Positions 1 to 38,561 of a stretch of 38,561 bases of DNA are shown piece after piece. The stretch spans positions 1-38,561 of the forward strand of contig JAKBZR010000023.1 of the NCBI GenBank assembly GCA_021842405.1. Direction: 5' to 3'. Source of the stretch: a bacterium (GTDB lineage Bacteria; Armatimonadota; Chthonomonadetes; Chthonomonadales; JAMCWF01). Within the stretch, counting starts at the first letter, position 1. Every line of letters begins with the position of its first letter. The notes below the pieces were generated by a model. It was not told the DNA's origin and ran no database searches. It was given only the letters and a program-made list of their open reading frames with translations. The position numbers were made by a program, and so were the translations under genes.

Positions 1-2
1 TG

Positions 3-440
3 GAAGCGGTTGCTGGTTCTCCTGGTTTAGGAAATCCCAAAGCCTTTATTCCGGTGGATGCCCGCTATCGTCATAAGGAGTACCCCAACATCTATGCAGT
101 GGGGGTGGCGGTTGCGCTGCCGCCGGCCGATGCTACGCCGGTGCCGGTCAACTTTCCGAAGACCGGCCACATGACGGAGCAGATGGCGAAAATCGCGGCG
201 AAAAGCATCGCCGGCAAAATTCAAGACCGGGACGGGGATCCCACCGATCTCTTCGTGGAGTGCATTATGGATATGGGAGATAAAGGCGCTCACATGGTGG
301 CTGATCCCATTCGCCCGCCTCGGAATCGCAGTGAAATGAGCATTGGGAAACGCTGGCTCTGGGCGAAGCACGTTTTTGCGAGCTACTACCTCTGGCGGAT
401 GAAGCGCGGCGCGACCGGTAATTTGGGCTGGACATGGTAA
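3..440 (+). CDS. Sulfide:quinone oxidoreductase-like FAD flavoprotein, C-terminal part
   Basis: Partial gene, open at the left edge; about 145 C-terminal residues are visible. The stretch around YAVGVAVALPP followed by VPVNFPKTGHMTEQMAKIAA matches the C-terminal FAD/quinone region of sulfide:quinone oxidoreductases and related NAD(P)/FAD-dependent oxidoreductases. In that family the enzyme sits on the membrane, oxidises sulfide through active-site cysteines and passes electrons to quinone. The Rossmann domain and most catalytic cysteines lie outside the window, so the subtype and the real substrate cannot be confirmed. The protein ends in an Arg- and Trp-rich tail (RWLWAKHVFASYYLWRMKRG), plausible as a membrane-associated helix. 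A DsrE gene follows in the same direction 224 bp on, which fits a role in sulfur metabolism. Confidence 0.75.
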   Translation, partial: EAVAGSPGLGNPKAFIPVDARYRHKEYPNIYAVGVAVALPPADATPVPVNFPKTGHMTEQMAKIAAKSIAGKIQDRDGDPTDLFVECIMDMGDKGAHMVADPIRPPRNRSEMSIGKRWLWAKHVFASYYLWRMKRGATGNLGWTW

Positions 441-664
441 TCCGCTGAGAAGTCATCCGATTAGTTTAACGATGGGATAGCGGATCATCCGCCCGCCGTC
501 TTGCCATTCTCTCATCAATGCGGAAAACGGGAAATCCTACTCTTGCGATCTTATTTGTCCGCTACGCTGAATGGAAAAGGTGAGCGTTTACAATAAATGT
601 GGGGCACGGAATCCTATGCCCCTGCACATACAACAGATAGATAAAAAAAGGAAAGGGCGCCGAT

Positions 665-1012
665 TTGCAAGTTCTAATCATCCTGAACGACCCGCCTTAC
701 GGCACCGAGAGGAGCTATAACGGGTTACGCCTCGCCACCAATCTGATAAAGCAGGAAGAGACGGAGCTAACCGTCTTTTTGATGGCGGAGGCCGTATTTT
801 GCGCAAAGACCGGCCAAACGACGCCGGATGGCTACTACAATCTGGAGCGGATGTTGAAGCCGATTGTGCGGCGGGGCAAGGTTCTGCTTTGCGGCACCTG
901 TATGGATGCCCGCGGATTGGCCGAATCCGAGTTGGTGGAGGGTGCGCGCCGCAGCACAATGGTGGAGCTGACGGCGCTGACCCTATCGAGCGACCGGGTG
1001 CTAGTGTTTTAA
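665..1012 (+). CDS. DsrE/DsrF-like family protein
   Basis: 115 residues starting at TTG; the N-terminus MQVLIILNDPPYGTERSYNG is the usual DsrE start, and no ATG lies nearby. The leader just upstream has an AAAGGAAAGG ribosome-binding site. The motif LCGTCMDARGL near residues 79-89 carries the conserved cysteines of the small DsrE/YchN fold. Members take part in sulfur-relay or oligomeric sulfur-binding roles, and single-domain members beside flavoprotein sulfide oxidoreductases are common. The gene follows the SQR-like gene, so a shared sulfur role is likely, but the exact partner is unknown. The stop codon TAA at 1010-1012 is the outermost triplet of the inverted-repeat element that follows, so the C-terminus may have been set by that insertion. 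Confidence 0.85.
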   Translation: MQVLIILNDPPYGTERSYNGLRLATNLIKQEETELTVFLMAEAVFCAKTGQTTPDGYYNLERMLKPIVRRGKVLLCGTCMDARGLAESELVEGARRSTMVELTALTLSSDRVLVF

Positions 1013-1124
1013 GTGGATGTTGAAAATATTGTAATACCCATCGGATCGTCATTCCGCCTGCCTGCGGTAGGCAGGCGGGAATGACGAAGCGGTAGGATTC
1101 AGCGATTTTTTCAACAACCTCTTA
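1010..1124. repeat. MITE-like/REP-like palindromic element supplying both flanking stop codons
   Basis: About 115 bp. The left end TAAGTGGATGTTGAAAA (1010-1026) and the reverse complement of the right end, TAAGAGGTTGTTGAAAA (1124-1108), match at 15 of 17 positions. The centre at 1046-1087 is an almost perfect hairpin with arms TCGTCATTC(C)CGCCTGCCT and a GCGGT loop. The left end TAA is the dsrE stop, and the right end TAA, read on the minus strand, is the stop of the next convergent gene. The hairpin probably also acts as a two-way terminator. No transposase is seen, so this would be a non-autonomous element. Confidence 0.75.
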
Positions 1125-3218
1125 GGGCGGGCCGGGCCATTTCTGATGAACCAGCGAGGCACAGTAACCGCACTCATTTGTAACCTGGGCCATCATCTCC
1201 TTGCGCGCTACCGCTTCTTGCTTCGCGGTATAGAGAACCGCTCCCCCGTATGCGATCATAAACAGGCCGGCGATCAATATGCCGGAACGACTTAGACCGG
1301 TTACCAGCCCCACTGAGACCGGAACTCGATGCCTCCAGGATGTGATCATTGTCATAACAAAATACAAGAAAAGAGCGGCGAACAGCGCCGTAAAGATACA
1401 AAACAGTAACCAAGCGAGTGGTTGCTGAAATGAGATGGACATCAAGGGCTCGGGAATAAGACGAGGCTGCTGGAGAATGATCGCCATGGATACCACAACG
1501 CCGGCCACCGATATCGCAATTACCCCCAAGCCGACGATCAGTCCGGGAATTGATAGTACAAATATGATACCGCTGCGCCACAGATTCTTTCGTTTCAATA
1601 CTACGCCTACCAGCACGATAATCAACCCCAGAATAATCCAAATCTTAATTAAATTCACCGCGCTTATTAATTTGAATGAAAGCACTGCCGCCGTAATGAT
1701 CGCGGCGAGAAAACCGCCCCCGATTGACCAGCGGACATAAGCCGCCAGCGGACGCTTTTCCTGTATTGAATTCGCGCGAGACGCTGCCGTCGCAATGCCC
1801 GACAGCGCCAGCATCCAGAATGCGATCATTAAAAATGCGATGTCCACTCCCCAGTTATAGGTTAAACTGAGGAGCTGATGGAGTTGGGAGAACATCATTG
1901 TCTTTGTCCAGCGGCGCGCGATAGATAATGCAAGTTGACGGTCAGCGTTTTCTTTCTCCACCCGTTGAGCCTCTTTTGGCAGTCCGATCTTTCTTAAGTG
2001 AGCGGCATACCGCCGATAAATGCCGGAATTCAAGCGGTCTCGCTCTGCGGGTGTGAGATTCATTCTCTTGCTTTGCGGAACGGAGATCCCGTTCACTTGG
2101 TAAGCGCCGATGGCTGAGATCGCTATCCCAACCAGTGAGTGCATCAGGGGGCCTGGCTGAGCCCGCATCAGCCCGCCTAATTGGATCACGGCGTCTCGGA
2201 TTGCCGCCCCTTTCAGCGGGTACCCGCGCTGTTCCGCCTTGATCGCCTCGGAATGGGCGATTCGGGCTAATGAGCGTAGCGATGCATAGACGGAAAACCG
2301 ATATGTTACAGTCATAGCTGACGACCCAGCAATCGCTAGCGCGCTGCTTCGGCCAAAGGCAAGCCGAGCCAGCCGAATCTCGCCTAAATTCACATCGGTG
2401 GAATAGTCCTGCCACTTCGAGCAGTGGCTGATACGCTCCAGCATTTTCAACCCGGCGGCTTTTTGTCCTTTGGTAAACCGGATCATCGCTCGAATGGCCG
2501 GAAAGAACGCATTTTGGGGGTCTAACTTTTCGCCTTTGGCGGCCAGCTTATCCAGCCAGGCCAATATGTAGGGGTTCGGCGGCGGCATTCTCAATTTCGG
2601 AACCGGCACCTCAATGCCCGCCTTATTCTCGGTATACCCCCACTCCGGATTGACCTGGTCCGGGGACGCGAACTCCAAAATGGTTGCGTACAAGGCCGGA
2701 TTGTTTGGAAATCGAGTCAAGAGGTTGCACAGTCGCCGGAGCGCGCCGGATTCCATTGCGGTTACGTTTTCATTGATGGACGGGGCTGGGGGCGTGTAGC
2801 CGAATCCCTTACCGGGTGGCGGCTTCGAAGAGGGAGGCTTTTGCATGGGGTTGATTGAGCCGTGGGGAGGCATTATGGCGCCAGGAGGGGGCATCGTAGA
2901 ATAGGGGTAGCCGGCGCTTTTCCAGGCACTGGGGAAAATTCCGATCCCACTGAAGACATCTCCCACCTGTATCTGGTAGTCATTCGGATAGCGCTCAGCC
3001 ACTCTTACCAGCGCCCTGGTGTAATAAGGTGGGGGTGATTTCAAGGAGGCCCATGGGGCGCTGGTGAGCGCCGGCAGCGTTTCCGGTGACCGCAACAAAA
3101 CGGCGGTCCGTAATTGGTTTAAAACCAGCCAGCGGGTCATCGGCAAGATCAGAACGACCAGAAAGACAACCGCCGCAACTCCTAACGGTAAGTAACTCAA
3201 ATTCCCCCGTTTTGCCAT
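1122..3218 (-). CDS. Large membrane protein of unknown function
   Basis: 698 residues; I do not recognise the family. The start ATG at 3218 has an AAAGGTGG ribosome-binding site. One hydrophobic helix near residues 9-31 is followed by a long non-membrane part of about 400 residues with a Pro-rich stretch near residues 105-145 (MPPPGAIMPPHGS, PPSSKPPPGKG). That part looks helical and may be repeat-like. The last 230 residues carry several hydrophobic helices, the final one before a short tail containing CGYC, a possible metal or redox pair. A sensor, secretion or assembly role is possible but nothing shows it. It lies upstream of and in the same direction as nothing obvious; clpX ends about 300 bp away. 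The stop codon lies in the palindromic element described at 1010-1124. Confidence 0.8.
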   Translation of the reverse strand: MAKRGNLSYLPLGVAAVVFLVVLILPMTRWLVLNQLRTAVLLRSPETLPALTSAPWASLKSPPPYYTRALVRVAERYPNDYQIQVGDVFSGIGIFPSAWKSAGYPYSTMPPPGAIMPPHGSINPMQKPPSSKPPPGKGFGYTPPAPSINENVTAMESGALRRLCNLLTRFPNNPALYATILEFASPDQVNPEWGYTENKAGIEVPVPKLRMPPPNPYILAWLDKLAAKGEKLDPQNAFFPAIRAMIRFTKGQKAAGLKMLERISHCSKWQDYSTDVNLGEIRLARLAFGRSSALAIAGSSAMTVTYRFSVYASLRSLARIAHSEAIKAEQRGYPLKGAAIRDAVIQLGGLMRAQPGPLMHSLVGIAISAIGAYQVNGISVPQSKRMNLTPAERDRLNSGIYRRYAAHLRKIGLPKEAQRVEKENADRQLALSIARRWTKTMMFSQLHQLLSLTYNWGVDIAFLMIAFWMLALSGIATAASRANSIQEKRPLAAYVRWSIGGGFLAAIITAAVLSFKLISAVNLIKIWIILGLIIVLVGVVLKRKNLWRSGIIFVLSIPGLIVGLGVIAISVAGVVVSMAIILQQPRLIPEPLMSISFQQPLAWLLFCIFTALFAALFLYFVMTMITSWRHRVPVSVGLVTGLSRSGILIAGLFMIAYGGAVLYTAKQEAVARKEMMAQVTNECGYCASLVHQKWPGPP

Positions 3219-3259
3219 TTCCGGCCACCTTTCCGCTTAAAACCATATCAATTGAAAGA

Positions 3260-3400
3260 GTTCAGTTCTACGGGAATAATTTACGACAATATTGAATGCC
3301 CCCCAGCCTGGCCTCCCCCCTCGTAGGGGGTAGAGGCGATCCTCTGTGGTCGCCCGACATTCAGCCGGGTTCAAACAATCAACGTTGTTCTCAATAAACT
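3260..3400. repeat. Degenerate member of the GTTCAG inverted-repeat family
   Basis: The left arm GTTCAGTTCTACGGGAATAA at 3260-3279 continues with TTTACGACAATATTG, close to the arm of the element at 7501-7636. A short hairpin CCCCCTCGTAGGGGG follows near 3315-3330, and then a second palindromic piece, GAGGCGA ... TCGCCC, near 3332-3356. A clear right arm ending in CTGAAC is missing, so this is a decayed or truncated copy. It fills most of the gap between the unknown membrane protein gene and the end of clpX. Confidence 0.55.
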
Positions 3401-3515
3401 TACCGCCCGGCTTTAAGGTTTTTTGGCGTCGAGATACACCGGGAGGATGCCTGAGCTCATTGATCGTGGTGAATAGATTATATCCTGAGTAATAAATATC
3501 AAAATTAAGTAGGAA

Positions 3516-4787
3516 TTAGCTCGCCTGGCGCAGGTCGCTAGTGGTCAAAATGGTCGGATCCTGGCGTTTTTCGACCGTATCGGCGCTCACAATGCAACGC
3601 CGAACGTTTTTTGTGGAAGGAATCTCATACATAATGTTCACCATCACCTCCTCGATGATGGTTCGGAGCGCGCGCGCGCCGGTGCTTCTCTGCATGGCTT
3701 CATGCGCGATCGCAACAAGCGCATCATCGGTAAACTCAAGCTCGACGCCGTCATATTCAAAAAACTTCTGATACTGCTTAACCAGTGAGTTTTTTGGCTC
3801 GATCAAGATACGAACCAGAGTGGCCTCATCCAGTGAGTCGAGGGTGGCCACCACTGGGAGTCGGCCAATAAATTCGGGAATCAAGCCGAATTTTAGTAGA
3901 TCTTCCGGAAGCACATGTGCCAGCAACGCGCCTCGATTGATTTCCCGCTCCTTGCCGGAAGCGACGTTCGCCCTAAAACCGAGCGGGCGCGAGCTTACAC
4001 GATGCTCGATGATGCGATCCAGTCCTTCAAAAGCGCCGCCGCAAATGAACAAGATGTTGGTGGTGTCAATCGGTACGTATTCCTGCTGAGGGTGTTTGCG
4101 GCCGCCTTGGGGCGGTACGTTGGCAACGGTGCCCTCTAAAATTTTAAGGAGCGCCTGCTGAACTCCTTCACCCGATACATCGCGTGTGATGCTGGGGTTG
4201 TCCGTTTTTCGAGTGATTTTATCAATCTCATCAATATAGACGATGCCACGCTGAGCATTGCGCACCGTTTTGCTGATATCGTCATCTATCGCAGATGCCT
4301 GGATCAATTTCAGCAAAATATTTTCCACATCTTCGCCCACATAACCGGCTTCGGTGAGCGAGGTGGCATCAGCGATGGCAAATGGAACGTTTAAAATCCG
4401 GGCCAGGGTCTGCGCCAGCAGAGTTTTGCCCGAGCCGGTGGGGCCGATTAAAAGGATGTTGCTCTTCTGCAGCTCAACATCCTGACGAGGGCTGTTTATC
4501 CGCTTGAAATGATTGTAGACGGCGACCGAGAGGATTCGCTTGGATTGCTCCTGGCCGACCACATATTGATTGAGAAGACGGTGAAGGTCTTTGGGCTTGT
4601 AGTTGTTATTTGGGGTTGCGGCAGCGGTGCTCTCGTTTGAACGCTGCTCAGCCAACAGAATGTCATTGCACGATTCAATGCACTCGGCACAGACGCCGCC
4701 ATAGGTGCCGACGATCAATTTTTTGGCCTGTTCACGGGTGCAGCCACATAAGACGCATCGAAGCGTATTTCGGTCCGCCGATCGCAT
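3516..4787 (-). CDS. clpX: ATP-dependent Clp protease ATP-binding subunit ClpX
   Basis: 423 residues, the usual ClpX length. The N-terminal zinc-binding domain has Cys11, Cys14, Cys33 and Cys36 for substrate and adaptor docking. The AAA+ core shows Walker A GPTGSGKT (115-122), pore loop GYVG (148-151), Walker B IVYIDEID (182-189), an RKH loop (230-232) and the sensor region [12 protein letters not shown] (301-312). A ClpP-docking loop appears as LGF (269-271), the counterpart of IGF. ClpX is a cytosolic hexamer that unfolds tagged proteins and feeds them to ClpP. It lies 113 bp downstream of clpP, in the conserved order tig-clpP-clpX. All key residues are present. No clear terminator was seen behind it. 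Confidence 0.97.
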
Positions 4788-4900
4788 TAAGGAAGACCTT
4801 TCATAGTATGTATTTATTTATCGTGGATGATCGCTAATAAAGCCGCCTCAGCCATCCGACCTGAAACCCGACGATGCCTCGTTAGCGACTCATTATCGGG

Positions 4901-5509
4901 TTATCGGGCCGCTTTTTCCAATATCTTATCTATAATGCCATATTCAAGTGCTTCTTCAGCCGACATCCAATAGTCCCGGTCACAATCCCGCAGAACTTTT
5001 TCGATGGGTTGGTTGGTGTGGCGAGCCAGAATCTGCATCAGGGTATCGTGTGCGCGGTTCATCTCCTCAAGCCGGATTCGAGCATCGGTCACGGTGCCCT
5101 CATAACCGCCGCTGACCTGATGCATCATGACGCGGGTATGGGGCAGGCAATACCGCTTCCCGGGCGATCCACCGGCCAGGAGAATCGCTCCCATCGAGGC
5201 CGCCATTCCAACGCAGATGGTGGCCACATCACACTTCACGATCTGGAAGGTGTCGTAGATGGCAAGGCCGGAGGTAACGGAGCCGCCCGGCGTGTTGATG
5301 TAGACATCAATATCGCTGTCCGGATCTTCACGCTCCAGGAAAAGCAGCTCGGCGATGATCAGATTGGCCAGATGGTCGTCAATCGGCTCCCCGATAAAGA
5401 GGATACGATCCTTCAGCAGTCGTGAGTAGATATCGTAGGCGCGTTCGCCGCGGGCGCTTTGCTCAACGACCATTGGAATGACGCTTTGAATCGGCTTGTT
5501 ATCATACAT
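4901..5509 (-). CDS. clpP: ATP-dependent Clp protease proteolytic subunit ClpP
   Basis: 202 residues when started at ATG 5509, chosen because GAGGAG sits 6 bases upstream; the longer reading begins with TTG at 5530 without a comparable site. ClpP forms the two-ring serine peptidase barrel that pairs with ClpX or ClpA. The catalytic triad is in place: Ser105 in VGMAASMG, His130 in VMMHQ and Asp179 in DRDYWMS. The N-terminus [32 protein letters not shown]-type region (first 20 residues quoted: [20 protein letters not shown]) is the usual mature start, so the propeptide is very short. It begins 26 bp after the end of tig and is followed by clpX, so the three are probably co-expressed. Confidence 0.96.
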
Positions 5510-5535
5510 CGGCTGCTCCTCTATTGCCAAGAAAT

Positions 5536-6891
5536 CTATGGGGTAGGTGCTGGATCATCGGATGTTTCGTCAGCGAGCGCTTCCGTTTCCAATGGATCGA
5601 GCTCAAGCTGCTTCTTTTCGCTCTTTTCCCTGTCCTCAGGAACGTCCGTGATGCTCGCCCTGCTCAACAGCTCTTGGTACAGTTTATCCCGTTTCAGCAG
5701 TGAAATGATCTCGTCCCGAGAGTGCGGATCTCGCTTATTGAGGTTCAGCTCATTTTGTATCTCAGCATCAATTTCGGCTTCAGTGACTTCGATCTTGAGT
5801 TCCTCGATCAGCTCCTGTTCGATGAGGTAGCGGTTTACACGGTCAACCGCCGATTTTTCAAGGCTCTCTTGCATCTCATCCAGCGTCATTTTTGTCTCTT
5901 CCAGATATTTAGCGACGGATGATCCCTCTTGTTCGAGACGCTGCTTAAAATTTCGGAACGAGTTATTGAACGCTCTTTGCTTGAGCTCCGGTGGGATGTT
6001 GATGGTGGATGATTCGGCGATCTGGTCAATCACCCGGTATCGTAGTATGGAGTCCGAGAGCTTTTCATAAGATTCGGCAAGCTGCCGGCGAATAAGCTCG
6101 CGGAACTCCTGAACCGAGTTGCAACCCAAATTCGCGGCCGCAAACTCATCGTTCAGCTCCGGAAGCTGTTTCTGATTTAGGCTGTGCAACTGGACTGCGC
6201 ACTGAACGCTCTTGCCGCGCAGCGATTCGACGCTGAAATCTTCCGGCAGGAGTGTTTCAAATTCTTTCTTTTCTCCCTCTTTTTGGCCGATCAACTGCTC
6301 ATCCAGCCAGGGAAAGGTTTGGCCGACCACGATAAATTCTCGAGATTCAAACGGTTCCGAGCCATCGTTCGGCGCGAAGGATATCTCCGCCACCGCCAGA
6401 TCTCCGGCCTCCGCGCCCCGGTCGGTTACCGGGACCAGCCGCGTGTAGCGGGACATTTGAGATCTGACCTGCTCGTCAATTTCCTCTTCGGATACCGTAT
6501 AGACCGTGCGCTCCAGATCGAAATGATCGTGGGGACCCAGTGTAATCGAAGGCGGAAGCTCGATGGTGGCTTCAAACTCGAATGGCTGTCCATTGACAGC
6601 CAAATCCCCTTCGTAATGGGGGTAGGTATATGGATTGAGGTTCTCCTTTTCCATCGCTTCCAAGATTGCCGGCTGCACCAGCTTTGAGGTCGCTCTTTTC
6701 CTGACTTTATCCGTGTCCACATAGCGCTCCAGTATCGGACGCGGAGCTTTTCCCTTGCGAAAGCCGGGAACCTGAACGGCGGTGGCATAGTCTTGAAAGG
6801 CCTTGTCGAAGGCCTTTTTCACTTCCTCTTCCTCAATCGTAATATGGAGCGCAACCTCGCAGGGGTTTTTGCGCTCAGCGGTAAACTGCAT
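5536..6891 (-). CDS. tig: Trigger factor, ribosome-bound chaperone and peptidyl-prolyl isomerase
   Basis: 451 residues. The N-terminal ribosome-binding domain contains the signature GFRKGKAP at 43-50, used to dock on protein L23. An FKBP-type PPIase domain follows at about 150-240 ([13 protein letters not shown], with DDG-like loops), and the long helical C-terminal arms form the chaperone cradle. The tail is acidic and ends in PAPTP. It binds nascent chains at the ribosome exit. ATG 6891 has GAGG about 10 bases upstream. It is the first gene of tig-clpP-clpX. Two tRNA genes precede it by 148 bp on the same strand, so the strong tRNA promoter at 7316-7345 may also feed this operon. Confidence 0.96.
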
Positions 6892-7039
6892 GGTTATTTA
6901 ATCCTCTAAACCGGATTTGATTCGTGATGGCGATACTAATTCGCTGCTAGTACCACCGAATGGTCAGGCCATTAAACCAACTCAGGAGCAGGCCACCCGT
7001 GATTGGAGTGTATCGCTGCTCCTGGTAAGATGTTTCAAA

Positions 7040-7114
7040 TGGAGCGGGAGACGGGTTTCGAACCCGCGGCCTTCTGCATGGCAAGCAGACGCTCTACCAC
7101 TGAGCTACTCCCGC
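7040..7114 (-). tRNA. tRNA-Gly(GCC)
   Basis: Cloverleaf on the minus strand. The acceptor stem GCGGGAG/CTCCCGC is fully paired, the D stem is GCTC/GAGC, the anticodon stem TCTGC/GCAGA encloses loop TTGCCAT with anticodon GCC, and the T arm GCGGGTTCGAACCCGT is present. The 3' CCA is encoded (7042-7040). It lies 35 bp behind tRNA-Leu(UAG), and both are probably cut from one transcript. Confidence 0.97.
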
Positions 7115-7149
7115 ATGGCTTCGTACTTGATAATTGGCGGCGTATCATC

Positions 7150-7231
7150 TGGGCGAGAGGAGACTCGAACTCCTATGCCTTGCGGCACTGGCTCCTAAGG
7201 CCAGCGTGTATACCAATTTCACCACTCGCCC
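7150..7231 (-). tRNA. tRNA-Leu(TAG)
   Basis: A long class II tRNA. Acceptor stem GGGCGAG/CTCGCCC, anticodon stem CTGGC/GCCAG with loop CTTAGGA (anticodon UAG, reads CUA), a variable arm TGCCGCAAGGCA, and T arm GGAGTTCGAGTCTCC. Discriminator base A is followed by GAT, so CCA is not encoded, unlike the other three tRNAs in the window. First gene of the tRNA pair, behind the promoter at 7316-7345. Confidence 0.97.
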
Positions 7232-7315
7232 ATGCTTATTTTTAACACTAAGGGAAATTCCAGCCAGTGGCTAAGCGGATTAAGGCCCCACCTCCCAGCC
7301 TATCAGCCGACGATA

Positions 7316-7345
7316 AGTATAGCATAGGGCTATCACGATCGTCAA
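7316..7345 (-). promoter_or_regulatory. Sigma70-type promoter of the tRNA-Leu/tRNA-Gly unit
   Basis: Read on the minus strand: TTGACG (7345-7340), 18 bp, then TATACT (7321-7316). Transcription would start near 7309, about 78 bases before tRNA-Leu. A repeat element begins only about 8 bp upstream of the -35 box, so any upstream promoter element has probably been replaced by it. Confidence 0.75.
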
Positions 7346-7352
7346 CTTTTCG

Positions 7353-7486
7353 CGTAACAGTTCAGTTTTATGGGAATGATTTTCGTTCGCCCCCACCCCA
7401 GCCCTCCCCGCAAGCGGGGAGGGTGTTGATTATTGCTATAGGGGTAAAGCCTGCTGCCTAAATTACCCAGAGAACTGAACTCATTC
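7353..7486. repeat. GTTCAG family inverted-repeat element, copy 1
   Basis: Core 121 bp at 7360-7480: left end GTTCAGTTTTATGGGAATGA, right end CCCAGAGAACTGAAC. The centre CCCTCCCCGC AA GCGGGGAGGG (7402-7423) is a strong GC hairpin. It differs from the copy at 32415-32535 at only 6 of 121 positions. TTTTCG occurs on both sides (7347-7352 and 7490-7495), a possible degenerate target duplication. No coding potential. Confidence 0.85.
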
Positions 7487-7500
7487 CAATTTTCGAAACA

Positions 7501-7636
7501 GTTCAGTTTTCGGGGAATGATTTATGGCAGCATTGGTCGTCCCCCAGTCCCTCTTAATCCCCTCCCCCGTTTACGGGGGAGGGTTAGGGTGGGGGTGCAT
7601 CCAATATGGTCGTAAATGATTCCCACAGAACTGAAC
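7501..7636. repeat. GTTCAG family inverted-repeat element, copy 2, full palindrome
   Basis: 136 bp with 36-bp terminal inverted repeats (7501-7536 and 7601-7636) matching at 27 of 36 positions; ends GTTCAGTTTTCGGGGAATGA and, inverted, GTTCAGTTCTGTGGGAATCA. A central hairpin CCTCCCCCGTTTACGGGGGAGG lies at 7561-7582. The arms are more distant from copy 1 than copy 1 is from the 32 kb copy, so this is a separate sub-family. It is a MITE-like form without a gene. Confidence 0.85.
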
Positions 7637-7640
7637 TCTT

Positions 7641-7673
7641 ACCCTCCTGCCTAAATTACCCAGAGAACTGAAC
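7641..7673. repeat. GTTCAG family, solo right end
   Basis: GCCTAAATTACCCAGAGAAC followed by TGAAC equals the right end of copies 1 and 3. With copies 1 and 2 it makes a 320-bp composite between the divergent tRNA and ndk units. It could be the remnant of an older copy that copy 2 entered. Its tail GTTACA is in the position of a -35 box for ndk. Confidence 0.7.
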
Positions 7674-7674
7674 T

Positions 7675-7702
7675 GTTACACCGCCGGTAGATGGCGTATA
7701 AT
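7675..7702 (+). promoter_or_regulatory. Probable ndk promoter with -35 inside a repeat end
   Basis: A perfect -10 TATAAT at 7697-7702. The best -35 at a proper distance is GTTACA (7675-7680, 16 bp spacer, 4 of 6 consensus), which directly continues the repeat end ...CTGAAC. Transcription would start near 7709, giving a leader of about 93 bases. The -10 is convincing, the -35 is weak. Confidence 0.55.
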
Positions 7703-7801
7703 TCTACGGCATCTGGTTTTGCGTTGGGGCTGATGGCTTCATGGAGCCGATGATTGAGTTAGTTAATCGAAAATCTAAACGGATGGAGGTTGGAGGATTC
7801 A

Positions 7802-8218
7802 TTGGAACGAACATTTGTGATGATTAAGCCCGATGGGGTGGAGCGGCGGTTGATCGGGGAGATTATAAAGCGGTTTGAAAATCGAGGTCTCCATCTGGTC
7901 GGCATGAAGATGCTGAAGCCGAGCCGAGAGTTGGCGGAAAAGCACTACGCGGTTCACCGGGAAAAGCCATTCTTCAACGAGCTGGTGAGCTTTATCATCT
8001 CCGGCTCAGTGGTCGCGATGGTTTGGGAAGGGAACCGGGCGATTGGCCTGGTGCGCCAGATGATGGGCGCCCTCGAACCGCTACAGGCAGCACCCGGAAC
8101 CATCCGAGGGGACTTCACTACTGAGGTGCAGACCAACCTGGTGCACGGCAGTGACGGACCCGAAACGGCGGTGGCTGAAATTGCGCTCTGGTTCCAACCA
8201 GAAGAGCTGGTGCTTTAA
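7802..8218 (+). CDS. ndk: Nucleoside diphosphate kinase
   Basis: 138 residues when started at TTG 7802, five bases after GGAGG (7792-7796). The upstream in-frame TTG at 7790 touches a second GGAGG and is too close to use it. The N-terminus [20 protein letters not shown] is the family standard. NDK moves the terminal phosphate from ATP to other NDPs through a phospho-histidine; the active-site His115 sits in NLVHGSDG. The nucleotide-binding residues in VWEGNRAI and the GTIRGDF loop are present. Single gene, with a TATAAT -10 at 7697 and no clear terminator behind it. Confidence 0.96.
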
Positions 8219-8447
8219 TTTGGGCCGGTAATTCGTTTCGACCCAGTAATATTGCGGATAGGAAGACTACGGTCGAAGTGGAAAGACAGAATAGAGAAAG
8301 CCAAGAATACCTAAACCCGCCATGCCCCCGAATGAGGCGCTGCGGGCGTGATATTACACGCTTCTCTTTGTTGCTTCACTGGGTATCCATCTGGCTCGTC
8401 GCCAATGACGTGGAGACTCGTTGATATGGGAGGTAATTCAATAAGAC

Positions 8448-9341
8448 ATGTCAACTATAATGGGATTGGAGCGGGTATCAATCGAGAAACTGGTCAACGA
8501 CGTCAGGGATTTGCCTGCGCTGCCGGATGTCGCATTGAAGGTTTTACGAATGACCGAGCTGCCGGACGTGTCGGCAAAAGACGTGGCAAAGGTCATCGCC
8601 ACCGACCAGGCATTTACAGCTCGTGTCCTACGCCTTTCCAACTCGGCTCATTATGGAATGCCGCGTTCAATCACCACGGTAACCGATGCGGCGGTATTAT
8701 TGGGCATGCGCTCTTTGCGCACGATGGCTATAACCGCTGCCACTTATGATTTATTGAAGCGCGAGCTGAAGAGCTACATGCTGGGGCGGGGCGAGCTGTG
8801 GCGGCATTCGGTGGGGTGCGCGATCGCAACCCAAATTCTGGCGAAGCGAACTGGTTACCGGGCGGCGGAGGAGGCCTTTGTGGCCGGCCTCTTGCACGAC
8901 GTAGGTAAAGTCATTCTTCATACTCATTTGGCCAAGCATACCGACGCGGTGGCCGCAATGGTCGAAGCGGGTGAGATGACTTTCTGCGAGGTGGAGCGAG
9001 AGCTGCTCGGCTTTGACCACGCCGAGGTCGGCGGCCGCGTGGCTGAAAAATGGAACCTGCCGCCCTCACTAGTGGAGACGATCTCCGAGCACCACGAGCC
9101 GGTAAGAAACGGTAAGGTTGCCCCATTAACCGCGCTGGTTCACCTCTCCAATGCGATTTGCGTGACCGCCGGGATCGGCGTGGGCGTGAGCGGTGCGAGC
9201 TATCCGCTCTGCAACGAGGCGCTGCACGCACTCAATCTTAAAACCCACGATCTGGAAGCAACGCTTGCCGAGCTGATGAATGTCATTGTGCAGCAACAGC
9301 CCATGTTCGATCTGGAAAATGCGGTAGAGACCAAAAAATAG
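8448..9341 (+). CDS. HDOD domain signalling protein
   Basis: 297 residues. The HDOD domain covers most of the protein: LPALPDVALKVLRM at about 23-36, VIATDQAFTARVLRLSNSA at about 49-67, and a quite intact HD-like motif GLLHDVGKVIL near 147-157, followed by FDHAEVGGRVAEKWNLPPSL, which is typical for the family. HDOD proteins are non-enzymatic or degenerate relatives of HD phosphohydrolases used in signalling and motility control. ATG 8448 is preceded by GGGAGG at a longish spacing of 13-14; ATG 8460 is possible. It is followed 66 bp on by cheB and then cheR, so a chemosensory or adhesion/motility signalling role is likely. Confidence 0.9.
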   Translation: MSTIMGLERVSIEKLVNDVRDLPALPDVALKVLRMTELPDVSAKDVAKVIATDQAFTARVLRLSNSAHYGMPRSITTVTDAAVLLGMRSLRTMAITAATYDLLKRELKSYMLGRGELWRHSVGCAIATQILAKRTGYRAAEEAFVAGLLHDVGKVILHTHLAKHTDAVAAMVEAGEMTFCEVERELLGFDHAEVGGRVAEKWNLPPSLVETISEHHEPVRNGKVAPLTALVHLSNAICVTAGIGVGVSGASYPLCNEALHALNLKTHDLEATLAELMNVIVQQQPMFDLENAVETKK

Positions 9342-9407
9342 CTGTCCAAGATATTTTGTATTGAGTGGGAGAAGAGTGGGAGAAAAAATAACGGTGGGCC
9401 GATAAAG

Positions 9408-10520
9408 ATGATCCGGGTGCTGGTAACCGATGATTCGCTGGCGATGCGCCGGATGATCCACGATATTTTAGCCGCGGCCGATGGCATTGCCGCGGCCGAT
9501 GGCATTGCCGTGGTAGGGATGGCGCGGGACGGCGCCGAAGCGCTCGATTTGGCCTATAGCCTGAAGCCGGATGTCATCACTCTCGATATCGAGATGCCGC
9601 ATTTAAACGGCATGGAAGTCCTTACCCGATTGATGAAAGAGAACCCCACTCCAGTTGTAATCGTGTCTGGCCTGGCAAGCGATAATATCAATTTAAATCA
9701 AAAATATATGGACGCGGGGGCATCCGGTTGTGTGCCAAAGCCGTATTCGCTGCTCAGCTTCGATCTTCATGAGGTCGGCTCTCAGATTGTAACGGCGGTG
9801 AGAAACGCGGCCGGCAAGCGCGCCAATCTTCCCGTTTCCATACCCAAAAATCGGGATAACGTGACTCAGCCTGCCTCCGCAACGCCGAATTTGCGATTGT
9901 CGTGGCTGGTTGGGTTGGCCGCTTCAGTCGGTGGACCGTCTGCATTGAGCGCCGTCATTTCACAAATTCCCTCCGACTTCAACGCCGCGCTCGTCGTAGT
10001 ACAGCATTTACCGCTCAGATTTTCAAAATCGTTGGCGGAGCGCCTCGGCTCCATTTCGGAGGTCAGGGTGAAAGAGGCGGAGGATGGCGAGGCGATCCGA
10101 AGTGGAACGGTCTATCTGTCGGAGGGTGGCCGGCACCTCGAGGTCGATTCGGCCGGCCGGCTCCATTACAACGACGCCCCTCCGGTATGCTCGGTGAAAC
10201 CATCGGCCGATGTATTATTCCGCTCAATTGCCTCGCGCAATAGTGCGAACACGATCGGCGTGGTGCTTACCGGCATGGGGCAAGACGGGGCCGATGGAAT
10301 CCGCGCGATAGCGGGTGCGGGCGGATACTGCATCGCGCAGGATGAGGGTACTTCCTTGATCTTCGGAATGCCAAAGGAGGCAATCGCAACCGGCTGCGTG
10401 AATGAGGTGCTGCCGTTGAATGAAATTGCAAAGGCGATCATTCGACAGGTTAACCGGACGCGAATCGAAAATGACGCACCATCAGATGGAATCCAGAGTG
10501 GCCGATCCAGGGTCGCCTGA
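9408..10520 (+). CDS. cheB: Chemotaxis response regulator, protein-glutamate methylesterase CheB
   Basis: 370 residues. An N-terminal receiver has acidic Asp8/Asp9, phospho-acceptor Asp60 in VITLDIEMP and Lys111 in CVPKP. After a linker of about 35 residues comes the methylesterase domain with triad Ser173 (AASVGGP), His200 (VVQHLP) and Asp293 (TGMGQDGADG). CheB removes methyl groups from, and deamidates, receptors when phosphorylated. An exact 18-bp tandem duplication at 9471-9506 repeats six residues (AAADGIAAADGIA) in the loop between helix 1 and strand 2 of the receiver. The reading frame stays open. The 3' end overlaps the likely cheR start. Confidence 0.95.
   Translation: MIRVLVTDDSLAMRRMIHDILAAADGIAAADGIAVVGMARDGAEALDLAYSLKPDVITLDIEMPHLNGMEVLTRLMKENPTPVVIVSGLASDNINLNQKYMDAGASGCVPKPYSLLSFDLHEVGSQIVTAVRNAAGKRANLPVSIPKNRDNVTQPASATPNLRLSWLVGLAASVGGPSALSAVISQIPSDFNAALVVVQHLPLRFSKSLAERLGSISEVRVKEAEDGEAIRSGTVYLSEGGRHLEVDSAGRLHYNDAPPVCSVKPSADVLFRSIASRNSANTIGVVLTGMGQDGADGIRAIAGAGGYCIAQDEGTSLIFGMPKEAIATGCVNEVLPLNEIAKAIIRQVNRTRIENDAPSDGIQSGRSRVA
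9471..9506 (+). repeat. Exact 18-bp in-frame tandem duplication in cheB
   Basis: GCCGCGGCCGATGGCATT occurs at 9471-9488 and again, without change, at 9489-9506. It adds six residues to the CheB receiver domain. Being identical, it is recent or under frequent turnover. Confidence 0.95.
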
Positions 10521-11307
10521 AGATTACGCGGTGCTGCAGCGGGCGGTTAAGGAACGCAGTGGGATAGACCTCTCCCTCTATAAACCCGATCAGATGCGCC
10601 GCCGCCTCTGGGTCATCGTACAACAAGCGGGCAGCCCATCCTTCACCGATTACGTTATGCGAATCGAGCGCGATGAAAGCGCAATGTCATCGTTGCTGGA
10701 TCGGATGACGATCAACGTTTCGGAGATGTTTCGGAACGCCAAACAATGGGAGATTTTACAAACCGAAATATTACAGGAGCTGTGCAGGCAGCGCCATACG
10801 GTGAGAGTTTGGAGCGCCGGTTGTGCGAACGGCGCCGAGGTGTATTCCATTGCGATTTTGCTGGCGAAAATGGCACCGATCGCATCGCACTTCATTTTGG
10901 CAACCGACATTGACCGCGTCTCATTAAATCAAGCGCGGCAGGGGCTTTTTTCTAGTGATGAAATTAAAGGGGTGGCACCGCCGGATTTGCAGCGCTATTT
11001 CACTCCAACTGGCAAAAATTTCCTTGTGAACCCATGGTTAGTTGAACGGATCACTTTCCAATATCACAACCTGCTATCGGATCCCTATCTATCCGGTTTC
11101 AACTTGATCATCTGCCGCAACGTGTTGATCTATTTTGTGGAAACGGCGAAGAGGTTACTCTACCAGCGCTTTTCGGATGCTTTGAGCGCAGGCGGCGTGC
11201 TGTTTTTGGGCGGCACCGAGATCATTTTTCGCTGTGAGGATGTCGGCCTCCATCAAATGTATCCCGGATTTTACCGGCGTGAGGGCCACTCATTGCGTGA
11301 AATATGA
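10471..11307 (+). CDS. cheR: Chemotaxis methyltransferase CheR
   Basis: 278 residues from ATG 10471. It overlaps cheB by 50 bp; ATG 10486 is an alternative and neither has a strong ribosome-binding site, so translation may be coupled. A longer frame reaches back to 10420 but would overlap more. The N-terminal helical domain carries DRMTINVSEMFRNAKQWEIL, the usual CheR N region. The S-adenosylmethionine domain has VWSAGCANGAEVYSIAI (CheR form of motif I), ATDID (motif II), and FNLIICRNVLIYF. CheR methylates receptor glutamates, the counterpart of CheB. No receptor, CheA or CheW is within the window, so the pair may serve a receptor encoded elsewhere. Confidence 0.93.
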   Translation: MTHHQMESRVADPGSPEDYAVLQRAVKERSGIDLSLYKPDQMRRRLWVIVQQAGSPSFTDYVMRIERDESAMSSLLDRMTINVSEMFRNAKQWEILQTEILQELCRQRHTVRVWSAGCANGAEVYSIAILLAKMAPIASHFILATDIDRVSLNQARQGLFSSDEIKGVAPPDLQRYFTPTGKNFLVNPWLVERITFQYHNLLSDPYLSGFNLIICRNVLIYFVETAKRLLYQRFSDALSAGGVLFLGGTEIIFRCEDVGLHQMYPGFYRREGHSLREI

Positions 11308-11321
11308 GCGGCAGCCGGCCG

Positions 11322-13121
11322 TTAGTGAGATAAAACCTGAAGCTTTTCACGGTACTTTTCGGCGATCTGCTTTCGGCGAACTTTTAGGGTGGGCGTCAAC
11401 TCGCCGGAATCCACGCTCAGGGGATGATCCAGCAGATCGAATCGCTTCGGCTTCTCAAAATCAGCCAAGTCACGGCACTGCCGGCTGATCTCCTGTTTAT
11501 AGAGACGGCGTACCGCCGGGTTAGCGACCAGATCGTCATCGTGATGAAATTCGATGCGATGCTCCTTCGCCCAACCATGCAGCCGTTCAAATACCGGCAC
11601 CAGTAAAGCAACCACTTGGTTCTCGCCATCACCAAATAAGACCGCCTCCGCAATAAACGGGCTTTGCTTGAGCTTGGCTTCAATGGGCTGAGGGGCCACA
11701 TTCTTGCCGTTGGCCAGTACCAGGATATCCTTCTTGCGGTCGGTAATTCGGATGGAGCCGTTTTCAATTGAGCCGATATCACCGGTATGGAACCAGCCAT
11801 CCGCATCAATCGTATCGGCGGACGCCTCCGGTTGATTGTAGTAGCCCCGCATCTCGCAATCACCTCGAACATAGATCTCCCCATCCTCCGCCAGCATCAC
11901 CTCAACGCCGGGCATCGGCGGACCAACCGTTCCGATGCGGATGTCTCCTGGGCGGTTGACCGAAACGACCGGAAACTCGGTCAACCCATAACCTTCCAAG
12001 ATAGGCACCCCGATTGCGATCCAGAAGCGGGCGGTCGCCGGGTTGAGTGGGGCGCCACCTGAAACGAAATACCGCAGTTTGCCGCCGGCGACTTTTTTCC
12101 TCACTCCGGCGAGCACCCATTCTTCGGCCACCCGTTGGATGGGGGAGCGCTTTGCGGAATAGGGCGGCGCCGTGATGCGGGATTCCCGGTTGCCCGGTTG
12201 CGCCGCCTTAATCGCCCACTGAAATAGTTTACGATGGATCAATGGTGCTTTGGTTGCCTTTTCCATAATGCGTTCATGCATCGCCTCAAACAAACGAGGG
12301 ACGCAGAGCATAATGGTGGGCTGAATTCGAGTCAGCTCATCGGCGATCGCGAAGGCGCCTTCCGAGTAAACGATGCTGGCGCCAACCGAAAGGGGAAGGT
12401 AGTAGCCGCCCGCCCTTTCAAAGATGTGGCACGGCGGCAGGAATGACAGGAAAGTATCGGTTGGGCCGATATCAATGATCTGACAAGCAGCGTACCCGGT
12501 GGCCAGCAAATTTTGGTGGCTTAGCATAACGCCCTTAGGCTCGCCGGTGGTACCGGAAGTATAAATTAATGTCGCGATGTCGAAGGGCGATATTTGGGAG
12601 ATTCCCGGATAAGCCGGGTAATCACTCAGCGGCGGCGCTTGAACAGAGAGGAGATCGTTGAAGCGTTTCAACATCAGGTTGCCGATCTCGGGTGCGGATT
12701 TCAGCGTTTCGGACATTAAGATGACATGTTTCAAATAGACTAAATCTTCCCGTATATCCGAAATTTTCTGGAGCTGAGCGAAATCGGAAACGACGATCGC
12801 AACTGAGCCGGAATCGTTGAGGATATGCTTAATCTGGGCGCCAGGTAAGGAGGGATAGATCGGGACGGTAACGAGTCCGGCCAGTTGAGCGCCTAGGTCC
12901 AGCAGCGCCCATTCGGGCCTGCTTTCGGAGAGCAGCGCTATGCGATCTCCGGTTACCAGCCCTAGTTCGTGCAGGCCGATTGCGATTGCGGCGGATCGGG
13001 ATCCCAAGTCGGAGTAGGTGAGATAGCGGTAGTTCTCGCCATCGCGGCGGCCCAATGCGTTATTATCGGCAAATTTTGCGGTGGCATCGGCAATCATCTG
13101 GCCAATAGTGATTAGTTGCAT
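11322..13121 (-). CDS. Long-chain acyl-CoA synthetase (AMP-forming)
   Basis: 599 residues from ATG 13121, chosen because CAGGAG lies 8 bases upstream; the frame continues open upstream but that part has no family character. It activates long-chain fatty acids to acyl-CoA via an acyl-adenylate. Visible adenylate-forming motifs are the P-loop TLIYTSGTTGEPKGVMLSH, EGYGLTE, GWFHTGDIG, the hinge DRKKDI, and the catalytic Lys in NGKNVAPQPIE. The length and the final domain fit the FAA1/long-chain group. It is convergent with cheR (14 bp between stops) and read from the promoter at 13171-13199. No fatty-acid degradation partners are in the window. Confidence 0.93.
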   Translation of the reverse strand: MQLITIGQMIADATAKFADNNALGRRDGENYRYLTYSDLGSRSAAIAIGLHELGLVTGDRIALLSESRPEWALLDLGAQLAGLVTVPIYPSLPGAQIKHILNDSGSVAIVVSDFAQLQKISDIREDLVYLKHVILMSETLKSAPEIGNLMLKRFNDLLSVQAPPLSDYPAYPGISQISPFDIATLIYTSGTTGEPKGVMLSHQNLLATGYAACQIIDIGPTDTFLSFLPPCHIFERAGGYYLPLSVGASIVYSEGAFAIADELTRIQPTIMLCVPRLFEAMHERIMEKATKAPLIHRKLFQWAIKAAQPGNRESRITAPPYSAKRSPIQRVAEEWVLAGVRKKVAGGKLRYFVSGGAPLNPATARFWIAIGVPILEGYGLTEFPVVSVNRPGDIRIGTVGPPMPGVEVMLAEDGEIYVRGDCEMRGYYNQPEASADTIDADGWFHTGDIGSIENGSIRITDRKKDILVLANGKNVAPQPIEAKLKQSPFIAEAVLFGDGENQVVALLVPVFERLHGWAKEHRIEFHHDDDLVANPAVRRLYKQEISRQCRDLADFEKPKRFDLLDHPLSVDSGELTPTLKVRRKQIAEKYREKLQVLSH

Positions 13122-13170
13122 CAGAGCAGCTCCTGTCGGGATGGATATAACCGGGCAATGAATATGGTCT

Positions 13171-13199
13171 AGTTTACAACTAACGTCATTCGGTGTCAA
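13171..13199 (-). promoter_or_regulatory. Sigma70-type promoter of the acyl-CoA synthetase gene
   Basis: Read on the minus strand: TTGACA (13199-13194), 17 bp, TAAACT (13176-13171). Transcription would begin near 13164, about 43 bases before ATG 13121. It also excludes the longer ORF start at 13199, which would lie in the -35 box. Confidence 0.7.
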
Positions 13200-13382
13200 C
13201 CGATCAAAGCAAAAATTTCAAAGAAGCTCTTCGCCCATACGTCGTTTTTCGTGTCACAACTTGAGCGCCCATACGTATCGTAACAATAGGATGCGAAATA
13301 ATTTGAGTTACCAGTATGACGAAAGAGAGGCCGCATTGGCAAGGGAATAGCGGGCGCCCCTAGCGGAAAGAAGGTGTTTTCA

Positions 13383-15026
13383 GTGAAAACAATTGGGTGG
13401 TTGAAATCGAATCGGCAGTTTAATTTAATGGTCATAGCGAGCCTGGTTGCATTAGGCTTCGGCTCAATCCAACCGGCCAGCGCCCAGCGGAGAGGCCCGA
13501 TGGTGAGGGGCGGAGGGAGGTTGGCTCCCGCTCCAGCTCCAAGGCCAATCGGCCCTAGCCTCCATCCATTCGTCACTCCCCATCGTGACTTCCCGATATC
13601 ACACCAACCGAGCTTTTCGTTTTCTCGCGGGCCTTCGATCGGGCGATCACCGATCATATCGAGGCCAAGTTTCCAGCCGTTTAATCGAGGTGGCAACGGC
13701 CCCGGGTTCTTCCAGCGCGGCTCCTTCTCAAGAGGGATACAACCCGGTCCCGAGCGGCCGAATTCCCCATTCATTTCGAGAGGGGTTCGTATTGGGCGGC
13801 CCGGATTCAACGGTGGGAACAACCAGGGGTCTTTTCGGTTTTTCAATCGTTCAGCGGAAGGAAGAGGATTCAGTGGTGGCAATGCCATTCGTCCGGGGAG
13901 AATGTCACCGGCTTATGACAGGCCCTCCATCCGATCCACGCCGGGCGGATTCATCCTCCCGTTACGCCAGTCTGGTGGCGGGCGTTCGGTTTCTCCGCTG
14001 GCTAATCGCAACCATAACTTAGCCGGTGCCGGGACGGCCGGCAGGAACGGATCCTATTACCTGTTCAACCGCTCGGCGGAGGGAAGGCATTTCCAGGGCG
14101 GCGGACCGGCCGCATCCCATAACGGCCGTGCAATCCCGGCCGGCCGAGGGGCGAATGACCCGCTGATCGGACGGGGCCATCCAACTCCCGGGATTTTTCA
14201 ACGCGGGAGGCCATCCCCATTGACAGGTGGAAATCGAGGACCGCTTGGTCGTGCGGCTCAACTCAATCCTGGCCGAGCTGAAAATTTAACTCCCATTCGC
14301 GGATACCATCCGAGCGCTTACCATCTCTTCACCCGGTCGTTCGAGGGTAGGCGGTTTAACAACGGAATCTACCTGCGTCCCGCCGAACGGATACACAACA
14401 CGGTCTTTATCAACTACTTTGCGGGGGGCCGCTCCTTCTATCCGTACTACAGCCCCACGTTTTCTTTTGGGTCGGCGTACTACTCGCCCTACTATTACTA
14501 TGGGGGCGTATGTCCACCCTACATCTACAGCCGATTCTGCCTCTTCCTGCCGCCGGCTGTAGTCTATGTGGAGACGCCGGTTTACGTCAATAACGAGTGC
14601 CTCGGATATCCGAGTGGTGGGTACTATTTGCAGCAATATCGGGATGAGGTGCTCGCCCGCCGCGATCCGGGTTTTGAGCGCGCAGTGAACGATATCCGTG
14701 AAGCATTCTTGGAGCGCAACATTCAACCGCTGGTTGACATAACCGACCCGAATATTGATATCGCGGTCTTTGCAAAGGGACATTATCAGTATTCGATGAA
14801 ATCGGATGACTATCTGGATATCACTCGAGACGCCTTTCAAAACATGACCACGATCTCCTTGAATTTGGATCGCGTAAGTCGGCGGGCGATCGGGGTCTAC
14901 GTCGTCTCCGGAAAGCAGGTTTATGAAGACCAAAACAATCAGGTTCATAAGGTCTACGTAAGCTTTGTGCTGGAGCACCTGAATGGGCAATGGGTTCTCA
15001 CCCAGGTGGCCAGCTCGCCGGGATAG
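13383..15026 (+). CDS. Secreted Gly/Arg/Ser/Pro-rich repeat protein with C-terminal alpha+beta domain
   Basis: 547 residues from GTG 13383 (AAGGTG six bases upstream, MKTIGW start); GTG 13374 is an alternative. A signal peptide ends near PASAQ (about residue 35). Residues 40-340 are rich in Gly, Arg, Ser, Pro and carry a repeat: FRFFNRSAEGRGFSGGN, YYLFNRSAEGRHFQGGG and YHLFTRSFEGRRFNNG, spaced about 75 and 88 residues apart. A Tyr-rich stretch follows near 350-375. The last 130 residues form an ordered domain (RDEVLARRDPGFERAV ... VHKVYVSFVLEHLNGQWVLT), resembling NTF2-like or cystatin-like folds, not proven. It is probably a surface or envelope matrix protein; function unknown. A hairpin and a terminator follow it. 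Confidence 0.8.
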   Translation: MKTIGWLKSNRQFNLMVIASLVALGFGSIQPASAQRRGPMVRGGGRLAPAPAPRPIGPSLHPFVTPHRDFPISHQPSFSFSRGPSIGRSPIISRPSFQPFNRGGNGPGFFQRGSFSRGIQPGPERPNSPFISRGVRIGRPGFNGGNNQGSFRFFNRSAEGRGFSGGNAIRPGRMSPAYDRPSIRSTPGGFILPLRQSGGGRSVSPLANRNHNLAGAGTAGRNGSYYLFNRSAEGRHFQGGGPAASHNGRAIPAGRGANDPLIGRGHPTPGIFQRGRPSPLTGGNRGPLGRAAQLNPGRAENLTPIRGYHPSAYHLFTRSFEGRRFNNGIYLRPAERIHNTVFINYFAGGRSFYPYYSPTFSFGSAYYSPYYYYGGVCPPYIYSRFCLFLPPAVVYVETPVYVNNECLGYPSGGYYLQQYRDEVLARRDPGFERAVNDIREAFLERNIQPLVDITDPNIDIAVFAKGHYQYSMKSDDYLDITRDAFQNMTTISLNLDRVSRRAIGVYVVSGKQVYEDQNNQVHKVYVSFVLEHLNGQWVLTQVASSPG

Positions 15027-15047
15027 GGGAATGGGAAATCGGAGGTA

Positions 15048-15081
15048 GACCTGTCTGCGTGCGAACCCGCACAGGCAGGCC
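15048..15081. repeat. Imperfect palindrome between convergent genes
   Basis: GACCTGTCTGCGTGCG ... CGCACAGGCAGGCC folds into a bulged hairpin with loop AACC. It lies 21 bp after the stop of the repeat protein, in the position that the palindromic element takes at 1046-1087, and shares the CCTGCCTG-type arm. Probably a REP-like element. Confidence 0.55.
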
Positions 15082-15100
15082 ATCACTGAACGAAGCGTTC

Positions 15101-15136
15101 GAGAGGGCTAGCCGGGAGGCTGGCCCTCATTTTTGT
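15101..15136 (+). terminator. Rho-independent terminator of the secreted repeat protein gene
   Basis: GAGGGCTAGCC GGGAG GCTGGCCCTC followed by ATTTTTG: an 11-pair stem with one G-T pair, then a T run. It overlaps the last codons of the convergent kinase gene (stop at 15108-15110). Confidence 0.75.
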
Positions 15137-16841
15137 TGCCGGACGGCATCGGCAGGGTACCGAAGGGCGACCGCCATACTGCACTCCCGTTGGCAAATAT
15201 AAACAGGCGATAGGCCACTAATGTCGTTGTCAAATGGCCGAAATAGCGATAGGGAACCGACAATTGGTAGGGCAGCGGTTGGCCGTTTGGAGTCGCTTGA
15301 ATGGATTGCGAAACGTTGAGCTGGCCGTTGGAAGCGGCATAGGCCGGATTGGAGGTGGAGGCAGACAGCGGGGTGTGGGCGGAGTCATCTTGATAGAAAA
15401 ATACGGCCAAACGAGCGTTGGAGGGCGGTTGTATCCATGCGATAGAGGCTGCCACTGAGACGCCGGTCTGCATTCCAGAATTGCCTTGCCACTGCGCTCC
15501 GGAATTGGCATTGATGTTGGTGATCATTAGGCCGGCCGGTAGCGCCTGGCTGAACGTGGCGTTGACGGTCACCGTTTTGCCGGGGCTGATCAGTACGGTT
15601 TGGTTCCAATCGGCGGCGCTGCTGCCGGATGGTGCTTTAACCACCACATCATGGCTGCCGGGCGTGAGGGATGGATAGCTGGTTGGCGTTTTACCGATAA
15701 AGACATTATCCACCCAGGCCGACAGGCCGGCTGGCTGGCTGTTGATCATCAATGCAAGCGGCGTTTGGGTCGTCGTTTTAGTGATCGAGACGGTCGCATT
15801 GACCTGTCGAGTTGGCTTGAGTTTGGGACGGTGCCAGTGGTGCCATCCGAATAGGCCTAATACGAACAGCACGGTCACCGCGGCTGGTAAGATGAAGCGG
15901 CGCCCTTTGCTGCGGGTGGGCTTTATCGCTTCACTCGATGGCTGATCCACGGCTTCAGGTTTCGGATTTGATTTACCGCTTTGATGAATTGGGGCCATCT
16001 TGTATTCGTCCGCCTCTTCCATCTCCCTACGAATGCCACGCAATGTCTGCCGCACCTCAAAAACAGTCTGGTAACGGTCATCCGGATCAATCAAGAGGCA
16101 ATGAGCGACTAGATCATCCAGGTTGGAGGGCACCAATGGGTTTAAAGACTGGAGCGGCGGATGTTTAAAGGGCGTTAATGCCGGATCACGGCCGGACAAC
16201 GTGTGGTGGAGGGTGGCTCCCAGTGAATAGATATCGGAGCGCGGATCGGTTTGATGATGTCCGTACTGCTCGGGCGGAGAATAGCCGGGGCTGCCGAAGA
16301 AAGTGGTATCGTGGACTGCGCCGGCCTGAAACCGCCGTGCGATGCCGAAATCAATGAGCCGGATATCTTGATCCTTAGTGATCATGATATTGGCCGGCTT
16401 TAAATCACGGAACACGATGGGCGGATTCTGACCGTGAAGATATTCCAGCACGTTGCAAATCTGCTCACCCCAACGCAGAACCGGTCGAATGTCAAGTGGA
16501 TAAGGCGCATGTCGGCGGATGATCTCTTCCAGCGTCTCGCCCTCCACGAAGTCCATCACCAAGAAGCAGCGATCATCCTCAATAAACGAATCGCTCACCC
16601 GCGGCAGGTTGGGATGGGATAACTTGACCAGTATGCGCGCCTCACGCTCAAACTGATGGCGCAACTCATCTCGAATCTCGTTCTGCTGGCTGCTGACGTT
16701 CAGCTCTTTGATTGCGACGATCGTCTCCAAATGAGTATGCTCGGCGCGGTAAACGGTGCCCATTCCTCCGCGGCCGACAACCCCCAGTATTCGGTAGCGT
16801 CCATTTAAAAGGGTGTTTTCACTCAGCGGACCCGTGTTCAT
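15108..16841 (-). CDS. Membrane Ser/Thr protein kinase with PEGA domain
   Basis: 577 residues from ATG 16841, with CAGGAG upstream; the frame extends open to 16913 but lacks a site. The kinase domain covers about residues 15-275: Gly-rich loop GRGGMGTVY, Lys45 in VAIKEL, FRDLKPANIM with catalytic Asp146, DFG at 164-166, and GSPGYSPPEQYG as activation segment. The usual His of HRD is Phe, which is seen in active bacterial kinases of this type. A membrane helix follows at about 314-334, then a PEGA domain at about 363-433 (LMINSQPAGLSAWVDNVFIG) and a further extracytoplasmic region. Substrates unknown. It is convergent with the repeat protein gene and divergent from the GC-rich islet. Confidence 0.93.
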   Translation of the reverse strand: MNTGPLSENTLLNGRYRILGVVGRGGMGTVYRAEHTHLETIVAIKELNVSSQQNEIRDELRHQFEREARILVKLSHPNLPRVSDSFIEDDRCFLVMDFVEGETLEEIIRRHAPYPLDIRPVLRWGEQICNVLEYLHGQNPPIVFRDLKPANIMITKDQDIRLIDFGIARRFQAGAVHDTTFFGSPGYSPPEQYGHHQTDPRSDIYSLGATLHHTLSGRDPALTPFKHPPLQSLNPLVPSNLDDLVAHCLLIDPDDRYQTVFEVRQTLRGIRREMEEADEYKMAPIHQSGKSNPKPEAVDQPSSEAIKPTRSKGRRFILPAAVTVLFVLGLFGWHHWHRPKLKPTRQVNATVSITKTTTQTPLALMINSQPAGLSAWVDNVFIGKTPTSYPSLTPGSHDVVVKAPSGSSAADWNQTVLISPGKTVTVNATFSQALPAGLMITNINANSGAQWQGNSGMQTGVSVAASIAWIQPPSNARLAVFFYQDDSAHTPLSASTSNPAYAASNGQLNVSQSIQATPNGQPLPYQLSVPYRYFGHLTTTLVAYRLFIFANGSAVWRSPFGTLPMPSGNKNEGQPPG

Positions 16842-16910
16842 ACCGATCGCTCCTGCGCGCAATAATTCAACATGATTAAAGCATATTTTCAAGCCGGCGC
16901 CGGAAGGTAA

Positions 16911-16929
16911 CATTCCCGCAGAACTGAAC
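16911..16929. repeat. GTTCAG family, solo right end, left of the GC-rich islet
   Basis: ATTCCCGCAGAACTGAAC matches the right arm of copy 2 (ATTCCCACAGAACTGAAC) at all but one position. No left arm or central hairpin is nearby, so this is a remnant. A similar end lies beyond the islet at 19750-19767. Confidence 0.65.
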
Positions 16930-16945
16930 TATTACTTTTTCGAGA

Positions 16946-16974
16946 TTGATTTCGCTGGATGGTTGTGATATATT
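16946..16974 (+). promoter_or_regulatory. Candidate promoter of the GC-rich islet
   Basis: TTGATT (16946-16951), 17 bp, TATATT (16969-16974). It would give a leader of about 175 bases before ATG 17156. The -35 is only 4 of 6; other AT-rich -10-like matches lie in the same stretch. Confidence 0.45.
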
Positions 16975-16976
16975 TA

Positions 16977-17081
16977 TTATAGTAGATTGCGTGTTGTGGT
17001 TGGCAGATGCTTCCTGCCTGCAGCATACAGGTTTAGCACTTTTGATCGAGCCAATGTGAAGTTTAGGCGCGTTTTTTGCAT
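16977..17081 (-). CDS. Possible 34-residue basic small protein
   Basis: A short open frame on the minus strand with ATG at 17081 and TAA at 16977-16979, preceded by a perfect AAGGAGG (17094-17088) six bases upstream of the start. The product is MQKTRLNFTLARSKVLNLYA followed by AGRKHLPTTTRNLL: no acidic residue, Lys/Arg/Thr-rich, and without a clear signal peptide. It lies in the gap between the kinase gene and the islet, in the kinase direction. I do not recognise it. It could be a small regulatory protein, a leader peptide or the remnant of a longer gene. The strength of the ribosome-binding site is the only evidence. Confidence 0.35.
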   Translation of the reverse strand: MQKTRLNFTLARSKVLNLYAAGRKHLPTTTRNLL

Positions 17082-17155
17082 GACGGACCTCCTTATTGGT
17101 TGATTGGTTGTTTATCGAACCAGCGTAGAGTTGAAACGAGTCAAAGGAGGAGAAG

Positions 17156-18709
17156 ATGCTCTTACGAAGATCCGAGATGCTGATGTGCCTCGCGTCCATG
17201 CTCCTCGCTGCGCGCCCCGCGCTCAGCCAGCTCCACTGCACCCCTGGGGAAGATAAGATGGGTGCGCCGGGGGTCGAGGTCACTCTAAACGCCTCGTACA
17301 CGGGGTCGCTCCCGCCTCCGCCGTACGGCTACGTGGACAACTACGTCATCTACGTCAACGGGACCGCCCACTCCGGCCAATCGTACACGTTCACGCCGAC
17401 GCTCAACCCGTCCGAGTATGTTTACTACGCAACGGCCACCAAACATGTGCTCGGGCAGGCGACCGACGTCTCTTCGTTGGACACCGCCGGCGACGGCCGT
17501 GCTGGGGATCTCATCGCCATCCAGGGATGCGGAGTGGACACGGTGCTCTACACGGGCGACTATCCGCTCTACACGCGCGGTACGGGCAGCGGCCAGGACG
17601 TGCCGCGTCCTCAGTGGACGCAGACGAGCAGTTGGCCTGCGTGCTACGGCGTCGGGAGCGCGGTGATCCTCAACTTCCACACCACCGGCAGCGGCTCCAA
17701 CAACGGCGTCAACCTGCAATATACGGCGACCGGCGATCTGACGAAGCAGGATGGCGCCTCCGAAGGCGCGGCGGGCTGGCCGTTTGCAGTCGGGTCCACA
17801 TCCTACACGGCCGGGGCGATAACAATCCTGACCACGCCCAACCTGCCGGCCTATGTATACAAGCACTACCTGCAGCTATCGTTCAACTGGTCGGTGGTAT
17901 TCAGTGTGGACAGCGCGCGCGCCACGTTCGCCTACCAGCAGGTAGTAACGCCGATCGAGGCGGTCTTCACTGACCCGAATGCCACCTTCCCGCCGTATCA
18001 CGTGGCGGACGACCCTAACAACCCACTGCAGACAAAGCCTTGGTACGAGATCATTGACAACGCACTCGACCACGTAACTGGCGGCGGCAACAATATGACG
18101 GTCACCGACCCTGTGACCGCGATGGCCAACCTGACCACTGACCTCTACGTTTGGCCTAACGAGCCGTGGGGACCAGGGAGTTCGTGGTACAACCCCTCGG
18201 CGCCGCCGAACTACTACGGTTACAACCTGGGGTCATCGCCTGGCGAGCTTCGCTATAACCTCTGGGGCATGGCCATGAACTCGAGCGGCGACTGCCAGGA
18301 CTTCGCGGCCTACCTGGAGTGTGAGGCAGATTCGCTGGGCATCACGGGGGTAGGGAAAGTGCGGCTTGGGGCGCCCAATGGCGGCGGCTTCGTCGTAACG
18401 CCGGCTATCGCGTGCGGCGAGTACGCCCCCCATGACCCATCATTCAGCTTCAACTTCCACCAGATGACTTGGTGGGTCGGCGGCGGTGGCGTCTACGATT
18501 GGGCGGTGGCGCATCCCAATGTATGGTGGCCGACTGTTCCGCCGTGGTATCTGTCAGTTGGCTTCTCCCAGGCGCAGCAATACTCGGAGGTCGTAGCCGC
18601 ACCGTGGGATGAGTACAACCCACCCGCATGGTCGTCCGTCTTTGGACTGGGCGCTAACGACCCACTTTACAACAATCTACCGACCCTACTCGGGTCGTAC
18701 CTGCCCTGA
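17156..18709 (+). CDS. Secreted protein with transglutaminase-like fold
   Basis: 517 residues from ATG 17156, with AAAGGAGG six bases upstream. The signal peptide ends near ARPALSQ (about residue 25). An Ig-like or beta-sandwich region is likely at 35-270 (YGYVDNYVIYVNGTAHSGQS). The C-terminal half holds a transglutaminase-like core: nucleophile Cys380 in SSGDCQDFAAYLECEADSLGI-type context (first part SSGDCQDFAAYLEC), His435 in FNFHQMTWW and Asp448 in VYDWAVAHP, in the order Cys-His-Asp expected for the fold. It may be a peptidase, cross-linker or acyl-transferase; the substrate is unknown. GC and C/G-ending codons are clearly higher than in neighbours. A stalk-domain gene follows 15 bp on, so both form one operon. 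Confidence 0.8.
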   Translation: MLLRRSEMLMCLASMLLAARPALSQLHCTPGEDKMGAPGVEVTLNASYTGSLPPPPYGYVDNYVIYVNGTAHSGQSYTFTPTLNPSEYVYYATATKHVLGQATDVSSLDTAGDGRAGDLIAIQGCGVDTVLYTGDYPLYTRGTGSGQDVPRPQWTQTSSWPACYGVGSAVILNFHTTGSGSNNGVNLQYTATGDLTKQDGASEGAAGWPFAVGSTSYTAGAITILTTPNLPAYVYKHYLQLSFNWSVVFSVDSARATFAYQQVVTPIEAVFTDPNATFPPYHVADDPNNPLQTKPWYEIIDNALDHVTGGGNNMTVTDPVTAMANLTTDLYVWPNEPWGPGSSWYNPSAPPNYYGYNLGSSPGELRYNLWGMAMNSSGDCQDFAAYLECEADSLGITGVGKVRLGAPNGGGFVVTPAIACGEYAPHDPSFSFNFHQMTWWVGGGGVYDWAVAHPNVWWPTVPPWYLSVGFSQAQQYSEVVAAPWDEYNPPAWSSVFGLGANDPLYNNLPTLLGSYLP

Positions 18710-18724
18710 AAGGAGGCCTCAATA

Positions 18725-19627
18725 ATGTCAACCATGATGCAATACAAGGCGTTTGCTGCTGCCGTGCTGACCGCGGTCGTCGCGCTCACGGCCGCTGGCG
18801 TTGCCCGGTCTCGCTTGGCGGGTCCAGGCGGCGGACCGGTACCGGATATCTACGGCCTACTGGAGGTAAGGTGGGACATGCCACCCGGCTGGCAGCTCTG
18901 GCCGGACTACCGCGGCAAGCTAGGCGAGCCGGCCGGAGACGCTGCGCTCCGCCGGTGGATGGGGAGTGTGATGCGGCCTAGCGAGCCGCCATCACCCAGC
19001 AACAAGATACTCAGTGCCGCGCACGTGTGGATCATCATCCGTGACACCCCGGCGGCGGCTGCGTATCTATTGGCTTCGGAAACGGCCCTTGGGCGAACCG
19101 AGGTACCGCAGGTGCACGGCAGCTACAGCGGCCGGGCGATCGGAGATCGGTGCTTCCGCGGCGGCGGACTCTCCGGCCCGCAGCGGGGCGGGACGCTGTG
19201 GTTTACCCGGGGACGCGCCTACTACTGCGTATCCGTAGACGGCGGACCCGGGAGCGCGGACGGAACCGCCATTGCCGAGCGCCTGGCGCTTGCGCTGGTG
19301 GCGCGCTACGACGCTGCCCAGGCGCTGGCGACGGCGCCCCAGGCTTCAACCACGCTGGCAGGGCGCACGGTGACCGCTAGGACCCCCCGGGGCGCGCCGG
19401 TCGTGCCGCTGGCCATGCTTGCTGGCGCCCGGGGCGTGCAGGTCGCACTGGACATCCCCGAAGGCGCGGCCACGATCACGAGCGGCGGCCACACGCTGCT
19501 GCTCCACATCGGCCGCTCGGAGGCCTGGCTGGACGGCGCGCGCCTCACCTTGCCGTTCCCGGCCTTGCGCGACGGGCCTGGTGGCGTTTGGTGCCCGGTG
19601 GCGGTCCTCAGACGGCTGGGTCTCTGA
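18725..19627 (+). CDS. Secreted protein with copper-amine-oxidase-like stalk domain
   Basis: 300 residues from ATG 18725, with AAGGAGG eight bases before. A signal peptide or membrane anchor lies at residues 8-27 (AFAAAVLTAVVALTAAGVAR is rich in Ala/Val). The middle part (about 40-200) is unrecognised; it contains two Cys (143, 168), possibly a disulfide. Residues 210-300 resemble the copper-amine-oxidase N-terminal-like domain: VVPLAMLAGARGVQVALD, an iterated ITSGGHTLLLHIG, AWLDGARLTLPFPA and a final VAVLRRLGL. In that family the domain is a non-catalytic surface module. It forms a unit with the transglutaminase-like gene just upstream. The GC content is the highest of the window by eye. Confidence 0.75.
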   Translation: MSTMMQYKAFAAAVLTAVVALTAAGVARSRLAGPGGGPVPDIYGLLEVRWDMPPGWQLWPDYRGKLGEPAGDAALRRWMGSVMRPSEPPSPSNKILSAAHVWIIIRDTPAAAAYLLASETALGRTEVPQVHGSYSGRAIGDRCFRGGGLSGPQRGGTLWFTRGRAYYCVSVDGGPGSADGTAIAERLALALVARYDAAQALATAPQASTTLAGRTVTARTPRGAPVVPLAMLAGARGVQVALDIPEGAATITSGGHTLLLHIGRSEAWLDGARLTLPFPALRDGPGGVWCPVAVLRRLGL

Positions 19628-19710
19628 GCGCGCGGTTAGTCCCCGCCAGGGCAGCTTGCTCCAGCGCGGACCGAATCAACCTTTAATCGGTTCCGCATAG
19701 AATTGAGACG

Positions 19711-19769
19711 CCGGTAGGGGCGATTCATGAATTGCCCCCACCGAAATACAATTCCCACCGAATTGAACT
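19711..19769. repeat. Palindrome plus GTTCAG-family right end, right of the islet
   Basis: A palindrome CGGTAGGGGCGATTCATGAA continuing TTGCCCCCACCG spans 19711-19742 (one mismatch and one wobble). It is followed at 19750-19767 by ATTCCCACCGAATTGAAC, which differs slightly from the right arm at 16912-16929. The two ends point the same way and enclose the islet. No clear left arm is visible. Confidence 0.6.
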
Positions 19770-19825
19770 CTTTCGCCGGAGGTTGCCAATATGCCGTCTC
19801 AGCGCCTCAAAATACGTGTCGAGGG

Positions 19826-22800
19826 TTAAAAATGCGAATTTAAGGTGGCATCCAGCGAGGTAACGTGGTAGGAGTAGCCGCTTACGGAGGGGTTGGCATT
19901 GACCTGCTGTTGATCGCGCACGCCCAGCGATAAGGATATATTTTGCCCCAGGCCGAAGCTGATGCCGACTTGCTGGGTGCTCTCGGTGCCGGCCAGGTAG
20001 CCGCCTGTAATTGACTGGTCCAGCTCGTAAAACAGGGAGCTGCCGTAAAAGACGGGGTATTCGAGCCGCATCATAAAGGAGCTCAGGTTCGTGCCCAAAT
20101 TGGATGCGCTTGAGGTGCTTGAGGCGGGAGCGGATCCGGATACGCTGCTTAAGCTCAACGTATTGGAGGTATTCATCAATTGATAACCCAGCGATGCGGT
20201 CAGGCGTAAAAAAGGTTTGGTTCTGACCGATACGAAGAGCAGGTTGGTGGTGGTGCCGCCGACGCTTCCAATATAATTGACGTTCTGCAGCGTGTAGTTG
20301 CCGTTGAAGGCTAAGCGGTCGGATGGTGAATAGTTCACCATAAAGCCCAAGCTGTTGCTGTTACTGTTAAAGAGGTTTCCTCCCTCGCTCATTGCGTTTG
20401 ACCAGACCATCTCAAACCCCAAGTGGTTGGAAGGGGTTACTGTCATATCGAATGAGAGGGAGCGGCTGTTGCCGCCGAAACTGCTGACCCCGTACCCGTT
20501 GTAAAGTCCGCTGGTAAAACCGCCGCTGTAGCTGCCAAAACTGCCCGCATTGGTATAAGTGCCGCCGCTGCCGAGGGCGGGAGAGCTGAGAAAGCCGTTG
20601 GTGGGGGGTAAGGAGCTGCTCGTTCCGGAAGAGATGGGGGTGGATGTGCCCGGCGTCAGATTGCTGTAGAAGGGGTTTCCTACGCTGGTGGTCAGTGCGG
20701 GGGAGTTCGAGCCGGAATCCGATAAAGAATAGCTCACGTTCAGCTTCACGTAGCGCATCGGCAATATCTGGCTATTGAACTGGATATTGCTGGCGGTGGT
20801 TGAATTGGAGCCAGTGGTGGCTACTTTGCTCTCCAGCACGTTAGTGGAAAGGGTAAACCGTGGGTTAGCTTGCCACCTCAAACCCAGATTTCCGGTGGTC
20901 GAATTGGTACTGATTTGTGATAAGGTGGAAGAAGAGCTGCCTGAGCTGGAGCTGGATGAGCTCGGAATGATGGTGATTGCGCTGCTGATCTGACGGCTAA
21001 AGCCAAGTACCATGTTCAGCGACTTTAGAAAAGTGTAGTTAAACGATAAATTGTCATTCACATAACCGCTGTTTGTTCCTTGTCCATAGTTGGTATTCAT
21101 CGAGCTATGGGTCAGGCTAAGAATTCCTTTGCCCAGTGTCCAGTTCGCGCCCAAATTGAACTCCTGGAAATTGTTGTTGGAGGTTGCCTGGCCTAACGGA
21201 CTGGTATTGCCGAACGAGTAGTTTGGGCGCTTATCGGTATCCCATGCCATGTTCAACCTTAAAGCTCTGGATGCCTGATAATCTAAATTGGTATTAAAGC
21301 CGCTCTCGCTTTGTTGAAATCCAGGCGTTTCAATGGAGGTGTAGTTGGCGCCGATGTCATGTAAATTCCAGGTCCAATGCAATCGTTTGTTCATGAAGGA
21401 GGTGTCACCCAAAATTTGCCAGGCACGGTCGTTTACATTTTGGCCCGATACATTAACGCTGCTGTTGGCAAACTCGGCCGTTAAATGGCCCAATTTCCCC
21501 AGCGGCATCGTGGTATCGAAGCCCATCACGCTGCGGTTGCCTGGCTCTGAAGTTGAAACGGCCGGTATATAGGTGACCTTTATCAGATCAGTGCCGGCGA
21601 GCGGGCGATTGAAATAGATGCGGTTGTTCAGCACCGGATCAATGGTGTAATCCACACCGTAAACCTGGGGCACCCCGTTTACGGTGACCGTCACCGGATA
21701 CACCGGGACCATCACCGTTTTGCCGTTCACCGTTTCGGACCGCAATTGAATGGGGTAGAGCAGTTCGTAGGGTGTTTGCGGGTTCGTATTGCCATAAAAC
21801 TGTTCCGTCTTGGTGGCCGCCTGGTTGCTCTGGCCGGTCGTTTGCGCAAGGTAGGTGAAGCCAAGCCGCAAACCATTCGGGTTGCCGTATACCAGACGGT
21901 CACCGGATATGGTGCCGGAGGATTGGTTATATCCGTAAGTTTCAAACGAGACCGCGATGGTTGATCCCTCCGCCACGATACGATTGAGAAAATTCAGCTC
22001 GCCGGTATAGGGGTCAATGGTGTAGTCCTTGCCCTCCACCATATCCTGGTTGTCAACCCGCACATGGGCGCTGCCATCCACGATTTGGCCGGCGTATACG
22101 TAATAGGGACCGGCCGTATTATTGCCGGGTATCTGAATCGAGACCGTTTGAGCCTTGGTCGCCGAGTAGAGGGTGGTGAACTGCAGCATTGGATTGATGG
22201 CGTAAGAGAGCTGGATGCCGTTTAAATAGCGGTTGAAGCTCATCAGAGAGTTGCCCGAGATGGAGCCGTTGATGTCGCCAGCATCGAATTTCAAGCCGCC
22301 GCGATTGTAGTTGATCGAGAAACGATTATCGTTCGGATTGCTGAACGGGCTGTCGGTGTAATGCGTTTGAAAATTAAACAGTCCGGCGATGCGCCCTTGA
22401 ACCGTGACATCGGTCTGGTGATAGAAGTCACCGGAGCCGGCACCAAAGTAGTTGTTGTTGAGATAAGATGACTGGCTGCCGCTAACGTTTGAGGCTTGAA
22501 ATGATAACGTTTCGCTGCCATGCACCTTAAAGCTGGAGTTGGTCGCTTTTTCTAAATGATGAAACACGCCTCCGATGCGATCGAAGAAGTTTGGTTTATG
22601 GGGCGGCTCCGGCGCGATGGTTGCCAGTGATTTCGGCGAATCGGGCAGGTAGACGTCCGGTCTGTTGGAGGGCGGTGCAATGGAAGAGGATGAGGTGATG
22701 GAGTGGTGGGTGGTCAACAGTACCTCCCACAAGCTCTTCGGTGTCGAATTGCTAGCGCCGCCCTTCTGCGATTGCCTGTTTTGGACTGGGAGAACCGGCA

Positions 22801-22930
22801 CTAAAGCCGTGGGATTACTTGCAGGTGCTTGCGCGGCTGGCGGCGGCGTTCCCGCGTCAATGGTCGCCGATATGCCATTGACACCGGTTCCGGATAAGCT
22901 GAAAATGAGGTATAGGAGCAAACCCATCAT
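19826..22930 (-). CDS. Large outer-membrane beta-barrel-type surface protein
   Basis: 1034 residues. The N-terminus is a hydrophobic signal (MMGLLLYLIFSLSGTGVNG), followed by a Ser/Pro/Thr-rich segment to about residue 110. Two related modules of the form VRVDNQDMVEGKDYTIDP (residues 290-307) and VTVNGVPQVYGVDYTIDP (415-432) are followed by FLNRIVAEGSTIAVSFE and FNRPLAGTDLIKVTYIP. The rest is alternating polar/hydrophobic strands rich in Asn, Ser, Gly and Tyr. It ends in SLDATLNSHF, the terminal-Phe strand used for outer-membrane insertion. It follows csaB by 14 bp, so they are probably translated together. No SLH domain is seen. It may be a porin-like or surface-layer protein; not tied to a named family. 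Confidence 0.8.
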   Translation of the reverse strand: MMGLLLYLIFSLSGTGVNGISATIDAGTPPPAAQAPASNPTALVPVLPVQNRQSQKGGASNSTPKSLWEVLLTTHHSITSSSSIAPPSNRPDVYLPDSPKSLATIAPEPPHKPNFFDRIGGVFHHLEKATNSSFKVHGSETLSFQASNVSGSQSSYLNNNYFGAGSGDFYHQTDVTVQGRIAGLFNFQTHYTDSPFSNPNDNRFSINYNRGGLKFDAGDINGSISGNSLMSFNRYLNGIQLSYAINPMLQFTTLYSATKAQTVSIQIPGNNTAGPYYVYAGQIVDGSAHVRVDNQDMVEGKDYTIDPYTGELNFLNRIVAEGSTIAVSFETYGYNQSSGTISGDRLVYGNPNGLRLGFTYLAQTTGQSNQAATKTEQFYGNTNPQTPYELLYPIQLRSETVNGKTVMVPVYPVTVTVNGVPQVYGVDYTIDPVLNNRIYFNRPLAGTDLIKVTYIPAVSTSEPGNRSVMGFDTTMPLGKLGHLTAEFANSSVNVSGQNVNDRAWQILGDTSFMNKRLHWTWNLHDIGANYTSIETPGFQQSESGFNTNLDYQASRALRLNMAWDTDKRPNYSFGNTSPLGQATSNNNFQEFNLGANWTLGKGILSLTHSSMNTNYGQGTNSGYVNDNLSFNYTFLKSLNMVLGFSRQISSAITIIPSSSSSSSGSSSSTLSQISTNSTTGNLGLRWQANPRFTLSTNVLESKVATTGSNSTTASNIQFNSQILPMRYVKLNVSYSLSDSGSNSPALTTSVGNPFYSNLTPGTSTPISSGTSSSLPPTNGFLSSPALGSGGTYTNAGSFGSYSGGFTSGLYNGYGVSSFGGNSRSLSFDMTVTPSNHLGFEMVWSNAMSEGGNLFNSNSNSLGFMVNYSPSDRLAFNGNYTLQNVNYIGSVGGTTTNLLFVSVRTKPFLRLTASLGYQLMNTSNTLSLSSVSGSAPASSTSSASNLGTNLSSFMMRLEYPVFYGSSLFYELDQSITGGYLAGTESTQQVGISFGLGQNISLSLGVRDQQQVNANPSVSGYSYHVTSLDATLNSHF

Positions 22931-22944
22931 CGCCGGCTGATTCC

Positions 22945-24093
22945 TTAAAGATTGCCCGCTTCCATCGCCGCCGACTGCGTTTCGGTATCAATATTAATAC
23001 CCAGGACGCCAAGGGTTAACCGGGCGGCGATTAGAGAGCGTTTGCGCATCGTTTGGATTATCTGTAGTTGTTTAGCTCGTGCCGCATCACCCGTTGACAA
23101 AAGCTTGCCGATCTTCTCGGTTATCGAGGCTGCCGTCCAATTCTGCCAGGACATTAGAAAATCCAATTCTCCCAACTCTTCCATCAACGCATCCACCTTC
23201 GGGTCATATCCAACGGCCAGTACCGGTGTTCCGGCCGTTAAGGCCAATATCAGAGCGTGCAAGCGAACACCAATCAAAACATCCAACGTCCCAAAGACGG
23301 CCATCATGGCGGACGGGCTCATAATCGGCTCCAACGCCAAGCAGCCCGTTTTGGCGGCCATCTCATTACACAATACCTGATCGTCGGGACGTTGCATTGG
23401 GATCAGCAGAGGGCTACCGATCTCTTTTATTGCTTCAATGAGTAGCCGATAGCGGTTCTCTGTTCGGGCTGGGTCATCCCAGTTCCTAAGCGCCAAACCA
23501 ATTAAAGGCTTGTCTCTCCTCTCCATATCCCACAACGCTGCTACACCGGAACGATCTGCCTCCAGCATGAAAGCCGGATCGGCCGATATGGCGATTGGCC
23601 TTTTTACGCCGATGCTTTCGAGCAGAGCGGCTGAGTTCCGATCGCGCACCGTCACCAGTGCAGCTCGCTCCACCTCCACTCGGGTCAGGAAGCGTGCGAT
23701 ATGACGACGCAACGGGCCGATTCCCTGAGAATACAGAATAACCGGCTTCTTCTTCCACCTTGCCCAGCGAATCACGCCGATATAATAGATTAACGAGCGT
23801 AGACTGGTTGTATCCTGAAGCAGGCTGCCACCGCCGACGATGAGCGCATCCGACGCCGCTAAAGTCCGGCCCACCTCTCTCCGTTTCATCCTTTGAACGG
23901 CCGCAAGATGATGACTTCCTGAGGTCTCCGCCGGATCGGCCGAAAGAACGGTTAACTCCACACGGCCAGGCGCCAGGTGTTCAAGGGAGCGGCGGATGCC
24001 GGCCAGCACCGCTTCATCACCGATATTTCCTCTACCATAATAACCGAGGACCGCAGCTTTTGCAACATGCCCGCTTGCTTGGTTCAAGCTCAA
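22945..24093 (-). CDS. csaB: CsaB-type polysaccharide pyruvyltransferase
   Basis: 382 residues from TTG 24093. The stop TGA of the upstream gene overlaps this start, and GGGAAAG lies seven bases upstream. The motif GYYGRGNIGDEAVLAGI at 18-34 is the family signature; IVGGGSLLQD at about 85-94 and GVRLHALILALTAGTPV later fit the same enzyme family. CsaB adds pyruvate as a ketal to cell-envelope polysaccharide, which in other bacteria anchors SLH-domain proteins. It is the third gene of the operon, between a DUF5693 membrane protein and the barrel protein. The direct polysaccharide substrate here is unknown. Confidence 0.92.
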   Translation of the reverse strand: MSLNQASGHVAKAAVLGYYGRGNIGDEAVLAGIRRSLEHLAPGRVELTVLSADPAETSGSHHLAAVQRMKRREVGRTLAASDALIVGGGSLLQDTTSLRSLIYYIGVIRWARWKKKPVILYSQGIGPLRRHIARFLTRVEVERAALVTVRDRNSAALLESIGVKRPIAISADPAFMLEADRSGVAALWDMERRDKPLIGLALRNWDDPARTENRYRLLIEAIKEIGSPLLIPMQRPDDQVLCNEMAAKTGCLALEPIMSPSAMMAVFGTLDVLIGVRLHALILALTAGTPVLAVGYDPKVDALMEELGELDFLMSWQNWTAASITEKIGKLLSTGDAARAKQLQIIQTMRKRSLIAARLTLGVLGINIDTETQSAAMEAGNL

Positions 24094-26075
24094 GTCGAAA
24101 CTTTCCCGGTAAAACCCAGTTTACGCCAGAACGGTGAATTTGCAATTAATTCTACCAGCACAAACAGTGCCAAGCCAACGATTGCTCCCATTATCAGTCC
24201 GAGCACATCTCGCGTGAATGAGACGGTCAACGGTGTGTGAATATGGCAAAAGGTATTCAGGATTGAAACCTGTCCCAATGTGCCCACCACAAAGAGCGGA
24301 AGCGCAGCCTTGCTGCGGCGCCGGTACCAGAGCGCCAGCGCCAGCACAAAGGCAGGATGACCGACCAGAAACTCCTTCGTGCGCGGCCTTTCGGGCAGCA
24401 ACCGTTCCAGGATGAGCCGCAACTTTAATTCGATGGCGGTAACGCCGATCCCTCCTTCATTACCGGAGCGAAGCAATACGAATCCCAGCGCGGCGACCCC
24501 AATCAGAACCAGGCAGAAATATCCGATTGGAATCGGCTCGTAAAAGAGATCCGCCAATTTCCGTATCATTTTCTGCCGTGCCGCATCAATGGATTGCGAC
24601 AGATCGGGTAGGCCGGTTACCGCAATCAAGCCGATCAATAACACCGGTACGGCAAGGGCGGCTTTAATCCCCATAAACTGATTGACCTTCACCATGAACG
24701 GCCGGGTGGCCAGCAACCCGACAACCATCGCGATCCCGCCCGCTGTGTCCAATGAGGCTTGAGCTAATCCCATAACCGCCGCTCGCGCCGCATTCCAGCG
24801 GCTCATGATCGCAGTCGGCGTTGAGCCGAAGAGATCGGTTCGGGCGCATGCCAGCGTCGGAAAAGTCAAAGCGGCGACCAGCGCGACGAGTTTGCGACCG
24901 GTTTCTCCCATTCCGATTGCGATTCCGCCAAGCAGCAATCCCATCACCGCCAGCCAGGCAAAGGCAGCGCCGGTCGGCATGCCCCATAAACGCCGCAGCA
25001 GCAAAACGAAGCCGGCTGCTACGCCCCAGGCGATCAACCCGAATAGGGGGGGGGGCACGTTGGTCTTTTGGAAGGGGCGCGCCAGCCCAAAGCTCATCTG
25101 CCCGTGATGGCTGATCGATTGGGCAATTTTAGCTATGTACTGCTCATCCTTTGCAATGGCCTGATGCCCGGCATCGGTGAGGAGTCGTATATAGCAGAGG
25201 CGGATATTTCGTTCTCGTGCTGCAAGGGTAAATCGTTCGATCGCCGCCTGCTCACTCATCGTGCCCATTTCGGCCGCCGTGATGCTGTGCACTCGCACCA
25301 GTTTGCCATGCAGGGCGATCGCCAGCGTTTCGGCGCCTTTTTGCTTGCCGAACTCGATGTCGCCGAAGTTGATATCGTGTTTTCGTAAAAGATCGGCGGT
25401 GTCGGTCGCTTCCAAACCGTTAAAGCCCAGCACCTCGTCGCCGATAAATATAACCGTCCGCACCCCTTCGTTTTCCAGTTGACCCAATGTGCGGTTAATC
25501 GCCACCTCGTTCACGCCCGAAAAATTACTGATTCGGGCGACCGGTGTTAATCCAGAGGAGTGGGCGACGGCCAGCGCGGTGGGACTTAATCCAATTCCCA
25601 TTTGACGGAAGTCGCCGTAGTCGAGCTGAATTGAGTAGGGCCTTTCTCCCGGGGCGCTGATTATGATGTAATCGGGGCTGTTTGCGGCTGATGCCGGCAA
25701 GATCGAGATGTCATGATCAGTGATGGCGGTGCGCAGTCGTTTTGCCGTCACCCCGGAACGGTCTAAAACGTTGATATGGACGCCGCCGGGCGTCCATCGC
25801 ACCTGGATTGCGCCAGCCTGCTCCAAACTTGCAACCGTGTCCTCGTTAATGGCCAGCCCGCTCACGCCTAATTGCCGAAATTTGGATAGCAGCGCGGTGA
25901 GGGGCTGATTGTTCATTGCAGCCAGTGCACGCAACTCCGGGTAATCCAGCGTCAGCTCAACGCGCCGGTTCCGCATCTCAACCCGGTAGCGGTCCGACGC
26001 TGCAACCAGCGCCGCAATTAAACCCAGGGTCAGGAATACGCCCAAAACGATCGTTTCAAATGAATTTTTTCGCAA
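24090..26075 (-). CDS. DUF5693 family multi-spanning membrane protein
   Basis: 661 residues from TTG 26075, with GAGGAG five bases upstream. One membrane helix at about residues 8-26, then an extracytoplasmic region of about 300 residues (DYPELRALAAMNNQPLTALL ... NRTLGQLENEGVRTVIFIGD), then a block of some 8-9 hydrophobic helices up to the C-terminus. The layout and the N-terminal part match the DUF5693 family, found beside csaB in several groups. The function is not known; a role in moving or modifying the polysaccharide that CsaB pyruvylates would fit. A run of eight G at about 25048-25055 lies within the gene, a possible slippage site, but the frame is intact. Its start is 52 bp from the end of the rhomboid gene. 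Confidence 0.88.
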   Translation of the reverse strand: MRKNSFETIVLGVFLTLGLIAALVAASDRYRVEMRNRRVELTLDYPELRALAAMNNQPLTALLSKFRQLGVSGLAINEDTVASLEQAGAIQVRWTPGGVHINVLDRSGVTAKRLRTAITDHDISILPASAANSPDYIIISAPGERPYSIQLDYGDFRQMGIGLSPTALAVAHSSGLTPVARISNFSGVNEVAINRTLGQLENEGVRTVIFIGDEVLGFNGLEATDTADLLRKHDINFGDIEFGKQKGAETLAIALHGKLVRVHSITAAEMGTMSEQAAIERFTLAARERNIRLCYIRLLTDAGHQAIAKDEQYIAKIAQSISHHGQMSFGLARPFQKTNVPPPLFGLIAWGVAAGFVLLLRRLWGMPTGAAFAWLAVMGLLLGGIAIGMGETGRKLVALVAALTFPTLACARTDLFGSTPTAIMSRWNAARAAVMGLAQASLDTAGGIAMVVGLLATRPFMVKVNQFMGIKAALAVPVLLIGLIAVTGLPDLSQSIDAARQKMIRKLADLFYEPIPIGYFCLVLIGVAALGFVLLRSGNEGGIGVTAIELKLRLILERLLPERPRTKEFLVGHPAFVLALALWYRRRSKAALPLFVVGTLGQVSILNTFCHIHTPLTVSFTRDVLGLIMGAIVGLALFVLVELIANSPFWRKLGFTGKVST

Positions 26076-26127
26076 GCTTGCTCCTCATACACCGCCGGGG
26101 GTGTTTATGTTATTGATAATTTGATGG

Positions 26128-26868
26128 TCAGTGGTCACCGTAACGGCGTTGCCTGGACATCAGCCGGTATCCGAGACGGCGCCCACCCATCAGCACGATC
26201 AACACAATGCCGGCTGAAAATCCGCCCAGATGGGCGAAATAGGCCACGCCGCCCAGCCCCGGTGAGTGCATTAAACCGGCATCCACGTATTGAAGGAACG
26301 CCCAAAACAGGATCAAGATGGGTGCCGGTACCTGCATAATGAACCCTAAAAAGAAGATCGGCACGATGCTGTAGATGCGTGCGCCGGGGAAAAGCATGAG
26401 ATAGGCGCCCATCAACCCGGCGATGGCCCCACTGGCGCCGATCATGGCGATGTGGGAGGAGGGATTACTAAATACTTGAGCCAGCGCGGCCGCAATCCCG
26501 CTGACAAAGTATAGAATTAAAAAACGGGTTTTTCCAATCGCCTCCTCCACGCTGAAGCCGAAGACCCATAAAAAGAGCATATTCCCACCGATATGCAACC
26601 AGTTGGCATGCAAAAACATCGAAGTAAAGATGGTGGGCCAATACCGATTGATATGACGAACCAGGTGGGCTGGTACCAGAGCGTAATTCTGCTCTAGGCC
26701 GCCCTGAAAGGCGATCTGCCGATAGATATAGGGGCCTTGCTGAATGTGGTAGGTTACGTAACCACCGCTGATGCGATCCAGTGCAAATACGACTAGATTG
26801 ATGGTAATCAGCGCGATGACGAGCACAGGCAGCTCACGAGCGCGTAAATTATCTTTCAGGGGTATCAA
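26128..26868 (-). CDS. Rhomboid family intramembrane serine protease
   Basis: 246 residues from TTG 26868, giving the family N-terminus MIPLKDNLRARELPVLVIAL. GGAG lies upstream, and the promoter at 26889-26917 places transcription start after the upstream ATG 26898, which rules that start out. Six or so membrane helices. Active-site Ser146 in GASGAIAG and His213 in YFAHLGGFSAG, with helper Asn96 in HIGGNMLFLW. Rhomboids cut membrane-anchored proteins inside the bilayer. It is the first gene of the operon with DUF5693, csaB and the barrel protein, so it may process an envelope protein. The substrate is not visible from sequence. Confidence 0.92.
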   Translation of the reverse strand: MIPLKDNLRARELPVLVIALITINLVVFALDRISGGYVTYHIQQGPYIYRQIAFQGGLEQNYALVPAHLVRHINRYWPTIFTSMFLHANWLHIGGNMLFLWVFGFSVEEAIGKTRFLILYFVSGIAAALAQVFSNPSSHIAMIGASGAIAGLMGAYLMLFPGARIYSIVPIFFLGFIMQVPAPILILFWAFLQYVDAGLMHSPGLGGVAYFAHLGGFSAGIVLIVLMGGRRLGYRLMSRQRRYGDH

Positions 26869-26888
26869 TTCCGATTCTCCAGAGGGAG

Positions 26889-26917
26889 ATTCTAACATGT
26901 TGCCGGGATTCGGTCAA
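26889..26917 (-). promoter_or_regulatory. Sigma70-type promoter of the rhomboid operon
   Basis: Read on the minus strand: TTGACC (26917-26912), 17 bp, TAGAAT (26894-26889). Start of transcription near 26882 is 14 bases before TTG 26868 and downstream of ATG 26898. It faces the tRNA-Glu promoter back to back. Confidence 0.7.
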
Positions 26918-26930
26918 TCTTTTGTTTTGG

Positions 26931-26960
26931 TTGACGCCGAATTCGGAGATTGGATATAAT
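26931..26960 (+). promoter_or_regulatory. Sigma70-type promoter of tRNA-Glu
   Basis: TTGACG (26931-26936), 18 bp, TATAAT (26955-26960), the strongest promoter match on this strand. tRNA-Glu begins 12 bases after the -10. The unit may continue into tRNA-Leu and the genes beyond. Confidence 0.85.
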
Positions 26961-26971
26961 GTAATGCTTGG

Positions 26972-27046
26972 GGCGCCATCGTTCAGCGGATAGGACAACG
27001 GGTTTTCATCCCGTAAACCGGGGTTCGATTCCCCGTGGCGCTACCA
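26972..27046 (+). tRNA. tRNA-Glu(TTC)
   Basis: Acceptor stem GGCGCCA/TGGCGCT (one G-U pair at the end), D stem GTTC/GGAC, anticodon stem ACGGG/CCCGT with loop TTTTCAT (anticodon UUC), T arm CGGGGTTCGATTCCCCG. CCA is encoded. Placed 12 bases behind a consensus -10. Confidence 0.97.
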
Positions 27047-27087
27047 ATTGATGCGGTGGATTTTTCTATCGGGTGAGACATTAAAGT

Positions 27088-27172
27088 GCCGAGGTGGCGG
27101 AATTGGCAGACGCGCACGTTTGAGGGGCGTGTGCCGCAAGGCATACGGGTTCAAGTCCCGTCCTCGGCACCA
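27088..27172 (+). tRNA. tRNA-Leu(GAG)
   Basis: Class II tRNA. Acceptor GCCGAGG/CCTCGGC, anticodon stem CACGT/GCGTG (one T-G pair) with loop TTGAGGG (anticodon GAG, reads CUC/CUU), variable arm TGCCGCAAGGCA, T arm CGGGTTCAAGTCCCG, CCA encoded. 41 bp behind tRNA-Glu. Confidence 0.95.
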
Positions 27173-27269
27173 TATCGAAATCTCGATTTTATTCCCGATT
27201 CTCCCCGTTGGCGATCGGGCGGCATCGCTGGTGAGAAGCGTCAGCGGGAGAGAGGCCGATAATCCACCG

Positions 27270-27932
27270 GTGAACCCCTTATTGACCTCGGCCTGGGCCG
27301 TCCTCTTTGATCTCGATGGTACGCTGGTGGATACCCGGCTCGACTTTGACCGCATGCGCTCCGAGATGCGCCGGTTATCGGCTCAGTACGGCGCGCCTGC
27401 CACTGCCGAAAACGACATCCTACTCATTGTGGAATCGGCCTGCCGCCATCTGCGGAGCGAATGCGGTGATGAGATCGCCGAGCGATTCCGCAAAGCCGCA
27501 TTCCGCCGGCTGGCTGAAATCGAAGCGCCTGACTGCGCCGGCGCTCAGCTTGTTCCGGGTGCGGCTGACCTGATCCATGATCTGAAAGCTCGGAGCGCGG
27601 CGGTTGGCGTGGTGACCCGCAACTCCCGTTCGATGAGTTTCCAGATGCTCGAAAATTGTGGATTGGAGGTGGATGTGCTGTTGACCCGGGACGATGTTCC
27701 GCGAGTCAAGCCCAATCCCGATCATTTACTGGCCGCACTCCAAGCACTGGAAAACAACTTTCCCGATGAGCAGCGCATCGCGGTGATGGTTGGCGATCAT
27801 TGGATGGATGTGAAGGCCGGTAAAGCGGCTGGACTGAAGGCGATCGGAGTGCTGCGCGGGCGCGATCCGACTCCATACGTGGAGGCAGGAGCCGACCTGC
27901 TGGTTCAAGAGTTGGCGGAGCTGTCGGGCTAA
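27270..27932 (+). CDS. HAD superfamily phosphatase (phosphoglycolate-phosphatase-like)
   Basis: 220 residues if started at GTG 27270, which puts motif I (AVLFDLDGTLVDT) at residues 10-22 as usual; GAGAGG lies about 15 bases upstream, so the start is not certain. The longer frame runs through tRNA-Leu and cannot be real there. Motif I Asp nucleophile and following Asp, motif II VVTRNSR, motif III Lys in RVKPNPDHL and motif IV MVGDHWMDVKAG are all present, with a helical cap between. Substrate cannot be told. It lies just before two glycosyltransferases (4 bp gap), so a sugar phosphate is possible. Confidence 0.88.
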   Translation: MNPLLTSAWAVLFDLDGTLVDTRLDFDRMRSEMRRLSAQYGAPATAENDILLIVESACRHLRSECGDEIAERFRKAAFRRLAEIEAPDCAGAQLVPGAADLIHDLKARSAAVGVVTRNSRSMSFQMLENCGLEVDVLLTRDDVPRVKPNPDHLLAALQALENNFPDEQRIAVMVGDHWMDVKAGKAAGLKAIGVLRGRDPTPYVEAGADLLVQELAELSG

Positions 27933-27936
27933 CGCA

Positions 27937-28809
27937 TTGAAGGTTTCAGTGGTTATCGTCAACTGGAACACGGCCGGTTTTTTAAGATCGGCGCTCCGCC
28001 TGCTGTTCAGTGAGCCGGTAGACCCGCCATTGCAAATCATCGTGGTGGATAACAATTCCAGCGATGGGAGCGCCCAGATGGTGACGAGCGAATTCCCAGA
28101 GGTCATCCTGATCACCAATCGCCGAAATGATGGCTACGCGAAAGCCTGCAATCAGGGCATCGAGCGGGCGGGCGGCGAGCACATACTGCTGCTCAATCCG
28201 GATGTGGAGGTAAAGCCGAGCACAATATGCCGCGCTGCGCAGTGGCTTAGCCGGAATCCACGCACCGCCGCTGTTGCGATCCGCCTTCTCTCGCCGGATG
28301 GCAGCATTCAGCATTCAGTGCGAGGGTTTCCAAGGCCGATGGCACTGTTTTGGGAGGTGATCGGTTTCGCTAAAATTTTTCCAAAAAGCCGACTTTTTGG
28401 CGCCTACCGGCAGCGTGACTTCAACTACAGCCGGTCGTCCGAGGTGGAGCAACCGATGGGCAGCTTTCTGCTGGTTCGCCGGGACGCGCTGAACGCAATC
28501 GGGCTTTTGGATGAAGATTTTTCCATCTTCTTCAATGAAGTGGATTGGCTCTATCGCGCTCACCGGCTCGGCTGGACCATTTACTACCTGACGGAAGAGA
28601 GCGCAATCCATTATGGCGGGGCCGCGACTCGGTTGGTGGCACCGGCGATGGCTTGGGAATCGCGCCGGGGCCTGCTTAAATTTTACCGGAAGCACTATCG
28701 CTCACCGCTTTTCGCACCCGTATACTGGGTCGTTGCTATGACCTCATGGCTGCAAGCGATGTGGGTCAGCCGAAAGCGGGCGCGTGAAGCCGTCGGCAAG
28801 GCGGGCTGA
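27937..28809 (+). CDS. GT2 family glycosyltransferase, first copy
   Basis: 290 residues from TTG 27937, with no strong ribosome-binding site but only 4 bp after the HAD gene, so coupling is likely. GT-A fold motifs: VVIVNWNTAGFL at the N-terminus, VVDNNSSDGS, the metal-binding DxD-type region LLLNPDVEV, and the acceptor/catalytic region GSFLLVRRDALNAIGLLDED followed by FNEVDW. The sequence has the shape of rhamnosyltransferases of the WbbL type, but donor and acceptor are not clear. It overlaps the next gene by one base (TGATG). Confidence 0.9.
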   Translation: MKVSVVIVNWNTAGFLRSALRLLFSEPVDPPLQIIVVDNNSSDGSAQMVTSEFPEVILITNRRNDGYAKACNQGIERAGGEHILLLNPDVEVKPSTICRAAQWLSRNPRTAAVAIRLLSPDGSIQHSVRGFPRPMALFWEVIGFAKIFPKSRLFGAYRQRDFNYSRSSEVEQPMGSFLLVRRDALNAIGLLDEDFSIFFNEVDWLYRAHRLGWTIYYLTEESAIHYGGAATRLVAPAMAWESRRGLLKFYRKHYRSPLFAPVYWVVAMTSWLQAMWVSRKRAREAVGKAG

Positions 28810-29702
28810 TGGACCTTTCGGTGGTTGTGCTAAACTGGAATGCGGGTGAAGATTTACGCCGGTGCTTGCAATCACTAACTCCGCTGCCATCCGAAATCGA
28901 GATGGAAGTCATGGTGGTGGACAACGCTTCATCCGACCTGAGCCGTGCAATGGTAGCGAAGGAATTCCCCAGCGTTCGGTTGATGGTTAATAAAACCAAT
29001 TTGGGCTTCTGCGCCGGCAACAATGCCGCACTACCCTACGTAAATGGGCGGTGGGTGCTCTTTTTAAACCCGGATACGATCGTGCATTCGGATGCGCCGG
29101 CGGTGATGGTTCAATACGGCGACGCCCGTCCCGATGTTGGAATTATCGGGCCGAAACTGATCAATCCGGACGACAGCCTTCAATATAGCTGCCGGCATTT
29201 TCCCGATTTGGCAGCCGGTTTTTTTCGTAAGACGCCGCTGGGACGGTTGTTTCCGAAAAACCGTTACGCTGCCAACTATATTATGAGTGACTGGGATCAC
29301 TGCAGCGCTCGCGAGGTGGATTGGCTGTCGGGCGCCGCATTGATGGTGCGCCGGTGCTTGTTGGATGAAATCGGCGCCTTCGACGAGGATTACTACATGT
29401 TTTGTGAGGATGTTGATCTTTGCTATCGTGTCTGGAAATCGGGCTGGAAGGTGGTCTACTTGCCTGAAGCGGTGATAACTCATCGAATTGGGCGCAGCAC
29501 CGATCAGGTGCCGGTACGCAGCACCTATCTTTTTCATCGAAGCATGTACCTATTTTATCGGAAACATTACCGATCGAAGACACCCATCGTGGTAAGGCCG
29601 CTCATCTTGCCGGGAATCGTACTGAGGGCAGTGGGGCAGATGGTCCGTTACCGCGGAGTTCGACTGCACCGGCAGATGCGCCGTTGGATGGTGAAACGAT
29701 GA
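28809..29702 (+). CDS. GT2 family glycosyltransferase, second copy
   Basis: 297 residues, starting in TGATG with the previous stop. Paralogue of the preceding gene: VVVLNWNAGEDL, VVDNASSDLS, LFLNPDTIV and GAALMVRRCLLDEIGAFDED followed by FCEDVDL. Both carry the EDVD-type or NEVD-type base motif. The tandem arrangement suggests an ordered pair that adds successive sugars to one polysaccharide. The 3' end overlaps the ligase gene by four bases (ATGA). Confidence 0.9.
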   Translation: MDLSVVVLNWNAGEDLRRCLQSLTPLPSEIEMEVMVVDNASSDLSRAMVAKEFPSVRLMVNKTNLGFCAGNNAALPYVNGRWVLFLNPDTIVHSDAPAVMVQYGDARPDVGIIGPKLINPDDSLQYSCRHFPDLAAGFFRKTPLGRLFPKNRYAANYIMSDWDHCSAREVDWLSGAALMVRRCLLDEIGAFDEDYYMFCEDVDLCYRVWKSGWKVVYLPEAVITHRIGRSTDQVPVRSTYLFHRSMYLFYRKHYRSKTPIVVRPLILPGIVLRAVGQMVRYRGVRLHRQMRRWMVKR

Positions 29703-31879
29703 AACGAACGAACGTGCAAACGTCCGTAAAAAGGGTGGCTAAATCCAGCGATTCCGTCGAACACGCTGGATTGGTCATCCAGTGGCCCGCTTTCCGTTTT
29801 CAGCACTTGGCTTTGTTGCCGCTTTTAATCATTTTATTGATCGCCCCGGTCTGGGCCGCCAACCTGACTGCACTATCCCGCGCCAACCCGGTTTTCACCT
29901 CCTTCCCCCGGGCGATCGGTTTGACGGTCATCATTTTGCTGGCCGGAGTCATGATGGTGCAGGCCTTTCCTTATGCCGGACGCTCGATGAAATGGGTGCC
30001 TCGTAGCACTGTTGCGATCTCCTTTACCGGCCTCATCGCCTGGACGATCCTCTCCGGATTTTTCACCGCCTTCCCTTACGATGTGGCTTTAAACGAAGCG
30101 CTGCTCGTCTCCGCACTTATGGTCGGCTGGATGATCTCCCGCACCGACTGGCCGCTGGATTTCGCCTTTTTTGTTGCGCTGGCTCTCTTTTTTGTTGCAA
30201 GCTGGGTGGGAGGAGTTGGAATCCGGGAGTACCTTGAAAATTGGCGCGGCGGTAATCCGAGCTGGCGCGTATTCAGCTATTTTGTCAATCCCGACTTTCT
30301 AGCTGGGTTTTTGGTGATGACGGTTCCGATCACGATTGGGCTGTACCTTTCAGCGGTCGAAGGGACGGTTCGGCTCTGGCTTGGCTTTGGTCTCATCCTC
30401 CAGTGCCTCTGCTTGGTTCTTACCCAGTCTCGTTTTGGATTGGTCGTCTTTGTTTTTGTAATCGGGCAGTTCCTCTTGCTGGGCTTTCGTCTACGGTTGT
30501 TCAATTCCGAGGTGAAGCGTCGTGGTCGCCCTTTAGCGATCTTGGCTGGATTGGCCGCGCTGGCCGCAATCGGGCCGGTGGCAAAGCGGTTTATTCAAGC
30601 CGGCATCCAATCGTATTCGGCGCATTTTCGGTTTATGACCTGGATCGGGGTGCTGAAGATGATTAAGGCCGGTCCCATCGTTGGAAGCGGGTACGGCACC
30701 TTTAACAGCGCCTATCCGCCCTATGCGGTGGTGGGCACCACCGAGCACGCTCACAACAGCTTTTTGCAGCTTGCCGCCGAAGCGGGAATTCCAGCCATGT
30801 TGTTGGCGGTCATCGGTATTGCGGCCGTCGTTTATACCGTTTATCGCCGATTACGATCTCAGCCGCAAAATGAAGTGGGCCGGATTTTGGTCTTTGATTC
30901 GACCGAGCTGTTGATGATCGGCGCCTTGTGCGGTATGTCGGGTGCCATTCTCCGCAATCTGTTCGATTCCGACTTTTATGTAATCGCCAATCTATTTACG
31001 TTCGCTGCCTTGGCTGGTATGAGTCTTCGTCTCTGCCACCATCAGGCTCCAACGCGAGAAACCGGCACGCTCACCCGTTCGGTCTGGCTTTCGCGGGGAA
31101 TTGGTTCGCTGGCCGGGTTGGCTCTGCTCTGGGTTGGTCTCGCCACCACGATCGGCCGCATAGAGGCTTATCAAGCCGGGGAAGCGCTCAATACGGGTGA
31201 TATGCTCATCGGGTACAAGCGAGCGCTGGTCGCCGACCCATACAACCCCGCTGTCTGGCGTGCTATCGCATGGATATACGTTTTGTACGGCAATGGCGGT
31301 CAGGCGGAGGTGGATATCAATCGGGCGCTGGCGCTCGATCCATCCGCGAAAACCTATTTTCAGCACGGACAGATGCTTCAGAGGATGAATAATTTCAGGC
31401 TGGCCATTCAGAGCTTTCAAGAGGCCTTACGCCATGATCCTCACAATACTCAGACGTTGGTGAAGCTCGCTCAAACCTATGAGATGGCTGATCAAACGGG
31501 CGCGGCGATGAGGGTCTATCAACAGATTGCGCGCCAGTTCGATACGCCGTATGCCAAGATAAGGGCGATTCCGGAGCTGGTCGAAACCAATTATGCGGTG
31601 GCCTTCACCAAGCTGGGAGATGCGGCGCTCGAAGCTAAAAATTGGCAGCAAGCGGAGTTGAATTATCTCCGATCGGTACGCCTTTTACATGGTTGGTGGC
31701 ATGCTCGTCACGCGCCGCTCTATCATGTGTCAATAACCCCGGAAAAGGTCAAAATGCTTAAAGACCTGTATCGCCATACGCTGGCTCAATGGCTGGTGGC
31801 CCTGCAGCACGCTGGCACTTCCACCGATCGAGATAAAGCGATCAAGTGGATGCAAGAACTCAATCTGCATCAGCAATGA
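29699..31879 (+). CDS. O-antigen ligase/Wzy-like membrane protein with C-terminal TPR repeats
   Basis: 726 residues from ATG 29699, in ATGA overlap with the previous stop; an ATG at 29684 is also in frame. About 11-12 hydrophobic helices occupy residues 40-490 and contain the ligase/polymerase segment TEHAHNSFLQLAAEAGIPA (about 348-366). Residues 490-625 are soluble TPR-like repeats (YFQHGQMLQRMNNFRLAIQS, VKLAQTYEMADQTGAAMRVY). The family polymerises or transfers lipid-linked glycans at the outer face of the inner membrane. The fusion to TPRs is known in several phyla and may gather partner proteins. It closes the HAD-GT2-GT2 operon. Confidence 0.88.
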   Translation: MKRTNVQTSVKRVAKSSDSVEHAGLVIQWPAFRFQHLALLPLLIILLIAPVWAANLTALSRANPVFTSFPRAIGLTVIILLAGVMMVQAFPYAGRSMKWVPRSTVAISFTGLIAWTILSGFFTAFPYDVALNEALLVSALMVGWMISRTDWPLDFAFFVALALFFVASWVGGVGIREYLENWRGGNPSWRVFSYFVNPDFLAGFLVMTVPITIGLYLSAVEGTVRLWLGFGLILQCLCLVLTQSRFGLVVFVFVIGQFLLLGFRLRLFNSEVKRRGRPLAILAGLAALAAIGPVAKRFIQAGIQSYSAHFRFMTWIGVLKMIKAGPIVGSGYGTFNSAYPPYAVVGTTEHAHNSFLQLAAEAGIPAMLLAVIGIAAVVYTVYRRLRSQPQNEVGRILVFDSTELLMIGALCGMSGAILRNLFDSDFYVIANLFTFAALAGMSLRLCHHQAPTRETGTLTRSVWLSRGIGSLAGLALLWVGLATTIGRIEAYQAGEALNTGDMLIGYKRALVADPYNPAVWRAIAWIYVLYGNGGQAEVDINRALALDPSAKTYFQHGQMLQRMNNFRLAIQSFQEALRHDPHNTQTLVKLAQTYEMADQTGAAMRVYQQIARQFDTPYAKIRAIPELVETNYAVAFTKLGDAALEAKNWQQAELNYLRSVRLLHGWWHARHAPLYHVSITPEKVKMLKDLYRHTLAQWLVALQHAGTSTDRDKAIKWMQELNLHQQ

Positions 31880-31920
31880 AGGTGAAGCAGGAACAGGTGT
31901 GTGTCGCTGGCCGAATTCCA

Positions 31921-32373
31921 CTAGGTTCCGGTTGAGCCGAATCCGCCATCGCCGCGTGAGGTGGGCGGGAGCGTGTCGGTAACAACCGGCCGCACCTGGA
32001 TAACCGGCGCGAAAACCATCTGCGCGATCCGATCACCGCGATTAACGGTGTAGGGTTCCGATCCCCAGTTTATTAACACCACCTGAATCTCCCCGCGGTA
32101 ATCGCTGTCAATAGTGCCCGGCGCATTGACCATTCCGATGCCGAAGCGGTGGGCAAGGCCGCTGCGGGGCCTGATTTGCGCCTCATAGTGGGGGGGTAAC
32201 GCGACCTGAATTCCAGTTCCGATCAGCGCTCTTTCCATGGGATTCAGGATGATGGGTTGATCAATCGCAGCGTATAGGTCAAGACCGGCGGCGCCATCGG
32301 TGGCGTATTGCGGGAGCGGAAGGCCGGCGGCATGGGGCAACTGCCGAATTGAGATAGCAACGGATGTTTCCAA
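31921..32373 (-). CDS. dut: Deoxyuridine 5'-triphosphate nucleotidohydrolase (dUTPase)
   Basis: 150 residues from TTG 32373, with GCGAGG five bases upstream; this is the normal dUTPase length. The longer frame to 32451 enters the repeat element and has no function. The five motifs are present in order: DGAAGLDLYA, PRSGLA, GTIDSDYRGEIQVVLIN, RGDRIAQMVF and RGDGGFGSTG. The homotrimer hydrolyses dUTP to dUMP and keeps uracil out of DNA. Convergent to the ligase gene, with 41 bp between stops. Upstream it faces a repeat element and the end of the histidine kinase gene. Confidence 0.96.
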   Translation of the reverse strand: METSVAISIRQLPHAAGLPLPQYATDGAAGLDLYAAIDQPIILNPMERALIGTGIQVALPPHYEAQIRPRSGLAHRFGIGMVNAPGTIDSDYRGEIQVVLINWGSEPYTVNRGDRIAQMVFAPVIQVRPVVTDTLPPTSRGDGGFGSTGT

Positions 32374-32408
32374 GGCTACCTCGCCAAGATGGTATTCACT
32401 GGAATTAA

Positions 32409-32541
32409 GTAACAGTTCAGGTTTGCGGGAATAGTTTTCGTTCGACCCCACCCCAGCCCTCCCCGCAAGCGGGGAGGGTGTTGATTATTGCTATAGGGGT
32501 AAAGCCTGCTGCCTAAATTACCCAGAGAACTGAACTCATTC
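32409..32541. repeat. GTTCAG family inverted-repeat element, copy 3, with 8-bp direct repeat
   Basis: The 121-bp core at 32415-32535 begins GTTCAGGTTTGCGGGAATAG and ends CCCAGAGAACTGAAC; only six positions differ from copy 1. GGAATTAA occurs exactly at 32401-32408 and at 32542-32549, the form expected of a target-site duplication. Central hairpin CCCTCCCCGC AA GCGGGGAGGG. It lies upstream of dut. The near-identity across 25 kb implies recent movement or gene conversion. Confidence 0.88.
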
Positions 32542-32568
32542 GGAATTAACCGCATTCTAGAGAATATT

Positions 32569-34299
32569 TCAATCTTTCAATGAGGTGGAGGTGACCTGCA
32601 CCTCGCCCTCATCCGGAGGAGCGAGCGGAATTCGGAACCAGAAGGTAGAGCCTATGTTTGGCTCGCTCTCAACCCAGATTCGGCCATGATGCGCCTGCAC
32701 CAGGTGCTTCACCAAGAACAGGCCGATGCCGGTTCCCCCCACTTTACGGGTATCGCGATTATCCACGCGGTAGAATCGACTGAAGAGTTTTTTCTGCGCG
32801 TCTTTTGGAATGCCGATTCCTTGATCGCTGACGCCTACCAGCACCGCGCCATCGGACTCCAGGCGGGCCGTTATTGTAACGGTACCCCCATCCGGAGAAT
32901 ACTTGATTGCATTATTGACCAGATTCATCAATATCTGCTCGATTTTATCACGGTCCGCTTTTAACTCAATCGATTCGGGGTTGAAATCAATGAGCAGTTG
33001 GTGTTTTTCCGTCATGGCGCGCTGAGTATTGACGACCGTCTCCGCGATCTGGCGCAGGTTGGTCAGCTCCCAATTCAACTGCAATCCGGCGTTCCGTTCG
33101 ATGCGGGAGACGTTCAGCAGGTCGTTGATCATCCGCGAGAGGCGGTCCACCTGTTGATCAATGATGGAATAAAACTCCCGGCGTGTCTCCACATCGTAGT
33201 AGCCGACGGTATCATCCAGTAAAGTGCGGATAAACCCTTTGATAGGGGTTAACGGCGTTCTCAGCTCGTGAGAAACCACCGAGACGAATTCGGTCTTCAT
33301 CCGCTCCACATTGCGGATTTCCGTGATGTCATTAAAGATGACGGCGTAGCCGATCGGCTGCTGGTCCTCACCTCGAACGACGGCCGATTGAACCTGGAAA
33401 AATCGCTCCTCATCGCCCATTACGATGGATATCTCATCCGGCGATTTTTCAGCCTCTTCCTCCTCGCTGATGGTTACTGATTCACTGAGCAAATATGAGA
33501 GGATGGAGTTGCACTTATCGTGTTTGATCACACTCTCAAAATTGAGGTTGATCGGGTCTTCTTCAATATCAAACATCTGGCGGGCGCGGGCGTTCATCTG
33601 CATGATCTTGCCGGAATCGGAAACTAAAAGCAATCCCGCGTGGAGGCTCTCGATGGTGTGGACCAGCTTTTCTTTCTCTTCAATGATCTCCTGGAACATC
33701 TGAGCGTTGGTAATGACGGCGGCCGCGTTTCGGGCCATTCGATCGAGCAGCCGGACATCCTCCTCGATAAACTCACCGCCATAGCGCTTGTTAAACGCAT
33801 ACAGTACACCCACCGTGCGGCGATCAATGAGGCGATTGTCTACATCGCGATGTTCAATGACCAGCGGCACCGCCACACCGTTGCGGATGTGCATCAAGGC
33901 CACATTTTCCTTGATGGTTCGTGGATCCGAAAGCGCATCGTGAAAGATGGCCGGATTGCCGGTGCGAAAGACTTCACCCGCAATACCCTGCGTGATGGGG
34001 ACCCGAAAAAGCTTCAGCTCTTTATCGCTCATCCCATAAGCGGGAGACTTGGCGTACAGCTCACCCGATTCTTTATCCAATATCATGATCACGCACTTCT
34101 CAGCTTGCAAAATCATTGCAATACGCTGGACCATGCGCTTGAGCGTCTCTTCAAATTCGCTGACCGCAATCGGGGCCTCGGTCATTTCGGCAGCCCGGCT
34201 GTCTCGCTCCAACCGCGCCACCATCCGATTCTTTTCCGTCAGCTCCGCTTCTAACTGCGCAATTCGAGCACGTAGATTTTGGGTATTCTCATCACTCAT
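32569..34299 (-). CDS. Sensor histidine kinase with GAF and PAS domains
   Basis: 576 residues, no membrane helix, so cytosolic. A coiled coil at about 8-35, a GAF domain at about 45-200 (LQAEKCVIMILDKESGELYA), a PAS region at about 205-330 (AGLLLVSDSGKIMQMNARAR), a HisKA dimerisation domain with phospho-acceptor His344 in VSVVSHELRTPLTPIKG, and a HATPase domain: N box LMNLVNNAIKYSPDG, G1 SDQGIGIP, G2 GGTGIGLFLVKHL. The PAS region carries a long acidic insert (EEEEAEKSPDE). No response regulator is next to it, so it is an orphan in this window. Promoter at 34346-34374. Confidence 0.94.
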   Translation of the reverse strand: MSDENTQNLRARIAQLEAELTEKNRMVARLERDSRAAEMTEAPIAVSEFEETLKRMVQRIAMILQAEKCVIMILDKESGELYAKSPAYGMSDKELKLFRVPITQGIAGEVFRTGNPAIFHDALSDPRTIKENVALMHIRNGVAVPLVIEHRDVDNRLIDRRTVGVLYAFNKRYGGEFIEEDVRLLDRMARNAAAVITNAQMFQEIIEEKEKLVHTIESLHAGLLLVSDSGKIMQMNARARQMFDIEEDPINLNFESVIKHDKCNSILSYLLSESVTISEEEEAEKSPDEISIVMGDEERFFQVQSAVVRGEDQQPIGYAVIFNDITEIRNVERMKTEFVSVVSHELRTPLTPIKGFIRTLLDDTVGYYDVETRREFYSIIDQQVDRLSRMINDLLNVSRIERNAGLQLNWELTNLRQIAETVVNTQRAMTEKHQLLIDFNPESIELKADRDKIEQILMNLVNNAIKYSPDGGTVTITARLESDGAVLVGVSDQGIGIPKDAQKKLFSRFYRVDNRDTRKVGGTGIGLFLVKHLVQAHHGRIWVESEPNIGSTFWFRIPLAPPDEGEVQVTSTSLKD

Positions 34300-34345
34300 T
34301 AAATAGGTTCCCCACTGAGTATCGCATTATGGTGCAAACGTAAAA

Positions 34346-34374
34346 ATTATACCAAAGTGACTCAAAACCGTCAA
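34346..34374 (-). promoter_or_regulatory. Sigma70-type promoter of the histidine kinase gene
   Basis: Read on the minus strand: TTGACG (34374-34369), 17 bp, TATAAT (34351-34346). Transcription would start near 34339, about 40 bases before ATG 34299. Confidence 0.82.
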
Positions 34375-34487
34375 CGCCGAGTGCCGCTTCAAATGCGGCT
34401 CAACTGATTGAGGCACCGCCATAATATTCATACGAATTTCCGGGGCTCAAAGTGCTTCGCATCCATTTCAGCCGGTTTTTAGACGGC

Positions 34488-34535
34488 AAAAAGGGCGAGG
34501 CACCGACAACTTCATTCATCCCGATGCTTCGCCCT
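34488..34535 (-). terminator. Rho-independent terminator of hppA
   Basis: Minus strand: AGGGCGAAGCA ... TGCCTCGCCCT then TTTT, a stem of 11 with one mismatch and a long loop of about 22, eight bases behind the hppA stop (34544). T run follows directly. Confidence 0.75.
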
Positions 34536-34543
34536 GTAAACAA

Positions 34544-37027
34544 TCAGCGTAGAACTTTCGCTTTTTCCGGCTCTTCCGTTACCGGTTGATCCACAATGGA
34601 GCCGCGTTTGCTGAAGGAGACTGCAATGGCCAGTGCAACCACGCACAGCACCACGACGGCCGTCCGCGTCGCAACCGATATGTTCGGATTGATGATGACC
34701 GGCGCAATCAGCACGCCGACCAGATTCATCACTTTGATGAGCGGGTTGAGCGCCGGGCCGGCCGTATCTTTGAACGGGTCACCGACCGTATCACAAACCA
34801 CGGCTGCTTTATGGTTCTCGGTGCCTTTACCACCGAAGAGGCCATCCTCGATCTTCTTTTTGGCGTTATCCCAAGCGCCGCCGGAGTTGGCCAGCAGCAC
34901 CGCCATCAATTGGCCGCTTACGATCGCGCCAGCCAAGTAACCACCGAGCGCGGCGGCGCCCTTTTCCGGATCCGAGTAACCCAGCCCAAATCCGACCAAA
35001 ATGGGGAGGGCGATGGCCAGGATACCGGGACCCAACAGCTCTTTTTGAGCGGCCGCGGTAACAATCGCGACGCACTGAGCATAGTCGGGCTTGGAGGTGC
35101 CAGCCATAATGCCGGGATCGTTTTTGAACTGTCTCCGAACCTCTTCAATTAGAAATACGGCCGCTCGGCCCACCGCATTAATGGCAAAGGCGGAAAACAG
35201 GTAAGGGGCGGCGCCGCCGATCAACAGGCCGATAAATACTTCCGGCACATCCAGCCGGATACCGATATTCAACAAACCGGCATCGGCCATAAAGGATCGG
35301 AACAGCGCCACGGCTGCAATAACGGCCGTGGCAATGGCGAAACCTTTCGTCAGCGCTTTGGTGGTGTTGCCGACTGCATCAAGCCGGCCGACGATCCTAT
35401 TTCCCGGCAGCGCGCCCGATCGAAACTCTGGATTTTTAGCGTCTTCTTCCAGCACGCCCGACATCTCGAAGATGCCGTTCGCGTTATCGGTGATCGGACC
35501 GAAAGTATCCATTGCCAGGATATAGCCGGTGGTGGTCAAAAGCCCGAGGCCGGCCATCGCGATACCATAGGCGGCCAGCAGCGGATTGCCCTCGAAGATC
35601 ATCAGCGACGCGAACAGGGTCAAACAGATCGCGCAGACAGCCCAGACCGAGCTTTCTAGCCCGCTGGCGAACCCCTGAATGATCATCGTTGCCGGACCAG
35701 TCTTCGATGCGTAAGCGATCTCGGTAACCGGCTTCTTTTCCGTCGAGGTGAAGTATTCGGTTAGCTTACCGATGATCAGCGCCAGCACGATTCCGGAGAG
35801 CGTGGTGAGGAAGAAGGGAACCCAACTGTAGGAATGACCGCTTACGGTTACTCCACCTTTGAAGAACCACCAGGCGCCAAAGCCGAACAGAAGGGTTGCT
35901 ACTGCGGCCGATGTCCAAAAGCCGTAATTGATGGGTTGCATGGCATCCAGGTTTTCGCGATCGGCGCCGCGGACCGCGAAAACGCCGATGATGGAAGCGA
36001 CGACGCCTACCGCCCGGACGATGAGCGGGAACATGACCAATTTTAACACATCCGGCCCGCCAACAGCGGCACCCAAGATGATGGCGGCGACCAGCGTCAC
36101 CTCGTAACTCTCGAATACATCGGCGGCCATACCGGCGCAGTCGCCGACGTTATCGCCCACGTTGTCGGCGATGGTGGCGGGGTTGCGAGGATCGTCTTCG
36201 GGAATGCCGGCCTCAACTTTGCCAACTAAGTCAGCGCCCACGTCAGCGGCTTTGGTGTAGATGCCGCCGCCGACCCGCATAAAGAGCGCCGCCAGCGATC
36301 CACCGAATCCAAAGCCGACCAGAACCAGCATCGCCTTGTTGGTGAAGATCAAAAATATCAGGCAGGCCCCGAGCAGTCCTAGACCGACCGTCATCATGCC
36401 GGAGACAGCGCCCGCTTGGAAGGCGGTTTCAATTGCACCCTTTAATGTGGTGCGGGCTTGGTTAGCGGTTCGCTGGTTTCCTTTGACCGCCATTCCCATC
36501 CCGACGTAGCCGGCGGTGTAGGAAGCCGCCACGCCAAGCAGAAAGGCGAGCGCTACTCCGATCGGCAGTCGGACATCCTGTGCGTAGCCGGATTGTCCTC
36601 GAAACATGAAGAACAGGCCGATACCGATTAGCAGGACCAGCGGCAGCATGGTTTTAACCTGCTGCCGCAGATAGGCATAGGCTCCGTCTCGAATTGCCTG
36701 TCCTACCTCTTGCATCCGTTCGGTGCCCGGACTTTGAGCTGTTATTTTAGCCTTCCAATAGAGCCCCGCTAATACCGACAGCGCCCCAAACGCGGCGGCG
36801 ATGTAGATCACCACCATTTCAGGGTGCTGGAAAGGTGGAAGCTGAATCGCTTCCGATGCGCAGGCATTGCCTTGCGAGACGAAAAACGCGAACGAGCTTA
36901 CGAGCAGCACCGGCATCCATTTCAGCCAAATTGGTGTGCCCGATAGGGGAGAGGTTGTCTTTTGGGGAAGCTTAGTAGAAACTCTTTTGAGATCTCTCCG
37001 CGACAACCTGTTTATGTAATACGGCAT
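34544..37027 (-). CDS. hppA: K+-independent H+-translocating membrane pyrophosphatase
   Basis: 827 residues from ATG 37027, with AAGGAGG 13 bases upstream. The frame opens to 37102, but the promoter at 37073-37102 puts transcription start just before or at ATG 37063, so the shorter start is preferred. It couples hydrolysis of pyrophosphate to proton pumping. The substrate-binding motifs GGGIYTKAADVGADLVGKVE, EDDPRNPATIADNVGDNVGD and CAGMAADVFESYEV are intact, and about 16 helices follow. The sequence GNTTKALTKGFAI has Lys where K+-dependent enzymes have Ala, so the K+-independent, proton-pumping class. The first 60 residues hold an extra hydrophobic signal-like helix (WMPVLLVSSFAFFVSQG), longer than common. 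Terminator at 34488-34535. Confidence 0.96.
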   Translation of the reverse strand: MPYYINRLSRRDLKRVSTKLPQKTTSPLSGTPIWLKWMPVLLVSSFAFFVSQGNACASEAIQLPPFQHPEMVVIYIAAAFGALSVLAGLYWKAKITAQSPGTERMQEVGQAIRDGAYAYLRQQVKTMLPLVLLIGIGLFFMFRGQSGYAQDVRLPIGVALAFLLGVAASYTAGYVGMGMAVKGNQRTANQARTTLKGAIETAFQAGAVSGMMTVGLGLLGACLIFLIFTNKAMLVLVGFGFGGSLAALFMRVGGGIYTKAADVGADLVGKVEAGIPEDDPRNPATIADNVGDNVGDCAGMAADVFESYEVTLVAAIILGAAVGGPDVLKLVMFPLIVRAVGVVASIIGVFAVRGADRENLDAMQPINYGFWTSAAVATLLFGFGAWWFFKGGVTVSGHSYSWVPFFLTTLSGIVLALIIGKLTEYFTSTEKKPVTEIAYASKTGPATMIIQGFASGLESSVWAVCAICLTLFASLMIFEGNPLLAAYGIAMAGLGLLTTTGYILAMDTFGPITDNANGIFEMSGVLEEDAKNPEFRSGALPGNRIVGRLDAVGNTTKALTKGFAIATAVIAAVALFRSFMADAGLLNIGIRLDVPEVFIGLLIGGAAPYLFSAFAINAVGRAAVFLIEEVRRQFKNDPGIMAGTSKPDYAQCVAIVTAAAQKELLGPGILAIALPILVGFGLGYSDPEKGAAALGGYLAGAIVSGQLMAVLLANSGGAWDNAKKKIEDGLFGGKGTENHKAAVVCDTVGDPFKDTAGPALNPLIKVMNLVGVLIAPVIINPNISVATRTAVVVLCVVALAIAVSFSKRGSIVDQPVTEEPEKAKVLR

Positions 37028-37072
37028 TCTGGCTGCAAATCCTCCTTGCCGAATTTGGCTCAACATGGTTTC

Positions 37073-37102
37073 ATTATAGGCGATGATTGCGAGAGGTGTC
37101 AA
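37073..37102 (-). promoter_or_regulatory. Consensus sigma70-type promoter of hppA
   Basis: Read on the minus strand: TTGACA (37102-37097), 18 bp, TATAAT (37078-37073); both boxes are perfect. Transcription would start near 37066, giving a leader of about 40 bases to ATG 37027 with its AAGGAGG. Confidence 0.88.
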
Positions 37103-37446
37103 GGTAACCGGCTATTATCTGTGAATTGTTACACGATTAGAATTGGATTATGTAATCCTCATTCTCTTCCCTAGCTATTAACAGGGACGTAATATATTTG
37201 ACATAATCTCCCATTGTACTTAAAGGGTTACTTGAAATGAGATTCCATCTCATGCTGATTGAAGGGTGTACCCCCATCCTGACCTTCCCACTCGGAGGGG
37301 GAAGATTTCCCCTTTACAAACTGGGAGAGGGGTGAGGATCTTCCACCTGAATGATCCAGAGAACATAATCCATTCAAAATACCCAATACATTGCGTCTGC
37401 TTTAATAATTATCGGTTATCTCAGAAAAATAATCCATAAAACAGAT
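37103..37446. other. Intergenic region with short palindromes and a decayed repeat element
   Basis: No gene seen. Two perfect short inverted repeats: GGATTA TG TAATCC at 37145-37158 and ATGAGAT TCC ATCTCAT at 37237-37253, either of which could be an operator or RNA hairpin. From about 37264 to 37376 is a decayed relative of the GTTCAG elements: CCCCATCCTGACCTTCCC, GGGAGAGGGGTGAGGATC and a right end AATGATCCAGAGAACATAAT, compare AATTACCCAGAGAACTGAAC. Convincing arms are missing. Confidence 0.5.
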
Positions 37447-38469
37447 TCAAGCTGTTTCCGTATCCTCTGCTGCTTCGTGTTCGAAGCCTTTTGCTTTGTA
37501 AATCCAGATCGAAATCACCCAGGTTAGGAGCAAGATCGCCACGATCTCATATCCGATCCCGCCGATGTCGAGATTTTGAACCCCTCTTCCCAAATGACCA
37601 TTCCAGGTGAACCAGTGACCCAGCACTTGCAGCCACTCGACCGTTCCGATCAACAAGGCGACCATCACCGACATGGTGGTAATGGTCAAGTTATAATAGA
37701 TCTTGCGCACCGGACGTTGAAAGGCCCAATCATAGGCGAGCGTCATCAGGACGCCGTCGGTGGTATCTACCAGTGTCATTCCGGCTGCGAATAAAAGCGG
37801 CAGCACCAGTATCTCGACCGCGGGTAGGCTTTTTGCGCCGACTGAGGCCGACATACCTAGCAGAACAACTTCGCTGGCAGTGTCGAATCCCAAGCCGAAG
37901 AGCACACCGATCGGATACATCTGCCAGCTACGATGAATCAACCGATTTAGGGGGCCGATAATTCGGTTCATCAGTCCGCGTTGCTGCAGCAGCTCCTCCA
38001 GATTTTCCGGGCTCGTCTGCTCGTCAGATTGCCGACGAACTTGTTTGAAAAGATGAAAAAGATCTCGTAAGATAACCAGGTTAAGGACGGCGATGAGATA
38101 AAGAAAGAAGGCCGAGACGACGGTGCCCAGTATGCCCCCCAGGCGTTCAAGCGATGGGATATGCGTCGCCACAAAATGGGAGGAGACAGCCAGCACGATG
38201 ACGAGCAGGGCGACGACGGTGGAATGCCCTAGCGCGAAGAACCAACCGACCGATACCGGTTTTTGCCCTTCATTCATCAGTTTCCGGGTCGTATTATCAA
38301 TCGCTGCGATATGATCCGCATCGAGCGCATGGCGAAGCCCTAACACATAAGCGAGAATTCCCATTGAAAAGAGGATTGGATGAGAGTTCGATGCCAGCCA
38401 CCACCATACCCACCCTGCTGCAGTAATGGTGAAGATGGTTAGGTAGAGCAGTATCAGATGCTTTCTCAT
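37447..38469 (-). CDS. NiCoT family nickel/cobalt permease (HoxN/NixA type)
   Basis: 340 residues from ATG 38469, with GGAGG seven bases upstream. About eight membrane helices. The family signature in helix II, LGLRHALDADHIAAIDNTTR, contains the H-x4-DH metal-binding set. FALGHSTVVALLVI and LGFDTASEVVLLG are the next conserved segments, and a cytoplasmic loop at about 135-165 (KQVRRQSDEQTSPENLEELL) follows. It takes up Ni2+ or Co2+ driven by the membrane potential; the metal cannot be told. No hydrogenase, urease or cobalamin genes lie within the window. The upstream 92 bases show no clear NikR box or riboswitch. Confidence 0.93.
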   Translation of the reverse strand: MRKHLILLYLTIFTITAAGWVWWWLASNSHPILFSMGILAYVLGLRHALDADHIAAIDNTTRKLMNEGQKPVSVGWFFALGHSTVVALLVIVLAVSSHFVATHIPSLERLGGILGTVVSAFFLYLIAVLNLVILRDLFHLFKQVRRQSDEQTSPENLEELLQQRGLMNRIIGPLNRLIHRSWQMYPIGVLFGLGFDTASEVVLLGMSASVGAKSLPAVEILVLPLLFAAGMTLVDTTDGVLMTLAYDWAFQRPVRKIYYNLTITTMSVMVALLIGTVEWLQVLGHWFTWNGHLGRGVQNLDIGGIGYEIVAILLLTWVISIWIYKAKGFEHEAAEDTETA

Positions 38470-38561
38470 CCCAATTCCTCCAAAAAACGATTGGGTAATT
38501 CGATTATTTACAAATCAGACAAAACAATTGCCGGGTCATCCGCTTTTTACGCGCACTTTTT

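Follow-up and report, generated by a model that had tools for sequence, protein, structure and literature searches.

A probable IS5-type MITE between the stop codons of two convergent genes in an Armatimonadota genome

The locus and its parts

The DNA analysed here is a stretch of 38,561 nucleotides from a bacterium of the phylum Armatimonadota, referred to below as the window. At its start is the tail of one gene, followed by a forward-strand gene (665–1012) and a convergent gene on the reverse strand (1122–3218). The first encodes a DsrE-family protein of 115 residues, which matches Pfam PF02635 over its full length (E = 1.2e-22). The second encodes a 698-residue protein of unknown function, for which a Pfam profile search gave no match. 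The sequence between the two genes is a near-perfect fold-back (DNA fold z = −7.6), and the reading frames of both end in TAA stop codons placed exactly at the two outer edges of this repeat-flanked palindrome: the DsrE stop is formed by bases 1010–1012, and the stop of the 698-residue protein by bases 1124–1122 read backwards.

On the basis of terminal repeat copies, length class and fold, the intergenic sequence is described here as an IS5-type MITE of 109 bp (1013–1121) without an open reading frame of its own. Its left terminal inverted repeat, GTGGATGTTGAAAAT (1013–1027, forward strand), fits the degenerate consensus of the family repeat GAGGTTGTTGAAAAA at 14 of 15 positions, while the right one (1107–1121, read on the reverse strand) is exactly GAGGTTGTTGAAAAA. 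In the centre is a core palindrome, CGTCATTCC...GGAATGACG (1047–1086), and the whole element has an RNA fold z of −8.6. It is bounded on the left by TTAA (1009–1012), assigned as a target duplication from the family pattern and the end of the reading frame at 1012 and containing the DsrE stop codon as its final three bases, and on the right by TTAG (1122–1125), whose first three bases read on the reverse strand as the TAA stop of the 698-residue protein. Each stop codon is thus wholly inside one target duplication and outside the element.

A sequence-only reading had proposed a mobile-like element of 115 bp (1010–1124), with terminal repeats starting at the two TAA stops. The repeats are real and both stops abut their outer edges, but the TAA triplets lie outside the terminal repeat, and pairing of the target duplications across the family corrects the boundaries to those given above.

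The window holds a second MITE-like family, with ends (GT)AACAGTTCAGTT.../...AACTGAACTGTT. Its two 133-nucleotide copies (7354–7486 and 32409–32541) are 95% identical, and related pieces at 3253–3304, 7494–7679, 16912–16935 and 19751–19774 are diverged or abutting; at locus L002 the two families are directly adjacent, with one copy of each. Elsewhere in the window, adjacent tRNA genes form one pair on the reverse strand (7043–7231) and another on the forward strand (26972–27169).

The repeat family, its target duplication and its transposase

BLAST gives 58 matches to the element in the host genome. When up to 3 mismatches are allowed, the 18-mer TAAGAGGTTGTTGAAAAA matches there at 236 places and its reversed control at 9. 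More than 100 copies of the family are present in this host, and the suggestion that the element is mobile-like is borne out. Among 41 genomes searched, matches to the full element were found only in the host and in a congener, the MAG Armatimonadetes bacterium FK_Sedi_B_Bin.64 (G001/G041).

Repeat ends were listed in 1.38 Mb of host sequence (39% of the genome, on contigs picked for terminal repeat matches). Paired copies fall in a length class of 106–120 bp. The flanking TA is preceded by C or T in 88% of ends and followed by A or G in 84%, with YTAR in 107 of the 144 ends that have NTAN flanks. The 4 bp outside GAGGTTGTTGAAAAA are identical in 19 of 35 left-right pairs, against a mean of 7.9 on shuffling and with none of 10,000 shuffles as high. 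The signal is present on both sides of the TA: 27 agreements against 17.6 expected at position 1 (p < 1e-4), and 23 against 14.8 at position 4 (p = 0.002). Rare flanks also agree between ends (GTAG/GTAG, CTAT/CTAT, ATAA/ATAA). Since the 4-bp flanks are duplicated across the family, the target is YTAR and the window element is bounded at 1013–1121. These are short sequences with terminal inverted repeats and no internal gene, dispersed in many copies with target duplications, as expected of MITEs, and the 4-bp YTAR duplication places them in the IS5 type (YTAR group). In the window copy the two duplications, TTAA and TTAG, are one transition apart, so that its own duplication is inferred from the family pattern.

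The same ends are found on a complete insertion sequence in another phylum. A Terriglobia MAG contains an IS of 1125 bp (L214) with ends GAGGTTGTTGAAAAA / GAGCTTGTTGAAAAT and YTAR flanks TTAG/CTAG. Its transposase belongs to the IS5 family (NF033581, 253 bits against a cut-off of 140; Pfam DUF772 and DDE_Tnp_1), and the window family thus shares its terminal repeat with an autonomous IS5-family element. From these ends and this target we infer that an IS5 transposase moved the window copy.

The host genome is a draft, 97% complete, in which repeats may be missing; it has no PF01609 match over the cut-off and no match to the L214 transposase. There is likewise no PF01609 match over the cut-off in the congener, and, one partial match in the order aside, neither the congener nor the order yielded an L214-type transposase gene. 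Repeated insertion sequences are often lost from draft assemblies, so that the absence of a mover from this one is no proof that there was none. The only DDE_Tnp_1-like match in the host (L165; G000 C89:13934–14089) was rejected as an autonomous source: it is a broken transposase in several frames, below the family cut-off, and no such ends were noted. Two long pairs of terminal repeats with matching flanks (C132, 1389 bp; C75, 1751 bp) were rejected as autonomous copies, having only ordinary genes inside.

An alternative is that the element is a Tc1/mariner or IS630-type MITE that duplicates only TA, the terminal A or G of the element then completing the stop codon. The TA is indeed the most constant part of the flank, and an empty site would read alike under this model. 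It is nevertheless very improbable, because the bases on either side of the TA are also duplicated, no IS630 (DDE_3) transposase is found in the host genome, and an IS5 has these ends.

Stop codons as insertion sites

The sequence-only reading held that the stop codons at the ends of the element are its own, and that it took the place of the 3′ ends and stops of both genes. That both stops abut the element, and that stops are found at the ends of many copies, agrees with this view. However, the stops belong to a 4-bp duplication derived from the host, and removal in silico of the element and one duplication leaves both in position: the forward strand then reads ...GTG TTT TAG GGC..., and the reverse strand ...CCG CCC TAA AAC....

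Orthologues give the same answer. They end where the two window proteins do, or 1–2 residues away. DsrE orthologues, 55% identical, have the same terminal VF-stop (...VVF-TAA in G005 and G015, ...VLVF-TAA in the window). The 698-residue protein has relatives in 31 of 41 genomes, several of which align up to residues 696–698; the orthologue in G003 ends ...EWPGEVP-TAG and the window protein ...KWPGPP-TAA. As judged from these alignments, the C-terminus of neither window protein has been replaced, and the expectation that insertion at gene tails is neutral for the proteins holds. Among the relatives examined the two genes are nowhere neighbours, and there is no same-species empty site for the window locus.

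Empty sites do exist for other copies. Of the host genes queried that have an element at the stop, three have usable orthologues in the congener, and all three have the same stop codon with the element absent. The clearest example is C135, where the host has AAGTTTTAA[element]TTAGCGCC (in a longer reading of the far flank, AAGTTTTAA[element]TTAGCGCCCC...) and the congener AAAATTTAGGGTC, the flank resuming at an equal distance. The congener genes corresponding to C12 and C31 also stop at the same codon without an element. Orthologues with the same stops and no element, which had been named as the observation that would speak against replacement, have thus been found, and replacement by stops of the element's own is extremely improbable. 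At C135 the gene-side duplication is TTAA and the far copy TTAG, as in the window copy; in both places the mismatch is drift that preserved the stop.

We consider it highly probable that 1013–1121 is an orphan IS5-type MITE with a YTAR target, which duplicated a stop site shared by two genes in both directions. YTAR is palindromic, and each YTAR reads TAA or TAG in one frame per strand. As a stop on both strands, it matches precisely the 4 bp in which two convergent genes overlap tail to tail. The DsrE and 698-residue genes presumably overlapped in this way, in TTAG, before the insertion. An IS5-family transposase acting in trans would have cut a YTAR tetranucleotide, which would have been duplicated on insertion; here the target would be TTAR, in which the DsrE stop (TAR on the forward strand) and the other stop (TAA on the reverse strand) overlapped. 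The duplication would then leave each gene with a complete stop codon of its own, the two separated by 109 bp, and would alter neither protein. Because an insertion at such a site leaves no trace in the protein, copies would survive there.

A search of the genome for further copies, with tabulation of their ends, had been suggested, and other copies also have a neighbour's stop at their ends. Host genes beyond the window were called with a simple home-made codon-based caller (1040 genes, 84% coding). With these calls, 25 of 144 element ends are at distance 0 from a stop codon, whereas every other distance below 60 nucleotides has at most 2. Counted by element, a gene stop codon lies in the target duplication of 24 out of 108, compared with 9.9% (276/2793) expected from non-coding YTARs (p = 1.2e-4), and one of these 24, the window copy, has stops at both ends. 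Within 100 nucleotides of gene tails, YTARs that form stop codons are occupied more often than downstream YTARs (odds ratio 2.9, p = 0.0016). An extended target motif (S-C-Y beside YTAR) was rejected as the cause, as it raises the expectation from 9.9% to 10.6% only, which leaves the 22% seen as a roughly twofold excess.

This residual excess bears on a further possibility, namely that besides the target motif the position at stops is selected, the element acting as a terminator or mRNA 3′ end. The strong hairpin formed by the whole element on both strands is in keeping with such a role, as is Oryzomonas (described below), where the end scored as left lies at gene tails in 61 cases and at gene starts in 16. 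However, a scan of 900–1300 for intrinsic terminators (a GC stem followed directly by an unpaired T-run) found none: the T-run is about 20 nucleotides beyond the inner stem, and in the fold it pairs with the A-run of the other terminal repeat. The inner hairpin had been read as a two-way terminator, and that role is unsupported; the element may have a weaker or factor-dependent effect on termination. Nor do the two subterminal types show a clear orientation bias at host stops (14 A, 8 B), being about as frequent there as elsewhere in the host genome, and purifying selection against insertions upstream of genes would explain the excess with no function at all. Selection for such a function is therefore considered unlikely.

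A genome-wide scan for YTARGAGGTTGTTGAAAAA identified ends in Geobacter, Oryzomonas, Acidobacteria, Nitrospirae, cyanobacteria and others, many being elements of 105–260 bp with matching YTAR flanks. Oryzomonas japonica, of the Geobacter group and thus of a phylum unrelated to that of the host, has a family with a different core, whose left end is at distance 0 from a stop in 33 of 79 copies; the gene-tail test gives an odds ratio of 3.1 for stop-codon YTARs (p = 0.009). At two copies (L287 and L344) the stops of both convergent neighbours are inside the duplications. Five such copies were counted at first, reduced to two once gene calls were required. The C-terminus of the transglutaminase next to L344 is preserved both in relatives that have the element and in those that lack it. 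No empty site was found for the L344 gene pair: where a relative shares the neighbour, the element is there too, and other relatives have a different neighbour.

Two variants were seen in this group. Three Oryzomonas copies (L289, L303 and L309) directly adjoin a TGA stop (distance 0) and have the flank CTGA, which would fit a TAA or TAG in the duplication that drifted to TGA and so remained a stop. In a relative of Oryzomonas (L351), a short remnant, TTAG-CAGGTTGTTGAAAAACAGCCTG-TTAG, follows the transglutaminase stop; it seems to be what a deletion left of an element, namely its two ends.

The arithmetic of the target offers a simple reason why an element can live without cost at gene ends: one sequence, YTAR, combines a palindrome, a stop on two strands and the footprint of a 4-bp convergent overlap. 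The rule could be applied to any genome with IS5-type elements, and overlapping genes would be separable in one step. For annotators, a stop codon beside a repeat is not in itself a sign of truncation.

Core palindrome and comparison with known systems

The motif CGTCATTCC occurs about 35 nucleotides inside the terminal repeat in 112 of 144 ends (at most 1 mismatch). Its exact copies in the sample number 202, with 121 inside a repeat end, whereas about 11 in all are expected from composition. Judged by the published description, CGTCATTCC and its mirror copy GGAATGACG look like a head-to-head pair of CGTC-tagged REPs, a type described without a dedicated transposase (PMC3733652). The difference is that the window core sits inside IS5-type terminal repeats. 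Several other copies (L012, L016, L019, L022 and others) have a longer core with the classic CGTC-REP sequence GCGAAAGCGGGAATCCAG, which indicates that single REPs and the MITE core intermix.

We tentatively suggest a wider picture, though we think it somewhat more likely to fail than to hold: stop codons, including shared convergent stops, might in general be safe landing sites for YTAR-target IS5-type MITEs of different phyla, preferred beyond the effect of the motif, with the duplication separating overlapping pairs and CGTC-type palindromes carried as cargo. If true, the last point would provide a mover for REPs said to lack one; the findings thus have a bearing on how CGTC-tagged REPs are mobilised.

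The window element is an IS5-type MITE in kind. It resembles the IS5 family in its 4-bp YTAR duplication, YTAR being also the target of E. coli IS5 (PMC10359306), and in terminal repeats identical or nearly identical to those of the L214 insertion sequence (NF033581). It differs in having no transposase, in its length of 109 bp, and in that no partner was found in its own genome. RU-1/ERIC, Correia, RUP and QMITE2 elements are similar in size (about 100–170 bp), terminal repeats, hairpin, and frequent location in intergenic or 3′ regions (PMC2759123, PMC2229807, PMC5896051). RU elements duplicate TA (PMC2759123), and insertions of RU-1 and QMITE2 at gene ends extend proteins, whereas the window family leaves the protein end unchanged.

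In the open-access literature we found no description of stop-codon residence of IS5-type elements through YTAR duplication, and did not find one of a YTAR stop provided for each of two convergent genes. The positional precedent is the GTAG-tagged REPs. These are also short palindromic repeats with ends often at the stop codons of flanking open reading frames, to which they supply a TAG (PMC3733652). They go with RAYT/IS200-type transposases, and it is the repeat end itself that supplies the TAG. The window family was not assigned to them, since its flank is a variable YTAR duplication and not a terminal GTAG owned by the repeat. In the window family the stop is the host target duplicated on insertion, it can be TAA as well as TAG, and two genes can be served by one element.
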